Source of the DNA: Bacteroidales bacterium
GTDB taxonomy: Bacteria > Bacteroidota > Bacteroidia > Bacteroidales > P3
Direction of reading: 5' to 3'
Assembly (NCBI GenBank): GCA_024400545.1
Contig: JAKSMO010000005.1
Location: 1-58,950, forward strand
DNA length: 58,950 nt
The translations under genes were made by a program, and so were the position numbers. How positions within the stretch are numbered: position 1 is the first letter of the stretch; the number at the start of each line of letters is the position of its first letter. The notes under the pieces are model-generated. The model ran no database searches. It saw only the letters and a program-made list of their open reading frames with translations, and was not told the DNA's origin. Positions 1 through 58,950 of the stretch are shown here, piece after piece.

Positions 1-130
1 CCACAGGTGTGCGCGAGAGTGTCATGGCCGAAAAAGTGGCCACAGGGTCGCCATTAGCCCAGAGAAGGCTGGGTAGTAGGAGGCAGAGGTGTAGGAGGAT
101 TGTTTTTCTTGTATAGGCAGTTCGTATCAT
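1..130 (-). CDS. Exported protein, N-terminal fragment (runs off left edge)
   Basis: The reading frame opens at an ATG at 130-128 and stays open to base 1, so only 43 residues are visible. They form a classic signal peptide: basic N-terminus (RKT), a leucine-rich core, and a likely cleavage site after LLWA, followed by NGDPVATFSAMTLSRTPV. The mature start resembles a group of Bacteroidales secreted proteins whose mature N-terminus reads like GDPVA-F-A-TLS-TPV; that likeness is from memory and not proven. A -7 box for this strand lies at 239-246, giving a leader of roughly 100 nt. The protein should be exported to the periplasm or outer membrane; no function is claimed. A decayed second copy of this signal-peptide region occurs at 2919-3017. 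Confidence 0.6.
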   Translation of the reverse strand, partial: MIRTAYTRKTILLHLCLLLPSLLWANGDPVATFSAMTLSRTPV

Positions 131-853
131 AGGTGATTTATAGAAGTTGATTTATGACTATGGTATTGGTATTAACAATATGTATGCTAAGTGGATAATG
201 TGTTATAGAGGACGTTTGCGAAATGTATAATCCAATTGCAAATATACTAAAAGTATGCCAAATACTAAGAATTATTTTCACTTCGCCCTCGTTACTCCGC
301 ATCGCCCCCCATACTTGCGCTATCTCTCAACCTTAATAGACTGCCAATACCCGCCTTTACTTAAGCCAAAGCCAACGCATCTTAGATGCTCAGCCCCAGT
401 CGCTACTTTAGCCCTAAGTTACAACGCCGCCCTTGTCCATTTTCAGATAATAGTGTGGCCAAATGCACTACCATTTGGATGCATGTGATGGAAAGAATGA
501 TCCGCAAACACCAGACTCTCGGAGTAGTTGTGGACTCGATATGAGAACAGGCGTTTGCGGATGATCGATATTAATCAGTTAAATGATTATCTGCAAATAT
601 CATGATTTTGGGAAGGATGGTGGCCGGCAAATTGCCATCGGCAATGCAGTCACTTTTTTGTTAAATGTGAAAATACTAATTTGTAGACAATCTTTATTTT
701 ATAGAAATTGTTTGAAAAATAATTGTTAAATTTTATCAAGGTTTTAAAATTTTTATGTACTTTTGCAAACTAATTTATTTGGCTAAGGAACCTATTTCCA
801 TTTGGCCATCTTAGTAGAATGCAATGTGTATTATTATTTTTTGAACTTGCTTT
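131..853. other. Intergenic region with inverted repeat, no supported gene
   Basis: About 720 bases separate two divergent genes. The region contains a possible minus-strand -7 box (CAAATATA, 239-246), an inverted repeat ATCCGCAAAC/GTTTGCGGAT (500-509 and 553-562, 43-nt spacer) and a plus-strand -7 box at 758-765. A 77-codon plus-strand ORF (255-488) has no start context, an odd composition (many Pro, Leu, Thr) and no recognisable domain, so I do not call it. Base composition shifts between AT-rich flanks and a C-rich middle (about 280-460), which could be a remnant of something lost. Confidence 0.5.
758..765 (+). promoter_or_regulatory. Bacteroidota -7 box (TACTTTTG)
   Basis: TACTTTTG fits the Bacteroidota -7 consensus TAnnTTTG and lies 88 bases before the small ORF at 854. 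No good TTTG -33 element is seen at the usual 19-21 nt spacing. It would drive the small ORF and the lipoprotein behind it. Confidence 0.45.
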
Positions 854-1057
854 ATGATAGAATCTGACAAAAAATTGTACGTGTCTCCTTTGATTAAAGT
901 TGTGGAGTTTAAAGTAGAATTGGGGTACGAGAACTCATTAGGTGTTCAGCCTCAACGCCTGTCGGTTGGGATGAATGTTTATTTCCCGCACTCGTTAGGT
1001 CGCGAGGAAGATAATGGTGGTATTGCTAATTATAATTCAGTTCGTTGGAATTGGTAG
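854..1057 (+). CDS. Small protein preceding a fimbrillin-like lipoprotein
   Basis: This is a 67-residue protein without signal peptide or membrane segment. It has the form often seen just upstream of Bacteroidales surface lipoproteins: a start like M-x-K-x-YVSPLIKVVEFKVE followed by a Gly/Asn-rich tail ending in aromatic residues (RWNW). The stop is only 27 bases before the lipoprotein gene, so the two are probably cotranscribed from the -7 box at 758-765. Function is unknown; small partners of this type may be surface peptides or assembly helpers, but that is a guess. The start ATG is the only one upstream of the conserved SPLIKVVEFKVE stretch. Confidence 0.6.
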   Translation: MIESDKKLYVSPLIKVVEFKVELGYENSLGVQPQRLSVGMNVYFPHSLGREEDNGGIANYNSVRWNW

Positions 1058-1084
1058 TACCGGTTTCTGTTAGATGCTAATATT

Positions 1085-2872
1085 ATGAGTAGAACTTTTT
1101 TTTGCAAGATTGCTTGTATTGTTATTGCAAGTATGTCCTTATTCTCGTGCAACAAAGACGGCGTGAGGTTGGGTGTGAGGATGCATGGTTTTGGTGGTGG
1201 CAAAGTCTATATGGACAGCTATAGCCCCAAGTGGCATGTGGGTGATATGATTAGGGTAAATGAAAGTGAGGCTGATTTGCGCCATAGCACCGAGGGCGAC
1301 TATTTGGAAGTGGCTGTGGCTGATGCCTACAGGGCTGTTTATCCGGCAGAGAATGTGTTCGTTTCTCAAAATGGCAGTTGGGGTATGAAGATACCCCACC
1401 AGCAACCCTATAAGACCGACGCCGATGGCAAGCAGATAGTGGAGGCTCCTCTGGGCGCATATCTCGATAGTCGCACGGGTACTTTGCAGTTTGTGCCTAT
1501 GGGTGCGTTGTTGAAGATTAATATTACCAATAATACGGGGCGTTCCCCACTACGTTTGGAGGAGCTGGTGCTAAAGTCCAACAACAGGGCTCTGTGGGGC
1601 AATGCCCAGATTGATTTCTCTGCCGATAACAGACGTTATACGATTACCGACCCATTTGAGGAGGGCAAGAACGACAATTTGGAGCTGTCGTACTATGGCC
1701 CAGAGCATCCTTACAACCTAGGTCTGGAGATACCAAGCGGTGAAACAATCAGCCTATATATGTATATCCCCGCGGTGGAAGAAACTCGATTCACGGTTAT
1801 TGTATATGCCTACGACAACGATCACCGTTACTCTTATTTTAAGTCGCAAAATCATTATGGCAGCATGCCTGTGCGTGGTTTGGCAGATGTTGATGTGGAG
1901 CTGAACGAGGGCAACGAGGTTATACTTCCTTCCGACCCCGATGGACGTCTGCCCGGTGTGTTCCCCGTGGGTCCCAATAAGTATGTTCGTTTTTCAAAGG
2001 GCAACTTACAGTTTCTAATCAACGACGAGACTCATGCTGTGGCATCAGGCCCGGCTCAGCGAGGATACTGGCGTTTTGCCAAGGAGCAGTATATCTTTTA
2101 TGGCGGACTCAACGTTGATGTGCACGAGGGTTTCGACAACTGGTTCGACATGTATGCTTGGGGCACTAGTGGATATCACGACAATAATGATTTGTCCGAT
2201 ATACATAATGCGCCTTGGAGCAATTGCTTTGCCGATCATGGCGGATCAGTAAATACCTTCAGATATGGGCCTTCCACCAATAAGACCGACAAGAATTTGG
2301 AGGGCACTTCGGCCAATTACGACTGGGGCGTATTCAATGCAATCTCCGACGGCGGCAATACTCCTGGCCAGTGGCGTACACTATCTATGGCCGAGTGGAC
2401 CTATTTGATGGCTCATAGTACTAGGGCATTGGCCACTATCAACATATCTTCCACCCAGTCGGTTAGGGGTTTGATTATCTTGCCTCAGGAAGAGGAAGTT
2501 TCGGGGTTTGCCTCTAGTGATATTGTCGCACCATCTAATGACAATGATGCAAATTGGGTGCATGATCGCAATCAGGAGAACAATCCCATTGTTGCCACCG
2601 ATGCTTTTTGGGGTCAGCATACATATACCCTCGACCAGTGGCAGGCAATGGAGAAGGAGCATAATGCAGTGTTTCTCCCGGCTGTGGGCTATCGTTCGCC
2701 CGAGGGTCATGTCTCTACGGGTGGTTTCTACTGGACAACTACTTTTGGCGATAAACAGTCGTCATACGTGTTCCGCTTTGGCTCGGGTACCAATAATCTG
2801 CACTCACTTTATCGTTGCCGTGGCCGTGGCGTACGCCTAGTTCAAGATGTGTCTGGTCCATCAGCCAAGTAG
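1085..2872 (+). CDS. Fimbrillin-like surface lipoprotein
   Basis: The 595-residue product starts with a lipoprotein signal peptide (basic MSR, hydrophobic core, lipobox LFSC with Cys near residue 22). The N-terminal half (about 40-290) resembles the beta-sandwich of fimbrillin-family anchors: it has the phrases WHVGDMIRV, YRAVYPAE, MGALLKINITNN and ETISLYMYIPA. The C-terminal half (about 300-590) is the repeat-type domain common in Bacteroidales surface proteins, marked by GVFPVGPNKYVRFSKGNLQF, WGTSGYH, QWRTLSMAEWTYL and GFYWTTTFGD. It should be exported by Sec, lipidated and displayed on the outer membrane. It follows the small ORF by 27 bases. Downstream, on the other strand, lies a decayed signal-peptide remnant. 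Adhesin or fimbrial tip function is inferred from the fold only. Confidence 0.75.
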   Translation: MSRTFFCKIACIVIASMSLFSCNKDGVRLGVRMHGFGGGKVYMDSYSPKWHVGDMIRVNESEADLRHSTEGDYLEVAVADAYRAVYPAENVFVSQNGSWGMKIPHQQPYKTDADGKQIVEAPLGAYLDSRTGTLQFVPMGALLKINITNNTGRSPLRLEELVLKSNNRALWGNAQIDFSADNRRYTITDPFEEGKNDNLELSYYGPEHPYNLGLEIPSGETISLYMYIPAVEETRFTVIVYAYDNDHRYSYFKSQNHYGSMPVRGLADVDVELNEGNEVILPSDPDGRLPGVFPVGPNKYVRFSKGNLQFLINDETHAVASGPAQRGYWRFAKEQYIFYGGLNVDVHEGFDNWFDMYAWGTSGYHDNNDLSDIHNAPWSNCFADHGGSVNTFRYGPSTNKTDKNLEGTSANYDWGVFNAISDGGNTPGQWRTLSMAEWTYLMAHSTRALATINISSTQSVRGLIILPQEEEVSGFASSDIVAPSNDNDANWVHDRNQENNPIVATDAFWGQHTYTLDQWQAMEKEHNAVFLPAVGYRSPEGHVSTGGFYWTTTFGDKQSSYVFRFGSGTNNLHSLYRCRGRGVRLVQDVSGPSAK

Positions 2873-2918
2873 TCAAAGACTAAAAATAGTGGCTAGTGAC
2901 TGGCGACTAGGGAAGGTG

Positions 2919-3017
2919 TCAACCGCGCCCGCTCCCAGTTATTGTAGAGAGTGAAAGGTTGGACCAGAGAAAGCCTGACGAAAGGAGGCAGAGGATTGCG
3001 AGAACAGTCTTTTTCAT
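2919..3017 (-). pseudogene. Decayed signal-peptide remnant, related to the left-edge gene
   Basis: On the minus strand an ATG at 3017-3015 opens a 32-codon frame that looks like a bare signal peptide (MKKTVLAILCLLSSGFLWSN) and hits TGA at 2921-2919. At the DNA level the stretch around 2962-2993 resembles bases 56-87 near the left edge, sharing CCAGAGAA, then GGAGGCAGAGG at the same distance. The protein ends also align: KTVLAILCLL-FLWSN against KTILLHLCLL-LLWAN. It looks like the left-over 5' end of a second copy of the left-edge gene, truncated after the signal peptide. It could instead be a very short expressed peptide. Confidence 0.5.
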
Positions 3018-3054
3018 GGTTTCCTATTTTAAGTCTTGGATATGAGTATAAATA

Positions 3055-3849
3055 TTAAGCGTTGATCATCACTGTATTGAAAAGAATGCGGTCTAGTGCC
3101 GCTGCCGAGGCTCTGCTTTGCTCCGGTCGGAAGGAAGAAATTGTCTGGTCGAAATGGGCGGCCAGTTCTTTGGCGTAGTTGACTAGCTGCTGGTCAATGG
3201 ACTGAATGTCATATTCTTTGGCATCCCTCTTTATGGCAATCAGTTCGTAGATTTTCTGCTTGATATCGTTTTCGGTCACGGTTGCTTCCATCAGCTCCTG
3301 GAAGCGCACGGGAGGTATTGTCTTGTGCATCTCAATCCATCGGCAGGCCAATATGCCACGCAGAAAGTATAGGAAACGTTTCATTGGGATGCCTTCTTTT
3401 TCCAGGTATCTGGCGTCATGTTTGTTGGCAATGCTGTTGTAGTGATACATGGTGCTGATGGGGTTAAAGTAGTCTTTCTCAATCGAAAGGATACTTTGGG
3501 CAAAGGCCTCGTCTTGGTAATAGACGATAGGGGAGTGGAACCATTCGAGCAGCGAGGGGTTGCTTTTCTGCAACAAAGCCAAGGCCTTGCGCAATTCCCA
3601 GCCGGCCAGATCCACATCGTCTGGGTACATGTGCTCAATAACATCACGTTGCGGGTTTACGGTCATGTACCACTCGGGTTTGTGCACATAGATGAAGCGC
3701 ACATCCCAGTCGCTGTTCTTCGACTCAAATCCCCAGGCGCGGCTGCCGGATTCCACAGCTAGGAGTATCTTCACATTATTCTCTTTTTCCACATCCTTCA
3801 AGTGGTTGGGGATGACGGTCTTCTGCATTTCTTCGGTAGTGTATGTCAT
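3055..3849 (-). CDS. RlaP/YcgL-like predicted nucleotidyltransferase
   Basis: The protein has 264 residues. Near residue 33 it shows the DNA-polymerase-beta-type nucleotidyltransferase signature VESGSRAWGFESKNSDWDVR, i.e. GS...G...SDxD, where the aspartates bind metal. The rest (HKPEWYMT, DLAGWELRKALALLQKSNPS, EWFHSPI) matches the layout of the RlaP/YcgL family (Pfam PF10127), whose members are proposed to act in RNA repair. There is no signal peptide, so the protein is cytoplasmic. It stands alone: the upstream hbd gene is separated by a perfect palindromic terminator (3865-3894). No RNA ligase or other repair partner is nearby, so substrate and role are open. Confidence 0.75.
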   Translation of the reverse strand: MTYTTEEMQKTVIPNHLKDVEKENNVKILLAVESGSRAWGFESKNSDWDVRFIYVHKPEWYMTVNPQRDVIEHMYPDDVDLAGWELRKALALLQKSNPSLLEWFHSPIVYYQDEAFAQSILSIEKDYFNPISTMYHYNSIANKHDARYLEKEGIPMKRFLYFLRGILACRWIEMHKTIPPVRFQELMEATVTENDIKQKIYELIAIKRDAKEYDIQSIDQQLVNYAKELAAHFDQTISSFRPEQSRASAAALDRILFNTVMINA

Positions 3850-3864
3850 TGCTTGCGATATTTA

Positions 3865-3894
3865 AAAAGGGAGGTTGCGCGCAACCTCCCTTTT
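3865..3894 (-). terminator. Perfect palindromic terminator after hbd
   Basis: A 30-nt perfect palindrome built on AGGGAGGTTGCG and its complement, flanked by A-runs and T-runs on both sides. It lies between hbd and the nucleotidyltransferase gene and can stop transcription in either direction. Confidence 0.8.
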
Positions 3895-3914
3895 GTTATG
3901 TTGCTGATTTATAA

Positions 3915-4751
3915 TCAATATTTGTAGAAGCCTTCGCCGGTTTTGCGGCCAAGGAGACCAGCGCGGACCATCTTGCGGAGCAGGGGGTGAGGACGATACT
4001 TGGGATCGCCGAACTCGTTGTAGAGAACTTCCATGATGGCCAGGTTGACGTCGTTACCAATGAGGTCGGCCAATGCCAGAGGACCCATGGGGTGGTTGGC
4101 GCCAAGCTGCATGCACTTGTCGATATCTTCAGCGGTAGCGATACCGTCGGCCAGGATGCCAACAGCCTCGTTGATCATGGGGATGAGGATGCGGTTGACA
4201 ACGAAACCGGGAGCCTCATTTACCTCAACGGGAGTCTTGCCGATGGAAGTGGAGAGGTCGACGATGGTCTTGCAGACCTCAGCGGAAGTGAGCTGACCCT
4301 TGATAACCTCAACGAGAGCCATGCGGTCGGCGGGGTTGAAGAAGTGCATGCCGATGAACTGGGCGGGACGGCCGCTGGCGGCAGCGATCTCGGTGATGGA
4401 GAGGCTGGAGCTGTTGGTGGCGAAGATAGTCTCGGCCTTGCAGATGCCGTTGAGCTCACCGAAGACCTGTTTCTTCAGTTCCATATCCTCTACGGCTGCC
4501 TCGATCACGAGGTCGGCGTCAGCAAATGCTGCATAGTCGGTGGTGGTGGTGATGTTGCCGAGCAGAGCGTCAACTGCTTCCTGGGTCATTTTGCCTTTCT
4601 CAACGAGTTTGGCATAGGATTTGGAGATGGAACCCATGGCCTTGTCGAGGCTGGCCTGGGTGCGGCTCTTCATAACGACGGGCATTTTTGCGGCAAAGGC
4701 TTTGATGATGCCTTTTGCCATGGTACCGGTACCAATAACGCAAATTTTCAT
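3915..4751 (-). CDS. hbd: 3-hydroxybutyryl-CoA dehydrogenase
   Basis: This is a 278-residue NAD(P)-dependent dehydrogenase, the usual length for the stand-alone short form. It has the N-terminal Rossmann glycine motif ([11 protein letters not shown], residues 5-15), the family phrase [13 protein letters not shown] (near 113) and the catalytic-His motif [11 protein letters not shown] (near 135). A C-terminal helical domain contains [11 protein letters not shown]. It interconverts acetoacetyl-CoA and 3-hydroxybutyryl-CoA in the cytoplasm. The crotonase gene lies directly upstream on the same strand, so the pair covers two consecutive steps to crotonyl-CoA, as in butyrate-type fermentation; thiolase and butyryl-CoA dehydrogenase are not in the window. 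The 95-bp gap between the two genes holds a 9-bp periodic repeat. Confidence 0.93.
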
Positions 4752-4782
4752 AGTATATAGTTTTTTAAGTTGTTTATATTAT

Positions 4783-4845
4783 TTTCTAGTTTTTTCTAGA
4801 AATTCTAGGTTTTCTAGGAATTCTAGATTATCTAGGTTTTCTAGG
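4783..4845. repeat. 9-bp periodic CTAG repeat between crt and hbd
   Basis: CTAG occurs seven times, starting at 4786, 4796, 4805, 4814, 4823, 4832 and 4841: spacing 10 once, then exactly 9 five times. The unit is close to TTCTAGGNN. The array fills most of the crt-hbd intergenic gap and would be transcribed in the operon mRNA. Confidence 0.85.
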
Positions 4846-4846
4846 A

Positions 4847-5620
4847 TTATTTGCCTTCAAAAGTGCATTTGCCTTTGTTCAGGAAGGCGGCCATGCCGTT
4901 TTTCTGATCTTCGGTGGTGAAGCACTTGCCGAACATCTTGTTTTCGAATGCGATAGCCTCGTCTGCACTGAGGTCGTACTCCTCGTTGATGCACTGCTTG
5001 GCATAGGCCACGGCGATGGGTGCGTTGGCGCAGATGCTTTCGGCCAGGCGCATGGCTTCGGCCATCAGGTCGGCCTGCTCATACACGGCGTTCACCAAGC
5101 CGATGCGCAGTGCCTCGTCGGCCTTGATGGCGCGGCCGGTGAAGATGAGCTGCTTAGCCATGCCCATGCCCACGAGCTTGGCCAGGCGGTAGGTGCCGCT
5201 GAAGCCGGGGATGATGCCCAAGCCTACTTCGGGCTGGCCGAACTTGGCGTTGCTGGAGCAGATGCGGATGTCGCAAGCCATGGCAATCTCGCAACCGCCG
5301 CCGAGGGCAAAACCATTGATGGCAGCGATGACGGGGATGGAGAGGGTCTCGATCTTGCGGAACACATCGGCACCGCGTTTGCCAAAAGCAAAGCCTTCGG
5401 CCTCGTTGAGGGTGGACATCTCGCTGATGTCTGCACCAGCCACAAAGGATTTCTCGCCGTCGCCGGTGAGGATGAGGCAGCGGGTGCCTGCGGGGATATT
5501 ATCCAAGGCGTCGTTCAGTTCGCCAAGGATAGTGCTGTTCAATGCGTTCAAAGATTTGGGTGCGGAGATGGTCAGTGTGGTGACTGCACCTGCTTGTTCT
5601 ATTTTGAGATAGTTATACAT
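4847..5620 (-). CDS. crt: Enoyl-CoA hydratase / crotonase
   Basis: The 257-residue protein has the standard length of single-domain crotonases. Both catalytic glutamate motifs are visible: GGGCEIAMACD (oxyanion hole and first Glu, near 108) and PEVGLGIIPGFSGT (second Glu, near 128). The early ALNALN-like motif appears as SLNALNSTILGEL, and AGADISEM is the CoA-binding loop. It hydrates crotonyl-CoA to 3-hydroxybutyryl-CoA. It is the first gene of a two-gene minus-strand unit with hbd, preceded by a -7 box (TATATTTG on this strand, 5652-5659) about 30 nt upstream of the start. Specificity for C4 substrates is inferred from the hbd neighbour. Confidence 0.93.
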   Translation of the reverse strand: MYNYLKIEQAGAVTTLTISAPKSLNALNSTILGELNDALDNIPAGTRCLILTGDGEKSFVAGADISEMSTLNEAEGFAFGKRGADVFRKIETLSIPVIAAINGFALGGGCEIAMACDIRICSSNAKFGQPEVGLGIIPGFSGTYRLAKLVGMGMAKQLIFTGRAIKADEALRIGLVNAVYEQADLMAEAMRLAESICANAPIAVAYAKQCINEEYDLSADEAIAFENKMFGKCFTTEDQKNGMAAFLNKGKCTFEGK

Positions 5621-5651
5621 AGGTATCTTTATTTATTATTATTTGAGAATG

Positions 5652-5659
5652 CAAATATA
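5652..5659 (-). promoter_or_regulatory. Bacteroidota -7 box for crt-hbd (TATATTTG)
   Basis: On the minus strand the bases read TATATTTG, a match to TAnnTTTG, 31 nt upstream of the crt start codon. No clear -33 element is seen in the A/T-rich sequence behind it. Confidence 0.6.
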
Positions 5660-5739
5660 CGATTTTTTTATGGAATAATAAGAAAAAAATAAAAAGAGCA
5701 TCTGGATGATGGTGAAAAGTGTGTGCGTTTTGGGCAGAA

Positions 5740-5843
5740 GTTTATGAGTTTATAAGTATAATTGTTTATGAGTTTATAAGTTTATTGGTTTATGGGTTAA
5801 CATGTTTATCTGTATATGGGGTTATAAGTTTATTTGTTTATAG
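5740..5843. repeat. Thirteen tandem 8-bp GTTTATNN units
   Basis: From 5740 the sequence runs in exact 8-bp steps through 13 units with consensus GTTTATNN; nine match GTTTAT perfectly (5740, 5748, 5764, 5772, 5780, 5788, 5804, 5828, 5836) and four are degenerate in phase (5756, 5796, 5812, 5820). It sits between the divergent crt and TM1266-like/hydG units, upstream of both promoters. Confidence 0.9.
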
Positions 5844-5926
5844 GCTGGAGTTGTGATTATTGTATGAGTTTCCTATGGGATGTCTTTATCGGGGCTAGAA
5901 ACATTCATTATTTAAATATTTTTTTG

Positions 5927-5934
5927 TATCTTTG
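5927..5934 (+). promoter_or_regulatory. Bacteroidota -7 box for the TM1266-like/hydG unit (TATCTTTG)
   Basis: TATCTTTG at 5927-5934 is the commonest form of the -7 box in this window. It lies 50 nt before the TM1266-like start codon. The A/T-rich sequence 19-20 nt upstream gives no strong TTTG. Confidence 0.65.
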
Positions 5935-5984
5935 CAGACCGAAAAAAAGTTTATCATTCGTCTAACCCAAAAGCTTAGCACCTG

Positions 5985-6236
5985 ATGGAGAAGAGAATAG
6001 GAACAATTACCATACTGCTGCAAGACCGTTCCAGGTCGGCCGAAATCAATACTGTGGTTTCGGATTTTGCCGATATCATCCTTTGCCGTCAAGGCCTCCC
6101 GTTTCGCGACAGAGATATTGCCGTGATATCGCTCATTGTGGAAGGCTACACCGACCGCATCAATGCTCTGACTGGCAAGCTAGGGCGTATTGAAGGTGTG
6201 GAATCCAAGGCGGTTGTGACCAAGAGCAGGGTATAG
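5985..6236 (+). CDS. TM1266-like small regulator linked to hydrogenase maturation
   Basis: This 83-residue protein matches the TM1266/iron-only-hydrogenase-system-regulator family: a short ACT-like ferredoxin fold running EKRIGTITILLQDR, then DFADIILCRQGLPFRDRDIAVISLIVEG, then a second strand pair ending IEGVESKAVVTKS. Family members are typically encoded beside hydE, hydF or hydG and are thought to bind a ligand rather than DNA. It precedes hydG by 28 bases in the same orientation, so the two form an operon driven from the -7 box at 5927-5934. The ligand and the regulatory mechanism are unknown. Confidence 0.85.
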   Translation: MEKRIGTITILLQDRSRSAEINTVVSDFADIILCRQGLPFRDRDIAVISLIVEGYTDRINALTGKLGRIEGVESKAVVTKSRV

Positions 6237-6264
6237 AATTTTAGAAACTAAAAAAATCAATAAT

Positions 6265-7683
6265 ATGCGTCATCAAAACTTTATCGATCGCGACAAACTT
6301 TATGGTCTGCTTGACAATAATGTTCCCACCGAGTCGGAACTGAACGATATCCTTAACAAGGCTCGCAAACTGAAAGGCCTTAATCTCGAAGATGTGGCTA
6401 AGCTGCTCTGCGTAGAAGACGAGGCCGACATCGAGAAAATCCTTGATACGGCAAAATACTGCAAGGACGAGATTTACGGCAAGCGCCTGGTGCTTTTTGC
6501 CCCCATCTATACGGGCAATGCCTGTGTGAACAACTGCGTGTACTGCGGTTTCCGTCGTGACAACCGTAGTCTGATGCGTAAGGTGCTGACGATGGATGAA
6601 ATTGAGCAAGAGACCTTGCAACTGCTGCGCATGGGCCATAAGCGTGCTCTGCTTATCTGCGGCGAGAGCCCCCGCAACAATGCCGACTACATGGTGGAGG
6701 CCATCCGCCGCACCTATGCCGCTAAGGATGAGAAGGGCAGCACTATACGCCGAATCAATGTAGAGCTGGCACCCATGAGCGTGGAAGATTTTGCCAAGCT
6801 ACATGCCGAGAAGATAGGCACCTACGTCTGCTTCCAGGAGACCTACGACCCCGTGGAATACAAAAAGTTTCACCCCTCGGGTCCAAAGTCCGACTATCTC
6901 TACCGACTCACCTGCATGGACCGCGCCCAGGAAGGTGGCATCAACGATGTGGGTCTTGGCGTTTTGTTTGGCCTCACCGACTATCGTTTTGAAATCTTGG
7001 CCATTATGGAACATGCCCGTCATTTGGAAGAAGACTATGGCTGTGGTCCGCACACCGTCAGCTTCCCCCGCATCGAACCCGCAGAGGGCACGCCCTTCAG
7101 CCTGCCTGAGAACCTTCCTCACCCCGTGAGCGACAAGGACTTCCGCAAGATTGTGGCCATCATCCGTATTGCCATGCCTTATACTGGCATTATCATCAGC
7201 ACCCGCGAGCGTCCCGAGATGCGCGACGAGCTGGTGCGCTATGGCGCCAGCCAGATTTCGGCAGCCAGCGAGACCAACCCCGGTGGCTATGAAGAAGGCG
7301 AACGCAGCATTGACGAGAGCGCCCATCAGAAGACCGGCGCCCAGTTCACACTTGGCGACCACCGTTCCTTGGACGAAGTCATCAGTGCCATGATTGACGG
7401 TGGCTACATACCCAGTTTCTGCACCGGATGCTACCGCAAGGGTAGGGTGGGTGCCGACTTTATGGACTTGGCCAAGCCCGGCCTTATCAAGGAATTCTGC
7501 AAGCCCAACGCCATGTTCACTTTCCGCGAGTATCTGGAAGATTATGCCAGCCCCACCACCAAGGCCAAGGGACTTGAATTGCTCCAGCAGCTCACCCAGA
7601 CCTTCAGCAAAGAGGATCTGAAACGCAAGGTAGAAGGCAATCTCTGCAAGATTGGCGAAGGCGAGCGCGACCTCTATTTCTAG
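6265..7683 (+). CDS. hydG: [FeFe]-hydrogenase H-cluster maturase HydG (radical SAM)
   Basis: The 472-residue length is standard for HydG. The radical-SAM motif CVNNCVYCGF (CxxxCxxC) lies near residue 92. The C-terminal HydG signature for the second cluster is exact: CTGC, then 22 residues, then C (SFCTGC...EFCKPNA), i.e. CX2CX22C. HydG cleaves tyrosine to p-cresol and makes the CO and cyanide ligands and the Fe(CO)2CN synthon of the H-cluster. The gene follows the TM1266-like regulator. HydE, HydF and the hydrogenase itself are not in this window, so they must be encoded elsewhere if the pathway is active. The related ThiH is a weaker alternative because it lacks the C-terminal CX2CX22C motif. 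Confidence 0.95.
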   Translation: MRHQNFIDRDKLYGLLDNNVPTESELNDILNKARKLKGLNLEDVAKLLCVEDEADIEKILDTAKYCKDEIYGKRLVLFAPIYTGNACVNNCVYCGFRRDNRSLMRKVLTMDEIEQETLQLLRMGHKRALLICGESPRNNADYMVEAIRRTYAAKDEKGSTIRRINVELAPMSVEDFAKLHAEKIGTYVCFQETYDPVEYKKFHPSGPKSDYLYRLTCMDRAQEGGINDVGLGVLFGLTDYRFEILAIMEHARHLEEDYGCGPHTVSFPRIEPAEGTPFSLPENLPHPVSDKDFRKIVAIIRIAMPYTGIIISTRERPEMRDELVRYGASQISAASETNPGGYEEGERSIDESAHQKTGAQFTLGDHRSLDEVISAMIDGGYIPSFCTGCYRKGRVGADFMDLAKPGLIKEFCKPNAMFTFREYLEDYASPTTKAKGLELLQQLTQTFSKEDLKRKVEGNLCKIGEGERDLYF

Positions 7684-7782
7684 AGTGAGTTTACCTGTGG
7701 TTTAAATGAACTCAACTTGTTGGTCATTATAGGTTCAAAAAATATACAATAAGGTTTTTATTTTGGAAAAAATGAATTAATT

Positions 7783-8325
7783 ATGGCAAACTTGGATTAC
7801 CCACTAAATAATCTCATGAAAGGCAAGGATAAATGCCGCATACTGAAGGATGTGCGGCGCCAGGTGGCTGAGGCTAATGACATTGACCTCCAGATGTCAG
7901 AATGTACGCACCAAGGGCCATGTCGCGGGACTTGCCCTCGGTGCGAATCTGAAGTTCGCCAACTTGAAGATGCGTTGAACCTCAGACGTTCGCTTGGCCG
8001 CAAAGTAGTAGTTGCGGGTGTTGCCGCATTGGCCCTAGCCAATGTCAGCTGCAACAGGACTGATTTGACAACCGATGCCGATTCTAGTTATGAGGAACAT
8101 GGTGAATATGCAGGATACGTAATGTTAGGAGAGCCTGTGCCTGAATCTGAGCCTGAAGTTGAACCTGAGTGGCAAGCACTATCTACACCCGACGGGGCTG
8201 TAGTAGTCGTGCCGAAAGACCAGTCGCTCTACAACTCATCTTGGGACACCCCAGCCAATGGCGAAGGGCAACAAGTAGAGGTGAAATCCACTTCTGCCAT
8301 GTCGGATTTGTTGAAAAAAGAATAG
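7783..8325 (+). CDS. Cys-rich hypothetical membrane or lipid-anchored protein
   Basis: A 180-residue protein I do not recognise by function. Residues 1-40 are charged (KDKCRILKDVRRQVAEAND). Residues 41-60 hold a four-Cys cluster, CTHQGPCRGTCPRC (C-x5-C-x3-C-x2-C), which could bind zinc or an Fe-S cluster. A hydrophobic stretch VVVAGVAALALANVSC follows near residue 75 and ends in Cys, like an internal lipobox. The acidic tail (about 90-180) is rich in Glu, Pro and Val. Proteins with a CxHxGxCxGTCPxCE motif next to a short hydrophobic segment occur in several Bacteroidales as I remember it, without assigned function. It stands alone between hydG and a strong terminator (8376-8412). No normal N-terminal signal peptide is seen. 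Confidence 0.65.
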   Translation: MANLDYPLNNLMKGKDKCRILKDVRRQVAEANDIDLQMSECTHQGPCRGTCPRCESEVRQLEDALNLRRSLGRKVVVAGVAALALANVSCNRTDLTTDADSSYEEHGEYAGYVMLGEPVPESEPEVEPEWQALSTPDGAVVVVPKDQSLYNSSWDTPANGEGQQVEVKSTSAMSDLLKKE

Positions 8326-8375
8326 TACCAATATGAATATCAATGATTTCTCTCATTAGACATAAATCATGAATA

Positions 8376-8412
8376 AAGAGTGGCCGAGAGCTGTCGGCCA
8401 CTCTTTTTTTGT
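8376..8412 (+). terminator. Rho-independent terminator
   Basis: A 12-bp perfect stem (AAGAGTGGCCGA / TCGGCCACTCTT) with a 6-nt loop is followed by a T-run. It ends the transcript of the Cys-rich gene and isolates queC. Confidence 0.9.
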
Positions 8413-8441
8413 TTGTAATTCCGAAAAAAGTCGTATCTTTG
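8412..8441 (+). promoter_or_regulatory. Promoter of queC-queD-queE
   Basis: TTTG at 8412-8415 is followed after 18 nt by TATCTTTG at 8434-8441, close to the Bacteroidota consensus of TTTG, about 19 nt, TAnnTTTG. It directly follows the terminator and leaves a leader of about 60 nt before queC. Confidence 0.75.
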
Positions 8442-8506
8442 CAGACTGAAAAGTAAGGGGAGAGTATCCCGAGTGTGCTTGCTAACCACTTTAAAAACAA
8501 GAATTA

Positions 8507-9160
8507 ATGAAAGATAAACTGCTTATCCTGTCAGGTGGCATGGACTCTGTGACCATGCTTTACCATTATCAAAATGAGATTGCGTTGGCTCTCTCGTTCA
8601 ATTACGGAGCCAACCATAATGCCAAAGAACTTGCTTTTGCCGCCTTGCATTGCCAACAGTTGGGCATAGCGCATGTGGTCATTGACCTAGGGTTTATGGC
8701 TCAGCATTTTAAATCGTCGTTGCTTGAAGGGGCCGATGCGATTCCCGAAGCCGACTATGACGAAGAGAACATGAAATCTACTGTGGTGCCTTTCCGCAAT
8801 GGTATCATGCTGTCGATTGCGGCAGGTTTGGCCAACAGCCGTGGTTTAAAGGCCGTTATGATTGCCAACCATGGTGGCGACCACGCTATCTATCCCGACT
8901 GCCGACAGGTATTTGTCTCGGCCATGGATGAGGCTGTGGGTGCCGGTACCGACAACGAGGTGCGGATCTTTGCGCCTTATACCAATTTGTGCAAGTCGGA
9001 TATTGCCAAGATTGGTGCTGGGCTGGGGATAGACTATTCGCTCACCTGGAGTTGCTATAAAGGTCAGGAGGTGCATTGCGGAGTTTGTGCCACTTGTCGT
9101 GAACGCAAACAGGCTTTGGCCGATGCGGGCATTGAGGATACAACGGTTTATCAATCATAA
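8507..9160 (+). CDS. queC: 7-cyano-7-deazaguanine synthase QueC
   Basis: The protein has 217 residues. The N-terminal PP-loop motif LSGGMDSVT (near residue 7) binds ATP. The C-terminal zinc site is complete: CYKGQEVHCGVCATCRER (four Cys). QueC converts 7-carboxy-7-deazaguanine to preQ0 using ammonia and ATP, the last step before preQ0 in queuosine synthesis. It heads a three-gene operon: queC ends at 9160, queD starts 9 bases later and queE follows. It has its own promoter (8412-8441). Confidence 0.96.
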   Translation: MKDKLLILSGGMDSVTMLYHYQNEIALALSFNYGANHNAKELAFAALHCQQLGIAHVVIDLGFMAQHFKSSLLEGADAIPEADYDEENMKSTVVPFRNGIMLSIAAGLANSRGLKAVMIANHGGDHAIYPDCRQVFVSAMDEAVGAGTDNEVRIFAPYTNLCKSDIAKIGAGLGIDYSLTWSCYKGQEVHCGVCATCRERKQALADAGIEDTTVYQS

Positions 9161-9169
9161 AGTTTGGGT

Positions 9170-9496
9170 ATGTATTATATCAGTAAAAAGATAGAGATTG
9201 CCGGAGCCCATCGTCTGCAACTCGACTATGACAGCCCATGCACTAATCTGCACGGTCACAATTGGCAGGTGGAGGTGTTTTGTAAGGCCGAAGAACTGGA
9301 CAACAACGGCATGGTGGTGGATTTTTCATATATCAGCCAAGTGGTGAAGCAGTTGGATCATAAATGCTTGAATGATGTATTGGATGTGAATCCTACTGCC
9401 GAGAATATAGCCCGTTGGATATGTGAGCGTGTGCCGCACTGCTATAAGGTGAGTGTGCAGGAATCGGCTGGTAATATAGCCATTTATGAGAAATAG
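9170..9496 (+). CDS. queD: 6-carboxy-5,6,7,8-tetrahydropterin synthase QueD
   Basis: With 108 residues this is a short QueD. The zinc-binding histidines and the catalytic Cys sit in AHRLQLDYDSPCTNLHGHNW: first His near residue 15, Cys then HGH. The second half contains VVDFSYISQVVKQLDHKCLN and PTAENIARWI, both typical. It turns dihydroneopterin triphosphate into 6-carboxytetrahydropterin. I chose the ATG at 9170 because it gives the usual MYYISKKIEIAGAHRL start; an in-frame TTG at 9164 would add two residues. The gene sits between queC and queE with almost no spacing, so the three are cotranscribed. FolE and QueF are not in this window. Confidence 0.94.
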   Translation: MYYISKKIEIAGAHRLQLDYDSPCTNLHGHNWQVEVFCKAEELDNNGMVVDFSYISQVVKQLDHKCLNDVLDVNPTAENIARWICERVPHCYKVSVQESAGNIAIYEK

Positions 9497-9500
9497 TGCC

Positions 9501-10076
9501 ATGGTCAAGACTTATAGAGTGAACGAGATTTTTTACTCGTTGCAAGGCGAAGGGGTGTACACGGGTGTGCCTATGGTGTTTGTGCGTTTTGCAGGTTGCA
9601 ATATGCGCTGCCCTTTTTGTGACACGCAGCATGAGCCTTACACAATGATGACTGCGCAAGAAATACGTGCCCAAATAATGGCGTTTGGTTGCAATACGGT
9701 GTGTCTTACAGGGGGCGAACCTACGCTGCAAGTTACAGAAGAATTGATAGCCGAAGCTTTTGATGGCTTTAGGGTTCACATGGAAACTAATGGCTCAAAC
9801 ACCATGCCCCAAGGTGTGGATTGGGCTGTGGTTTCGCCCAAAGGTCGAGTGATGGTGACGCAATGCCAGGAACTAAAGCTGCTTTACGGCAAAGGCATGG
9901 ATTCTCCAGAACACTGGGAACATTTTGATGCACAGGTGCTAAGTCTGCAGCCCATGGATGTGGAGGGCGACGCTGAAGCCACAAGGCAAAATGTGATTTC
10001 TGCTATAGAGTACTGCAAGAAACATCCGAGGTGGCGCTTGTCGTTGCAGACCCATAAGATGATTAATATTAAGTGA
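9501..10076 (+). CDS. queE: 7-carboxy-7-deazaguanine synthase QueE (radical SAM)
   Basis: The protein has 191 residues. The N-terminal substrate loop YSLQGEGVYTGVPMVFVRF leads into the radical-SAM motif GCNMRCPFC (CxxxCxxC spacing). VCLTGGEPTLQ is the following SAM-binding glycine motif. It converts 6-carboxytetrahydropterin to 7-carboxy-7-deazaguanine. I prefer the ATG at 9501, 4 bases after the queD stop and giving MVKTYRVNEIFYSLQGEG; the ATG at 9486 would overlap queD and add five residues. The operon ends at a bidirectional hairpin (10126-10159). Confidence 0.95.
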   Translation: MVKTYRVNEIFYSLQGEGVYTGVPMVFVRFAGCNMRCPFCDTQHEPYTMMTAQEIRAQIMAFGCNTVCLTGGEPTLQVTEELIAEAFDGFRVHMETNGSNTMPQGVDWAVVSPKGRVMVTQCQELKLLYGKGMDSPEHWEHFDAQVLSLQPMDVEGDAEATRQNVISAIEYCKKHPRWRLSLQTHKMINIK

Positions 10077-10125
10077 TGCGATCCTTTAAGTGGTCGTATG
10101 TAACAGCCTAAATTAATGAACAAAT

Positions 10126-10159
10126 ATAAGAGGCCGACCTTTTAAGGTCGGCCTCTTAT
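10126..10159. terminator. Bidirectional terminator between convergent units
   Basis: A perfect 16-bp stem (ATAAGAGGCCGACCTT and its complement, 2-nt loop) lies between queE (plus) and the transglutaminase unit (minus). It is flanked by A/T-rich sequence on both sides. Confidence 0.88.
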
Positions 10160-10163
10160 GTAA

Positions 10164-10253
10164 TTATTTCTTTTTCTTCTTCTGACTGTCGAAATATAGC
10201 ATTCCGATAGTCCAAAGGGCGGCACAGATTAGTGCCCAAACGGCTCCAGTCAT
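10164..10253 (-). CDS. 29-residue membrane micropeptide, coupled to the upstream gene
   Basis: An ATG at 10253-10251 overlaps the TGA of the preceding minus-strand gene (10252-10250) in the classic ATGA arrangement for translational coupling. It encodes 29 residues: MTGAVWALICAALWTIGMLY is one hydrophobic helix, then FDSQ and five lysines. The topology implied is N-out, with a Lys-rich cytoplasmic tail. The TAA stop at 10166-10164 is immediately before the bidirectional terminator, so the peptide fills the operon's 3' end exactly. I know no family for it. It might be a membrane regulator or stabiliser of the operon's products, or it could be chance; coupling and composition favour a real gene. 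Confidence 0.55.
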   Translation of the reverse strand: MTGAVWALICAALWTIGMLYFDSQKKKKK

Positions 10254-11662
10254 AGGCTAAAGATTAGTTCTTTGTGGCTGTTCCAGTCCTGAATCATGCG
10301 GCGGAAGCTGGCGTAGTCGGCCTGGGTGATGATTGCTTTGCGGATTTGCAAGTTGCGGGTGATGAGCAGGCGGTTGCCTTTTTGCTTGATGATAATGTTG
10401 ATGCTGCCAAGGTCGTAGCAAGTGTAGTCGATTACCACGTCGCCACCAATGAGTTTAGCGCCTTTGGGCAGGTTCATGGTGTAGTGGTAAAATTCGTTGG
10501 TGATTTTGCCCTGGATGTTTTGCTGGGGAGCACTCTCGAAAAGATAAGCGGGGTTGATGTTGATTCCGTTAGGTTCTGCGGGAAGAGTGATACGGACAAA
10601 TTTGTCGGCGATGGTATCGGGCTTCCAGTCGAGTTCACGATCAACATAGATGGGTGCGGCAGCCACAGCGGCAGCGTCGGCTTTCTCGCTTTCGGTCATG
10701 ATGGCACCTTTCTGGGTGGCAGAGAGGCGATAGGACTTGCCTTCGATCATCACTTCAACATCCATCGGACGATCGCCAAAGACGCTTATAGTGTTGTCTT
10801 TGATAGTGGCCTGGAATCCAGCCTCGTTGAGCATGGCTGCCAAGAGACCGGTCTTGTCGAGCACGGTGCCGCAGTTGCTATTGAACACATCGGTGGCAGG
10901 AGTCATGGCATAGTTGACACGAGCAAGGTCGATATTGTTGAGGTGCACGTTGTCGATAACCCAGTTGCGGATGGCTGCGGCATACTCTTTGCGATCGGCT
11001 TTTTTGAGGCTAGCCAGTACGTTGGCGGCTACGGGCAGTGATTTTTCAGTAGTGTAGGTGGGCATGGTGCCGTGTTGGAACTCGACATCATATTGTTTTT
11101 GCGAAGGCATGTAAGGGTAGTTGGTGGTGGGAGGAATGTTGGTTTTGGCCTCTCTATGACCATCGGGATAGATGACTTCGTAGCGTTTCACCGGGCAGTC
11201 TTGCTGATAGTTGAAACGCTCGACATAGAGGCCGTTGTTGCGATGAAGGGTGTAGTCGAGAACGATCACGCAGTTGTATTCGAGGGCGGTATGGACAATG
11301 GCTAGCTCCTGTATGTTGTTCAGTCGGCCGCAGTCGGTGCACTCGCTAGGCAGTTGGAGTACGAAGGCGTTGCGAGGAGTTTCCACCTTTTTGCCATCTG
11401 CAGTGATGGTGTAGCATTCGTTGATTGTGAGAGTCTCGAAATCGGGATTATAGGTGATAAAAGTCTCACCCTTGTCGGCATAGGCAGTGAAGGCACGGTT
11501 GCGCAAGATCTTCAATTCCTTGCGGAAGTTGATGTCTAAGCTGCCGTCGCTGTTGGTAGTATAGGTGCGACGAATAAGGTTGTATTCGGCCTCGTGGGCA
11601 GTCTGCGCCACAGCCATGCCGGCCATGAGCAGCGATATCGTAACTATGAATAATTTCTTCAT
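10250..11662 (-). CDS. DUF3857/transglutaminase-fold protein with lost catalytic triad
   Basis: The 470-residue protein begins with a signal peptide (MKKLFIVTISLLMAGMAVAQ). A DUF3857-like beta domain (about 25-200) is followed by a transglutaminase-like fold (about 205-320) and a C-terminal beta domain. Aligned with the upstream paralogue, the catalytic Cys of GVC is Val267 (NCGTVLDKTGLLAAML), the His is Asp301 and the Asp is Ser314, so all three catalytic residues are gone while the fold phrases remain. It is probably a periplasmic binding or scaffold protein. It is the third gene of a minus-strand unit (GT4, active transglutaminase, this gene), 23 bases behind the active paralogue, and its stop overlaps the start of a 29-residue membrane peptide. 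Confidence 0.8.
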   Translation of the reverse strand: MKKLFIVTISLLMAGMAVAQTAHEAEYNLIRRTYTTNSDGSLDINFRKELKILRNRAFTAYADKGETFITYNPDFETLTINECYTITADGKKVETPRNAFVLQLPSECTDCGRLNNIQELAIVHTALEYNCVIVLDYTLHRNNGLYVERFNYQQDCPVKRYEVIYPDGHREAKTNIPPTTNYPYMPSQKQYDVEFQHGTMPTYTTEKSLPVAANVLASLKKADRKEYAAAIRNWVIDNVHLNNIDLARVNYAMTPATDVFNSNCGTVLDKTGLLAAMLNEAGFQATIKDNTISVFGDRPMDVEVMIEGKSYRLSATQKGAIMTESEKADAAAVAAAPIYVDRELDWKPDTIADKFVRITLPAEPNGININPAYLFESAPQQNIQGKITNEFYHYTMNLPKGAKLIGGDVVIDYTCYDLGSINIIIKQKGNRLLITRNLQIRKAIITQADYASFRRMIQDWNSHKELIFSL

Positions 11663-11685
11663 GACTTTTTATTTAAAGTGTTAGT

Positions 11686-13584
11686 TTATTTGGTTAAGAT
11701 AACGGGGGTGACGGCCAGCTTTTTCTGATTAGATACAGTTTGGCGGAAGCAGGGCCAATCCTTAGCGTCATATACGCGTTTCCCCAGCATTACGGTTTCG
11801 GCAAAAGTGAATGTATTTCCTTCCATCCAATACTGGCAACCAAAGCTGGCAGCAGGATCGGCCACACCATATATTTCGGGGAAGTGGAGCTTCTTGTAAG
11901 TGTCGGGCAGGGTGATATTTTCCTTTATTTCAACTAAGCGAGAGCATGCGTCGCTGAAAGGTTGGGTGCGAGTTTCGGGGGTGACGTCGAAATAGAGATG
12001 GCTCATAGCGCGGCTGTAGAAATTGCGAGCGCTGAGGGGGATGAAGATGAGGTTGTCTTTGTCGATGGTAGCATAGTGGGGGATGCGGAAGCGATAGGTG
12101 ATGCTAACGGGGCATTTCAAATATTCATCGTTATCGGTGTGGTCGATGCCTGTGATGATGGCGTTGGGACTGATCTTGCGAAGTTCTAATTCTAAATTTC
12201 TGCTCCATTCTGACGGACGGCAGTTGAAAACGCCACGTACGGCACGGTCGCTCTGACCTTCGGCAGTGATGGTGATGGAACCCGAAAGAGTGCCTTCATT
12301 GTCGATGGCTGTGGTGGCATTGATGCGTACATAATGATTTTCGGGGGCAGAGAGGGGGGTGTACATGAGGTCGGCACCTTCGGGCAGGCCCATGAGGTAG
12401 CCCTGCTGCTGCTCAGCACTGCTCCAAAGTTCGCGAACATTGGGCACCCATGTGGGGTCGAGCATCTCGTAGTTGCCGTTGCGGCGCTGCACAGCGCAGA
12501 CACTGTGGTTGAACTGGTCGGCAGGAATGGGGTCGATGCGCTCGTGGGCCATGGTCATGGCTGCGTAGGCCTTAAAGCCTGCGGCGCGGAGCATGGTGAC
12601 AAGCATACCGGCTTTGTCTTTGCATACGCCGCAGCGGTCGGTGAAGTTCATTTCGGCATTGTGGAGGGTGTAACCTTCGCCTTCGCCCATGCTGATACCG
12701 GCATAGCGAATGTTGTCGGCCACCCAGTGGGTAAGTATGCTGATGCTGTCGTGTTCGCTCTTGGCATCACGCAACAGTTCATCCACTTTAGCCTTCACCT
12801 CGGGCGTGGGCTTAAAGCTGCCATAATCTTCGTTCACACCATAAAACCAAATAGACTTGGCTTGCCAGTTGGGACTGGTGCTAAGTAATAATTTGGGCTG
12901 CATGTCGTTGTCGGCCAAAGTATTGGGTTCGTGTTTAAGTGGAGTGATGTTGTTTTTGGAAAAGGTATAGATAGTGCGGTCGCCATCGATGGTGCTGTCA
13001 ACCTTGATGTCGTCTTGCTTGCAATTGTAAATGCCATAGCGAAGATTCTTGCTGGTGAGCACATCCACTGTATAGACCTTGTTGTTCACAGGATTGCTGC
13101 TCCAGAAAGGCACAATGTCGTAGAAATGTCCACGCATTGGAGGGATGTATTTGTCGTCGTCGCTGCCCAGCAGTGCATAGGTGAAGCCTTTACGATAAGT
13201 GATATATTCCACCTCGTCGCCAGGATCAAGATGACCTACTTCAACCATTTTCTGGCTGGCACCCCAATAGATGAGGCGGGCGGGAGCCACATAGTCGTAA
13301 ACACGCAGAAGAACGTCTTCGGCAGTGCCATCAGCGTGGTGCACAATCACCTGTTGGAATTCAACGTAAGCCGACAGGGGGTCGTAGTCCACCTTAATGG
13401 TAGATAACTCGCTGCATCCGGCATAATTGTTGGCACGGATGCGCTGATGGTTGGTTACATGGCTCAAACCACTCTCTTCCATCACCACGTGAGTGCTGTC
13501 GTAGAGGGTGGTTTTGTTCTGTGCTGCAACGGGCAGAGCCAGGGCCACAAGCAGTGCAGTTGTTAGTAAGCTTTTGTAAGACAT
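11686..13584 (-). CDS. DUF3857 transglutaminase-like protein, catalytic residues intact
   Basis: I start at the ATG at 13584, which gives a proper signal peptide (MSYKSLLTTALLVALALPVA, then AQ); an upstream in-frame ATG adds 24 unlikely residues inside the glycosyltransferase gene. The mature protein has DUF3857 (about 25-220), a transglutaminase core (about 270-400) and a C-terminal DUF3858-like beta domain. The triad is visible: Cys in DRCGVCKDKAGML, His in DQFNHSVCAV and Asp in YEMLDPTW. It should be a periplasmic or surface Cys-protease or transglutaminase; the substrate is unknown. It lies 14 bases downstream of a GT4 glycosyltransferase and upstream of an inactive paralogue, so glycan-linked or peptidoglycan-linked substrates are possible, but this is inference. 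Confidence 0.85.
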   Translation of the reverse strand: MSYKSLLTTALLVALALPVAAQNKTTLYDSTHVVMEESGLSHVTNHQRIRANNYAGCSELSTIKVDYDPLSAYVEFQQVIVHHADGTAEDVLLRVYDYVAPARLIYWGASQKMVEVGHLDPGDEVEYITYRKGFTYALLGSDDDKYIPPMRGHFYDIVPFWSSNPVNNKVYTVDVLTSKNLRYGIYNCKQDDIKVDSTIDGDRTIYTFSKNNITPLKHEPNTLADNDMQPKLLLSTSPNWQAKSIWFYGVNEDYGSFKPTPEVKAKVDELLRDAKSEHDSISILTHWVADNIRYAGISMGEGEGYTLHNAEMNFTDRCGVCKDKAGMLVTMLRAAGFKAYAAMTMAHERIDPIPADQFNHSVCAVQRRNGNYEMLDPTWVPNVRELWSSAEQQQGYLMGLPEGADLMYTPLSAPENHYVRINATTAIDNEGTLSGSITITAEGQSDRAVRGVFNCRPSEWSRNLELELRKISPNAIITGIDHTDNDEYLKCPVSITYRFRIPHYATIDKDNLIFIPLSARNFYSRAMSHLYFDVTPETRTQPFSDACSRLVEIKENITLPDTYKKLHFPEIYGVADPAASFGCQYWMEGNTFTFAETVMLGKRVYDAKDWPCFRQTVSNQKKLAVTPVILTK

Positions 13585-13598
13585 ATTGTTATTGTTTA

Positions 13599-14741
13599 TT
13601 ATTTCTTTAAAATTTGATTGTAGGATTTCAGCACGGCGGCAGTCATGCGATCCCAACTGTATTTCATTTTCTCTTCGCGCACACCTTGGGTAAACTCTTC
13701 TTCGTGGTTCTCGTCGTAGAATTTCACTAGTGCGTCGGCAATGTCTTGTGCTTGGGGTTCAACCACATAACCAATCTTGCCGTCGGGCACAATCTCGGGC
13801 AATCCGCCCACATTGGTAACCAACATGGGTTTTTCGAAATGGAAAGCCACCTGGGTGACACCGCTTTGGGTGGCCGTTTTGTAAGGTTGGGCCACAATAT
13901 CGCAAGAGCAGAAGAAGAGGTTCACCTTGTTGTCGGGGATATAGTCGTTGTGGAGCACCACCAGATTACCGATATCTAACGAACTGATGCGGTCGAGGTA
14001 GGGCTTGGAGTCGCCGTAAAACTCTCCGGCAATAATCAATCGCACATCGTTGTCCTGCAGTCTTAAGTCGCCAAAGGCATCAATTAGCAAATCTAGGCCC
14101 TTGTAATCGCGTATAAAACCAAAGAAGAGCACATATTTGCCGTCTTCGTGAAGCCCGAGCTGGCGCCTAGCCTCTCGTTTATCGATAAGCTCGCCGTAAT
14201 GGTCGTAGATGGGGTGGGGTGCCCAACTTTTGGGGCTTTGTTTCTTGTCGAATTTCTCGATATCAGCAATAACCGACTCCGACAAGGTGGTGAAACCATC
14301 CATCGCACTCACAAAGTAACTGGGGAATAATTTGTCGAGAATATTGGTCTCGTGTGGTATCATGTTGTGGATTAGTCCGATACATCTTGTTTTCCCATTC
14401 CGTTTGATGATTCGGGCTAAAGAGCCAAAGCAGGGAGCCATAAATGACATCCAATAGGCAAATACCACCATGTCAGGCTGCTTTTTGCGTATCTCATTGC
14501 CCACCGCCATCCAGTTCAATGGGTTGCAAGAGTTGATTTTTCGCTTGATTTTCAGGTGTTCGGGTGCAGGGTCGTTGGTGAATTGGGTTTTGCCTGGAAA
14601 TAAAAAACCAGGATACTGAAGCGTGAACGTGTACATCTCCACGTTGTGCCCCTCGTGCTGAAATTGGCCTGCCAAACGTTCGTTGAAAGCTGCTAGTCCG
14701 CCACGGTAGGGATATGCTGTGCCTATTATTATTATATCCAT
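13599..14741 (-). CDS. GT4-family glycosyltransferase
   Basis: A 380-residue GT-B enzyme. The N-terminal half starts MDIIIIGTAYPYRGGLAAFN (glycine loop near residue 13). The C-terminal half has VLFFGFIRDYKGLDLLIDAF, the usual GT4 nucleotide-sugar region, then SGVTQVAFHFEKPMLVTNVGGLPEIV, which replaces the EGFG-type E-x7-E motif with a related one ending in GGLPE. It is cytoplasmic and transfers a sugar to an unknown acceptor. It heads a minus-strand operon with the two DUF3857 genes and has a -7 box at 14772-14779. The neighbouring genes suggest an envelope role rather than a full polysaccharide locus, as no other sugar genes adjoin it. Confidence 0.85.
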   Translation of the reverse strand: MDIIIIGTAYPYRGGLAAFNERLAGQFQHEGHNVEMYTFTLQYPGFLFPGKTQFTNDPAPEHLKIKRKINSCNPLNWMAVGNEIRKKQPDMVVFAYWMSFMAPCFGSLARIIKRNGKTRCIGLIHNMIPHETNILDKLFPSYFVSAMDGFTTLSESVIADIEKFDKKQSPKSWAPHPIYDHYGELIDKREARRQLGLHEDGKYVLFFGFIRDYKGLDLLIDAFGDLRLQDNDVRLIIAGEFYGDSKPYLDRISSLDIGNLVVLHNDYIPDNKVNLFFCSCDIVAQPYKTATQSGVTQVAFHFEKPMLVTNVGGLPEIVPDGKIGYVVEPQAQDIADALVKFYDENHEEEFTQGVREEKMKYSWDRMTAAVLKSYNQILKK

Positions 14742-14771
14742 ATATTAAAATATATCCTTTGTAAAATTTTG

Positions 14772-14779
14772 CAAAGATA
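14772..14779 (-). promoter_or_regulatory. Bacteroidota -7 box for the GT4-transglutaminase unit (TATCTTTG)
   Basis: The minus strand reads TATCTTTG 30 nt upstream of the glycosyltransferase start. The A/T-rich flank shows no clear -33 box. Confidence 0.65.
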
Positions 14780-14873
14780 CAAAAAATAATTAAATATACA
14801 ATAAATTTATTCGTTTTTTGTTTATGAAGATGGTTCTTTAAATGATCCGAATTGAACAACAAAACAAACTATA

Positions 14874-15944
14874 ATGTCAGATATGAGAAAAATTTTTGCT
14901 ATTGTTATGCTTGTTTGCAGCATTGCAAGTGCTCAGGCTCAACATGTTTATGATTTCAGCCAAGTGGCGTCGCAAACTATTGATGGTGTGGTGCACATTC
15001 GTACGGTACAAGCCCGTTTAACGCCACTTTACCAATCTTTCTTTGGGTTTTATATCAATCAAGGTATGCAGCGCCGCGAGTATAGCGCCTATGGCTCTGG
15101 TGTGATTATCTCGGCCGACGGTTACATTGTTACCAACAATCATGTGGTTCAGGATGCTGATCGCATTAGTGTGACACTCAATGATAAGCGCGTACTTACG
15201 GCTACTCTTATTGGCAACGATCCTGCTACCGACTTGGCTGTGATCAAAGTGGAAGCCTCTGACCTCAAGCCTATAGTCTTTGGTAATTCGGACAGTGCCA
15301 AGGTGGGACAGCCTGTTATGGCTATTGGCAATCCGTTCAATCTTACTTCCACCGTTACAGCCGGCATCATTAGTGCCAAGGCACGTAATGTGGGCATTAT
15401 CGACGATAATCAGGGAGAAAGCCCCATAGAATCGTTTATCCAAACCGATGCGGCTGTCAATCCCGGCAATTCAGGTGGTGCCTTGGTGGATGCAAATGCT
15501 CGCCTTATCGGCATCGTTACGGCTATTGCCTCGGCCGATGGCTACTACACAGGCTATAGCTTTGCCATACCATCGAATCTGGCACAAAAAGTGGCCTCTG
15601 ATTTGCGTCGCTATGGCCATGTGCAACGTGGCTATCTGGGTGTGAACGTGTATGAAATGACATCCGAGTTGGCAAAGCAGATGCAACTGAACGAAGTGCG
15701 TGGCGTGCTCATTGCACGTGCTGTGCCCAATGGAGCCGCAGCCCAGGCCGGTCTCCAAGGCGGCGATTTGCTGCTTTCGATTAACGATACTGAGATCAAT
15801 AGTTTTGCCGAAATGATGCAGGAGTTGGGTCGTTTCACCCCAGGCGACAAGGTGCGCGTTACCTATTATCGTGATGGCAAAACACGTGCCGCCACCATCA
15901 CCCTGCAGAACTCGCAAGGCAATACCGAGCTTATCCGCAATTGA
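14874..15944 (+). CDS. HtrA/Deg-family periplasmic serine protease
   Basis: The 356-residue length and single PDZ domain match DegS-like rather than DegP-like members. A signal peptide (FAIVMLVCSIASAQAQ) is followed by the trypsin-like S1C domain with His90 (VTNNHVVQDA), Asp120 (DPATDLAVIKV) and Ser200 (AVNPGNSGGALVDA), then one PDZ (about 245-345, LGVNVY...GLQGGDLLLSIND). It degrades or senses misfolded envelope proteins in the periplasm. The start at 14874 is one of two possible (MSDMRK); the ATG at 14883 would give MRKIF, equally good for a signal peptide. It stands alone, divergent from the glycosyltransferase unit, and ends at the hairpin at 15973-16010. The cleavable-looking signal peptide argues against membrane tethering as in DegS. 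Confidence 0.93.
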   Translation: MSDMRKIFAIVMLVCSIASAQAQHVYDFSQVASQTIDGVVHIRTVQARLTPLYQSFFGFYINQGMQRREYSAYGSGVIISADGYIVTNNHVVQDADRISVTLNDKRVLTATLIGNDPATDLAVIKVEASDLKPIVFGNSDSAKVGQPVMAIGNPFNLTSTVTAGIISAKARNVGIIDDNQGESPIESFIQTDAAVNPGNSGGALVDANARLIGIVTAIASADGYYTGYSFAIPSNLAQKVASDLRRYGHVQRGYLGVNVYEMTSELAKQMQLNEVRGVLIARAVPNGAAAQAGLQGGDLLLSINDTEINSFAEMMQELGRFTPGDKVRVTYYRDGKTRAATITLQNSQGNTELIRN

Positions 15945-15972
15945 GCCGAATAAAGGGTAGGAACTCAGAAAC

Positions 15973-16010
15973 AACAAAGGCAGTCAATTCAAACATTGGC
16001 TGCCTTTGTT
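15973..16010. terminator. Terminator between convergent htrA-like gene and aguA
   Basis: An 11-bp perfect stem (AACAAAGGCAG / CTGCCTTTGTT) extends inward by five more pairs (TCAAT/ATTGG, one G-U) around a 6-nt loop. It is placed between two convergent genes and can serve both. Confidence 0.8.
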
Positions 16011-16118
16011 ATCGTTTCTAAATAAGAATTTACGAGATAAATATTACTTTAATTGCCACAATATTATCAATTGTATGTTAATTGATTGCAAGTGGCAATG
16101 TAGTATGTGCGGTGTGTG

Positions 16119-17171
16119 CTATTTTGCCATAGGCTCTTGCTGGCTTAGGCAGTGGAAACTGCCCAACCCCCACACGATATCAGTGCTGTCAATGCCTACA
16201 ATCTCGTGGTCGGGGAAACATGCTTCAAGAATGTATGCGGCCTCGTTGTCGGTAATGCAGCGGTATGTGGGGAATATTACCTTTTTGTTGGCAATATAAA
16301 AGTTTGCATAGCTGGCAGGAAGGCGTTGGTTGTCGTAAAACACCATGTCGGGCATTGGGAGTTCCACGATATTGGGCTGTTTGCCATTAGCCAGTCGGCA
16401 ACTATTTAGAGCCTTCAGGTTGGCCATCAGCACGTCGTGATTCTCATCCCAGCTGTCTTCTTCAACGGCAGTAATAATAGTGTCTTCGTTGATAAAACGA
16501 CTCAAATCATCAACATGACCGTCGGTGTCGTCGCCCACGATTCCATCGCCCAGCCAAATGATATTTTCTACACCGTAATAACTTCTAAGATAATCTTCTA
16601 TCTGTGCTTGATTCAAGTGGGGGTTTCGGTTAGGATTGAGCAAGCAGTTGGTGGTGGTAATGAGGTCGCCACATCCATTCACGTCGATGCTTCCGCCCTC
16701 CATCACGATACCGGGTTCAAACAATTCCAACGTGGGTTCGTCTTTGGAAAGCAAAGTGTGGATATGCTTAGGTATTTGGGTGTCGAGTTCATAGGGATAT
16801 TTGCCGCCCCATGCATTGTGGTTCCAGTTTACAATGGCGCGTTTGGTGGCGTTATTGCGGTTGAGAAGAAAAGCAGGGCCATGGTCGCGACACCAGGCAT
16901 CGTTGGTGGGGAACTGGTGTAAGAAAATATTCTCCATCTTGGTGCCGATCTTGGTCAGACATTCGGCCACATGGTCGTGCATCTGCTGGTCGCAAACGTT
17001 GATGTGCACTTCTTCGTCTTCGGCCAATGTTTTAATGAACAAGTGGTAGGACGGGAAGATGGTTTCAATCTTTCCTGGCCAAGAGTCTTCGTTATGGGGA
17101 TAGCTAAGCCATGTTGCTTTGTGTTCTGCCCATTCGGCGGGCATGTAATATCCAAGTTCCTTAGGAGTCAT
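16119..17171 (-). CDS. aguA: Agmatine deiminase
   Basis: The 350-residue protein has the agmatine deiminase layout. AWCRDHGPAFL carries the substrate-binding Asp, DDTDGHVDDLSRF has the catalytic His/Asp pair, and WGLGSFHCLSQQEP ends with the nucleophilic Cys; the usual glycine triplet before it is reduced to G-L-G-S. It hydrolyses agmatine to N-carbamoylputrescine and ammonia in the cytoplasm. The next gene upstream on the same strand is aguB, 25 bases away, so together they make putrescine. The pair has one promoter (-7 box 18106-18113). The more distant peptidyl-arginine deiminases share the fold, but the size and the aguB neighbour favour AguA. Confidence 0.92.
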   Translation of the reverse strand: MTPKELGYYMPAEWAEHKATWLSYPHNEDSWPGKIETIFPSYHLFIKTLAEDEEVHINVCDQQMHDHVAECLTKIGTKMENIFLHQFPTNDAWCRDHGPAFLLNRNNATKRAIVNWNHNAWGGKYPYELDTQIPKHIHTLLSKDEPTLELFEPGIVMEGGSIDVNGCGDLITTTNCLLNPNRNPHLNQAQIEDYLRSYYGVENIIWLGDGIVGDDTDGHVDDLSRFINEDTIITAVEEDSWDENHDVLMANLKALNSCRLANGKQPNIVELPMPDMVFYDNQRLPASYANFYIANKKVIFPTYRCITDNEAAYILEACFPDHEIVGIDSTDIVWGLGSFHCLSQQEPMAK

Positions 17172-17196
17172 ATTGTAATATTTAGACTATAGATGC

Positions 17197-18069
17197 TTAA
17201 TTCTCTTCGTCAATAAATCTTTTGAGGATGGGGCTGTAGGAGTCGATACGGCGATCGCGATAATAAGGCCAGTGGCGGCGATAGTGGTCGCTCTGCTCCA
17301 AGTCGAGTTCTTCTATGTGCAGCACTTCCTCCAGATGGGGAGCCTGATAGAGCACGCGGCCAAAGGCATTGGTGATGAAGCTGCCGCCCCAAAACTGCAT
17401 GCCTCCTTCGCGTCCTGTGCGGTTGACGCTGATTACGGGCACACCGTTGGCCACAGCATGGCTGCGCTGAATGGTCTGCCAAGCCTCGTATTGTTCGCGG
17501 TTGTCTTCTTCTGTTTGACGCACATCCCAGCCTATAGCGGTGGGGAAGAAAAGTAGTTCGGCGCCCATAAGGCTGGTGATGCGTGCTGCTTCGGGATACC
17601 ATTGGTCCCAACAAATGAGCACACCCAAGGTGGCATATTTTGTCTTAAATACCTTGTAGCCGAGGTCGCCGGGGGTGAAATAGAACTTTTCGTAATATCC
17701 GGGATCGTCGGGAATATGCATTTTTCTGTATTTGCCGAGATAGCTGCCGTCGGCATCAATTACTGCGGTAGTGTTGTGGTAAAGACCTTCTGCGCGTTTT
17801 TCAAACAGCGAGCAAACCAATACCACGCCCAACTCTTTGGCTAAAGCCATAAAATGTTGGCAGGTGGGTCCTTCGGGGATGGCTTCGGCCAGTTTGAAAT
17901 TCTCGTAACATTCCTCATCGCAGAAATATAACGAGGCAAACAATTCTTGCAAACAGATGATTTGCGCACCTCCGGCGGCTAGTTCGCGCACTTTTTCGGT
18001 GTAACGAACAATATTTTCTTGCTTGTCGGCCACACAGGCCAGCTGGGCAATACCTACTTTGACTTTCAT
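17197..18069 (-). CDS. aguB: N-carbamoylputrescine amidase
   Basis: I start at the ATG at 18069 (MKVKVGIAQLACV), the normal beginning of this family; an upstream ATG adds 13 residues that overlap the promoter. The 290-residue nitrilase-fold enzyme shows the full Glu-Lys-Cys triad: CLQELF, KYRKMHIPDDPGYYEK and VLICWDQWYPE. The D-D-P-G-Y-Y-EK-Y/F-F-PGD string is the mark of AguB. It hydrolyses N-carbamoylputrescine to putrescine, CO2 and ammonia. It is cotranscribed with aguA, as in plants and many bacteria. No arginine decarboxylase is in the window, so agmatine must be made elsewhere or imported. Confidence 0.95.
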   Translation of the reverse strand: MKVKVGIAQLACVADKQENIVRYTEKVRELAAGGAQIICLQELFASLYFCDEECYENFKLAEAIPEGPTCQHFMALAKELGVVLVCSLFEKRAEGLYHNTTAVIDADGSYLGKYRKMHIPDDPGYYEKFYFTPGDLGYKVFKTKYATLGVLICWDQWYPEAARITSLMGAELLFFPTAIGWDVRQTEEDNREQYEAWQTIQRSHAVANGVPVISVNRTGREGGMQFWGGSFITNAFGRVLYQAPHLEEVLHIEELDLEQSDHYRRHWPYYRDRRIDSYSPILKRFIDEEN

Positions 18070-18105
18070 ACAGATAGCTGATTTTTGTTTGGAAGTAATA
18101 ATTTG

Positions 18106-18113
18106 CAAAGATA
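18106..18113 (-). promoter_or_regulatory. Bacteroidota -7 box for aguB-aguA (TATCTTTG)
   Basis: The minus strand reads TATCTTTG, 36 nt upstream of the chosen aguB start. It overlaps the frame of the longer alternative start, which supports the shorter one. Confidence 0.68.
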
Positions 18114-18137
18114 CAACTTTTTTTCCAATATTTATAA

Positions 18138-18204
18138 GGTAACTTCTAAAAATTGATTAAGTAAACTAAATATTTTATTAAACGTTGATTTTTTAGAAGT
18201 TACC
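18138..18204. repeat. 67-bp inverted-repeat element
   Basis: Two perfect 15-bp arms (GGTAACTTCTAAAAA and its complement, 18138-18152 and 18190-18204) enclose 37 A/T-rich bases. ATAA borders both outer ends, which could be a 4-bp target duplication. It lies between DUF4105 (ending its frame start side at 19454, stop at 18267) and aguB, both minus strand. It could be a miniature transposable element or just a large hairpin terminator. Confidence 0.6.
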
Positions 18205-18266
18205 ATAAGTATTTATAGTTGACTTTTTGTGTTGTCGGTACTTTCTCGTGTATCAATTATCAAAGA

Positions 18267-19454
18267 TTACTTGCGCTTGCTGTTGGTTTTGACCTGCGCA
18301 GGGGCACGCAGTTGAGCAATGAGTCGCAAGAAAAGGATGAGCGAGATAGGAAGGATGGCAACGTTGAGTTGTTGCGGCAATGGGGCGAGGGTCATCACCA
18401 TGGCACCAAGTAGCATCACGAGCTGTACGAGCACTATCCAGCGGTTGCTTTTGTGCAGTCGCAGCACGAAATAAAGGAATAGGGGCGAGGCCCAAAGGAT
18501 ATTGAAATTGGGCTTGGTGCAGTAGTGATTGGTGAAGAACCATAAGAATATGACCAGAACACTAACCAACAGGGGCAGAATGAAAATAGGAATGTCGAGC
18601 CATTTAAGCGACCAACTTTTGCGCCAACTCAACAAAGTAAGCAGCATAACGGCCATGAAAATTACCCAGAAAAGCAGGGTGGGAGAGATGCTGCGCGACA
18701 GGGGCGCACGCTTTTCGGCAAGAATCTGCACAGTAGGTTCACACAAAGGCTGGTGTGTGTCGGATACTGTCATGGTGTCGAACTGGTGCATCATCTCAAT
18801 GGGCGAGAACATATACTGGTAGTTGGAGCAGCGATGGTCGCAACGCTGACCTAAAGCAATGTCGATGCCCAAGCGCCACCATAGAAGTGTTGTTTCAGTG
18901 GACTGATGCAGGAATTGGCGGTAGGTGAAGTTGGTGTCGGCAGTGACTTCTGGGCTGATATCGCGGTGGCAGAGGCAGCCTTGCACCATGTCGCGAACGC
19001 GGGTGGCACAATTGTCGCGGAAGAAGTCGTACATGTAGTAGCGATATTCGGGCAAGTAATTAGTCTCCAGAAGGACGAAGAGGTTGTTGAGCTCCTGGTT
19101 GCTGATGCGTAGTCGCTGCTCCCACACGGCGCGTCCCTCAAAGGCATATTCGATAATGAAATTCTGGAATGGGCCGCGGGCAAGATGGTAGTTCAGTCGG
19201 CCGCAGGCAAAGGTCCAATAGAAGTGGGGCGTATCAAAATTGAATGTGCCGTAGTTATATACAAGGTCGAGATTCTGGGTGGTGTCGCAGATACGTATGG
19301 CACTATGGCCAAAGGTGGTGTAGAACTCGTCGCCAGCACCACAGGTGATGATGGATGCAAAAGCAGAGTCTGACAAATGAGTCTCGATTTTCTGGGCTTG
19401 AAGTCCGGCAAAGGAGAGTGCGAGCAGTAATGTGAGTATCAAGAACTTTTTCAT
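18267..19454 (-). CDS. DUF4105 (Lnb-like) periplasmic domain protein with membrane C-terminus
   Basis: I start at the ATG at 19454, giving the signal peptide MKKFLILTLLLALSFAGLQA; upstream in-frame codons run into the next promoter region. The 395-residue product has a DUF4105-type domain (about 25-250) with the family phrases ITCGAGDEFYTTFGHSAIRI, NYGTFNF and YDFFRDNCATRVRDMV, where the His and Cys could form a papain-like site. Five hydrophobic helices follow (about 265-385), ending in a basic tail (KTNSKRK). It should sit in the inner membrane with the N-terminal domain in the periplasm. Activity is unknown; an amidase or peptidase role is suggested only by the conserved His and Cys. Confidence 0.8.
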   Translation of the reverse strand: MKKFLILTLLLALSFAGLQAQKIETHLSDSAFASIITCGAGDEFYTTFGHSAIRICDTTQNLDLVYNYGTFNFDTPHFYWTFACGRLNYHLARGPFQNFIIEYAFEGRAVWEQRLRISNQELNNLFVLLETNYLPEYRYYMYDFFRDNCATRVRDMVQGCLCHRDISPEVTADTNFTYRQFLHQSTETTLLWWRLGIDIALGQRCDHRCSNYQYMFSPIEMMHQFDTMTVSDTHQPLCEPTVQILAEKRAPLSRSISPTLLFWVIFMAVMLLTLLSWRKSWSLKWLDIPIFILPLLVSVLVIFLWFFTNHYCTKPNFNILWASPLFLYFVLRLHKSNRWIVLVQLVMLLGAMVMTLAPLPQQLNVAILPISLILFLRLIAQLRAPAQVKTNSKRK

Positions 19455-19522
19455 AGTGAATTGTGATTTTTTATATATTGGCTTGAATGGTTTTACGTGC
19501 CCAATGCACAAATAATATATTA

Positions 19523-20509
19523 CTAATTATTACTAATGTGTACATCCATTTGTGGGAATGGGATGGATATATTGTTGGCGTAGAATGCTTTGTATATATT
19601 CTCGCGAATGCGCATCCATACGGTCCAGTAGTCGTCAGTGCTCACCCATATCCACACGGCAAAATCAACGGAGGATGCTCCGAGTTCTTTCACAGCAATG
19701 GTTGGGGGCTTGGGGTCGTTGCGCACCAAGGGTTCTTCGGCAACCACTTGGGCAAGTACTTGTTTCACAAAGTCGAGGTCGGAGCCATAGGCTACAGAAG
19801 CTTCGACATCGAGTCTGATCACGGGTTGTTTGGTATGGTTGATGATGGATTTGTTGGAGAGTTCGGAGTTGGGCACAATAATGTTGCGTCCGTTGAAAGG
19901 CTGTATGGTTGTGTTGAAGATCTTGATTTCTCGCACATAGCCTTTATATGATCCGCACTCGATATAGTCGCCCACTTTAAAGTTTTTGAGCAGCAGAATG
20001 ATCACACCGCCAGCAAAATTTTGCAAAGTGCCCTGCAAGGCCATGCCTACGGCAAGACCCAACGCACCCAAAATGGCGATGAATGAGGTGGCTTTGATGC
20101 CGATAATGTCCATGGCCATGATGATGACCATGATTTTGAGAAGCACATCGATGAGCGAAGCAAGGAATGTTTTGATGGAAGTATCTACATTGCGACGTTC
20201 AAGGAGGCGTAGGAAAGATTTTTTGAGTAGTTTGATGAGTTTGAATCCGAGCCAAAGTACAAGTATGCAACCGATGATTTTGGGTATGAAGTTGATCATC
20301 ATGTTGATACCGGCACTCATTGCGTCGCGCAAAAGTGTGTTCTGTCCGGTAACGACATCTTTTAAGTCGCTGAAATTCATATTGGCCAGGCTATCTTTCA
20401 CAACGCGGTTGATGCTGTCGTGTACACGCAGGCTCTCGCTGAGCTGTCCGGCAGGAAGTTCGGGTTTGGCACCGCCAGTAACAAGTGCAATAGGGTCGGA
20501 TTGAATCAT
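19523..20509 (-). CDS. MscS-family mechanosensitive channel
   Basis: The 328-residue protein has the MscS pattern. Two or three N-terminal helices (FIPKIIGCILVLWLGFKLI, SLIDVLLKIMVIIMAMDIIG) precede the pore helix TM3, rich in Ala/Gly (FIAILGALGLAVGMALQGTL then QNFAGGVIILL). The beta domain follows (FKVGDYIECGSYKGYVREI, NGRNIIVPNSELSNKSIIN). It is slightly longer than E. coli MscS because of a 60-residue N-terminal extension. It opens under membrane tension to release solutes on osmotic downshock. It is 68 bases upstream of the DUF4105 gene and may be cotranscribed with it. The hairpin at 20537-20608 separates it from the DUF1015 gene. Confidence 0.92.
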   Translation of the reverse strand: MIQSDPIALVTGGAKPELPAGQLSESLRVHDSINRVVKDSLANMNFSDLKDVVTGQNTLLRDAMSAGINMMINFIPKIIGCILVLWLGFKLIKLLKKSFLRLLERRNVDTSIKTFLASLIDVLLKIMVIIMAMDIIGIKATSFIAILGALGLAVGMALQGTLQNFAGGVIILLLKNFKVGDYIECGSYKGYVREIKIFNTTIQPFNGRNIIVPNSELSNKSIINHTKQPVIRLDVEASVAYGSDLDFVKQVLAQVVAEEPLVRNDPKPPTIAVKELGASSVDFAVWIWVSTDDYWTVWMRIRENIYKAFYANNISIPFPQMDVHISNN

Positions 20510-20536
20510 GCTGAAAATAGTATAATATAGAGATTA

Positions 20537-20608
20537 AATGTAGAATGTAGATTGCTGCTTGTAGCTGGCTGGCGCCAAGGCTACATTCTACAATCTACAC
20601 TCTACATT
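20537..20608 (-). terminator. Long inverted repeat after the DUF1015 gene
   Basis: Arms of 18 nt (20537-20554 and 20591-20608), AATGTAGAATGTAGATTG against its complement with one mismatch, enclose 36 bases. It probably ends the DUF1015 transcript. The arm shares TGTAGATTG with the hairpin at 55339-55374. Confidence 0.6.
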
Positions 20609-20629
20609 ATTATTTTACTAAGCAAAAGC

Positions 20630-21895
20630 CTAGCAGAGTTCGTGGATTACGAGGCCAGAACGGAGCTTGGGCTCAAACCAAGTGGTCTTGGGAGGCATGA
20701 TGTTGCCAGTGTCAGCGATGTCGATGATCTGCTGCATGCTCACGGGATAGAGAGCGAAAGCAACCTTCATCTCGCCATTGTCAACGCGACGCTTGAGCTC
20801 GCCGAGACCGCGGATACCGCCAACGAAGTCGATGCGCTTGTCGGTGCGGAGGTCCTTGATGCCGAGAACCTTGTCGAGGACGAGGTTGGAGAGGATGGTA
20901 ACATCGAGAACACCGATAGGATCGTTGTCGTCGAAAGTGCCAGGCTTAGCGTTCATCTTGTACCAGTGACCGTCAACGTAGGTGCTGAACTCGTGGAGCT
21001 TGGTGGGCTTGTAAATCTCGGTGCCCATGTCTTCTACTACGAAAGCTTCGTTGAGGGCGTTGAGGAACTGCTCCTTGGTGAGGCCGTTGAGGTCCTTAAC
21101 AACGCGGTTGTAGTCGATGATGTTGAGCTGGTTGTCGGGGAAGATAACGGTCATGAAGTAGTTGTACTCTTCCTTGCCGGTGTGTGCGGGGTTGTTCTCT
21201 TTCTTCTCCTGGCCTACGAGGGCAGCAGCTGCGGAACGGTGGTGACCGTCGGCGATGTACATAGCAGGAACCTGCTTGTCGAAGATGTCAACGAGTTCGG
21301 CAATGGTAGCCTTGTCGTCGATAACCCAGAAACGATGGCCGAAGCCGTCTTCCTTAGCTACGAAGTCGTAGATGGGCTTCTGAGCGGTGATGCCGGCAAC
21401 GATCTCGTCGATACGAGCGATAGCGGGATATGCGAAGAATACGGGCTCAACGTTAGCATTGGTGATGCGGACGTGTTTCATGCGGTCTTCTTCCTTATCT
21501 TTACGGGTGAGCTCGTGCTTCTTGATGACCTTGTTAACATAGTCCTCGCTGTAAGCGCAAGCCACGATACCATATTGCCATTTAGCGTCGGCAGCGGTGG
21601 GGTTCATGCTCTGGGCATAGATGTAGAGTTTTTCCTCTTCATCCTTCACGAGCCAACCAAAATCCTTGAAGGCGTTGTAGTTCTTAACGACCTGCAGATA
21701 AACCTGAGGATCGTGCTCGTCCATCTCCTTGGGGCAGTCGATTTCTGCCTTGGTGACGTGGAGGAGGCTATAGGGGTTGCCCTCGCATTCTACGCGGGCT
21801 TCTTCGCTATTGAGAACATCATAGGGGCGGGAAGCAAGCTTCTCGACGATGTCAACGGGAGGACGGAATCCTTTAAAAGGCTTGATGATAGACAT
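20630..21895 (-). CDS. DUF1015-family protein
   Basis: The 421-residue protein belongs to DUF1015: it opens with IIKPFKGFRPP and ASRPYDVLNSEEAR, and carries the family's central motif YIADGHHRSAAA near residue 222. There is no signal peptide or membrane segment, so it is cytoplasmic. Its biochemical function is not established as far as I know; in some Bacteroidales the family sits near serine-biosynthesis genes, but that is from memory. Here its only one-carbon or serine-linked neighbour is gcvT, two genes upstream. The order gcvT, four-helix-bundle protein, DUF1015 on one strand with gaps of 49 and 68 bases allows cotranscription. Confidence 0.88.
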   Translation of the reverse strand: MSIIKPFKGFRPPVDIVEKLASRPYDVLNSEEARVECEGNPYSLLHVTKAEIDCPKEMDEHDPQVYLQVVKNYNAFKDFGWLVKDEEEKLYIYAQSMNPTAADAKWQYGIVACAYSEDYVNKVIKKHELTRKDKEEDRMKHVRITNANVEPVFFAYPAIARIDEIVAGITAQKPIYDFVAKEDGFGHRFWVIDDKATIAELVDIFDKQVPAMYIADGHHRSAAAALVGQEKKENNPAHTGKEEYNYFMTVIFPDNQLNIIDYNRVVKDLNGLTKEQFLNALNEAFVVEDMGTEIYKPTKLHEFSTYVDGHWYKMNAKPGTFDDNDPIGVLDVTILSNLVLDKVLGIKDLRTDKRIDFVGGIRGLGELKRRVDNGEMKVAFALYPVSMQQIIDIADTGNIMPPKTTWFEPKLRSGLVIHELC

Positions 21896-21963
21896 AATTG
21901 AATTATTAAATTGATTAATAAAAAATAAAAAGTTCTGTATACAAAAATGAAATCAAGAATAAG

Positions 21964-22317
21964 CTACAATTGTTTTGATGCTGTAATGATTGACGAAGCA
22001 AATAGTTTCCGTAATTCCTCGCTGTCATTTGTAAGTGAGCTGTATAGGTTTTGGTCAATATAGCCCGATTGCACCAATACGTCAAGCCAATATTGAGTCT
22101 CGAATATTTCTTTCATCGACACTTTTAGCTTATGCACAAAATCAGAATTGCTTTCGGCTGACAATGCTTCGCTATAATTGGCTCCGATGCTTGTCCCAGA
22201 GCGGAGTATCTGTTTTCCCATAACGAAGTCATTATGTGTTGCCAGATACTCCTTTAGTTTTACCATTCGAATAGAAAAAGCAACGCATTTATCATACATC
22301 AAACCTTTTTCTTTCAT
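21964..22317 (-). CDS. Four-helix-bundle protein (23S rRNA intervening-sequence family)
   Basis: This 117-residue protein matches the S23-like four-helix-bundle family (TIGR02436 type): YDKCVAFSIRMVKLKEYL in helix 1, the loop QILRSGTSIGANYSEALSAES, then KLKVSMKEIFETQYWLDVLV in helix 3. Members occur both inside 23S rRNA intervening sequences and as free-standing chromosomal genes; this one is free-standing. Homopentameric DNA- or RNA-binding bundles have been suggested, but no function is settled. It is inserted between DUF1015 and gcvT on the same strand, 68 and 49 bases from each. Confidence 0.88.
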   Translation of the reverse strand: MKEKGLMYDKCVAFSIRMVKLKEYLATHNDFVMGKQILRSGTSIGANYSEALSAESNSDFVHKLKVSMKEIFETQYWLDVLVQSGYIDQNLYSSLTNDSEELRKLFASSIITASKQL

Positions 22318-22366
22318 TGAGCGCCGGGACTTTTTATTTTTTATTCTTAATTCTTAAATTTCATTA

Positions 22367-23473
22367 TTATCCCTCGTAGAAAGGCATTTTGACGGTGATG
22401 GCCTTGACGAGTTTCTCGCGAATCTTGATGTAGATCTCGGTGCCAACCTTGCCATACTGAGCGCAAACAAGTGCAGTACCGATGTTCTTGCCAGTGCTGG
22501 GGCTGGGGCTACCGGAACGAACCTCACCAATCTTGTTGCCTTCAGCGTCGCAAACATCATAACCATTACGAGCAATACCGCGATCGATCATCTCGAAACC
22601 AACGATTTTGCGCTTCACACCAGCAGCCTTCTGAGCAACGAGGAGGCTCTTGTTGATGAAGTTGTTGTTCTCAGCTTTCAGCTTGGTGATCCATGCGAGA
22701 GGAGCTTCGAGGGGGCTGATGGTGTCGTCCATCTCGTGACCATAGAGGCAGAAACCTTTTTCAAGACGGAGGGTGTCGCGGCAACCGAGACCTGCGGGCA
22801 TGATGCCAAACTCCTTACCAGCTTCGAAAACAGCGTTCCAAACATCGATAGCCTTAGCTTTGGGGATGTAGATTTCGCAACCGCCGGCACCAGTGTAACC
22901 AGTGGTGGAGAAGATGATGTTGTCGATACCGGCAAACTTGATGATCTGGAAGGTGTAGTATTCCATATCTACAACGTTAGCGTCGGTGAGTTTCTGCATA
23001 GCCTTAAGAGCGTTGGGGCCCTGAACAGCAAGCTGTGCCCAGTCTTCGCTCTCGTTCATGAAGTCAACGCCGAGGGTCATGCCCATCTTGTCGGCAATCT
23101 GGCTCATCCAAGCCCAGTCCTTGTCGATGTTGGCAGCGTTGGGAACCATGAAGAACTCTTCCTCATTTACACGGTAAACGAGCATATCGTCAACGATACC
23201 GCCCTGGCCGTTGGGAAGGCAGGTGTACTGAACTTTGCCGTCGGTGAGTGCGTCAACGTCGTTAACGGTGCAATACTGCATGAACTGTTTTGCCAAAGGA
23301 CCTTTAGCGCGGAATTCACCCATGTGGCTGACATCGAAAACGCCGACGTTGTTGCGGACGTTCATGTGTTCTTCAACGAGACCGGTGTACTGAATGGGCA
23401 TGTTGTAGCCTGCAAATTCGGCCATCTTTGCTCCGAGAGCAATGTGGAGGTCGGTATACGGAGTAGTTTTCAT
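22367..23473 (-). CDS. gcvT: Glycine cleavage system T protein (aminomethyltransferase)
   Basis: The 368-residue protein has the normal GcvT length. It begins MKTTPYTDLHIALGAKMAEF and AGYNMPIQYTGLVEEHMNVR, the conserved substrate-pocket start, and contains DVSHMGEFRAKGP, QGGIVDDMLVYR, FSTTGYTGAGGCEIYIP and GLGCRDTLRLEKGFCLYGHE, all hallmark stretches around the folate site. It releases ammonia and transfers the C1 unit from aminomethyl-H protein to tetrahydrofolate. The P and H protein genes (gcvP, gcvH) are not adjacent. Its own -7 box (23531-23538) lies 58 nt upstream, and beyond that a terminator-ended structured RNA region. Confidence 0.96.
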   Translation of the reverse strand: MKTTPYTDLHIALGAKMAEFAGYNMPIQYTGLVEEHMNVRNNVGVFDVSHMGEFRAKGPLAKQFMQYCTVNDVDALTDGKVQYTCLPNGQGGIVDDMLVYRVNEEEFFMVPNAANIDKDWAWMSQIADKMGMTLGVDFMNESEDWAQLAVQGPNALKAMQKLTDANVVDMEYYTFQIIKFAGIDNIIFSTTGYTGAGGCEIYIPKAKAIDVWNAVFEAGKEFGIMPAGLGCRDTLRLEKGFCLYGHEMDDTISPLEAPLAWITKLKAENNNFINKSLLVAQKAAGVKRKIVGFEMIDRGIARNGYDVCDAEGNKIGEVRSGSPSPSTGKNIGTALVCAQYGKVGTEIYIKIREKLVKAITVKMPFYEG

Positions 23474-23530
23474 TTGATAAAATATTGATTTGTTATTAAT
23501 TATATATTTTTGTCCGAAAAAATGATTTTA

Positions 23531-23538
23531 CAAATATA
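23531..23538 (-). promoter_or_regulatory. Bacteroidota -7 box for gcvT (TATATTTG)
   Basis: The minus strand reads TATATTTG 58 nt upstream of the gcvT start and downstream of the terminator at 23706-23732, so gcvT need not share a transcript with the RNA region behind it. Confidence 0.65.
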
Positions 23539-23705
23539 CAACTTTTTTATGAATAATTATAACTATTGCAAAAAAAAAGAGTTTTCGAAGATTCCAAGAC
23601 ATGCCGAAGTATCAATCCAACAACCTAATGGATGGTGCTAGAATCTTGTTTCTAACCTGCATTCAGTCAGTATATTGGCAGTAGAAACCCTCATGACGGA
23701 TATAG

Positions 23706-23945
23706 CAAAAAAACACCTCCGATTTATTTGAGGTGCCGGTCGTTCGGTAACGTTTCGTTAATCCCCCTTTTTCGCCAATCAATCCGGCCAGCTGGCAGGG
23801 CTAGATTGTGCACCATGATCAGGCGTATTTCACGCGGGAGTGGCTTTGCTGCAAGTCAGCCCTATCACCGCAGTAGCATTGCTTCAAACGCCTGTCGTAG
23901 CGTAAGATAGCTGGATACTTGTAGTAATAGTAATAGGATTAGAAA
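23706..23945 (-). ncRNA. Candidate structured RNA ending in a terminator, upstream of gcvT
   Basis: This 600-bp gap holds no credible ORF, yet the minus strand shows ordered pairing. CAGGCGT (23886-23892 side) pairs with ACGCCTG about 60 nt later and encloses GCGG/CCGC, then GGCT/AGCC with a 12-nt loop. A second domain has CAATC/GATTG around a CCAGCTGG palindrome. It ends in a hairpin CACCTC/GAGGTG followed by seven U (23706-23732). I find no glycine-riboswitch core, no SRP, RNase P or tmRNA signature. A 6S-like or lineage-specific small RNA is possible. The 5' end near 23945 is a guess; no consensus -7 box was found there. Confidence 0.5.
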
Positions 23946-24028
23946 AGGCAACATGTGGGATGGATAAGGGATTTGAAGTGAAGCTACTCTGGAGTTTCCC
24001 ATGTGCAGTTAGGAAGTGTTGGGGGAAT

Positions 24029-24058
24029 AAAAAAGGGGCGGGATTTTTCCCGCCCCCC
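24029..24058 (-). terminator. Strong terminator of the long minus-strand gene run
   Basis: A 9-bp GC-rich stem (GGGGCGGGA / TCCCGCCCC) with a 4-nt loop is followed on the minus strand by six U. It lies 11 bases past the metalloprotease stop. Confidence 0.92.
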
Positions 24059-24069
24059 TTTAGGTAGTT

Positions 24070-26925
24070 CTATTGGACTAATATTTTCACGGGTTTTTGG
24101 TTACCGACTTTGATGATGTATATGCCTTGGTGGGGGAGTTGGAATGTGGCATTATGCGGATGGTGGGCATCGGCGCTTTGGATGTGGCGTCCCATCACGT
24201 CGTAGATGTGGATAGCCTCGTTGTCGGCACCTTGGATGGTGATGCGCAACTGCTGGCTGAGAACCACAAATCCGGCGGGTTGGCTGATGTTGTCGATACC
24301 TACTGTGGGTGTGTGGAAGAAGGCGATGAAGATAGAGTCGGTGGTAAGCGTAATTTGGCGGGGATTCTCCATGCTACCGTCTTGCCAGCCACCAAATTCT
24401 ATACCGTTTTTGGGGAAGGCTTGGATGGTGATGGTGGAGTTGACGGGGTAAAGGCCTTCGCCGGCAACGTTGCCCATCTGGTCGTTGCTGGAGATTATGC
24501 ATGCATACACTTGGCCGTCGTAGATTGGGCATCCTGCAAATTTCATATTGGGGCGGATGTATGAGCGGTTGCGAGTGCCGGTGATGCTGTCTTGTTCGGG
24601 GCCGATGTTGGAGCTATTGGAATAAACGAGCACCATCTTCTCATCGGTATTGTGGGTGTAGAATTTCTGTGCGGCACGGGCGGGGGAGTTAGAGTTGTCG
24701 TCGATGGCAACAAGCAGATTGTCAGTACCGTTATATTGGAAAGGTGTTTGCAGAATAATATCATTCCATCCTTTGTTGAAAGTGAGAGGACCTTCGTACA
24801 CAAGTGTCAGTTCGTTTACGGGAACAGGCTGTGCAGAGTCGTTGAAGAAAGCCAAGGATGTATGAGCCAGGTAGATAGAACAGTTCTCTTTGTTGAGCAC
24901 CGAGGTATGTGCGTAATGCATACTCAGGGAGTTGATGATTTTGGCATTGGAAAGTTCGTTGGCCGAGTAAATCATCTGGGCATAGTTGTATTTTTGGTTG
25001 TTCTCGAAAGGAACGCCCAAGTGCTCTTCGGTGGTGTACCAGCCCACAGTGTCGATGGTGGCGTTGTTGCACGACTGGGTGTGGAAATTGAGCGACAGAG
25101 AGTTTTTGCTGCTGTCGGCATAGCTGTTGGCGGCCTGTCGGTCGTAGAGTGCGCGAACATGCCATTCGTAGGTGGTGTTGCTTGCCAAGCCGGTGAGGGT
25201 GATGTGGTTGGTATTGGTAAAACGAACGGTGTATTCGTCGTTGCTTTCGGCCTCACGATAATACACGCTATAGGCCTCGCCAATGCCCTGCCATGTGAGC
25301 GATGCTGTACCGGTGGTGATGCGCTGGTTTGTCAGCTCGGCAGGTGCGGTGCGATTGGTGTAACGGAACGAGCAAGTGTTGCCAGGGCTGCTGATGCCGG
25401 AGATGGCAAAAGTGTAGTCGCGAGTGCCGTCGCAGAGGTAGGGATAGGAGTCGGACGTGGAGGGTGAGAATTCGTTGCGGCCACGGTTGGGGTTAAAATA
25501 GGCCTCGGCTAATGAACCCTGTTCGTCGTCGGAATGGCTGCCCGGACGGAATACCCACACTTCGTTATAGCCATAGGCTCCATCCCAGTTGGAGTTGCCC
25601 GACTCGGACACGTTGACGCGATAGATGATGAGTCCGCGACCGGGTAATTTGGATTCGAACAGCTCGTTATTATCGCGATATTCAACCACATAAAACTGGT
25701 CGGGGGCGGCACTGGGGAAACGCAGGGCCATATTGCCAGGTATGCTGTCGGCTACAGAAGAAAGGGTGTAAACACCGGGAGTGGTGACAAGAGGAATAGA
25801 GTCGAGCCAATTGCCATAGCGGTATTTGATCCATGCGGTGGAGTGCTGGGGCGGACGCTGGTTGGTGGCCATGAGATCCCAAATGCCAACGGGCGAAATT
25901 TCGGTGCCAGTATTGTAGTGATAGAGGTCGGGGGCTCCCAACGAGTGTGATAGCTCGTGGCAGAAAGTGCTGGTGCCAAAATATTCATCGCCAGCGCCTT
26001 CGATAGCCAGATTGAAGGTATTGATACGTTTACCGTTCAGAAAAACCTGACGGTCGTAAAGGTTAAACTTATGCGGCCACAGCAAGTCGTTCCAGTTGCC
26101 GGTGGCACCGCGCACCACAAAGTTTACGTTGTCGATATCACCGTCGTTGTTGCAGTCGAGGTTGTAGGAATCAGGCACGGGCGAATTGGCATTGATCCAA
26201 TTAATGGCATTCTCCAACAAGTCGAACTCTCGCTGATTGCGATCGCGATAGGTGTAGCCAATGGGGTTGTTTTCGCTATAAGGCTCGTAATAGGCACGCG
26301 GATGGCTGTCCTGGTAAGAAATGATTGTGTTGCCTTCGGGATTGGGGGCGTAGTATGTGTGGACAAAGATCTGGTTGTAGGATGCCTTTTTGAAGTAGTT
26401 GTAAACCGACACGGCCGAATTGTGCGATGAGTCGCTGAACATTTGATCGACATAAGATAGTGGACGCGAATAGTTTGAGTCGTCGGAAAAACGAAGGAAG
26501 ATGACCAGGTTGGTGAAATCGCCATGGTTACGGTCGGATGACTTGGACTGCGCGGTGCGGTATTGTTCGGGGATTTCCCACGATTTCTGCAACTCTTTAT
26601 ATTCCTGCTTAGAGATAGAAAGTCCGGGCGTAAGACCGACTGATGCAGGGGTGACTGTGTTGAAAACGTAGGAGGAGGGCTGGATGCTTCCTGCCTTGTC
26701 TGATTGGGCATAAACCCAATAGCCGGCGTTGTTGATCATGAGGGTGTAATTGTCGGCATCGTGGTAGCGATGATAGTACTCGTCGCCGGTGACATAAATA
26801 TGGATAGTGTCGCCATTGGGCTGCACGCGAACCAACGGCATTTTCTCAACATACACAGCATAAACGCTGTTGGCTACTAATAGCACAAATGCAAAAAATG
26901 TTGTTTTTAAGATGTGTTTCATCAA
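24070..26925 (-). CDS. Secreted M6-type metalloprotease with T9SS sorting domain
   Basis: The 951-residue protein has a signal peptide (two candidate ATGs, 26925 and 26922). The M6 immune-inhibitor-A-like catalytic domain (about 140-420) carries the zinc motif HELSHSLGAPD (HExxHxxGxxD), with NFVVRG and GIWDLMA nearby as in this family. A fibronectin-III-like domain follows (about 540-610, TTGTASLTWQGIG to TTYEWHVRALYD), then a beta domain with EFGGWQDGS. The last 75 residues form a type-A T9SS sorting domain (IYDVMGRHIQ, GIYIIKVGNQKPVKILVQ). It should be exported through the type IX system and anchored or released. It is the last gene of a long minus-strand run, 14 bases after the MATE gene, and is followed by a strong terminator. 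Confidence 0.9.
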   Translation of the reverse strand: MMKHILKTTFFAFVLLVANSVYAVYVEKMPLVRVQPNGDTIHIYVTGDEYYHRYHDADNYTLMINNAGYWVYAQSDKAGSIQPSSYVFNTVTPASVGLTPGLSISKQEYKELQKSWEIPEQYRTAQSKSSDRNHGDFTNLVIFLRFSDDSNYSRPLSYVDQMFSDSSHNSAVSVYNYFKKASYNQIFVHTYYAPNPEGNTIISYQDSHPRAYYEPYSENNPIGYTYRDRNQREFDLLENAINWINANSPVPDSYNLDCNNDGDIDNVNFVVRGATGNWNDLLWPHKFNLYDRQVFLNGKRINTFNLAIEGAGDEYFGTSTFCHELSHSLGAPDLYHYNTGTEISPVGIWDLMATNQRPPQHSTAWIKYRYGNWLDSIPLVTTPGVYTLSSVADSIPGNMALRFPSAAPDQFYVVEYRDNNELFESKLPGRGLIIYRVNVSESGNSNWDGAYGYNEVWVFRPGSHSDDEQGSLAEAYFNPNRGRNEFSPSTSDSYPYLCDGTRDYTFAISGISSPGNTCSFRYTNRTAPAELTNQRITTGTASLTWQGIGEAYSVYYREAESNDEYTVRFTNTNHITLTGLASNTTYEWHVRALYDRQAANSYADSSKNSLSLNFHTQSCNNATIDTVGWYTTEEHLGVPFENNQKYNYAQMIYSANELSNAKIINSLSMHYAHTSVLNKENCSIYLAHTSLAFFNDSAQPVPVNELTLVYEGPLTFNKGWNDIILQTPFQYNGTDNLLVAIDDNSNSPARAAQKFYTHNTDEKMVLVYSNSSNIGPEQDSITGTRNRSYIRPNMKFAGCPIYDGQVYACIISSNDQMGNVAGEGLYPVNSTITIQAFPKNGIEFGGWQDGSMENPRQITLTTDSIFIAFFHTPTVGIDNISQPAGFVVLSQQLRITIQGADNEAIHIYDVMGRHIQSADAHHPHNATFQLPHQGIYIIKVGNQKPVKILVQ

Positions 26926-26939
26926 ATAGTGTTTATTTG

Positions 26940-28319
26940 TTATTTTATTTTTGCGTAAACTGATTTCTTAAGACTTAGGGCCTGCAATATTCCGCGCAAG
27001 GCCAGATAGACCATAAAGGCGGTCCAGAGTATGTTGTTTAATATAAATGGATCGGGTTGGGTGTGTCCGACGGCGTAGGCCAGTGGACGCCCCAAGAAAT
27101 AAACGGCAAAGAATGCTGCCGATGCAATGAACATGCAGTTGCGCATTGTGCGCGAGGCTGTGGCTCCGATAAATATGCCGTCGAAAAGGAATGCCGAAAA
27201 GCCGCAAATGGGAATAATCAGTGTCCAGAACATATAGGGTTGAGCCCCTTGAATGACAGAAGGCTCGTCGCTGAACAGCGAGAGGAAGCTGTTGCCGCTA
27301 ATGGCATATATGGCGGTAAAGAGAACGGTGAGTATGACACCCCAAACCAACAGTAGCCGCACCGACAGCCGCAGCGATTTAGCATCGCGGGCACCGATAT
27401 ATCTGCCCACGAGCGATTCGCCGGCATAGGCAAACCCGTCCATGATATAGCTGAACAGGGTGCAGAACTGGAGCAGCAGCGCGTCGATGGCCAGCACGTC
27501 GGAACTGATATGTGCACTGGCTGCCGTGATAAATGTGAAAACTGTGGAGAGGCACACGGTGCGGAGGAATATGTCGCCATTCACTTTGAAGAACTGGCGC
27601 ATCTCATTCCAGCGGAGGGTTTCAGCCAAGAGGAGGCGTACTTTCTCTTTGGCGCTGATTGTGGCCTCGGTATAATAGTTTGCAAAAATGTTTCCGTATT
27701 TATGAAATAAGAAATAGATGCCCACGGCCAGTCCGCTATACTGTGCGATAACGGTGCCTAAGGCAACACCTCGTATGCCCCAATGGAGCACCAACACAAA
27801 GAGTAGGCTGCAGATGATGTTGACAATGTTGAGGAAGATGGCTATCCACATAGGCAGACGTGAGTTCTGCATGCCTATAAACCAGCCTTTGACAGCATAG
27901 AGTCCCAAAGTGGCTGGCGCGGCCCAGATGCGCACAAAGAAATAGGCTAGGGCCAAATGAATGATATTGGGGTCGTTGTCAACTTGGAAAATTAGTTGCG
28001 ACACCCGGCTGATGGGCCATTGGAGCAAGATGAGCATGAGGGCCACTGCCAAGGCAATGACGATGGCTCGTATGAAGATGCGCACAGCTTCGCGCATATC
28101 CTGAGCTCCAAAGGCTTGAGCGGTGAAACCGCTTGTGCCCATGCGCAGGAACCCAAAGTTCCAATATATGAGATTGAAAATTTGGGTTCCGATGGCAATG
28201 GCACCAATGTGTGCGGCACTGAGATGCCCCACAATAGCCATATCAACCATGCCCAATAAGGGCACGGTGATATTGGTTATTATATTAGGAATAGCTAATC
28301 CTAAAATGCGTTTGTTCAT
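26940..28319 (-). CDS. MATE-family efflux transporter
   Basis: A 459-residue membrane protein of about 12 helices, the standard MATE size. The N-terminus LAIPNIITNITVPLLGMVDMAI with the following GHLSAAHIGAIAIGTQIFNL is characteristic, as is the internal repeat around residue 235-300 (ISSDVLAIDALLLQF, YAGESLVGRYIGARD). It exchanges Na+ or H+ for organic cations or drugs; the DinF-like branch is the closest I can name. It lies 9 bases after the Omp28-like gene and 14 before the metalloprotease gene, so it is cotranscribed with envelope and secretion genes. The substrate cannot be read from sequence. Confidence 0.93.
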   Translation of the reverse strand: MNKRILGLAIPNIITNITVPLLGMVDMAIVGHLSAAHIGAIAIGTQIFNLIYWNFGFLRMGTSGFTAQAFGAQDMREAVRIFIRAIVIALAVALMLILLQWPISRVSQLIFQVDNDPNIIHLALAYFFVRIWAAPATLGLYAVKGWFIGMQNSRLPMWIAIFLNIVNIICSLLFVLVLHWGIRGVALGTVIAQYSGLAVGIYFLFHKYGNIFANYYTEATISAKEKVRLLLAETLRWNEMRQFFKVNGDIFLRTVCLSTVFTFITAASAHISSDVLAIDALLLQFCTLFSYIMDGFAYAGESLVGRYIGARDAKSLRLSVRLLLVWGVILTVLFTAIYAISGNSFLSLFSDEPSVIQGAQPYMFWTLIIPICGFSAFLFDGIFIGATASRTMRNCMFIASAAFFAVYFLGRPLAYAVGHTQPDPFILNNILWTAFMVYLALRGILQALSLKKSVYAKIK

Positions 28320-28328
28320 GCGTAAGGA

Positions 28329-29165
28329 TTAGAGGAGTTCGCACTCGCAGGAGTTGATGATCTGGCGGGTGGCTTTGTTGGAGACAAAGGCTACGAGGTG
28401 GCAGTTGGCGGGAACGCACTCGCTGCGGAGTTTAAAATTGAGGCGTACCATACGCTTGGTTCCCTGCTTGCCGTCGGCATCAACGTCGATGCCCCAGGCG
28501 TCGGTGACGATGTCGCGGAGGACGTGGTTCTGCTCGTAGTTCTCGATTTCTCTCTCGCCATGCGACTGGGTGGTGTAGATTTTGTCTTCAATAACGAGAA
28601 GGGTGAGGGTGAGATCTTCAGTGACGTTCTGTGCGAATCCCAGACGAATGATGGCATAGTAGTTGTCTTCATCGTTTCCGCTGGTGATGAGCATGTTGAT
28701 CTTAGACTCCTGGTTGATGATAGCCTCGATGCGGTCGTCCAAACCGCTGGTGGGGGTGAAGAGGTCGGCGGTATTGCGATTGACCATGGCGGCAGGGAGG
28801 CCGGTGGAACCGATGAATTCGTCGAACCAGATATTGCCCTTCTCTGTGCGGAGGTCGGGGTCTTTGCCAAAGGGGCGGCCGAAATTGTTGTTGGCGTGGA
28901 TGGCGGCAACAACTATGGCATCGCCATATTTTTCAGAAGCTCTGTGGATGGCCTCGTCGGCATCGGGGCAGTTGACGCAGCGTACGCCGGTGTATTTCTC
29001 AATAAAGGCGCGCTGGACGTTGGGGATATCGGCATCGCTATCGTACCAATTGCCGTTGGCGCCGGCAAAGATGACAAATTTGCCGTTGTCCTCTTCGATT
29101 TTGTCGCATGCGGCAAACATCAGTGCCACAGCTGCAAGGAGTGAAAATATTCTAATCTTTTTCAT
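28329..29165 (-). CDS. Omp28-related outer-membrane lipoprotein, thioredoxin-like
   Basis: I start at the ATG at 29165 (MKKIRIFSLLAAVALMFAAC), which yields a lipoprotein signal with lipobox FAAC; an upstream ATG adds 12 residues without effect on the signal. The 278-residue product is Omp28-like. Its first half has a thioredoxin-like fold with TGVRCVNCPDADEAI (CVNC at the position of the redox CxxC, near residue 61) and VVAAIHANN. The second half is a beta domain (NYYAIIRLGFAQ, HVLRDIVTDAWG). It may be a surface redox protein. It is the last member of a TlpA, DUF6029, Omp28 set on one strand, 47 bases after DUF6029. Confidence 0.85.
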   Translation of the reverse strand: MKKIRIFSLLAAVALMFAACDKIEEDNGKFVIFAGANGNWYDSDADIPNVQRAFIEKYTGVRCVNCPDADEAIHRASEKYGDAIVVAAIHANNNFGRPFGKDPDLRTEKGNIWFDEFIGSTGLPAAMVNRNTADLFTPTSGLDDRIEAIINQESKINMLITSGNDEDNYYAIIRLGFAQNVTEDLTLTLLVIEDKIYTTQSHGEREIENYEQNHVLRDIVTDAWGIDVDADGKQGTKRMVRLNFKLRSECVPANCHLVAFVSNKATRQIINSCECELL

Positions 29166-29212
29166 TGTTTTACTATTTTGAAATGTAACTCTTCTAATCA
29201 CAGATCACTAAA

Positions 29213-30880
29213 TTAGAACGAAGTAGTCAGGCTGAAGGTGAGACCGTTGCTGGCAGGTACCTGGCGGCAGACACCACCGATGCAGAGCAGACCTTCGCGC
29301 TGTTTGCCGTAGCCGAGCTGGAAGCGGGTGGCGCCGTGGGTGTAGCCAACGCTGAGGTTGTAGTAGTTGCCGATACCGTCTTTGTAGGCATACTGGTCGC
29401 TGAGGGAGACAAACCATGCGCTGGTGAAGTTGTACTCGACCAGGCCCATGATCCAGTCGCCGCAACGTTTGTCGTCGACATCAGCAGTGTACTTGCTGTC
29501 GCTGCCCATCCATTCGACTTCGAAACGGAGCACGTTTTTCTTATTGACTTTCCAAGTCAGGTCGCCAACAACAACATGGTTGTGGTGGAGGTCGCCGTGA
29601 TGACCTTCAACGATGGGGTTGAAAATCTGGTAGCCATAGGTGCCGGTGAGTTTCAGCTTGGAGCTGAGTTTCTTGGCCACTTCGAGTGAGGCGTCGGAAT
29701 AGTAGAGCTCGCCAGGGTTGAGGCCATTGACTTCGTAGCCGAGGGTGCCGGCACCGCCGATGCGTGCGGCGTCGAGACCGGTGATGACGGAAGCGTTGAG
29801 GTGGATGTCGGTGCCGTATTTGCCACCGAGGAGGGTCTCTTTCTTAAACTTGTACATCAAGTCGCCCTGCAGTCCCATCTCGCCGGTGGTCTGGGTGGCG
29901 TAGGGGTACATGCTGAGGAAGGCGTAGGTGTGCTGCTTGGTGATGGCGGGAATGTAGTTGATGTAGAGCATCTCGCCACTCTCGCTGCGCACGGATTTGA
30001 AGCTCATGTTGTCCACGTATTTGGCCTGGATGTTGGCGCTGAGACCTTTCTGAGAATAGGTGAGGTTGAGCATGTGTGCCTGGCCATTGCGGTAGATGTA
30101 GTTGTTCATGATGCTGGGGTCCTGGCCTTTGAAAGCCGACTCGTACTGGAGGCCCCAGTTGCCGTAGCTCAGGTCGGCACGTACTGCGCCAGCACCCACA
30201 TTCAAGGGGAGATTGAGCTTATAGGCAGGGTTCGCGGGGTATGCGATGGTTTGGTCGTCCTGATATTTGCTAACGAAACCGGCACCCATAGTCAGACGCA
30301 GCTTGCTGTCGGCCATAGATTTGATAACGCTGTTCAGGTTCACCTCGCCGTCGATACCTCTCACGATACCGTCGCCGTATTCCCAGTAGTAGCGCTGCTT
30401 ACCGGCCAGTGCCTTGATGGTGACACCGTTCACGGGGCGGAAGGCTACGTTGAGACCCAGCAGCGAGTTGTCGAGACCCAGGTAGCGGTCCTCGTAGGCG
30501 CGGAGAATCATGCCGCTGCCGAACTGCTCGTAGAAGTTACCGGCGGTGACGCTGATGCGCTCGCCGTTGTAGGCCACAAAGTAGTTGGCAATGCCCTGGC
30601 CTTTGTATTTCATGTTGAAACCCAGCATAGGATTCTGATAAGCCTCAAAGCGCAGACCGGCACTGAAATCGCCGTTGGTGTACAGAATGTCGGCGCGGGC
30701 GTTCATAAGGAGTTTTTCGGGCACATCCTGTGCGCCGATAATGCTGTCGGCGCTGGAAATCTGACCGTCGAGCTGGATGTTGCCGGTAACGTGGCCACCC
30801 ATAATGCCCTGGGCGTTGGCACACATGGCTCCGCCCAACATCAAGGCCAGAAGGGAGATATGTTTGTGGTTGATTTTCAT
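29213..30880 (-). CDS. DUF6029-family outer-membrane beta-barrel protein
   Basis: The 555-residue protein has a signal peptide (HISLLALMLGGAMCANAQ) and then repeated short amphipathic strands of the beta-barrel type: ADILYTNGDFSAGLRFEAYQ, YFVAYNGERISVTAGNFYEQ, GLNVAFRPVNGVTIKALAGK and so on to the C-terminal aromatic residue (FSLTTSF), which is the usual outer-membrane insertion signal. It fits the Bacteroidota family DUF6029, which has no known function. It is placed between a TlpA-like thioredoxin and an Omp28-like lipoprotein, with gaps of 21 and 47 bases, which suggests a joint envelope role, possibly thiol-redox or metal related. Confidence 0.85.
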   Translation of the reverse strand: MKINHKHISLLALMLGGAMCANAQGIMGGHVTGNIQLDGQISSADSIIGAQDVPEKLLMNARADILYTNGDFSAGLRFEAYQNPMLGFNMKYKGQGIANYFVAYNGERISVTAGNFYEQFGSGMILRAYEDRYLGLDNSLLGLNVAFRPVNGVTIKALAGKQRYYWEYGDGIVRGIDGEVNLNSVIKSMADSKLRLTMGAGFVSKYQDDQTIAYPANPAYKLNLPLNVGAGAVRADLSYGNWGLQYESAFKGQDPSIMNNYIYRNGQAHMLNLTYSQKGLSANIQAKYVDNMSFKSVRSESGEMLYINYIPAITKQHTYAFLSMYPYATQTTGEMGLQGDLMYKFKKETLLGGKYGTDIHLNASVITGLDAARIGGAGTLGYEVNGLNPGELYYSDASLEVAKKLSSKLKLTGTYGYQIFNPIVEGHHGDLHHNHVVVGDLTWKVNKKNVLRFEVEWMGSDSKYTADVDDKRCGDWIMGLVEYNFTSAWFVSLSDQYAYKDGIGNYYNLSVGYTHGATRFQLGYGKQREGLLCIGGVCRQVPASNGLTFSLTTSF

Positions 30881-30901
30881 GTTAGTGGTATTGTTTTGTT
30901 A

Positions 30902-31408
30902 TTATTCGGCAGTTTCAGCTGCGGCCTTTTTAACAACTTCGAGGAGTTCTTCTTCGCTACCCTCAACGAAGGAGGTGTGCTGCCATACGATTTCGCCCTT
31001 GCCATTTACCACAAAGGTGTGGGGAACATTAACAACATTCATAGCGCGTTTGAAATCCTGATTCTGATCGATGTAAACTTCATATTCCCAACCGCTACCA
31101 TTAACGTGGGGCTTAACGCGGGAAGCGCTGCGAGCATCGTCGATAGAGATGGCGATCAGCTTTACGCCAGTTTCTGCCTGCCATTCCTCATAAACTTCCT
31201 TAATGGTGTTGAGCTCTCGGTTGCAGGGTTTGCACCAAGTGGCCCAAAAACTGATGATCATAGGCTTGCCATCATTCTGCAAAGCCGAGGTTTGAACGGA
31301 AGAGCCGTCAAGGGCCTTGATGGTGATGTTCTGGGGAAGTTGTGCGTTCTGAGCCAGAGCGATACCGGCCATGGTCATGCAGACCAGAGTGAGAAGGATC
31401 TTTTTCAT
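30902..31408 (-). CDS. TlpA/ResA-like periplasmic thioredoxin
   Basis: The 168-residue protein has a signal peptide (MKKILLTLVCMTMAGIALAQ) and a TlpA-like thioredoxin domain with the redox motif FWATWCKPCNREL (CxPC, near residue 60), the family's cis-Pro segment VVNVPHTFVVNGKG and the C-terminal helix. It reduces disulfides in the periplasm. It is the first gene of the TlpA, DUF6029, Omp28 set and lies 67 bases after the prenyl synthase gene, so an internal promoter is possible though I see no clear box. Confidence 0.93.
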   Translation of the reverse strand: MKKILLTLVCMTMAGIALAQNAQLPQNITIKALDGSSVQTSALQNDGKPMIISFWATWCKPCNRELNTIKEVYEEWQAETGVKLIAISIDDARSASRVKPHVNGSGWEYEVYIDQNQDFKRAMNVVNVPHTFVVNGKGEIVWQHTSFVEGSEEELLEVVKKAAAETAE

Positions 31409-31475
31409 GATTATTGATTTTAATTGTTTATTATTTTGTATTATTTACTATTTAATAATTGTATTGGCCGACGAA

Positions 31476-32291
31476 TTATCGCACAGGTTGGGGTGCCGAG
31501 GGCAGTACCAAGGCCAGCAGTGTGCGTTTGGCTTCGGAGTCGGGCAGCACGTCAAGGGCTTGCTGTGCCTTTTGCACATGCTCGTCAATAAGTGCCTGGG
31601 CCGAAGCTCCTTTGGGCAAGGCTACGTCGTGGTCGTTGTTGAAATCGTTGATGTCATCTCTGATCTGGAAAGCAATGCCATAATGATAGCCGAACTGACT
31701 CAAAGCTTTCACATACTCGTCGTTTTGTGGGCTGCCGAAAGCCAGTGCGCCAAACTGGCAGCAGGTGGACATCAGCGATGCCGTTTTGCTGCCTATAATA
31801 TTAATGTATGAGCTTTCCTTTATTTCTTTGTGTATGCTGGCCAGTTGCATCAGCTCGCCTTGGCACATCACTGCCACAGTCTGGCTAAGTGTTTCGGATG
31901 CCTGGGTGCAGTTGATTTCTTGAAGGATTGACATGACCTGTGCCAGGAAAAAGTCGCCACAAAGCACAGCCACCTGGTTGCTCCAACGGCGGCGCACAGA
32001 GTCGCGGTTGCGACGAGAGTCCGACTCGTCCACCACATCGTCGTGCATCAGCGATGCGTTGTGCAGCATTTCCACGGCTGTGGCCAGTTTTATGTGTTCT
32101 GGTGTCAAGTGTTGGCATGCCTTGGCCGATAGCAACACAAGCAGCGGACGCAGCTGTTTGCCGGGAAACTGGCCCAGGTATTCTACCACTTGGTCGAGGA
32201 GTTCCACATTGGTGGTAGTGCGGCGGCGATATTCTTCGCAGAATTGGTTGTATTCGTCAGTGACGGGTTTGCGTATTTGTTCTATAGTCAT
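31476..32291 (-). CDS. Polyprenyl (isoprenyl) diphosphate synthase, short form
   Basis: Both aspartate-rich motifs of trans-prenyltransferases are present: LMHDDVVDESDSRR (first DDxxD) and AFQIRDDINDF (second DDxxD). GKQLRPLLVLLSAKA is the substrate-binding lead-in. With 271 residues it is about 50 shorter than usual long-chain synthases such as IspB (around 320), mainly at the C-terminus. It makes an all-trans prenyl diphosphate for quinones or carriers; chain length cannot be told from the sequence. It follows the hotdog thioesterase by 8 bases in the rnhB-dapA unit. Confidence 0.9.
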   Translation of the reverse strand: MTIEQIRKPVTDEYNQFCEEYRRRTTTNVELLDQVVEYLGQFPGKQLRPLLVLLSAKACQHLTPEHIKLATAVEMLHNASLMHDDVVDESDSRRNRDSVRRRWSNQVAVLCGDFFLAQVMSILQEINCTQASETLSQTVAVMCQGELMQLASIHKEIKESSYINIIGSKTASLMSTCCQFGALAFGSPQNDEYVKALSQFGYHYGIAFQIRDDINDFNNDHDVALPKGASAQALIDEHVQKAQQALDVLPDSEAKRTLLALVLPSAPQPVR

Positions 32292-32299
32292 AGTGCGGT

Positions 32300-32716
32300 T
32301 TAGTTGATTCGCATACCGGTGGTGGTAATAATGGCGGCAAGGTTGTTGTTCTCGTCGGTAATGTTGATATTATATACACAGGTGGTTCGGCCTTGTTTCA
32401 CACAGGTAGATTTGGCCACCAAGGTATTACCTTTGGGTTGCGATAGATATTGAATGCTGCTGCTGAGCGATACCCAGGCCAGCTGGGCATCTTCGGCCAG
32501 GCGGTCACTATTAGCTGAGGCGGCAAAAGCCAGATCGGCCAAGGTGAACATCACACCGCCCATCACGGCTCCCAACGCATTGCGGTGTATGGGTGCCAGT
32601 GCGATGGAGCATTGGGCTGCATGTGCCTCCACCCAGTCTATTACCACATTTGTGGCCTCGGTAGCGTAGCGGTCGTTGGCAAATACCTCGCGTGCTTTAA
32701 GCGTTAAATTCGTCAT
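32300..32716 (-). CDS. PaaI-like hotdog-fold thioesterase
   Basis: The 138-residue protein matches the PaaI/YdiI hotdog family: the central HRNALGAVMGGVMFTLADLA contains the H-N-x-G-x-x-G-G motif with the catalytic acidic residue in the following helix (LAD), and the last strands are SSSIQYLSQPKGNTLVAKST. It hydrolyses acyl-CoA thioesters in the cytoplasm; the substrate is unknown. Its start (32716) overlaps the end of dapA by 20 bases, so translation is likely coupled. Stop and next start (prenyl synthase) are 8 bases apart. Confidence 0.88.
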   Translation of the reverse strand: MTNLTLKAREVFANDRYATEATNVVIDWVEAHAAQCSIALAPIHRNALGAVMGGVMFTLADLAFAASANSDRLAEDAQLAWVSLSSSIQYLSQPKGNTLVAKSTCVKQGRTTCVYNINITDENNNLAAIITTTGMRIN

Positions 32717-33581
32717 AAAGAGAGGATATTTTGTTGTAAAGCTGTTTGCTCGATTTCACCAAAGGCATACGCAGGTTGTTGCTGATCTGACCCTGGATTT
32801 CGAGCAAGGCCTTGATGCCGGTGGGGTTGCCTTCGTCAAAAATAGCGTTCATCAAAGGCAGCATACGGAAATGCAGGGGCAGTGCCTTCTTTTGGTCGCC
32901 CTTGAGCGCATATTTCACCATGGCCGACATCTCTTTGGGCAATGCGTTGGCCAAAACGGAGATCACACCCGAAGCACCCATCGTGATCATGGGATAGGTG
33001 AGTGAGTCGTCGCCAGAAATGACCATGAATTTCTCAGGCTTGTTGCGCAAAATCTGCATCACTTGGGCTATGTTGCCCGAAGCCTCTTTGATGCCGATAA
33101 TGTTGGGGCACTCTTCGGCCAGTTGCAGTGTGGTTTCGGCCTGCATGTTCACGCCTGTGCGTCCGGGCACGTTGTAGAGAACCACGGGCACTGGCGATGC
33201 GTCGGCTATTTGTTTGAAATGCTGTGCCAGGCCACGCTGGTTGGGCTTGTTGTAATAGGGTGCTACAGAGAGGATGCCGCTAATGCCGTCAAAATTTGTA
33301 TTGGCAATAGCGTCGCGCACAGCCAAGGTGTTGTTACCGCCCAAACCCAGCATGATGGGGCAACGGCCGCCGGCACTCTCCACAATGAAATCTTGCAGCG
33401 CATGACGCTCGGTGTCGGTCATAGTGGCGGCTTCGCTGGTGGTGCCTAAGGCCACTATATAGTTGGCACCGCCCTCAATGATATTGTTGATGAGCGTTTC
33501 CAAACGACTAAAATCTATCGTTTCTTGTTTTCTGAATGGAGTCACTAGTGCGACACCTGTTCCGATAAAAGGATTTTTCAT
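32697..33581 (-). CDS. dapA: 4-hydroxy-tetrahydrodipicolinate synthase
   Basis: The 294-residue length is standard. Visible are the active-site Thr pair (VALGTTSEAATMT), the Tyr in VLYNVPGRTGVNM and the Schiff-base lysine in IGIKEASGN. It condenses pyruvate with aspartate semialdehyde, the first committed step to diaminopimelate for lysine and peptidoglycan. It sits between a DUF6913 gene (16 bases upstream) and the thioesterase gene (overlapping). No other dap genes are here. Confidence 0.96.
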   Translation of the reverse strand: MKNPFIGTGVALVTPFRKQETIDFSRLETLINNIIEGGANYIVALGTTSEAATMTDTERHALQDFIVESAGGRCPIMLGLGGNNTLAVRDAIANTNFDGISGILSVAPYYNKPNQRGLAQHFKQIADASPVPVVLYNVPGRTGVNMQAETTLQLAEECPNIIGIKEASGNIAQVMQILRNKPEKFMVISGDDSLTYPMITMGASGVISVLANALPKEMSAMVKYALKGDQKKALPLHFRMLPLMNAIFDEGNPTGIKALLEIQGQISNNLRMPLVKSSKQLYNKISSLYDEFNA

Positions 33582-33597
33582 ATATATATATACTATA

Positions 33598-34110
33598 TTA
33601 TTTTCTAATTTTGGTCAAATAATTCAAAACTTGGGTTAAATATTGCTGCAGTTGAATGGGACCCTCGCCACGAATGATAAGGTCGTAAGTATTTTCCACA
33701 AGCCGCTGCATCGGCACTGTGGTGTCGTGGTAGCACACGCGCAGATTGGAATTGGCGTTGAGGGTGATGTACAGTCCAAAAATATCGTTGGTAGGCGTAG
33801 TGTCTATCAACAAATCGTAGTTGTAGCTAGTAAAAAGAAGCGAGAATTCCGATTTGGGGAATCCGTATTTGTCGATCAGGTCGTCGCAGAACTGTGGCAG
33901 CACAATCTTGCGCACCATAAGTCCGCGATTCTGCATGGCACGAACAAATTGCTCAAAAACAATTTCGTCCTCGTTTGAGAGGTTGCTGGCTATGAGGCCA
34001 ATGCTGCGCAGTTGGTCCAAAGGCACAATGCGGCGCTTGTGAGGGCGGGCGGCCATCACATTCAGCATATTCTGCTTGCGTTGCTCTCTTATTTTATCAA
34101 CGGGGTTCAC
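33598..34110 (-). CDS. DUF6913-family cytoplasmic protein
   Basis: The 170-residue protein has no signal peptide. It begins with a basic segment ([20 protein letters not shown]) and then an alternating alpha/beta body: [20 protein letters not shown], then [18 protein letters not shown], then [19 protein letters not shown] recognise it as the Bacteroidota family DUF6913, often next to dapA; no function is known. Here it overlaps the rnhB end by 4 bases (ATGA) and precedes dapA by 16 bases, so it belongs to the same operon. Confidence 0.82.
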
Positions 34111-34697
34111 TTCTTATCTTCTTTAGTTAGTTTGAATGTCATACGGTGAATGGGCGAGGGGCCGTATTCCTTGAGTGCGGCATAGTGGGCAGCAGTGGGG
34201 TAGCCCTTGTGCCGGTCAAAGCCGTATTGAGGATACTTCTCGTGCATCTGTTTCATGTAGTCGTCGCGCCAGGTCTTGGCCAGGATGGAGGCCGCAGCTA
34301 TCGACATATACTTGCCGTCGCCCTTCACAATGGTGTGGTAGGGTATTAGGCTTTCGGGGTAGAATCGGTTGCCGTCTATCAGCAGCAGTTCGGGCTCGAT
34401 GGGTAGCTTGGCCACGGCCAGATTCATGGCGTGCATAGAGGCCCGCAGAATGTTGGTGCGGTCAATCTCTTCGGGCTGCACCGATGCCACTGCCCAACAC
34501 ACACTCTCGTAATATATCATATCACGCAGTTCGTAGCGTTGCTTCTCGGTCAGTTGCTTTGAATCGTTCAACTTTTCGTCGTGAAAGTCCTTCGGCAACA
34601 TCACCGCAGCAGCAAACACTGCGCCCGCCAGGCAGCCACGTCCGGCCTCGTCGCAGCCGCATTCGGCCAAATCGGGAGTGTATTGTGATAGTAGCAT
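34107..34697 (-). CDS. rnhB: Ribonuclease HII
   Basis: The 196-residue protein carries the RNase HII signature [15 protein letters not shown] (D-E-G triad start, near residue 13), [11 protein letters not shown], and the later acidic site LLIDGNRFY and [10 protein letters not shown]. It cleaves the RNA strand of RNA/DNA hybrids and removes misincorporated ribonucleotides. Its start is 3 bases after the DUF6427 stop and its end overlaps DUF6913 by 4 bases. Confidence 0.96.
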
Positions 34698-34700
34698 TGT

Positions 34701-35660
34701 TTATAGGATATTGTATATGATGCAGGCAGCGATAATGATCAGGAAACAGATGTTGGCACCAGCCTCTTTTCGTCTCGACTCGACAAACAGTGCTGTGGCG
34801 CAGCAGGCAAAAGGCACCGAGAAACTCTGCGTTTCGATGGGCACCAGATGGCTGTACATTGTGTAGAGTATTCCTCCAATGATGAAGACCATGATAGTGG
34901 TGGTGTTCTTTTGCAGGTTAACGGTGCTGCTCTGGGTGTTTACCGATATGGCCACCAGTCCCAGCAGCAATATGAGGATGAAGGCAACGCTCATTGCCCA
35001 GTTCGTCACAGTGTGGGTGAATTTGATGTCGATGTCGGTCATTTCGTAGAACAACAAGTAGTTGCGATAAAACATCTCACCAGTCATATAATAATAGGTC
35101 TCCACCAGGATGTAGGGTGCCAAAATGCCGAGAATCAGCATCGTCCAGTCGCGCCAGTTGTAAAGGCTGTAGTTGAACATATTGAAAATCAGCGGCACAT
35201 AGAACACCATCATGGCAGGGCAGAAGATTGTGGCTAGCGACATTAGGCTAGCGGCGCCAAAGGTTTTGTCGATAGTAAGCGAGAGCAGTGTGCTGGTAAT
35301 CATCATCTGGCTGATGGCCAAGATGAGCAGTGTGTTGCCCAAAATCATGGGGGTGAGGGTAGGGGAGCCTACGCTCATGGCCAGCACATAGAACAATGCC
35401 GGCATCATGGTGTTTTGTGGTATGATTTTGTACTGATAAAGCAGACTGTTGAGCAGCACAGCTTGGAAAATAACCAACAGATAGGCTATGATAGCGCCAG
35501 CACGCATCGAGAGATGGCTGGTAAGCCAGTAGAATATAGGGCCGCCACCATCAATAGGTATGGGCTGTGGGTGGATAAACACACCCATCCACATGGCCAA
35601 CGACACTATCAGTATGATGACAGATTGGGTATAAACGTCTGTTCTAAAAATCTTCAGCAT
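34701..35660 (-). CDS. DUF6427-family polytopic membrane protein
   Basis: I start at the ATG at 35660 (MLKIFRTDVYTQSVI); an upstream ATG adds 18 residues and overlaps the preceding gene. The 319-residue protein has about nine hydrophobic helices (for example SVIILIVSLAMWMGVFI, GAIIAYLLVIFQAVLLNSLL, ILGNTLLILAISQMMITSTL). It fits the Bacteroidota family DUF6427, of unknown function and often near rnhB or prenyl/quinone genes. It is 20 bases after the subtilase gene and 3 before rnhB. Confidence 0.8.
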   Translation of the reverse strand: MLKIFRTDVYTQSVIILIVSLAMWMGVFIHPQPIPIDGGGPIFYWLTSHLSMRAGAIIAYLLVIFQAVLLNSLLYQYKIIPQNTMMPALFYVLAMSVGSPTLTPMILGNTLLILAISQMMITSTLLSLTIDKTFGAASLMSLATIFCPAMMVFYVPLIFNMFNYSLYNWRDWTMLILGILAPYILVETYYYMTGEMFYRNYLLFYEMTDIDIKFTHTVTNWAMSVAFILILLLGLVAISVNTQSSTVNLQKNTTTIMVFIIGGILYTMYSHLVPIETQSFSVPFACCATALFVESRRKEAGANICFLIIIAACIIYNIL

Positions 35661-35680
35661 TGGCTTAGGAATGATATTTT

Positions 35681-37804
35681 TTAGTGAATGAGACGAGCGT
35701 TGCGTGCACCGCATTTCACCACATACACGCCGTGAGGCAGGGTGGTGATGTCTATCACGCCTTCCATGGTGATGCTTTGGCTTTTTACCACGCTACCGTT
35801 GATGTTGTAGATGGTCACCATCTCGGGGGTGTGGCGGCCTGTCAGCACCGTAACCTGGTTGGCGGCAGGATTGGGATAAACCTGCAGCGATTTGGCAAAC
35901 CAGGACTCGTCGGCTTCGGCAATATCTACATGTGCCAGCGCCTCGTTCACGGCAGCTAGTGCGTCGGCCTTGCCCCAGCCCCATGTGTTGCTGATGCTGT
36001 CGCGGGCGTGCAACGGACCCGTCTGTTCGTCGTTGCGGGCGGTGGAGCAGAGGATTTCCTTCACTTGTGCGGGACTCATATTGGGGTTGGCTTCAAGCAT
36101 CAGCGCCACGATACCGGTAACGGCAGGACCCGACATCGAGGTGCCCGACATCTTGGCCCATTTGTATTCTCTACCCGCATAGGAGTAGGTCATCACGGCA
36201 GTATAGACTTCGGTAGTGTGTGAGTTGAGCGAGGAAACCACGTTCACGCCAGGAGCCGAAATCTCAGGTTTGTGGCGTCCGTCGATAATAGGACCGTGAC
36301 TGGAAAAACCGGCCAGCATGCCGGGTTCGGGAGTGCCGTCAGGTTTCTTGCTGTCGGCCATGTGGGCTGCCACGGCAATGCAGGCTTCAGCGCAAGCAGG
36401 TTCGCCAACACTGTATTCGTTGTCGCCACGAGTGTAGTCCAAAGAATTGCCGCGGGTGAATTCGCCACCCATGTTGCCGGCACCGTTGTCAAGGTTGGCC
36501 AGGTTCCACACATGTACCGTGCCCGACTGTGCGGTAACGGCGATATGAATCTTATAGTTGGCATTCTTGTCCACATTCAGCAACATGTGCGGACGGTTGT
36601 TGAAGATATTGGCCTGCTCGATAGTGATGCGGAAAGGCATACGGGTTTCGCCGGCATATAATGCGCTGTCGATATAGCGGTCGCCATCGGCGGTGCTCAC
36701 CCAAGTGTAGCATACCGAGTCGGTGCCTCTTACCATGGCAAACGAAAGTTCAAAATTCTTGCCCTCTTCGCCCCAGAGCACAATGTTCTCGCCATTCTCT
36801 TGATAGCCGTAATAGTCGGCCAGCGAGCGCAGCGTGTCGTTTCTGTTGGGGGTAAAGGTTTTGGATAGGTGGAAATAGTCGTTGCCACAGTTGCCGGCGC
36901 TCACAACAAACACGATGCCGCTGTCGCTCCAGTTGTTGATGGCCTGGCTGGCCAGCGAGGTGCCGTCGATGGGGCCCAGCGTGTACATACCCCAGCTATT
37001 GTTGATTACCAGTCGCTTGCCTTCTTGCTTGGCCACATTGTGCATCCAATGCACGGCATCCATCCACGAAGCCAGGTCGAGATGGAACGAAGCGAAAAGC
37101 AGATTGGCATAAGGTGCCTGGCCTATATAGTTGTTGTCAATACCACGTCCGGCGCTGATACCAGCCACATGGGTGCCGTGGGTTGCGTAGCCGTAAAGTC
37201 CGGCAGTGTCGCACTCGGCCTGCAACAGGTCGTGACGGTTGGTGAAAACGGTGCCGTAGTCAAAGCCTTCGGGTGCGGGACCGCTCAAACGAAACTGGTC
37301 CCAGGCCTGCAGTAAGCGGCGGTTGTCTTGTCCGTTGTTGTTGAAATTGGGGTGCTTGTAGTCAAAGCCCCAGTCGGTGATGCCGATTATCACGTCTTTG
37401 CCAGTATAGGCCTGCGGCAGTCCGAGACCTTCCTGCACGCTGTCGGTGCGGGTGTCGGTGCGGGTGCGGTTAAGCAGGGGGAACACTTTTTCCGAAACGG
37501 TGTACTGCAGCACCTCGGCGCTGTTGTCCACCATCCACATCTTGGCCAGTGGCACGCGCAGGGTTACAATATTGCCCGCTTGGGCACCCACCACTATACC
37601 TTGCTTGGCAAAAGTTTGGGCGTTGAAACTGCTGCTCACCTTGGCGATCAGTCTCACTTGTTCGTTACCATCTTTGGCCTGTGCGGCACGCTGCAGTTCG
37701 ATCTGCGACACTGCGTCGCACTTGCTGTTCTTGTTCAGCTGCTGGGATTGTCCCATGGCCGTGAAGGCCAGCATTGTTGCAAAAACGAATAATAATTTGC
37801 GCAT
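35681..37804 (-). CDS. Secreted subtilisin-like (S8) serine protease with T9SS sorting domain
   Basis: The 707-residue protein has a signal peptide (LLFVFATMLAFTAMGQ) and a short pro-region. The catalytic triad is in order: Asp in IIGITDWGFDYKHP, His in YATHGTHVAGISAG and Ser in MSGTSMSGPAVTGIVALML. A jelly-roll-like insert lies between His and Ser (about 330-460). The last 75 residues are a type-A T9SS sorting domain (LQVYPNPAANQVTV, VTIYNINGSVV, LPHGVYVVKCGARNARLIH). It is secreted across the outer membrane. It follows the MORN gene by 55 bases. No T9SS component gene is in the window. Confidence 0.93.
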   Translation of the reverse strand: MRKLLFVFATMLAFTAMGQSQQLNKNSKCDAVSQIELQRAAQAKDGNEQVRLIAKVSSSFNAQTFAKQGIVVGAQAGNIVTLRVPLAKMWMVDNSAEVLQYTVSEKVFPLLNRTRTDTRTDSVQEGLGLPQAYTGKDVIIGITDWGFDYKHPNFNNNGQDNRRLLQAWDQFRLSGPAPEGFDYGTVFTNRHDLLQAECDTAGLYGYATHGTHVAGISAGRGIDNNYIGQAPYANLLFASFHLDLASWMDAVHWMHNVAKQEGKRLVINNSWGMYTLGPIDGTSLASQAINNWSDSGIVFVVSAGNCGNDYFHLSKTFTPNRNDTLRSLADYYGYQENGENIVLWGEEGKNFELSFAMVRGTDSVCYTWVSTADGDRYIDSALYAGETRMPFRITIEQANIFNNRPHMLLNVDKNANYKIHIAVTAQSGTVHVWNLANLDNGAGNMGGEFTRGNSLDYTRGDNEYSVGEPACAEACIAVAAHMADSKKPDGTPEPGMLAGFSSHGPIIDGRHKPEISAPGVNVVSSLNSHTTEVYTAVMTYSYAGREYKWAKMSGTSMSGPAVTGIVALMLEANPNMSPAQVKEILCSTARNDEQTGPLHARDSISNTWGWGKADALAAVNEALAHVDIAEADESWFAKSLQVYPNPAANQVTVLTGRHTPEMVTIYNINGSVVKSQSITMEGVIDITTLPHGVYVVKCGARNARLIH

Positions 37805-37859
37805 ATCTTTAGTTTAATTTCAGTTTCAAATTCAAAAAAAGGTTGATTGTTGTTGGTGG

Positions 37860-38558
37860 CTATTCTTCGTCGGAGGCACTGTGCAACTCCAGTTTCGAAT
37901 TGCCCGATCCTATTTCCTCCACCAGTTTGCCGTTCTCCCAATATCCGTGCACGCTCTCGCAGAGGCGGGTGTTGGTGTAAATTCCTTCGCCGTGGAACTT
38001 GCCTTCAGCAAAGTGCCCGATATATTTGGTGCCGCTGGCATACACATATTCGCCGTATCCGTCCATCTTGCCCGCTTTCCAATCGCCGGTGTAGTGTGCG
38101 CCATTGGGCCAGAGGCGGGTGCCTACACCCTCGGGCTGACCGTTCACCAGCTCGCCCTCGTAGCTGCCGCCTTTAGCATAAGTCATCTTGCCTTTGCCGG
38201 TCTGGTTTTCGCCATCGGTAAAATCGGCCTCCAGCACATCGCCGTTAGGGTAGAAGAAAGTGCCTTCGCCACGAATTTTACCGTGGTCCCAGCTGCCCTC
38301 GTATCGTCCGCCGGCTTTGTATTGGTAGGTGCCCTGGCCTTGTTGTAGGCCGTGCACCCAGTCGCCCTCATACACGTCGCCGTTTTTGAAAGTCATTTTG
38401 CCTTTGCCGTGCGAATATTTCACGTCGTCGATGGTGCCCTCATACACATTTCCTCCCTTAAACTTCACTTTTACCACTTTTTGGGCGTGACTTAAGTGGT
38501 TGGCCAATAATATTATTGACAAAAATAAAGTGCGGATTATGTGTTTAATGCGTGTCAT
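37860..38558 (-). CDS. Secreted MORN-repeat protein
   Basis: The 232-residue protein has a signal peptide (LFLSIILLANHLSHAQ) and then about seven MORN repeats of the form Y-x-G-x-W-x-x-G-x-x-x-G-x-G, for example YEGDWVHGLQQGQGTYQY, YEGSWDHGKIRGEGTFFYP and YTGDWKAGKMDGYGEYVY. MORN arrays form stiff beta-hairpin rods that mediate contacts with lipids or proteins. It starts a long minus-strand gene run, with a -7 box (38570-38577) only about 11 nt from the start codon, so the leader must be very short. Its function here is unknown. Confidence 0.85.
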   Translation of the reverse strand: MTRIKHIIRTLFLSIILLANHLSHAQKVVKVKFKGGNVYEGTIDDVKYSHGKGKMTFKNGDVYEGDWVHGLQQGQGTYQYKAGGRYEGSWDHGKIRGEGTFFYPNGDVLEADFTDGENQTGKGKMTYAKGGSYEGELVNGQPEGVGTRLWPNGAHYTGDWKAGKMDGYGEYVYASGTKYIGHFAEGKFHGEGIYTNTRLCESVHGYWENGKLVEEIGSGNSKLELHSASDEE

Positions 38559-38569
38559 ATATTTTTTTG

Positions 38570-38577
38570 CAAAGATA
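38570..38577 (-). promoter_or_regulatory. Bacteroidota -7 box for the MORN gene (TATCTTTG)
   Basis: The minus strand reads TATCTTTG with its last base 11 nt before the MORN start codon, predicting a leader of only about 5-8 nt. Confidence 0.65.
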
Positions 38578-38690
38578 CAAAAAAAAAAGCAATTATTATG
38601 TATTTTATATAAATTTTCTCAAATGATGATTTTCTCACTTTTTTGATGCATCTATTTGGCTTCGCAAAACCATCTTTTGGGTCACACAAA

Positions 38691-38757
38691 AGCTCCGATA
38701 GGCCTGACGGAGCTACGACGGAGCTTCAGCGAAGGTAAAGCGGAGCTTCTGTGATGG
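38691..38757. repeat. CGGAGCT repeat cluster
   Basis: AGCTCCG (38691-38697) is followed by CGGAGCT at 38708, 38719 and 38741. The first can pair with any of the other three, giving alternative hairpins. A 17-nt direct repeat with a few mismatches (GCTTCNGNGANGGTAAA, at about 38723 and 38745) overlaps it. Confidence 0.6.
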
Positions 38758-38815
38758 TAAAATGGTCGAATTTTGTGTTAAGAAAGTTTGCCAGCATTGT
38801 TTTTTCATAATATGA

Positions 38816-39082
38816 TTTGGCTAATCAAAAAAAATGTCGTAACTTTGCATTTACCTAAAGACGGATTGGTGTCGTGCATTCGTTTGATGTTCAGCTTAAT
38901 GTGATTTGTTTTTATGTTTGGTTGGCTGTACAAATCAGGATGGAGTTGCCTCCGGCGTCGTTTGGGAGAGTTGGATTTAAAATTAACAAAAAATCGCCGA
39001 TTGAGTCTAAGTATATGCTTAGATATTTTTCCTGTTTTTTCATCTTCAGGGGAGCGTCGTGAGACGTTCCCCTAATTTAATT
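38816..39082 (+). ncRNA. Candidate small RNA: consensus promoter to terminator
   Basis: TTTG at 38816-38819 and TAACTTTG at 38840-38847 (20-nt spacer) form a near-consensus Bacteroidota promoter. About 200 nt downstream a terminator hairpin (GGGGAGCGTC / GACGTTCCCC, 39049-39072, 4-nt loop) is followed by a T-rich run. In between is another hairpin, TCTAAG/CTTAGA near 39006-39023. korA has its own -7 box after the terminator, so this is a separate transcript of about 220 nt. A 62-codon GTG-start frame (38874-39062) and a 40-codon ATG-start frame end in the terminator loop; neither resembles a known protein. RNA is the likelier product. Confidence 0.5.
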
Positions 39083-39197
39083 TTTCTTTGCGTTAGAACA
39101 AAGATTTTTGGCACAATTCACAGCTCATAATCAGCTATCAACACTGATTTGTTTATTCATTTCGCACATAAAAAAATGCTATTAGCAAAATTATTAG

Positions 39198-39205
39198 TAT
39201 CTTTG
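39198..39205 (+). promoter_or_regulatory. Bacteroidota -7 box for korA-korB (TATCTTTG)
   Basis: TATCTTTG lies 43 nt upstream of the korA start and after the terminator at 39049-39072. The -33 region is A/T-rich without a clear TTTG. Confidence 0.68.
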
Positions 39206-39248
39206 CAGAATATTAATTTAGAATTATTGTACATAAAATATCTTAAAT

Positions 39249-41090
39249 ATGTCAAAAAATCAGATAGTTAACAAAGAGGACCTCGTGGTCCGTTTCGCTG
39301 GCGATTCTGGTGATGGTATGCAGCTTTCGGGCACTTTGTTCTCCGATGCTTCGGCTCTCACCGGTAACGATATTGCCACTTTCCCCGACTATCCCGCCGA
39401 AATCCGTGCTCCCCACAACACTATTGCTGGTGTGTCGGGTTATCAGGTGCACGTAGGAAACCATATTTATAGCTCCGGCGACAAGTGCGATATTCTTGTG
39501 GCCATGAACCCCGCCTCCCTCAAGTCCAACCTTAAATGGGCAAAGAAGGGTGCAACCGTCATTGTGGATATCGATACCTTTACCGACACTGCTTTGCAGA
39601 AGGCTGGTATCACCGACGATCCATTTAGTGATGAGATGGAACGCGAGTACACCATTATCAAAGCGCCTATCTCCTCGTTCACTTTCCGCATTGGTCAGTC
39701 GCAGGGAGCCGACAAGAAGACTTCCGACAAGAGCCGCAACATGTTTGCCCTCGGTATCATCTTCTTTATGACCAACCACACCCTCGACCTTACTTTCCGC
39801 TACATCGAGCGCAAGTTTGCCAAGAAACCCAACGTTATCATGCTCAACAAGGCCGTGCTGACCGAGGGTTATGAATATGCCGAAAAACTTGAGGTTATCC
39901 ACTCTAAGATTGTGGATGTGGCCAAATGCACCGATATGCCCAAGGGTCGTTACCGCAATATCACCGGCAACGTGGCCACGGCATGGGGCTTGTTGGCTGC
40001 TGCCGAGCGCAGTGGTCGCACCCTGTTCCTGGGTAGTTACCCTATCACCCCCGCCACTGATATTATGGTGGAGCTGGCCAAGAACAAAGGCCTGGGTGCT
40101 CGCGTGTTTCAGGCTGAGGACGAGATTGCTGGCATTTGCTCTGCCATTGGTGCCAGCTATGCTGGTGCATTGGCTTGCACTTCCACTTCCGGCCCTGGCT
40201 TGTCGCTGAAGAGCGAGGCCTTGGGTTTGGCTGTGATGACCGAGCTGCCTTTGGTGGTTATCGACGTGCAGCGTGGCGGTCCTTCCACGGGTCTGCCTAC
40301 CAAGACCGAGCAGAGCGACCTCGTTCAGGCTCTCTATGGCCGCAACGGTGAGGCTCCCCTGGTGGTGCTTGCCGCATCTAGCAGTGCCAACTGTTTCTAT
40401 TGGGCATACAACGCAGCCAAGATTGCCTTGGAGCACATGACCCCTGTCATTCTGCTTACCGACGGTTATTTGGGCAATGGCTCTCAGTTGTTCCGCATCC
40501 CGAAGGTGGCCGATCTGCCCAGCATCACTCCCCGATTGGCAACTCCTAACGATCCCGAATATCGTCCCTATCGTCGCGACCCCGAAACCCTGGCACGCGA
40601 ATGGGCTCTTCCCGGCATGGAAGGCCTCAGCCACCGTGTTGGCGGCTTGGAGAAATGTCCCGACGGTCCGCTGAGCATCGACCCCGAAAACCATGCTCTC
40701 ATGACCGAGATGCGTCAGGAAAAGGTGAATCGTGTGGCCAACTACATTCCCGAACAGGAAGTGACTGGCAACCCCGATGCCGACCTGCTCGTGGTGGGTT
40801 GGGGTGGCACCTCGGGTGCGCTCACCCTGGCAGTAGAAGAGTTGAACAACGAAGGCCACAAGGTGGCTTACACCCATTTCAACTATATCTGCCCCCTGCC
40901 CAAGAACACAGGCGATATTCTCCGCAAATATAAGAAAATTGTTGTGTGCGAGCTGAACAAGGGCCAGTTCCTTGGCTATCTCCGCACCCAGTTCCCCGAA
41001 TGCCCCATGCGCCCCTACAATAAGGTGATGGGTCTGCCTTTCGAGGTTGGCGAGTTAAAGGATTGTTTCACCAAAATCTTAGCAGAATAG
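39249..41090 (+). CDS. korA: 2-oxoacid:ferredoxin oxidoreductase, alpha subunit (gamma-alpha fusion)
   Basis: The 613-residue subunit fuses the gamma domain (residues 1-190, VVRFAGDSGDGMQLSGTLF) to the alpha domain. Alpha shows the typical GSYPITPATDIMVELAKNKG, AEDEIAGICSAIGASYAGA, CTSTSGPGLSLKSEALGLAV and the family mark RGGPSTGLPTKTEQSDL. It oxidatively decarboxylates a 2-oxoacid, probably 2-oxoglutarate (Kor type), to acyl-CoA while reducing ferredoxin; the reverse reaction serves reductive CO2 fixation into the TCA branch. korB follows after 114 bases. No delta (ferredoxin) subunit gene is present, which is normal for two-subunit Kor enzymes. Pyruvate or isobutyrate-type substrates are less likely alternatives. 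Confidence 0.9.
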   Translation: MSKNQIVNKEDLVVRFAGDSGDGMQLSGTLFSDASALTGNDIATFPDYPAEIRAPHNTIAGVSGYQVHVGNHIYSSGDKCDILVAMNPASLKSNLKWAKKGATVIVDIDTFTDTALQKAGITDDPFSDEMEREYTIIKAPISSFTFRIGQSQGADKKTSDKSRNMFALGIIFFMTNHTLDLTFRYIERKFAKKPNVIMLNKAVLTEGYEYAEKLEVIHSKIVDVAKCTDMPKGRYRNITGNVATAWGLLAAAERSGRTLFLGSYPITPATDIMVELAKNKGLGARVFQAEDEIAGICSAIGASYAGALACTSTSGPGLSLKSEALGLAVMTELPLVVIDVQRGGPSTGLPTKTEQSDLVQALYGRNGEAPLVVLAASSSANCFYWAYNAAKIALEHMTPVILLTDGYLGNGSQLFRIPKVADLPSITPRLATPNDPEYRPYRRDPETLAREWALPGMEGLSHRVGGLEKCPDGPLSIDPENHALMTEMRQEKVNRVANYIPEQEVTGNPDADLLVVGWGGTSGALTLAVEELNNEGHKVAYTHFNYICPLPKNTGDILRKYKKIVVCELNKGQFLGYLRTQFPECPMRPYNKVMGLPFEVGELKDCFTKILAE

Positions 41091-41204
41091 TATAGATTGG
41101 TATTTGGGTTGGAGTGTTAGCCATAAAGATTCTTTTCGATTTTTATACAAATAACTCTCAGCCCCAGCATCAGTAATACATTATAACATAAAAACAACAA
41201 TACT

Positions 41205-42236
41205 ATGGCAAAGAGACATTTCGTTCCCAAAGCGGACGTACAATATACTAAGGCTGACTTCGCCAGCGACCAGATGGTGAAATGGTGTCCCGGCTGCGGC
41301 GACCACGCCATCCTTTCCTCTCTCCTCAATGTTTTTCCCCGTGTGGGCCATAAGAAAGAGAATATCTGCATGGTGTCCGGTATCGGCTGCTCTTCGCGTA
41401 TCCCTTATTATGTGGATTCTTATGGTTTCCACAGCATCCACGGTCGCGCCTGCGCAGTGGCTACTGGTGTGAAACTGGCCAATCCCGCCCTCAGCGTGTG
41501 GGTAAATATGGGCGATGGCGACTCCATGGCTATCGGCGGTAACCACTTGATCCATGCCGTGCGTCGCAATCAGGATTTCAACATCACGATCTTCAACAAT
41601 GAGATTTACGGCCTCACCAAAGGTCAGTACAGTCCTACCACCAAATTTGGTCAGATTACCAAGACCTCGCCTTTTGGCACCATCGATTTCCCCTTCCACC
41701 CTGGTGAGTTGGTGATGGGTGCACAAGGGTCGTTCTTCGCACGTTCGCTCGACTGCGTGCCCGCACTGACAACCGACATTATGGAGCGTGCCGCCAAGCA
41801 CGACGGCTGCAGCGTGGTGGAAGTGTTGCAGAACTGTATGATCTTTAACGACAAGACTCATGCTGCCATCACCACTCCCGATGTGCGCGACGACCGCACC
41901 ATCGTGCTGGAGCATGGCAAACCCATGATCTTTGGTAAGAATCGCGACAAGGGCCTGCGTTTCAACGGCCGCCATTTCGAGGTGGTTACCATTGGCGAAA
42001 ACGGCGTTACTGTCAACGATTTGATGGTGCACGACGAAACCACCGAGGACACCGGTATCCACATGTCGTTGGCCCGCATGGGCGGCGACCTGCCTGTGGC
42101 TCTTGGTGTTATCCGCAATGTGAACAAACCCTCCTACACCGAACTTTACGAAAACCAGATGGATGAGGCCATGGGTGCTTGCAAATACAAGTGCGTTGAC
42201 GACCTGCTCAACTCTGGCGACACCTGGGAAGTGTAG
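41205..42236 (+). CDS. korB: 2-oxoacid:ferredoxin oxidoreductase, beta subunit (TPP-binding)
   Basis: The 343-residue beta subunit binds thiamine diphosphate: GDGDSMAIGGNHLIHAVRRN and DFNITIFNN form the TPP motif. The Fe-S cysteines begin with WCPGCGDHA (near residue 28) and SGIGCSS (near 61). GLTKGQYSPTT matches the KorB loop. It partners KorA and passes electrons to ferredoxin. The gap of 114 bases to korA contains no terminator hairpin, so cotranscription is likely. valS starts 48 bases after the stop. Confidence 0.93.
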   Translation: MAKRHFVPKADVQYTKADFASDQMVKWCPGCGDHAILSSLLNVFPRVGHKKENICMVSGIGCSSRIPYYVDSYGFHSIHGRACAVATGVKLANPALSVWVNMGDGDSMAIGGNHLIHAVRRNQDFNITIFNNEIYGLTKGQYSPTTKFGQITKTSPFGTIDFPFHPGELVMGAQGSFFARSLDCVPALTTDIMERAAKHDGCSVVEVLQNCMIFNDKTHAAITTPDVRDDRTIVLEHGKPMIFGKNRDKGLRFNGRHFEVVTIGENGVTVNDLMVHDETTEDTGIHMSLARMGGDLPVALGVIRNVNKPSYTELYENQMDEAMGACKYKCVDDLLNSGDTWEV

Positions 42237-42284
42237 CATCTGTTTTTGAATAAAAATAAGTCATTAATCTTTAATAATTATTAC

Positions 42285-45005
42285 ATGTCCATCGCACCCA
42301 AATACGATCCTCGCAGTGTGGAAGAGAAATGGTACTCTTTCTGGCTGGAGAACAAACTTTTTCATTCCGAACCCGACAATCGTAAGTCATACACTGTTGT
42401 AATTCCCCCACCCAATGTGACTGGCGTGTTGCACATGGGCCACATGCTCAACAACACTATCCAGGACGTGCTTGTGCGTCGTGCGCGTATGCTTGGTTTC
42501 AATGCCTGCTGGGTACCCGGCACCGACCATGCCTCCATCGCTACCGAAGCCAAGGTGGTGAACATGCTCAAAGAGCGCGGTATCGACAAGCGCGACCTTG
42601 AGCGCGACGAGTTTATGAAGTACGCTTGGGAATGGAAAGAGGAACATGGCGGCATCATCCTGAAGCAGCTGCGCAAACTGGGCGCTTCCTGCGACTGGGA
42701 CCGCACGGCCTTCACCATGGACGATGTTCGTTACGAGAGCGTTATCCGCGTGTTCGTTGACCTCTACAACAAAGGTCTCATCTATCGCGGTGTGCGTATG
42801 GTCAACTGGGATCCCAAGGCTCTCACCGCAGTCAGCGACGAGGAGGTTATCTACAAAGAATCCCACGGCAAGCTGTTCTATCTGCGTTATTATGTGGAAG
42901 ATGGCCTCGACAAGAGCTGTCAGACTGGCAAGATGCTTCCGCTTATCAATGATGTTGAGGTGGCTGAAAACAGCGGCATCAATTTCGACGAGAATGGTCG
43001 CGCCTATATCATTGTTGCTACCACCCGTCCCGAGACCATCCTGGGCGATACAGCCGTGTGCGTACACCCCGAGGATCCTCGCTATGCCTGCCTCAAAGGC
43101 CGCCGCGTGATTGTGCCCAGCGTGGGTCGCAGCGTGCAGATTATCATGGATGAGTATGTTGACCGTGAATTTGGTACTGGTGCGCTGAAAATCACCCCCG
43201 CTCACGATATCAACGACTACAATCTGGGCATGAAATATGGCTTGGAAACCATCGATATCTTCAACGACAACGGTACCCTCAACGACAAGGGTGCGCAGTA
43301 TGCCGGTATGGATCGTTTTGCTTGCCGCAAGCAGATTGTGAAAGATCTTGAAGCTGCTAATTTGATGGAGAAGGTGGAAGACTACACCAATAAGGTGGGT
43401 CATTCCGAGCGTACTGATGCCGTCATCGAGCCCAAGCTTTCCGCACAGTGGTTCATGCGCATGACCGATATCTCCAAGCGTGCGCTTGAAGTGGTTGAGA
43501 ACGACACCATCCAGTTCCACCCCGCTAAGTTCAAGAACACCTATCGCCATTGGCTTGAGAATATCAAAGACTGGTGCATCAGCCGCCAGCTGTGGTGGGG
43601 TCAGCGTATTCCCGCCTACTATTTCGAGGTAGAAGGTCGCACCGAGGTGGTAGTGGCCAACAGCCGTGAAGAGGCTTTCGCCCAGGCTTGTGAGAAATTC
43701 CCCGGCGCAGTGAAGTGTTCCGACGACCTTCGTCAGGACGAAGATGTGCTCGACACCTGGTTCTCCAGCTGGCTCTGGCCCATCAGCCTGTTCGACGGTA
43801 TCCGCAACCCCGGCAACCCCGAAATGCAGTATTACTATCCCACCGAGACCCTCATCACCGGTCCCGATATCATCTTCTTCTGGGTGGCCCGCATGATTAT
43901 GGCCGGCTTGGAATATCCCAACCAGATTCCGTTCAAGCATGTTTATTTCACTGGTATCGTGCGCGACAAGCTGGGTCGTAAGATGTCCAAGTCGTTGGGC
44001 AACAGCCCCGATCCCATTATGCTTATCGATCAGTATGGTGCCGACGGTGTGCGCATGGGTATGCTCCTTTCCGCACCTGCGGGCAACGATATTCCCTTCG
44101 ACGAGAGCATCTGCGAGCAGGGCCGCAACTTCTCCAACAAGATTTGGAACGCCCTCCGTCTCGTGATGGGCTGGGAGGTGAAAGACGATATGCAGCAGTC
44201 TGCCGACAACGCTGTCTCCGTTCAGTGGATGGAGATGCGCATGGCCGAGGTGCTGGAAGAGATCGAGCGCGATTTCGACGAGTTCCGCCTCAGCGAAGCC
44301 CTCATGAAGAGCTACAAGATGGTGTGGGACGACTTCTGCTCCTGGTATCTTGAGATGATCAAGCCCGCCTATGGCAGTCCCATCGATCGCGAAACCTACG
44401 AGGCTACCCTCAATATCTTTGAGCGCCTGATGCTTATCCTGCATCCCTTCATGCCTTTCGTCACCGAGGAAATCTGGCACACTCTGCGTGAGCGCACTCC
44501 CGAACAAACCATTATGAACCAGCATATGCCTCACAGTGTGATGTTCGACAAGAAGTTCCTGGCCGATTTCGTTCAGGCTAGCGAGATTATTGGCGGTGTT
44601 CGCAATATGCGCAACAGCAAGGGGCTCTCGCCCAAGGAAGCGCTGGAACTCTATGTCAAGGGCAACTGCCCCGAGGCTTTCCGCGGCATTATCAGCAAGC
44701 TGGGCAATGTGTCGAAGATTGAGATTGTCAACGACAAGGTTGACGGCGCTCTCAGCTTTATGGTGGGCACCACCGAGTGCTTTGTCCCCGTAAGCCTCAA
44801 CATCGACAAGGGAGCCGAATTGGCCAAACTTCAGGAAGAACTCAAATATGCCGAAGGCTTCCTCGCCTCTGTGATGAAGAAACTCGGCAACGAGAAATTC
44901 GTGAATGGCGCTCCTGAGAAGGTGGTGGCCGTTGAACGTCAGAAAAAAGCCGATGCCGAGAGCAAGATTGAAGCCCTTAAGGCACAGATTGCTGCCCTCA
45001 GCTAA
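42285..45005 (+). CDS. valS: Valyl-tRNA synthetase
   Basis: I start at the ATG at 42285 ([20 protein letters not shown]), the normal ValRS N-terminus; an in-frame TTG at 42246 would add 13 implausible residues. The 906-residue class I enzyme shows the HIGH motif as [12 protein letters not shown] (near 50), the editing-domain motif [15 protein letters not shown] (near 255) and KMSKS in [15 protein letters not shown] (near 570). The anticodon domain and the C-terminal coiled coil ([20 protein letters not shown] to the end) are intact. It charges tRNA-Val and hydrolyses mischarged Thr. A hairpin terminator follows at 45037-45074. Confidence 0.97.
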
Positions 45006-45036
45006 TCGTATAGGGAAAGCTAAATCCCATTCATAA

Positions 45037-45074
45037 CGACAATGGCTCCATCTGCGTGGAGCTGTTGTCGTTTT
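45037..45074 (+). terminator. Terminator after valS
   Basis: A 14-bp stem with two G-U pairs (CGACAATGGCTCCA / TGGAGCTGTTGTCG, 6-nt loop) is followed by four T. The short T-run may make it leaky toward the next gene. Confidence 0.7.
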
Positions 45075-45089
45075 CAAAGAAATAAGAGT

Positions 45090-45515
45090 ATGAAACGTCA
45101 AAGTGTAATATTTGTGTTATTTGCCGCTGTTGTGGCCAGCCTGTTTTTTGTGGGCTGCGAGAAAGAACAGCCCCAAGTGCCCGCTGAGCCCCAAGCCGAA
45201 TACCAATATATCATTAATATTGACCGACAAAACAACAGCAACTCTTCGTTTGCCGAGATCGACAAACTGATGGTGGCCATAAACGATATCCAATTCACCT
45301 ATTGGAGCAGAGTGTATTATGGCACTCGTACCGCATGTGATGCAAAGGCTGTTGTGGCTTTCGACAGTGTGCTTGCCTCTATCGACAACGAGGCTATGTG
45401 CGCAGGCATTGTGAAGTCCGACTATCTCAAAGCCCTGCTCCAACGCTACGATATGCAAGGCCTCATCACCATCAAAGGGCGCAAATGGGATGCTCAAGGC
45501 GTGGAAGACTTTTAA
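45090..45515 (+). CDS. Small lipoprotein of unknown function
   Basis: I start at the ATG at 45090 (MKRQSVIFVLFAAVVASLFF), giving a lipoprotein signal with lipobox FVGC near residue 23; the longer upstream frame overlaps the valS terminator. The 141-residue product has a short Glu/Pro/Gln-rich linker after the Cys and then a globular part (YQYIINIDRQNN, IDKLMVAINDIQFTYWSRVY, LITIKGRKWDAQGVEDF). I know no family. It precedes the GT2 gene by 14 bases, so the two may be cotranscribed. Confidence 0.7.
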   Translation: MKRQSVIFVLFAAVVASLFFVGCEKEQPQVPAEPQAEYQYIINIDRQNNSNSSFAEIDKLMVAINDIQFTYWSRVYYGTRTACDAKAVVAFDSVLASIDNEAMCAGIVKSDYLKALLQRYDMQGLITIKGRKWDAQGVEDF

Positions 45516-45529
45516 TCATATAGCTGCCT

Positions 45530-46366
45530 ATGCTTCTATCCGTTATCACAATCAATCGCAACAACTCCAAAGGTTTGCAATACACTATGCAAAGCATAGT
45601 AGGGCAGGGGTTTAAGGATTTCGAATACATTGTTGTCGATGGCGCAAGTACCGACAACAGTGTTGATATCATCAAATTGTTTGAACCCGACAGCCGTTTG
45701 CATTGGATTTCCGAACCCGACAAAGGCATCTATAATGCCATGAACAAAGGTATCAGGATGGCGCAGGGCGACTATGTCGTGATGATCAATTCCGGTGACG
45801 CACTTATCCATTCTAACGTACTGGAACGCATGTCCGACCAGTTGCGGCTCAAGGGCAACCCCGATATTCTTTATGGCAACATAATCAAGCGTTGGCCCAA
45901 TGGACGAACACTGAGAGATCCGCAGTTCACCGACGGAAATATCACCATGTTCAACTTCTACACAGGCACCATTAATCACGTTGGCACCTTTGCGCGCCGA
46001 GCGCTTTTTACCACTGTGGGGTATTATGACGAAGATATGAAGATTTGCTCCGATTGGGCTTGGTTTCTCAATAGCATTGCCCTGCATGGCGCCAAAGTCA
46101 GCCATTGCGATATCGACACCGTCTTTTTCGACATGACGGGCGTGAGCGAGAGCGACGGAAAGCATGCCGACCTTATTCGCCAGGAACGTCGCAAGGTGCT
46201 CGAAGCCACCCTGCCGCAAGGCATACTGGCCGACTACGATCGCTATGCCAGCGACATCCGTGTCTGCCGTCGTCTGCATCGCCACCCCGTGGCGTGGCGT
46301 CTGGTGCGACTGATTGAACGGTTGCTTTTCAAGTGGGAACGGCTGACTCGAAAAACTAGTTATTGA
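45530..46366 (+). CDS. GT2-family glycosyltransferase (WcaA-like)
   Basis: The 278-residue GT-A enzyme begins MLLSVITINRNNSKGLQYTM and has the family's EYIVVDGASTDNSVDII (first Asp of the nucleotide site), DKGIYNAMNKGIRMAQGDYV and MINSGDAL (the SGD replaces the DxD motif, as in WcaA-like members), then CSDWAWFLNSIALHGAKVS. It transfers a sugar to an unknown acceptor in the cytoplasm. It is between a small lipoprotein and dnaB; dnaB has its own promoter, so only the lipoprotein shares its transcript. Confidence 0.88.
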   Translation: MLLSVITINRNNSKGLQYTMQSIVGQGFKDFEYIVVDGASTDNSVDIIKLFEPDSRLHWISEPDKGIYNAMNKGIRMAQGDYVVMINSGDALIHSNVLERMSDQLRLKGNPDILYGNIIKRWPNGRTLRDPQFTDGNITMFNFYTGTINHVGTFARRALFTTVGYYDEDMKICSDWAWFLNSIALHGAKVSHCDIDTVFFDMTGVSESDGKHADLIRQERRKVLEATLPQGILADYDRYASDIRVCRRLHRHPVAWRLVRLIERLLFKWERLTRKTSY

Positions 46367-46420
46367 CCAGTAAGGAGCGCATAAAAAACTATATATAATT
46401 TAACTTGTTAATAAAAATAT

Positions 46421-46451
46421 TTTGCTAATCACATCTTTTTTTGTATCTTTG
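46421..46451 (+). promoter_or_regulatory. Perfect consensus promoter abutting dnaB
   Basis: TTTG (46421-46424), exactly 19 nt, then TATCTTTG (46444-46451) is the textbook Bacteroidota promoter. The dnaB ATG begins at 46456, only 4 nt after the -7 box, so the transcript should start at or inside the start codon. Confidence 0.85.
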
Positions 46452-46455
46452 CGCT

Positions 46456-48024
46456 ATGGAATCTAAACCTCAAACACTTGCAAGACGCAATGGACGAATG
46501 ACTTATGAACAGGCATTCGCCATGAACGGTGGCAATAAGCCCCCGCAGGCCTTGGATTTGGAAGAGGCTGTCCTCGGTGCGCTTATGCTCGACAAAAACG
46601 CGGTCAACACAGCCATCGATATACTTCATGAGGAATATTTCTACAAACCCGAGCATCAGGTAATCTTCCGCGCCATACACAAATTGTTTGAGATGAACCA
46701 GCCCATCGATCTGATGACTGTCACCACACAGCTCCGTCAGACCGGCGAGTTGGATGCGGCCGGCGGTGCTTTCCATCTGGCCGAAATCACCAGCAGGATT
46801 ACCAGCGCCGCTCATATCGAATATTATAGCCGAGTACTTAGCGAGAAATGTATTGCTCGCGAAATGATTCGCATCTCTACCGAGACTATTGCCAAAGCCT
46901 ACGACGAAACCACCGATGTCGTTGATCTTCTCGACAAAACCGAGAATACTATCCTCGAAATCAACGACAAGAACTTCCGCACCGATTTCAAGCCCATCGG
47001 CTCTTTGGTGCAGGCAGCCATCGGTCAAATCGAGGAGGCTCAAGAAAATGCCGAAGGCCTTGCCGGCCTGCCCTCTGGCTATACCGAGCTCGACCGCATG
47101 ACTGCGGGCTTCCATCCCGGCACCCTCATCATCCTTGCCGCCCGTCCGGCTATGGGTAAAACCGCTTTTGCCCTCTCCATGGCGCGCAATATGGCTGTTG
47201 AATTTAATGCCCCTGTGGCTTTTTTCTCGTTGGAAATGACCGGCGTAGAACTGGCTATGCGCCTTATCTCGGGCGAGTCGCAGATTGCTAGCGACAAGCT
47301 CAAAAAGGGCGAACTTGAGGCCTATGAGCAGGTCCAAATCAAAGAGCGCACCCAGGCACTCAACGAAGCCAAGATATTTATCGACGACACTCCGCAGCTC
47401 ACTATCTACGAACTGCGCGCCAAATGTCGCCGACTCAAGCAGCACCATGGCATCAAAATGGTGTTCATCGACTATCTCCAACTCATGACCGCCGGCAACG
47501 ATGCCCTTTCCCGCAATGGCAACCGCGAGCAGGAAATCAGCACCATCAGCCGCCAGCTCAAAGCCTTGTCCAAAGAGTTGGAAATCCCCGTCTTGGCCAT
47601 GTCGCAGCTCAGCCGTGCTGTCGAAACCCGTGGTGGCACAAAGAAACCCCTCTTGAGCGACTTGCGTGAGTCGGGTGCTATCGAGCAGGATGCCGATATG
47701 GTCATGTTTATCTATCGCCCCGAGTATTATTCAATCCTCGAAGACGAGAAAGGATCCACCGTAGGCATGGCCGATATTATCATTGCCAAGCATCGTAGCG
47801 GCAGTGTTGGCGAAGTACGTCTGCGTTTCATCGGCAAATACACCCGTTTCGAAAATCCCGAATTCACCACCAATGCACAGCTGGCCAACAGCATGATGCC
47901 GCAGAACGACTCGTTCGACGCCGGTGGCCCCACCACCATTGTGGTCGATTCCCGAATCAATCGCGATGTCACCCCCAACCAGAACTTTATGCCCCCTTCA
48001 GGCGAAGAAGAAGTGCCTTTTTAG
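46456..48024 (+). CDS. dnaB: Replicative DNA helicase DnaB
   Basis: The 522-residue length is normal. PPQALDLEEAVLGALMLDKN opens the N-terminal primase-interaction domain. The RecA-like helicase domain has Walker A in LAARPAMGKTAFALSMA, the DnaB motif FFSLEMTGVELAMRLI, Walker B in MVFIDYLQLMTAG, then EISTISRQLKALSKEL and the arginine-finger region DLRESGAIEQDADMVMFIYR. It is the replisome's ring helicase. The ATG at 46456 is chosen because it gives the family's short basic N-tail; the promoter's -7 box ends 4 nt before it, implying a leaderless mRNA. The next ATG at 46498 is the alternative and would give a 40-nt leader. Confidence 0.95.
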   Translation: MESKPQTLARRNGRMTYEQAFAMNGGNKPPQALDLEEAVLGALMLDKNAVNTAIDILHEEYFYKPEHQVIFRAIHKLFEMNQPIDLMTVTTQLRQTGELDAAGGAFHLAEITSRITSAAHIEYYSRVLSEKCIAREMIRISTETIAKAYDETTDVVDLLDKTENTILEINDKNFRTDFKPIGSLVQAAIGQIEEAQENAEGLAGLPSGYTELDRMTAGFHPGTLIILAARPAMGKTAFALSMARNMAVEFNAPVAFFSLEMTGVELAMRLISGESQIASDKLKKGELEAYEQVQIKERTQALNEAKIFIDDTPQLTIYELRAKCRRLKQHHGIKMVFIDYLQLMTAGNDALSRNGNREQEISTISRQLKALSKELEIPVLAMSQLSRAVETRGGTKKPLLSDLRESGAIEQDADMVMFIYRPEYYSILEDEKGSTVGMADIIIAKHRSGSVGEVRLRFIGKYTRFENPEFTTNAQLANSMMPQNDSFDAGGPTTIVVDSRINRDVTPNQNFMPPSGEEEVPF

Positions 48025-48054
48025 TTAAATAGAAACAATAAAAAATAACATACA

Positions 48055-49110
48055 ATGGAAAACATCGACAATCTCACCAAACAAGATCTCTTGAAAGAGA
48101 CCATCAAACACATTGATATCAAGAAGTACGACTCCACCGAGCTCATCGACGCTATGCGTAGCATGTCCTTCACCAGCCGCGACACCGCTCGTGCTGCCGA
48201 CATTCTGACCATGATGTGCAAAGAGAAAGACTGCACCAACATCCTCACCCTCGCTGGCTCCACCAGTGCTGCCGGCTGCATGCAGGTGTATGTTGACATG
48301 GTTCGCAACAAGATGATTGATGCCGTTGTCGCTACCGGTGCTTCCATCATCGACATGGATCTCTTCGAGGCTCTCGGTTTCAAACATTATGTTGGTACCA
48401 AAGAGAACGTTATCCCCGACACCAAGCTCCGCGAACTCTACATCGACCGTATCTACGATACTTTCATCGACGAAGAGGAACTCCAGGCTTGCGACCATGC
48501 TACCTACGAGTTGGCCAACATGCTTGAGGCTCGCCCCTACAGCTCCCGCGAGTTTATCTACGAGCTCGGCAAATGGCTCCACAACGGTCGTGGCGTGAAG
48601 AAAGACAGCCTCATCCAGACCTGCTACGAGTGCGGCGTGCCTATCTTCTGCCCCGCATTCAGCGACAGCTCCGCCGGTTTCGGTATCGGCAAACACCAGT
48701 GGGAACGCGCTCAGAAAGGTGAGAAATACCTCAGCATCGACTCCGTTTGCGACTTCGTTGAGCTTACCAAGATCAAGATGAACTGCCCCGAAAGCGGTCT
48801 CTTCATGGTTGGCGGCGGCACTCCCAAGAACTTTGCGCAGGACACCGTTGTCTGCGCTGAAATCCTTGGTTTCGAAGTACCTATGCACAAATATGCTGTC
48901 CAGATCACCGTGGCCGACGTTCGCGACGGCGCTTGCAGCTCTTCCACTCTCCTCGAGGCTGGTAGCTGGGGTAAGGTAAGCGAGGAACTCCAGCAGATGG
49001 TCTATGCCGAAGGTACCACCGTCATCCCCGCCATCGTAAGCTATGCTTACCACAATGGCAGCTGGAAAGACAGAGAATATAAAAACTGGCAGAAACTGTT
49101 TGAGAAATAA
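48055..49110 (+). CDS. Deoxyhypusine synthase-family protein
   Basis: The 351-residue protein is a homologue of eukaryotic and archaeal deoxyhypusine synthase. The NAD-binding stretches TLAGSTSAAGCMQVYVDMVR and VVATGASIIDMDLFEALG align with the DHS regions SG-SAG and VTTAGGIEED. CPAFSDSSAGFGIGKHQ and LFMVGGGTPKNFAQD match the active-site loops, and the catalytic-lysine motif SWGKV is kept in EAGSWGKVSEE. Bacteria have no eIF5A, so the likely substrates are polyamines: such homologues can make homospermidine or related products from putrescine. The same window encodes AguA/AguB, which make putrescine. It follows dnaB by 30 bases and has no other polyamine gene beside it. Confidence 0.88.
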   Translation: MENIDNLTKQDLLKETIKHIDIKKYDSTELIDAMRSMSFTSRDTARAADILTMMCKEKDCTNILTLAGSTSAAGCMQVYVDMVRNKMIDAVVATGASIIDMDLFEALGFKHYVGTKENVIPDTKLRELYIDRIYDTFIDEEELQACDHATYELANMLEARPYSSREFIYELGKWLHNGRGVKKDSLIQTCYECGVPIFCPAFSDSSAGFGIGKHQWERAQKGEKYLSIDSVCDFVELTKIKMNCPESGLFMVGGGTPKNFAQDTVVCAEILGFEVPMHKYAVQITVADVRDGACSSSTLLEAGSWGKVSEELQQMVYAEGTTVIPAIVSYAYHNGSWKDREYKNWQKLFEK

Positions 49111-49158
49111 TAGAATATATTATTTCATAAAACACCAAACAACATCGTAGTCATTCAT

Positions 49159-49203
49159 CTTCTCGCCTTAAAGAGGGTGTTCAAACCTCTGCAAGGCGAG
49201 AAG
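49159..49203. repeat. Two-tier hairpin upstream of the cysteine desulfidase-like gene
   Basis: An outer 11-bp perfect stem (CTTCTCGCCTT / AAGGCGAGAAG) encloses an inner 5-bp stem (AGAGG / CCTCT) with a 9-nt loop. It is followed by an A-rich stretch rather than a T-run and lies 22 nt before the next start codon. It could end the upstream gene or act as a leader structure for the downstream gene. Confidence 0.7.
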
Positions 49204-49225
49204 AAAATCATTATCAATAAAATAC

Positions 49226-50509
49226 ATGGAAGAAAAGATTCGTAAACAGCTGCGTCAGCTGATTCAGAACGAAGTGGTACTGGCCACGGGATGCACGGAA
49301 CCCGGCGCAGTAGCCCTTTGTGTAGCAAAAGCATGTGAGACTCTGGGCCGCGAACCCGAACATGTTGAGTTGAAACTCAGTAAAAATATCTTCAAAAATG
49401 CTATGGGTGTCGGCATTCCCGGCACAGGCATGATCGGTCTCCCCATCGCAGTGGCCATTGCAGTGGTGGCCGGCGACTCTAGCCGTCAGCTCGAAGTGCT
49501 TACTGTCCCCGCCGAGAAAGTGGAGGCTGCCAAAAAATGGCTCGCCAACAATGCCTCGCGCATCCATATTGGTGTTGAGGAAGACTGCGACAAACTTTAT
49601 GCCAAATGTGTCTGCTCCGCTGGGGCCGACCATGCCACCGCCATCATCAACAAGCGCCACACCAATTTTGTGTATATCGCCCGCAACGAGGATGTTATGC
49701 TCGACGATACCGCTTCTATGAATGCTGGCAACACCGAGACTAAGGCTCTTATTGACGACCTCAAGCTCAACGCTCGTCTCGTTTACGATTACGCCACCAC
49801 TGCCCCTATTGAGGAGCTCGAATTTATCCGCGAAACTGTCAAATACAACGACGCTGCCGCCACCGAAGGCCTCAAAGGCTACGGCCTCAAAACGGGCAAA
49901 ATCTTGATGGAGAACGCCAATGGCGACCTCGTTCACACTGTTGTGGCTCGCACCGTGGCAGCCTCCGACGCCCGCATGGATGGCTGCACCCTCTCCGTAT
50001 ATAGCAACAGCGGCAGCGGCAACCAGGGCATCTGCTGCACCCTCCCCGTATATAACTACGGCAAGGCCAAGGGCTGCACCGACGAGCAGATCACCCGTGC
50101 CTTGGTGCTCAACCACCTCATGTCCATCTACATCAAGCGGGGCATTGGCCGCCTCAGCGCTCTGTGCGGCATTGTCAATGCCAGTATCGGCGTGTCCTGC
50201 GGCATCGTTTACCTCCATGGCGGTAGCTTCGAACAGATGGGCCATGCCATTAAAAACCTCATCAACACCATCGCCGGCATGGTTTGTGACGGAGCAAAAC
50301 CCAGCTGCGCGCTCAAGATGAGCACCGGACTCTACAGCGCCTTTGTTAGTGCCGAACTGGCCTACCACGACAGCGTGGTCGATTCCACCGACGGCCTCAG
50401 CGAGAGCGATGTGGACAACTCCATTCGCAATCTTGGCCGCCTGGGTCACGACGGAATGGACCAAGTGGACGACACCGTGCTCGACATCATGACCCACAAA
50501 AGCCTCTAA
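49226..50509 (+). CDS. UPF0597/CyuA-type L-cysteine desulfidase or serine dehydratase-like protein
   Basis: The 427-residue protein belongs to the UPF0597 family (E. coli YhaM/CyuA). The N-terminal VLATGCTEPGAVALCVAKA holds the conserved CTEP motif, whose Cys ligates or neighbours a [4Fe-4S] cluster. Further conserved parts are FKNAMGVGIPGTG, SNSGSGNQGICCTLPV, GRLSALCGIVNASIGVSCGI and MVCDGAKPSCALKMS, giving several clustered Cys. Known relatives break L-cysteine to pyruvate, ammonia and sulfide, or resemble bacterial serine dehydratase. It is cytoplasmic. The preceding hairpin (49159-49203) may regulate it; a 14-bp inverted repeat ends it (50611-50656). Confidence 0.9.
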   Translation: MEEKIRKQLRQLIQNEVVLATGCTEPGAVALCVAKACETLGREPEHVELKLSKNIFKNAMGVGIPGTGMIGLPIAVAIAVVAGDSSRQLEVLTVPAEKVEAAKKWLANNASRIHIGVEEDCDKLYAKCVCSAGADHATAIINKRHTNFVYIARNEDVMLDDTASMNAGNTETKALIDDLKLNARLVYDYATTAPIEELEFIRETVKYNDAAATEGLKGYGLKTGKILMENANGDLVHTVVARTVAASDARMDGCTLSVYSNSGSGNQGICCTLPVYNYGKAKGCTDEQITRALVLNHLMSIYIKRGIGRLSALCGIVNASIGVSCGIVYLHGGSFEQMGHAIKNLINTIAGMVCDGAKPSCALKMSTGLYSAFVSAELAYHDSVVDSTDGLSESDVDNSIRNLGRLGHDGMDQVDDTVLDIMTHKSL

Positions 50510-50610
50510 ACCTTTTTGCCCAGTAGGGTGGGGGAGAGGCGTTCGGATGAATTCCTGTCTTGGTAATATTGCATCCAACATATTATACAATAGGTTGTTA
50601 ACCTTATCTT

Positions 50611-50656
50611 ACAACGGCTTGTTTCGTGTTCAAGATTACACTAAACAAGCCGTTGT
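50611..50656. terminator. Inverted repeat after the cysteine desulfidase-like gene
   Basis: A perfect 14-bp stem (ACAACGGCTTGTTT and its complement) with an 18-nt loop lies in the gap before the DUF3276 gene. It is followed by TAATAACTTTT. Confidence 0.72.
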
Positions 50657-50701
50657 TAATAACTTTTGGCAAACACCATATACTCTTTGAAAAATAATTT
50701 A

Positions 50702-50709
50702 TAATTTTG
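50702..50709 (+). promoter_or_regulatory. Possible -7 box for DUF3276-parAB (TAATTTTG)
   Basis: TAATTTTG matches TAnnTTTG and lies 27 nt before the DUF3276 start. The nearest TTTG upstream is only 12 nt away, so the -33 element is poor. Confidence 0.5.
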
Positions 50710-50736
50710 CACTTGGAAAATAATACATTTTGAGAT

Positions 50737-51084
50737 ATGGAAAATAGAAAGGAAGAATTGTATTCGCAGGCTATTCCTGCCGGCAAACGTCGCTATTTTT
50801 TTGACGTAAAAGAAACTCGTGGCGGCGACAAATTTGTCACCATCACCGAGAGCCGTCGTATTTTCGACAACAACACAGGCGAGTTCTACTACGACAAAAA
50901 TAAGATTTTCCTCTACAAAGAGGATTTCGAGAAATTCCAAAAAGGTTTGGCCAACGCCTTCTCTTTCATCGAGACTGGTATCGAGCCCGAACCCGTAGTT
51001 GTTGAAAACGACTATCACGAGTATAAAGATGATCGTCACGACTTTGGTCGCGACGGACTTGAAGAAATCGAGTTCAAGTTCTAA
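50737..51084 (+). CDS. DUF3276/PUR-like nucleic-acid-binding protein
   Basis: The 115-residue protein matches DUF3276, the bacterial PUR-alpha-like family: an N-terminal KRRYFFDVKETRGGDKFVTITES (the PUR repeat with its twisted sheet), FDNNTGEFYYDKNKIFLYKEDFEKF (second half) and an acidic tail. PUR proteins bind single-stranded or RNA/DNA purine-rich nucleic acids; in Borrelia the relative is BpuR. It ends 6 bases before parA, which suggests cotranscription with the chromosome-segregation genes. Its actual target is unknown. Confidence 0.9.
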   Translation: MENRKEELYSQAIPAGKRRYFFDVKETRGGDKFVTITESRRIFDNNTGEFYYDKNKIFLYKEDFEKFQKGLANAFSFIETGIEPEPVVVENDYHEYKDDRHDFGRDGLEEIEFKF

Positions 51085-51090
51085 TTCGTT

Positions 51091-51876
51091 ATGGGTAAGA
51101 TAATCTCTATCGCCAACCAAAAGGGCGGTGTGGGCAAAACCACCACCTCTGTCAACCTCAGTGCCGCACTGGCCGTGATGGAGTATAAGGTGCTGCTCGT
51201 CGATGCCGACCCCCAGGCCAACGCCTCGTCGGGGCTGGGTATCAATCCCGACGAACTTGCCAAGAGTGCCTACGAGTGTTTCTTGGGCCAGGCCGACATT
51301 CGCGAGTGTATCGTTGATGCCGACACCCCCAACCTCTCTGTTCTCCCCACTCGTATCGACCTGGTTGGTGCCGAGGTGGAACTTGTGAACGAGAAAAACC
51401 GCGAATATTTCATCAGCCGGGCTCTCGAAACCGTGCGCGACGACTACGACTTCATCATTATCGACTGCAGTCCTTCGTTGGGTCTTATCACCGTCAACGC
51501 TCTCACTGCCAGCGATTCCGTCATCATCCCCATCCAGAGCGAATATTTCGCCCTTGAAGGTCTGGGCAAACTGCTCAACACCGTCCGCATCGTACAAACC
51601 CGCCTCAATCCCAAGCTCACTATCGAAGGCCTCCTCATCACCATGTACGACTCCCGTCTGCGCCTTGCGCGCCAGGTGGTGGAGGATGTGCGTTCCCATT
51701 TCAAACGCCTTGTCTTCGACACCTTGATTTATCGCAACACCAAACTGGCTGAGGCTCCCAGCTATGGCAAGTCTATCATCATGTACGATGCCACCTGCCC
51801 CGGCGCTGTCAACTACCTCAACCTCGCCACCGAAATACTCAAACGAAACAAGCTAAACAACAATAATGGCAAGTAA
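51091..51876 (+). CDS. parA: Chromosome-partitioning ATPase ParA (Soj)
   Basis: The 261-residue length fits chromosomal ParA/Soj without N-terminal HTH. The deviant Walker A motif KGGVGKTTTSVNL is near residue 11, with the signature Lys first; DADPQANASSGLG is the Walker A' region and FIIIDCSPSLG is Walker B. It forms ATP-dependent dimers on DNA and pulls or positions ParB-parS complexes. It overlaps parB by 11 bases. Confidence 0.96.
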   Translation: MGKIISIANQKGGVGKTTTSVNLSAALAVMEYKVLLVDADPQANASSGLGINPDELAKSAYECFLGQADIRECIVDADTPNLSVLPTRIDLVGAEVELVNEKNREYFISRALETVRDDYDFIIIDCSPSLGLITVNALTASDSVIIPIQSEYFALEGLGKLLNTVRIVQTRLNPKLTIEGLLITMYDSRLRLARQVVEDVRSHFKRLVFDTLIYRNTKLAEAPSYGKSIIMYDATCPGAVNYLNLATEILKRNKLNNNNGK

Positions 51877-52750
51877 GAAACCCCTTAACCCAGGTCGCGG
51901 TCTCGCCTCTATCTTGGGTGATATTGATGTCAATACCTTGAGCGGCAACGAGTCCGATGTCACCGCATCCATCAGCATGGTGGCCATCCGCGACATCGAG
52001 ACCAACCCCTTCCAGCCCCGTAAGGAATTCGACGAAACAGCACTCAACGAGCTGGCCCAGTCCATCCGCGAGCAAGGTGTTATCACGCCCATCACCGTGC
52101 GTCGTATGCCCGACGGCAAATACCAGCTCATTGCTGGCGAACGCCGTTTCCGCGCCTCGCAGCTGGCCGGCCTCACCGAGCTGCCTGCCTATATTCGCAT
52201 CGCCACCGATGGCCAGATGATGGAAATGGCTCTGGTCGAGAACATCCAGCGCGAAAATCTCAACGCCATGGAGATTGCGCTCTCCTACAACGCCCTTGTC
52301 GAAGAGTGCCAGCTCACCCACGAGCAGCTCAGTCAGCGTGTGGGTAAAGACCGCTCCACCATCACCAACTATCTGCGCCTGCTCAACCTCCCTGCCGAAA
52401 CCCAGCTTGCCCTCAGCAGCGGCCAAATCAGCATGGCCCATGCCCGCGCCCTCATCAATGTAGAGGATCCCGAGCAGCACCTCGCTATCCTGCACGACAT
52501 AGTCAACCGCCATCTCTCTGTCCACCAGACCGAGCAGATGGTCAAGGCCACCAAAGCTGCCGAAAAACCCAAGCCTCCTACCGCCAAGGCCGAGCTGCCC
52601 GCCACCCACACTGTTGCCGCTTCCCAGTTGCGCCAAAAGCTCAACTCCGAAGTCGAAATCAAGCGCTCCCGTCGTGGCAAAGGCACTATGACCATTCATT
52701 TCAACAACGACGAAGACTTTCAGCGTATCATGGAGTTGCTCCATTCATAA
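51866..52750 (+). CDS. parB: Chromosome-partitioning protein ParB (CTPase)
   Basis: The 294-residue protein has the ParB/Srx N-terminal domain with IETNPFQPRKEFDE and the CTP-binding box IAGERRFRASQLAGL, the HTH segment LSQRVGKDRSTITNYLRLL, and a C-terminal dimerisation tail rich in Lys and Glu. It binds parS, spreads as a CTP clamp and recruits ParA. The start overlaps parA by 11 bases, so translation is coupled. I found no parS-like palindrome near it by eye. Confidence 0.96.
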   Translation: MASKKPLNPGRGLASILGDIDVNTLSGNESDVTASISMVAIRDIETNPFQPRKEFDETALNELAQSIREQGVITPITVRRMPDGKYQLIAGERRFRASQLAGLTELPAYIRIATDGQMMEMALVENIQRENLNAMEIALSYNALVEECQLTHEQLSQRVGKDRSTITNYLRLLNLPAETQLALSSGQISMAHARALINVEDPEQHLAILHDIVNRHLSVHQTEQMVKATKAAEKPKPPTAKAELPATHTVAASQLRQKLNSEVEIKRSRRGKGTMTIHFNNDEDFQRIMELLHS

Positions 52751-52774
52751 TTGGTAGTATTACTTTAGATATTA

Positions 52775-53338
52775 ATGCGTAAAAGCCTGTTTATAATAGG
52801 ATTGCTGTTGTGCTTCTCTGCATCTGTCATGGCTCAGGAAGAGCTCGTCTCTGTGCGTCCTTCCCAAGTCACAGCCGCCGTCAAGTCCGACCACAGTCCT
52901 ACCAAGGCTCTCTTGCTGTCGCTCATTCCCGGTGGCGGTCAAATTTATAATCGCCAGGCTTGGAAAGTGCCCATCTTCTATGCCGCCTTGGGCGGGGTAG
53001 GCTACATGGCCTACAATTACTACACCGAGATGGTCACCTTCAAGCAAGAATACCTCCGTATCGGTTACGACGGCAGCTCCTCCTTGCCCAACTATCAGGG
53101 CTATCCCGGCAGCAGTATCTACAACCTCTACCAGTCGGCCAACAAGAATTTCCAAACCTTCTGCATCGTCACCCTTGCTGTGTATGGTTTCAACTTGTTG
53201 GACGCCTATGTCTTCGGTCATCTCTTCGACTTCAATGTCAGCGACGACCTCTCGCTCAACCTCTCGCCAGCCTTGTCGCCCGCCGCAGGTGGCGGCTTTG
53301 CTGTTGCTCCCACGCTAAACATGTCATTTACATTTTGA
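52775..53338 (+). CDS. DUF5683-family membrane protein
   Basis: The 187-residue protein has a signal peptide (SLFIIGLLLCFSASVMAQ) and the DUF5683 core: KALLLSLIPGGGQIYNRQAWKVPI, then a hydrophobic pair (YAALGGVGYMAYNYY, FCIVTLAVYGFNLLDAYVFGHL). DUF5683 genes often follow parAB in Bacteroidota, as here (24 bases after parB). It is probably anchored in the inner membrane or periplasm. Function is unknown. The next gene is exbB, 25 bases away, so the partition genes run straight into the Ton system. Confidence 0.88.
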   Translation: MRKSLFIIGLLLCFSASVMAQEELVSVRPSQVTAAVKSDHSPTKALLLSLIPGGGQIYNRQAWKVPIFYAALGGVGYMAYNYYTEMVTFKQEYLRIGYDGSSSLPNYQGYPGSSIYNLYQSANKNFQTFCIVTLAVYGFNLLDAYVFGHLFDFNVSDDLSLNLSPALSPAAGGGFAVAPTLNMSFTF

Positions 53339-53363
53339 TAATAAATAAACACACAACGAAACA

Positions 53364-54071
53364 ATGAACCCTATTTTAATGATTCAAGACGGCATGTCCG
53401 ACGTGCAGACTGCCGTAGATTCTGTGGCAGCTACTGCTGCTCCCGAGCGTATCACCCTTTGGAACATGGCCCTCAATGGTGGCTGGATTATGCTGGTGCT
53501 CTTACTCATGCTCGCACTTGCCATCTATATTGCCGTCGAACGCTATCTTGCTCTCCGCCAGGCCATCAAAGAGGATGACGACGACCAGTTCATGAACAAT
53601 ATCCGCGAATATATTCATAAAGGCGACGTTGATGGTGCCCGCGCACTCTCCAAGCAGACCAACTCGCCCCTTTCCCGCATGGTCGATAAGGGTCTCAGCC
53701 GTCTGGGCCGTCCCCTCAGCGACATCCAGGCAGCCATCGAGAACGAAGGCAAACTCGAAGTAGCCCGTCTCGAAAAGCGTGTCTCCCTCGTAGCCACTGT
53801 GGCCTCCCTTGGCCCCATGATCGGTTTCCTCGGCACTGTCACCGGTATGGTTACCTGCTTCCAGGATATGTCCCACGCCGGCAACAATATTGAAATCGCC
53901 ACTCTTGCCACCGGTATGTACCAGGCCATGGTCACCACCATCGGCGGTCTTATCGTCGGCATCATCTGCTACTTCCTTTACAATATTCTCGTAACCCGCA
54001 TCAACAAAGTAGTCCTCGATATCGAAGTCCGCGCTTCCGAATTCATGGATCTCCTCCACGAACCCGCATAA
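53364..54071 (+). CDS. exbB: ExbB/TolQ/MotA proton-channel subunit
   Basis: The 235-residue protein has the three helices of ExbB: NGGWIMLVLLLMLALAIYIA near residue 37, SLVATVASLGPMIGFLGTVTGM near 140 and YQAMVTTIGGLIVGIICYFL near 190. The second carries the conserved LGPMIGFLGTVTGM of the channel. A first 30-residue N-tail is polar. It forms the pentameric proton channel that energises TonB. It is followed by exbD after 41 bases. Confidence 0.94.
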   Translation: MNPILMIQDGMSDVQTAVDSVAATAAPERITLWNMALNGGWIMLVLLLMLALAIYIAVERYLALRQAIKEDDDDQFMNNIREYIHKGDVDGARALSKQTNSPLSRMVDKGLSRLGRPLSDIQAAIENEGKLEVARLEKRVSLVATVASLGPMIGFLGTVTGMVTCFQDMSHAGNNIEIATLATGMYQAMVTTIGGLIVGIICYFLYNILVTRINKVVLDIEVRASEFMDLLHEPA

Positions 54072-54112
54072 TCGTTCCGAGTTTATTTCACCTCATTTAA
54101 AAACGCATCACT

Positions 54113-54526
54113 ATGATCGAAACTCGCAATAAACTCACCATCGAGAACAACAACTCCACCATGTCCGACCTGGTGTTCCTTCTCTTGGTATTCTTCATGA
54201 TGACTTCCACCCTCATCAGCCCCAATGCCGTCAAGCTCCTCCTTCCCGAGAGTGGCAGCAAAACTATGGCCAAGCAGAATGTCACCGTTTATATCGACGA
54301 AAACTTCAACTTCCAGGTTGGCGACACTCCCACCGATGCCAGCGGCCTCCAGTCGCTCATCCAGTCTGGCATCGGCTCCGGTATCGACGATGCCTGTGTG
54401 GTGCTCCGTTCCGATAAGACCGTTCCTGTGCAATACGTTGTCAATGTAATTGATGCCGTCAACGCCATCAACGACCAAACCGGCAGCAAACACAAGGTCA
54501 TCCTTGCCACATCGCCTAAAAAATAA
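54113..54526 (+). CDS. exbD: ExbD/TolR-family biopolymer transport protein
   Basis: The 137-residue protein has a single N-terminal helix (MSDLVFLLLVFFMMTSTLI) with the essential Asp just at its start (SDLV), then a periplasmic ExbD domain (VTVYIDENFNFQVGDTP to VILATSPKK). It works with ExbB as the rotor or coupling part. Many Bacteroidota have two exbD genes in tandem; only one is seen here. The tonB gene starts 31 bases later. Confidence 0.94.
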   Translation: MIETRNKLTIENNNSTMSDLVFLLLVFFMMTSTLISPNAVKLLLPESGSKTMAKQNVTVYIDENFNFQVGDTPTDASGLQSLIQSGIGSGIDDACVVLRSDKTVPVQYVVNVIDAVNAINDQTGSKHKVILATSPKK

Positions 54527-54557
54527 TGTTTCCACGAAATCATAATACATTCATATT

Positions 54558-55322
54558 ATGACTCAAGAACAGAAAAATAAATTCATCTCAGGTGGTACCA
54601 CGGCCCTTGTGCTGGGTCTCATTCTCATCATCTGCCTGTCCTTCGGCTACGACCCGCCCGATCCTCCCATTCCTGAAGAGGGTGTCGAGGTCAATCTGGG
54701 CAATAGCGACTTCGGCTCTGGCAATAATCCCATGCCCGATCCCAGTCCGTCTTCCAGCGCGCCCCAGCCCGCTGCCGCTGCCGAGAATGTCAGCACCCAG
54801 CGTACCGAGAGCACCGTGCCCATCAACAGCTCCGACAAGCCCACCACATCTAAGGTCAACAACGAGACTCCCACCACCACCCAGCCCGAAAAGCCCAAAG
54901 AACCCGAAATTAATACTAATGCGCTCTTTAAGAAGAATGGCAGTAAGACTAAGGGCGGTTCCGAAGGTGTCTCCCAGGGCGCCGGCAATCAGGGCAAAGA
55001 AGGCGGCGACCCCAACAGTAACCGCTACGACGGCACCCCTGGCAAAGGCGGAGCAGGTTTCAGTCTCTCCGGCCGTAGCGCCAAGGCTCTGCCATCGCCC
55101 TCCGTCAACAACAACAAAGAAGGCAAAGTTGTAGTTAAGATTTGGGTTGACCGCAGCGGTAATGTCACTCAGGTTTCCGCACCCGAAAAAGGCTCCACCC
55201 TCACCGACGCCAGCTATGTCCAGCTGTCCAAAAATGCGGCCATGAAGGCCAAATTCAGCGCCAAGGACGATGCTCCCGAAGTGCAGACCGGCACCATCAC
55301 CTATGTCTTCCGCAACAACTAA
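54558..55322 (+). CDS. tonB: TonB-like energy transducer
   Basis: The 254-residue protein has one N-terminal membrane helix (GGTTALVLGLILIICLSFGY), a long Pro/Ser/Gly/Asn-rich spacer (about 35-180, PPDPPIPEEG to SGRSAKALPSP), and a C-terminal TonB-like beta-alpha-beta domain (VVKIWVDRSGNVTQVS, SKNAAMKAKFSA, GTITYVFRNN). The spacer is glycine/asparagine-rich rather than proline/lysine-rich, which is unusual but common in this phylum. It couples the ExbBD proton motor to outer-membrane receptors. It closes the exbB-exbD-tonB unit; a hairpin (55339-55374) follows. Confidence 0.92.
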   Translation: MTQEQKNKFISGGTTALVLGLILIICLSFGYDPPDPPIPEEGVEVNLGNSDFGSGNNPMPDPSPSSSAPQPAAAAENVSTQRTESTVPINSSDKPTTSKVNNETPTTTQPEKPKEPEINTNALFKKNGSKTKGGSEGVSQGAGNQGKEGGDPNSNRYDGTPGKGGAGFSLSGRSAKALPSPSVNNNKEGKVVVKIWVDRSGNVTQVSAPEKGSTLTDASYVQLSKNAAMKAKFSAKDDAPEVQTGTITYVFRNN

Positions 55323-55338
55323 ATAGAATCCTAAAACT

Positions 55339-55374
55339 AAATGTAGATTGCAGCACTCCCTGCAATCTACATTT
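55339..55374. terminator. Terminator-like hairpin after tonB
   Basis: A perfect 15-bp stem (AAATGTAGATTGCAG and its complement, 6-nt loop) lies 17 bases after the tonB stop and 20 before the S4-protein gene. The arms share TGTAGATTG with the hairpin at 20537-20608. Confidence 0.75.
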
Positions 55375-55393
55375 TATATTCACCAATTCACCC

Positions 55394-55771
55394 ATGTCCG
55401 ACCCCATCCGACTCGACAAATACCTCTGGGCCATCCGCCTCTACAAAACCCGCAGCCTCGCCACCGAGGCCTGTCGCTGTGGTCATGTGCGTATGAATGG
55501 CATGCCCCTAAAAGCCTCCCACGAAATCAAAGTGGGCGAAATCTACGAACTCTCCATCGAGCAGCTCCACAAAGTAGTCCAGGTCAAAGAACTTCTAGGC
55601 AACAGGGTAGGGGCCAAACTGCTCGAAAACTATGTGGCCGACCTCACCCCGCCCGAAGAATACGAGCGCATCCAGCTTATCCGCCAATATGCTTTCGAAA
55701 AGCGCGATCGAGGCTCTGGTCGCCCCACCAAGCGCGAACGTCGCGATATTGAGGAATTTAAATATAAATAA
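55394..55771 (+). CDS. Hsp15-like S4-domain RNA-binding protein
   Basis: The 125-residue protein has an S4 fold at residues 5-65 (RLDKYLWAIRLYKTRSLATE, CRCGHVRMNGMPLKASHEI, VGEIYELSI) followed by a basic C-terminal helix (PTKRERRDIEEFKYK). This matches HslR/Hsp15, which binds stalled 50S subunits carrying peptidyl-tRNA. It stands alone between tonB and the sigma factor gene. It is a ribosome-rescue protein by family knowledge; the same fold also occurs in other S4 proteins, so the role is probable and not certain. Confidence 0.9.
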   Translation: MSDPIRLDKYLWAIRLYKTRSLATEACRCGHVRMNGMPLKASHEIKVGEIYELSIEQLHKVVQVKELLGNRVGAKLLENYVADLTPPEEYERIQLIRQYAFEKRDRGSGRPTKRERRDIEEFKYK

Positions 55772-55851
55772 TTGCTGAACAATTGTATTAAGTTCTTAAC
55801 TTAAACCATTACTTCAAATTCAAATCACCCCATAACACACCCCATCACACC

Positions 55852-56388
55852 ATGAACGAAGAAGAGGTGATCAAAGACATCCTGGCTGGCAACGTCAACC
55901 GTTATTCCGAAATTGTGCGTGAGTATCAGACCATAGTGGCCAACCTCTGTTTCAAGATAGGCGGTCCTAAGATGGATATCCCCGAGCTCACGCAGCAGGT
56001 CTTCGTCGAGCTCTATTCTGCCTTGCCGCGCTTCAAATTCCAGTCCAAGCTCAGCACTTTCATCTATCGCATCACTGTCAATGTAGTCTGCAAAGAAATC
56101 AAGCACAACAGCCGTTGGCTCACTTCTGCCGAAGGGGCCACCCTGCCCGAAATTACCGCCGACCAGCCCAATGCCGAACAGGCCATCGTCTATTCCGAGC
56201 GCCATCAAAATCTCCATCGCGCTATTGGACGTCTCCATACCGAGCAGCGCACAGCCCTTGTGCTCTACACCTTCAACGATTTCTCCTACAACGATATAGC
56301 CGAAGTGATGCAGTGCACCGTGGCCAAAGTAGAATCGCTGATTTTCCGTGCCCGCAAAAATTTGAAAAAAATATTAGGCCAACAATAA
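55852..56388 (+). CDS. ECF-type sigma factor
   Basis: The 178-residue protein has the two sigma-70 domains. Sigma-2 at about 20-85 (IVREYQTIVANLCFKIG, ELTQQVFVELYSALPRFKFQ, LSTFIYRITVNVVCKEIKHN) and sigma-4 at about 115-175 (RAIGRLHTEQRTALVLYTFN, SYNDIAEVMQCTVAKVESLIFRAR) are joined by a linker; there is no sigma-1.1 or sigma-3. It is the first gene of a three-gene unit with a membrane anti-sigma candidate and a Spy-like periplasmic protein, which suggests an envelope-stress response. Its own promoter could not be identified. Confidence 0.94.
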   Translation: MNEEEVIKDILAGNVNRYSEIVREYQTIVANLCFKIGGPKMDIPELTQQVFVELYSALPRFKFQSKLSTFIYRITVNVVCKEIKHNSRWLTSAEGATLPEITADQPNAEQAIVYSERHQNLHRAIGRLHTEQRTALVLYTFNDFSYNDIAEVMQCTVAKVESLIFRARKNLKKILGQQ

Positions 56389-56441
56389 AAGAAATTAATA
56401 AAAAGCAATACTCAATCATAAGAATAGTTCAACTTAGTAAT

Positions 56442-56771
56442 ATGACCGACGACAACCTCATACTCCAACAGCTGCGCGAAATCAACTACCCCGGCCATGT
56501 TGATGTCACCGACGCCGTGATGCGGCAGGTGTCCAACACGCCACTCACCCCCGTGCTACGTCCCAAATATCGTTGGCGCAATATCTCCATAGGTGTTGCT
56601 GCCTGCGCCGTGCTCTTTGTTGCCATCAACATCACCCGGCTCTTCACCCACAACTATGACGAAGCTCAGATTTGCTCCAACCTCTACGAAATCTACGACT
56701 ATCATGCCGACTATGGCACCGACCAGGCCAGCTACTACTCGTTGGGAGCCATCGAGTCCTTGTACGAATAA
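56442..56771 (+). CDS. Single-pass membrane protein, candidate anti-sigma factor
   Basis: I start at the ATG at 56442 (MTDDNLILQQLREINYPGHV), 53 bases after the sigma gene; the longer frame through the sigma gene is a shadow. The 109-residue protein has a 45-residue cytoplasmic part, one helix (ISIGVAACAVLFVAINITRL) near residue 48 and a 40-residue acidic, Tyr-rich periplasmic tail (DEAQICSNLYEIYDYHADYG). Position and topology fit an anti-sigma factor. No zinc (HxxxCxxC) motif is seen, so it is not a ZAS-type. Function inferred from neighbours only. Confidence 0.7.
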   Translation: MTDDNLILQQLREINYPGHVDVTDAVMRQVSNTPLTPVLRPKYRWRNISIGVAACAVLFVAINITRLFTHNYDEAQICSNLYEIYDYHADYGTDQASYYSLGAIESLYE

Positions 56772-56798
56772 CCCACACCATATTAAACTCACGACCAT

Positions 56799-57227
56799 AT
56801 GAAAAAAGCAACACTCTTTATCCTTGTGATCCTTCTTACTGCCAGTCTCTATGCTCAGCGCCCCCACGGGCAGGGCGGTCCCAAACCCCACAAACCCTTC
56901 AATGTCGAGGCTGTTGTCAGCGACCTCAGTGCCGTGCAGAAAAAGAAACTCGAGTCCGTCACCAACGATAGCAAGAAACGTGTCGATAAGCTCCAGGCCG
57001 AACTCAAAAACGTTCGCCAGCAGATCCGGACACTTATGGATAAAGACGGCGACAACTCAGCCAAACTATTCCCCTTGCTCGATCGCGAAGGTGTGCTCCA
57101 GGCCGAGATAACTAAAGAGATGTACAATACGCGTCTCCTTATCGATGAGATTCTCACTCCCGACCAGCTTAAAGAGCTCCGCACCAAACTGGCTGCCGAA
57201 CGTCCCAAACGCCCTCACCACCGCTAA
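56799..57227 (+). CDS. Spy/CpxP-like periplasmic protein
   Basis: The 142-residue protein has a signal peptide (ATLFILVILLTASLYAQ), a His/Pro/Gly-rich linker (RPHGQGGPKPHKPF), a long helical coiled-coil part with two LTxxQ-like motifs (LSAVQKKKLESV near 43, LTPDQLKELRTKL near 118) and a basic, His-rich C-terminus (PKRPHHR). This is the Spy/CpxP fold, an ATP-independent periplasmic chaperone or stress sensor. It follows the anti-sigma candidate by 27 bases; together they look like a CnrYXH-like or Spy-type envelope-stress module. The His-rich ends could bind metal. The unit ends at the terminator at 57255-57293. Confidence 0.85.
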   Translation: MKKATLFILVILLTASLYAQRPHGQGGPKPHKPFNVEAVVSDLSAVQKKKLESVTNDSKKRVDKLQAELKNVRQQIRTLMDKDGDNSAKLFPLLDREGVLQAEITKEMYNTRLLIDEILTPDQLKELRTKLAAERPKRPHHR

Positions 57228-57254
57228 TCCTTGCCACGCAAGCATTACATATTA

Positions 57255-57293
57255 ACAGCCACTGCCGCAAATTGCGTCGGTGGCTGTTTTTTC
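57255..57293 (+). terminator. Terminator of the sigma/Spy unit
   Basis: A 9-bp perfect base stem (AACAGCCAC / GTGGCTGTT) extends by a near-perfect upper stem to a 3-nt loop and ends in a T-run. Confidence 0.88.
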
Positions 57294-57487
57294 TACTCTC
57301 CTCATTCAACTATCAACTAAATAAAGTGCACAGCATTATGCAATAATGAAATGCGTAATTTCGCCGCGATACCATAGATGCACCACATCAAGTCCCATAT
57401 TCATCCCATATGTTTCCTTTTCTCATTGTATTACCAGTACTAAGAATACACTTTGGGCTTAGGCTGTGGTTGGGGTTTGGTGTGGAT

Positions 57488-58672
57488 CTACTCCGAGGGG
57501 TCTGTGCTCTGTTCTTTTACGATAGCTTCTGCCATACTGTTTAGCGACACGCATTCTTCTCGGCTGCATCTGCCTTTGTTCTCTATCCGCGGCCAGTCGC
57601 TGGGCACCAGTAGCAGTACCTGCCCGTTGGCACAATAGTCATACAGTCCTCCGGGGCATTGCGCCAAATCCGAGAAACCATTGTCTTGCAGCTGTATGAT
57701 AGAATGGCCCTCGCGCAAACAGACATCCCGCACGGCAACCTCATGAGGGCTGACAAAAGGGCTCACCAAGGCGTAACCACGCCGAGCTTTGAGCACACAG
57801 TCGTTCTGATGCGCACGCCGAGCTTCTATGTCGTTGTCGCGCTCCCATTTGTAGCGGCAATGCACCTGCACGCGAGCAAGAGCCAGCAGGTTGACATTGC
57901 CGATGGCATCGAATGTTCGTCCGGCTATCACAATACCTCTGATAGGCAGCAGCCAGCAAGGCTTATGCGTACGCAACCATCTGTGCGACGGATTGTTATG
58001 GACATATTCTATCATGGCTTTCAATTGGCCTTTGCGCCGCAATCTGGTTTCGTCAAAATCCTCGGCAAAGAGGGCATGCTGCTCAATAATGCGAGGCGTA
58101 GCATTCTTTAAGAAAGAAGCTATACCGGACTGAGATTCAGCCTCCTCGTCCGATACATTAAGGCGGCAAATCTCTCCGTCCATCACCACAGCCGCCCCAT
58201 GGTCGCCACCCAATCCCAGATAGGTCCTCAGCGCTTTGTTGCAGCCTTGCTTAAAACCGCGGATTACAACACCCAGCTTCTGCGCCATGGGCTGCCTCAC
58301 AAACAGCACAAAATGAATATGTTCCGGCATCACGCAGGCTGCCAGTATCTGCACATCGTTGCCCTTCCTAGCCTCCTGGGCCGGTATTTCCTGGATCTTG
58401 CGTTGGATATCTCTGCCTAAGGGGGTGAACTCCACTTTTGCCGTCTCGGCCAACTGTCGTTCCGTCAGCGTTCTACCATCTGCCAAGGCATATCGGACCA
58501 CCCCGTCTGCTCCCACGACCTTGCTACGTTCGTTGTCACCTCCGCAATCCACCATCCGCCCCAGCACCTGACAGCGGTCACTCACCACCAAGGTGATATG
58601 GTAGATACACCGCTCTCTATAGTCATGCAGCGGATGATGCTTGCGATGGGTCGGTTTAGATGGATTGTTCAT
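57488..58672 (-). CDS. Y1/RAYT-type tyrosine transposase fused to a DprA/SLOG-like domain
   Basis: I start at the ATG at 58672 (MNNPSKPTHRKHHPLHDYRE), just inside the promoter; upstream in-frame codons run through it. The 394-residue protein begins with a Y1-transposase fold: IYHITLVV, the HUH motif as PEHIHFVLF (His118, His120) and the nucleophile helix MIEYVHNNPSHRWL (Tyr223), the RAYT variant of YVH-NP. RAYTs are usually 150-230 residues. Here a further 150 residues (about 245-390) follow: GIVIAGRTFDAIGNVNLL, ARRGYALVSPFVSPHEVAV, GHSIIQLQDNGF and DYCANGQVLLLVPSD resemble the DprA/SLOG Rossmann fold. It may bind and process single-stranded REP hairpins; a REP-like palindrome lies 249 bases upstream. 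Confidence 0.8.
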   Translation of the reverse strand: MNNPSKPTHRKHHPLHDYRERCIYHITLVVSDRCQVLGRMVDCGGDNERSKVVGADGVVRYALADGRTLTERQLAETAKVEFTPLGRDIQRKIQEIPAQEARKGNDVQILAACVMPEHIHFVLFVRQPMAQKLGVVIRGFKQGCNKALRTYLGLGGDHGAAVVMDGEICRLNVSDEEAESQSGIASFLKNATPRIIEQHALFAEDFDETRLRRKGQLKAMIEYVHNNPSHRWLRTHKPCWLLPIRGIVIAGRTFDAIGNVNLLALARVQVHCRYKWERDNDIEARRAHQNDCVLKARRGYALVSPFVSPHEVAVRDVCLREGHSIIQLQDNGFSDLAQCPGGLYDYCANGQVLLLVPSDWPRIENKGRCSREECVSLNSMAEAIVKEQSTDPSE

Positions 58673-58687
58673 GCGAGAATTGAAATG

Positions 58688-58695
58688 CAAAGATA
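58688..58695 (-). promoter_or_regulatory. Bacteroidota -7 box for the transposase-like gene (TATCTTTG)
   Basis: The minus strand reads TATCTTTG with 15 nt between the box and the chosen start codon. It confirms the ATG at 58672 over the longer frame. Confidence 0.65.
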
Positions 58696-58920
58696 CAAAA
58701 AAAATCTCAGGTAGACAGAAAAAAAGTAATAATAAAATATAACCAAATATGGAACAATAAAATATTAAAGTAGAAAAATTGGCGGTGAATTGCAAATCCG
58801 ACACAACGAAAGCTCTACCCGTCTGCGAGTCATCGTCCCCGTCCACCTCCAAGACCATCCCACGGTCGCCGCCCATCCCATAATCTCCTTACTATAGAAA
58901 TGCCAATCCGCCAACCCGTT

Positions 58921-58943
58921 GCATCGGATTTGCAATCCGATGC
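58921..58943. repeat. REP-like palindrome
   Basis: GCATCGGATT, a 3-nt TGC loop, then AATCCGATGC is a perfect 10-bp hairpin. A related half-site (TTGCAAATCCGA, 58790-58801) and a CAATCCGCCAACCC stretch lie on the transposase side. Such GCATCGGATT-type palindromes are multi-copy in Bacteroidota genomes as I remember them, and fit RAYT substrates. The window ends 7 bases later. Confidence 0.7.
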
Positions 58944-58950
58944 CTCTTAC

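Follow-up and report, generated by a model that had tools for sequence, protein, structure and literature searches.

What does the gene at one end of this contig encode, and is the palindrome upstream of it the DNA on which its product works? The window, by which we mean the whole stretch of 58,950 nt that was analysed, is one entire contig (G000:C51) from a gut-type bacterium whose genome totals 2.64 Mb over 105 contigs. The gene lies on its minus strand at 57488..58672, stop included, with an ATG at 58672, and encodes a protein of 394 aa (P0001). The original prediction saw in it a REP-associated tyrosine transposase (RAYT) with a DprA/SLOG-like C-terminal domain, standing beside a REP-like palindrome. 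By eye, we spotted a candidate -7 promoter box, TATCTTTG, at 58688..58695 on the same strand, read against TAnnTTTG, which we take to be the Bacteroidetes-type consensus. The protein has two paralogues within its own genome, 29–31% identical, and both have the same C-terminal part.

Relatives were collected by a pattern-based scan of one genome per species, covering 84,980 species, which yielded 73 related loci. Bacteroidales accounts for nearly all of them, and these named relatives suggest that the host belongs to this order as well; Lentisphaerota, Verrucomicrobia, and Clostridia contribute a few. We aligned the window protein with 64 of them, picked as complete. The loci omitted (L092, L097, and L103–L109) are truncated where a contig ends, or broken, or short, or distant (L105), and L104, L106, and L108 are short and lack the C-terminal domain. 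All 65 aligned proteins, having been chosen as complete, carry this domain, with at least 124 residues past position 237.

By profile and predicted structure, the product is of the RAYT type. Its N-terminal Y1 (HUH/Tyr) transposase core, residues 1–236 (57965..58672, minus strand), matches the RAYT profile NF047646 with E=1.4e-9 and 37.9 bits, under the cut-off of 80 bits, and scores 21.4 bits against Pfam, under the cut-off of 23 bits. The RAYT profile is matched at E≤0.001 by 64/65 aligned proteins. Pfam Y1_Tnp is matched by just 14, so that surveys based on Pfam may overlook much of the family. The two histidines and the tyrosine named at the outset, H118, H120, and Y223, are where they had been placed and are invariant in all 65 proteins: the HUH motif H118-I-H120 is encoded at 58313..58321 and the catalytic Tyr223 at 58004..58006, both on the minus strand. 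The tyrosine is followed by the equally invariant N227 and P228, giving the Y---NP motif of class 2 as described in the main-text parts of PMC6006769; M115, P116, and G258 are the other invariant residues of the alignment. At the position of the class-2 W motif the window protein has F (W in 31/65 and F in 33/65 of the family), followed by A, where 7/65 have Q.

The AlphaFold2 model of the full-length protein is confident (pLDDT 89.6, pTM 0.84). Foldseek matched it with ShosA first, then with the ISDra2/IS608 TnpA transposases, the REP transposase of E. coli (4er8), and DprA. A loop between HUH and Tyr, at about residues 156–175 (58148..58207, minus strand), is modelled with low confidence (pLDDT <50 at 158–164 and 169–174); many relatives have hairpins here and the window gene has none. 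With the window protein as query, PHROGs returned just a weak transposase match (E=0.044) and PADLOC none.

The last 150 residues are, judging from model and alignment, a DprA-type Rossmann domain (residues 244–387; 57512..57943, minus strand). Modelled alone, this domain has a pLDDT of 90.7 and a pTM of 0.86, and ranks 1–13 of its Foldseek matches in the PDB are all ShosA or DprA chains (E from 8e-5 to 0.09, query TM-scores 0.44–0.55), with ShosA (8zva) at the top as for the full-length model. The structural match to DprA on which the first interpretation depended is thus there. A profile of the domain has four DprA structures as its best matches in the PDB (E=0.006–0.035), the next being ribosomal protein S3 at 0.07. 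We also compared it by hhalign with sets of Bacteroidales DprA and of LOG proteins, in which 27 and 26 of 30 loci each had passed a motif filter, the DprA set counting 26 after trimming. The alignment with DprA is colinear; it scores 33.4 across 119 columns, or 32.4 across 120 when every column is used, with E=1e-4 to 3e-4 and a probability of 42–56%, or 17% with the untrimmed DprA set. As a raw match this is weak. In the controls, the best of 60 column shuffles scored 23.8 and the reversed profile 19.9; the Y1 half reached 22.9, with 26 columns aligned. LOG, the sole branch of SLOG that we compared, scored 18.0 and gave no family match; the domain resembles DprA more than it does LOG. The domain also gave no match in BFVD at E≤0.001, and we rejected a viral origin.

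Pfam's own DprA family, PF02481, matched 3/65 family domains (best E=0.023) and had no match in the window's domain at E≤1; for this reason we call the domain DprA-like and do not class it as DprA. Stand-alone proteins of about 150 aa bridge the two: they match the C-terminal profile with E down to 1.6e-14, in a small set, and the two that we checked also match PF02481 (E=4e-9 and 3e-6). Such mini-DprA proteins of Bacteroidota (L169, L170, L163) share with our domain a size of about 150–160 aa, a (C/A)SR motif, and an E and an RN that we aligned by eye; unlike the family studied here, they lack a Y1 domain. The host genome encodes an ordinary DprA as well.

We made some observations on other DprA-like proteins in passing. 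Stand-alone mini-DprA frames of 146–179 aa, close to the C-terminal domain, occur at L169, L170, L162, L163, L164, and L166, all in Bacteroidota. A 381-aa frame at L165:2024-3166 starts with a weak match to the mini-DprA profile and looks nuclease-like by eye in the remainder, and a protein of 675 aa (L172:106-2130) has two tandem DprA stretches (PF02481).

The strings that had suggested the fold—GRTFDAIGN, VSPFVSPHEV, NGF, and YCANGQVLLLVP—are all in the window protein. The GN motif, G258-N259 (57896..57901, minus strand; G in 65/65, N in 60/65), aligns with the G(N/D)..LL of DprA, as seen against the GNLDLL of S. pneumoniae DprA. In the profile alignment, VSPFVSPHE, residues 303–311 (57740..57766, minus strand), falls on the VSG-LA-xGID of DprA. 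Compared with DprA itself (PF02481; PDB 3uqz, 5mll, 4ljk), the domain is colinear and shares the motif GN..LL..P..V.(C/G)SR. It differs in ending after the helix aligned to RNRIIAG, in being joined to an HUH enzyme, and in lacking GID, which is not kept in the family and is replaced by SPxISxGE. DprA binds single-stranded DNA (ssDNA) and handles it during natural transformation, and the Arg of its (C/G)SR motif has a role in the protein. The residue aligned with this Arg (GSR/GTR) is R in 57/65 proteins and Tyr in the window protein. With GID lost and Arg changed to Tyr, the grip of the window protein on ssDNA may differ from that of DprA.

The same losses give some room to a reading in which the C-terminal part is a mere structural or dimerisation add-on that makes no contact with ssDNA. 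Against it stand E311 and N378, each kept in 64/65 proteins, and the selection on this part of the gene. In the closest 40 of 83 pairs, which overlap, dN/dS of the DprA part is 0.06–0.23 where computable, a level comparable with that of the first catalytic segment (0.05–0.22). By comparison, the values are 0–0.80 for the short second catalytic segment and 0.24–1.4 for the HUH–Tyr loop. Between the window gene and L037 or L038, its nearest relatives, dS is saturated. The DprA-type domain is conserved across the family and constrained in close pairs, and we hold the add-on reading to be unlikely.

We then asked how widespread and how old the fused form, hereafter Y1-DprA, may be. In a genus sample, 73 of 120 genomes match the family profile, about 50 with long matches, a few of these being partial. 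In an order sample of 295 genomes, 166 match it; most of the matches listed lie in the Y1 part only, and among those listed at least 12 are near full length. In a phylum sample of 296 genomes searched with the C-terminal profile, seven matched: the window's own genome with three genes and six others with one each, of which L173 resembles ordinary DprA and L174 something else. In-frame stops in the top genus matches raised the idea of recoding or decay, which we discarded for L131 and L121: read in frame, their stops turned out to be ordinary terminal ones.

In a tree of the catalytic core only, built with the C-terminal part removed, 66 of 67 fused proteins are on one side of a branch with 100/85 support and 17 of 18 short RAYTs are on the other (L206 and L209 gave no ORF, and L207 and L208 were not among the short RAYTs used). 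The exceptions are L190, a short protein nested among the fused ones, and L100, on a long branch; explaining the grouping takes a minimum of two changes. The topology fits one old fusion followed by a later loss, short of proof. Taken as a whole, the alignment and tree suggest that the fused form is an old and conserved family.

We then counted perfect in-gene hairpins (stem of at least 8, loop of 3–5) in 79 genes, L105 and the window gene included. They are present in 45/79 family genes versus 35/535 other ORFs of the same loci, and in 40/68 family genes after removal of near-copies; 34/79 have none, the window gene among them. Their position is biased: 40/56, over distinct genes and with one gene skipped, fall in the HUH–Tyr interval, against an expectation of 26%. 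Among the 75 genes with enough flank, window gene excluded, 6 have the same hairpin (stem of at least 7) on both flanks versus 0/404 controls, and 14 have a hairpin within 120 nt upstream versus 10/404; the both-flank signature is absent from 69/75. A GT[AG] lies no more than 1 nt from the stem in 43/99 family hairpins versus 17/98 (p=9e-5), and the strict foot GT[AG][GA] shows no enrichment (9/99 versus 5/98, p=0.41). These hairpin and flank counts, like the genome counts below, are raw and include the shared ancestry of genes and genomes. The family as a whole is tied to REP-type hairpins, and to that extent the association proposed between enzyme and hairpins is borne out.

One class of hairpin, the GTTGC type, is present three times or more in 8 of the 19 genus genomes that have top-scoring members versus 5 of 101 others, with cut-offs that were set after viewing the lists; 6 of the 19 have none. 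Genome G299 has 26 of them, five at its Y1-DprA gene (locus L149), and the window's genome lacks the type altogether. No hairpin stands within 500 nt of the genes at L037 and L038. Among the short RAYTs L190–L205, 9/16 have in-gene hairpins. Two observations concern the coding side of such repeats: the HUH–Tyr loop of L037 and L038 is a tandem amino-acid repeat (SAPAN...TGPRAI) and not a hairpin, and L203, a short RAYT of G375, has a near-identical hairpin near the start, middle, and end of the gene and on both flanks, which encodes a repeated peptide.

The palindrome beside the window gene is a different matter. It is indeed there, as a 23-bp palindrome, GCATCGGATT-TGC-AATCCGATGC, at 58921..58943, 249 nt upstream of the ATG, together with the half-site, a truncated copy on the minus strand at 58786..58800 (CGGATTTGCAATTCA, two mismatches to the core). 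None of 100 shuffles of the window produced the palindrome at up to three mismatches. It is no single-copy sequence: the genome contains three exact copies of the 23-mer and one with a single mismatch, and 14 copies of its perfect 15-nt core versus none of a reversed control pattern. In the 12 stretches that we read, the copies are mostly between unrelated ORFs and frequently form inverted pairs or arrays. Some lie over mechanically called ORFs of 90–254 aa (L177, L179, L183, L184). The contig ends 7 nt beyond the palindrome, at 58950, which is what a repeat that interrupted the assembly would produce. G299 has the CGGATT palindrome as 92 perfect cores, some of them arrayed at a spacing of about 60–75 nt (e.g., L182, L183, L184).

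One could take this palindrome for the true REP of the window gene, and the upstream pair at 58786–58943 for its REPIN, given a perfect and a truncated copy within 275 nt upstream and a repeat that is dispersed and frequently in inverted pairs. The neighbourhoods of other family genes speak against it. The palindrome is missing around L037 and L038 and, at up to two mismatches, from the flanks of 13 other Y1-DprA genes in this genome or the genus, read over about 0.7–3.2 kb on each side; these genes belong to other subfamilies. There is no copy downstream of the window gene. Nor does the number of copies go with the family: it runs from 0 to 92 over 37 genomes of the genus and shows no relation to whether Y1-DprA is present (one-sided p=0.57, with a list of genomes having Y1-DprA that was read by hand from the genus matches and includes a few partial ones). 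G322 has 23 copies and is not among the 73 genus genomes that match the family profile. The foot of the palindrome, read by eye, is GTTG rather than GT[AG]. The palindrome is therefore not supported as the partner of the window gene, and we consider the REPIN reading quite improbable; the end of the contig at this point, and a comparison limited to two close relatives, leave it some probability. The palindrome at 58921..58943 is probably a separate dispersed REP-like repeat.

We favour, at a probability of about 60%, the view that Y1-DprA is a RAYT hairpin nicking and joining domain fused for good with a minimal domain of the DprA type, and that it acts on REP hairpins. By analogy with TnpA-REP of E. 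coli, the Y1 domain would cut and rejoin REP hairpins on ssDNA. By analogy with DprA, the second domain would provide a grip on ssDNA, keeping the enzyme attached to the strand that flanks the hairpin or is its target, and it might also serve in dimerisation or in contact with RecA. The family member in the window is probably stable and kept by its host, and the repeat upstream of it a separate element.

The resemblance to ShosA suggests another function. ShosA is one half of the ShosTA defence pair and has a role in defence. If the DprA-type domain were a sensor or antitoxin-like module of this kind, the protein would act in phage defence or stress response and not in mobilising REPs. ShosA is the top structural match of the Y1-DprA models, and one of the 65 members matches PsyrA in PADLOC (E=6e-4). 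However, the other 64 have no PADLOC match at E≤0.01, no toxin-like partner was noticed among the listed ORFs that neighbour the window gene, and the enrichment of hairpins in the family points to REP processing; the defence reading thus seems a poor prospect. That Y1-DprA is an ordinary IS200/IS605-type insertion sequence with subterminal hairpins is very improbable: the Y1 fold and the 6/75 genes flanked on both sides by hairpins that are identical or nearly so are outweighed by the low identity of the copies in the window's genome (29–31%), by L037 and L038 being about 92% identical over gene and flanks, a sign that the gene has not moved between the two, and by the IS200 profile NF033573 matching 3/65 proteins versus 64/65 for the RAYT profile.

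How does Y1-DprA, read as a RAYT joined to a DprA-type domain, compare with described enzymes? With RAYT/TnpA-REP (E. coli, PDB 4er8; NF047646) it shares HUH with a single Tyr, the class-2 NP motif, REP-type hairpins near part of its genes, and a mode of existence as low-identity paralogues rather than IS copies. It differs by the extra domain of 150 residues and, for the window protein, by scores under the NF047646 and Pfam cut-offs. The TnpAY1 proteins of subclass 2.4, as described by Quentin et al. 2018 (main-text parts of PMC6006769), are found in Bacteroidetes and have hairpins within the gene between HUH and Tyr that keep the frame; their median length is 194 aa, with a WQ motif and without a C-terminal extension. 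The family shares the position of these hairpins (40/56), absent from the window gene; in contrast, the window protein has F-A in place of W-Q, and we do not class Y1-DprA as 2.4. According to the same parts of that paper, subclasses 2.1 and 2.3 have large C-terminal domains, as does Y1-DprA, but the domains described there—DnaA_C/HTH-like in 2.1.2, subclass-specific in 2.1.1 and 2.3—are not of the DprA type, and no REPs were found alongside them. The fused architecture is absent from the 12-subclass scheme as given in the main-text parts of PMC6006769. Among open-licence PMC papers we found no description of a RAYT paired with a DprA, SLOG, or Rossmann domain. The RAYT variant with a DprA-type domain is real and, as far as the literature searched extends, undescribed.

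The existence of a RAYT branch with a DprA-type domain suggests a concrete partner activity, either ssDNA binding or RecA loading. In a bolder version, which we regard as rather unlikely, Y1-DprA would be a one-piece ssDNA-editing machine: the HUH domain would excise or join REP hairpins, and the DprA-type domain would pass the freed strand to RecA, or block other users of ssDNA. The REPs of Bacteroidales would then spread via recombination and not via replication-coupled transposition, and the enzyme's own in-gene REPs would be tolerated. Y1-DprA bears on how REPs spread and on why cells keep RAYTs.
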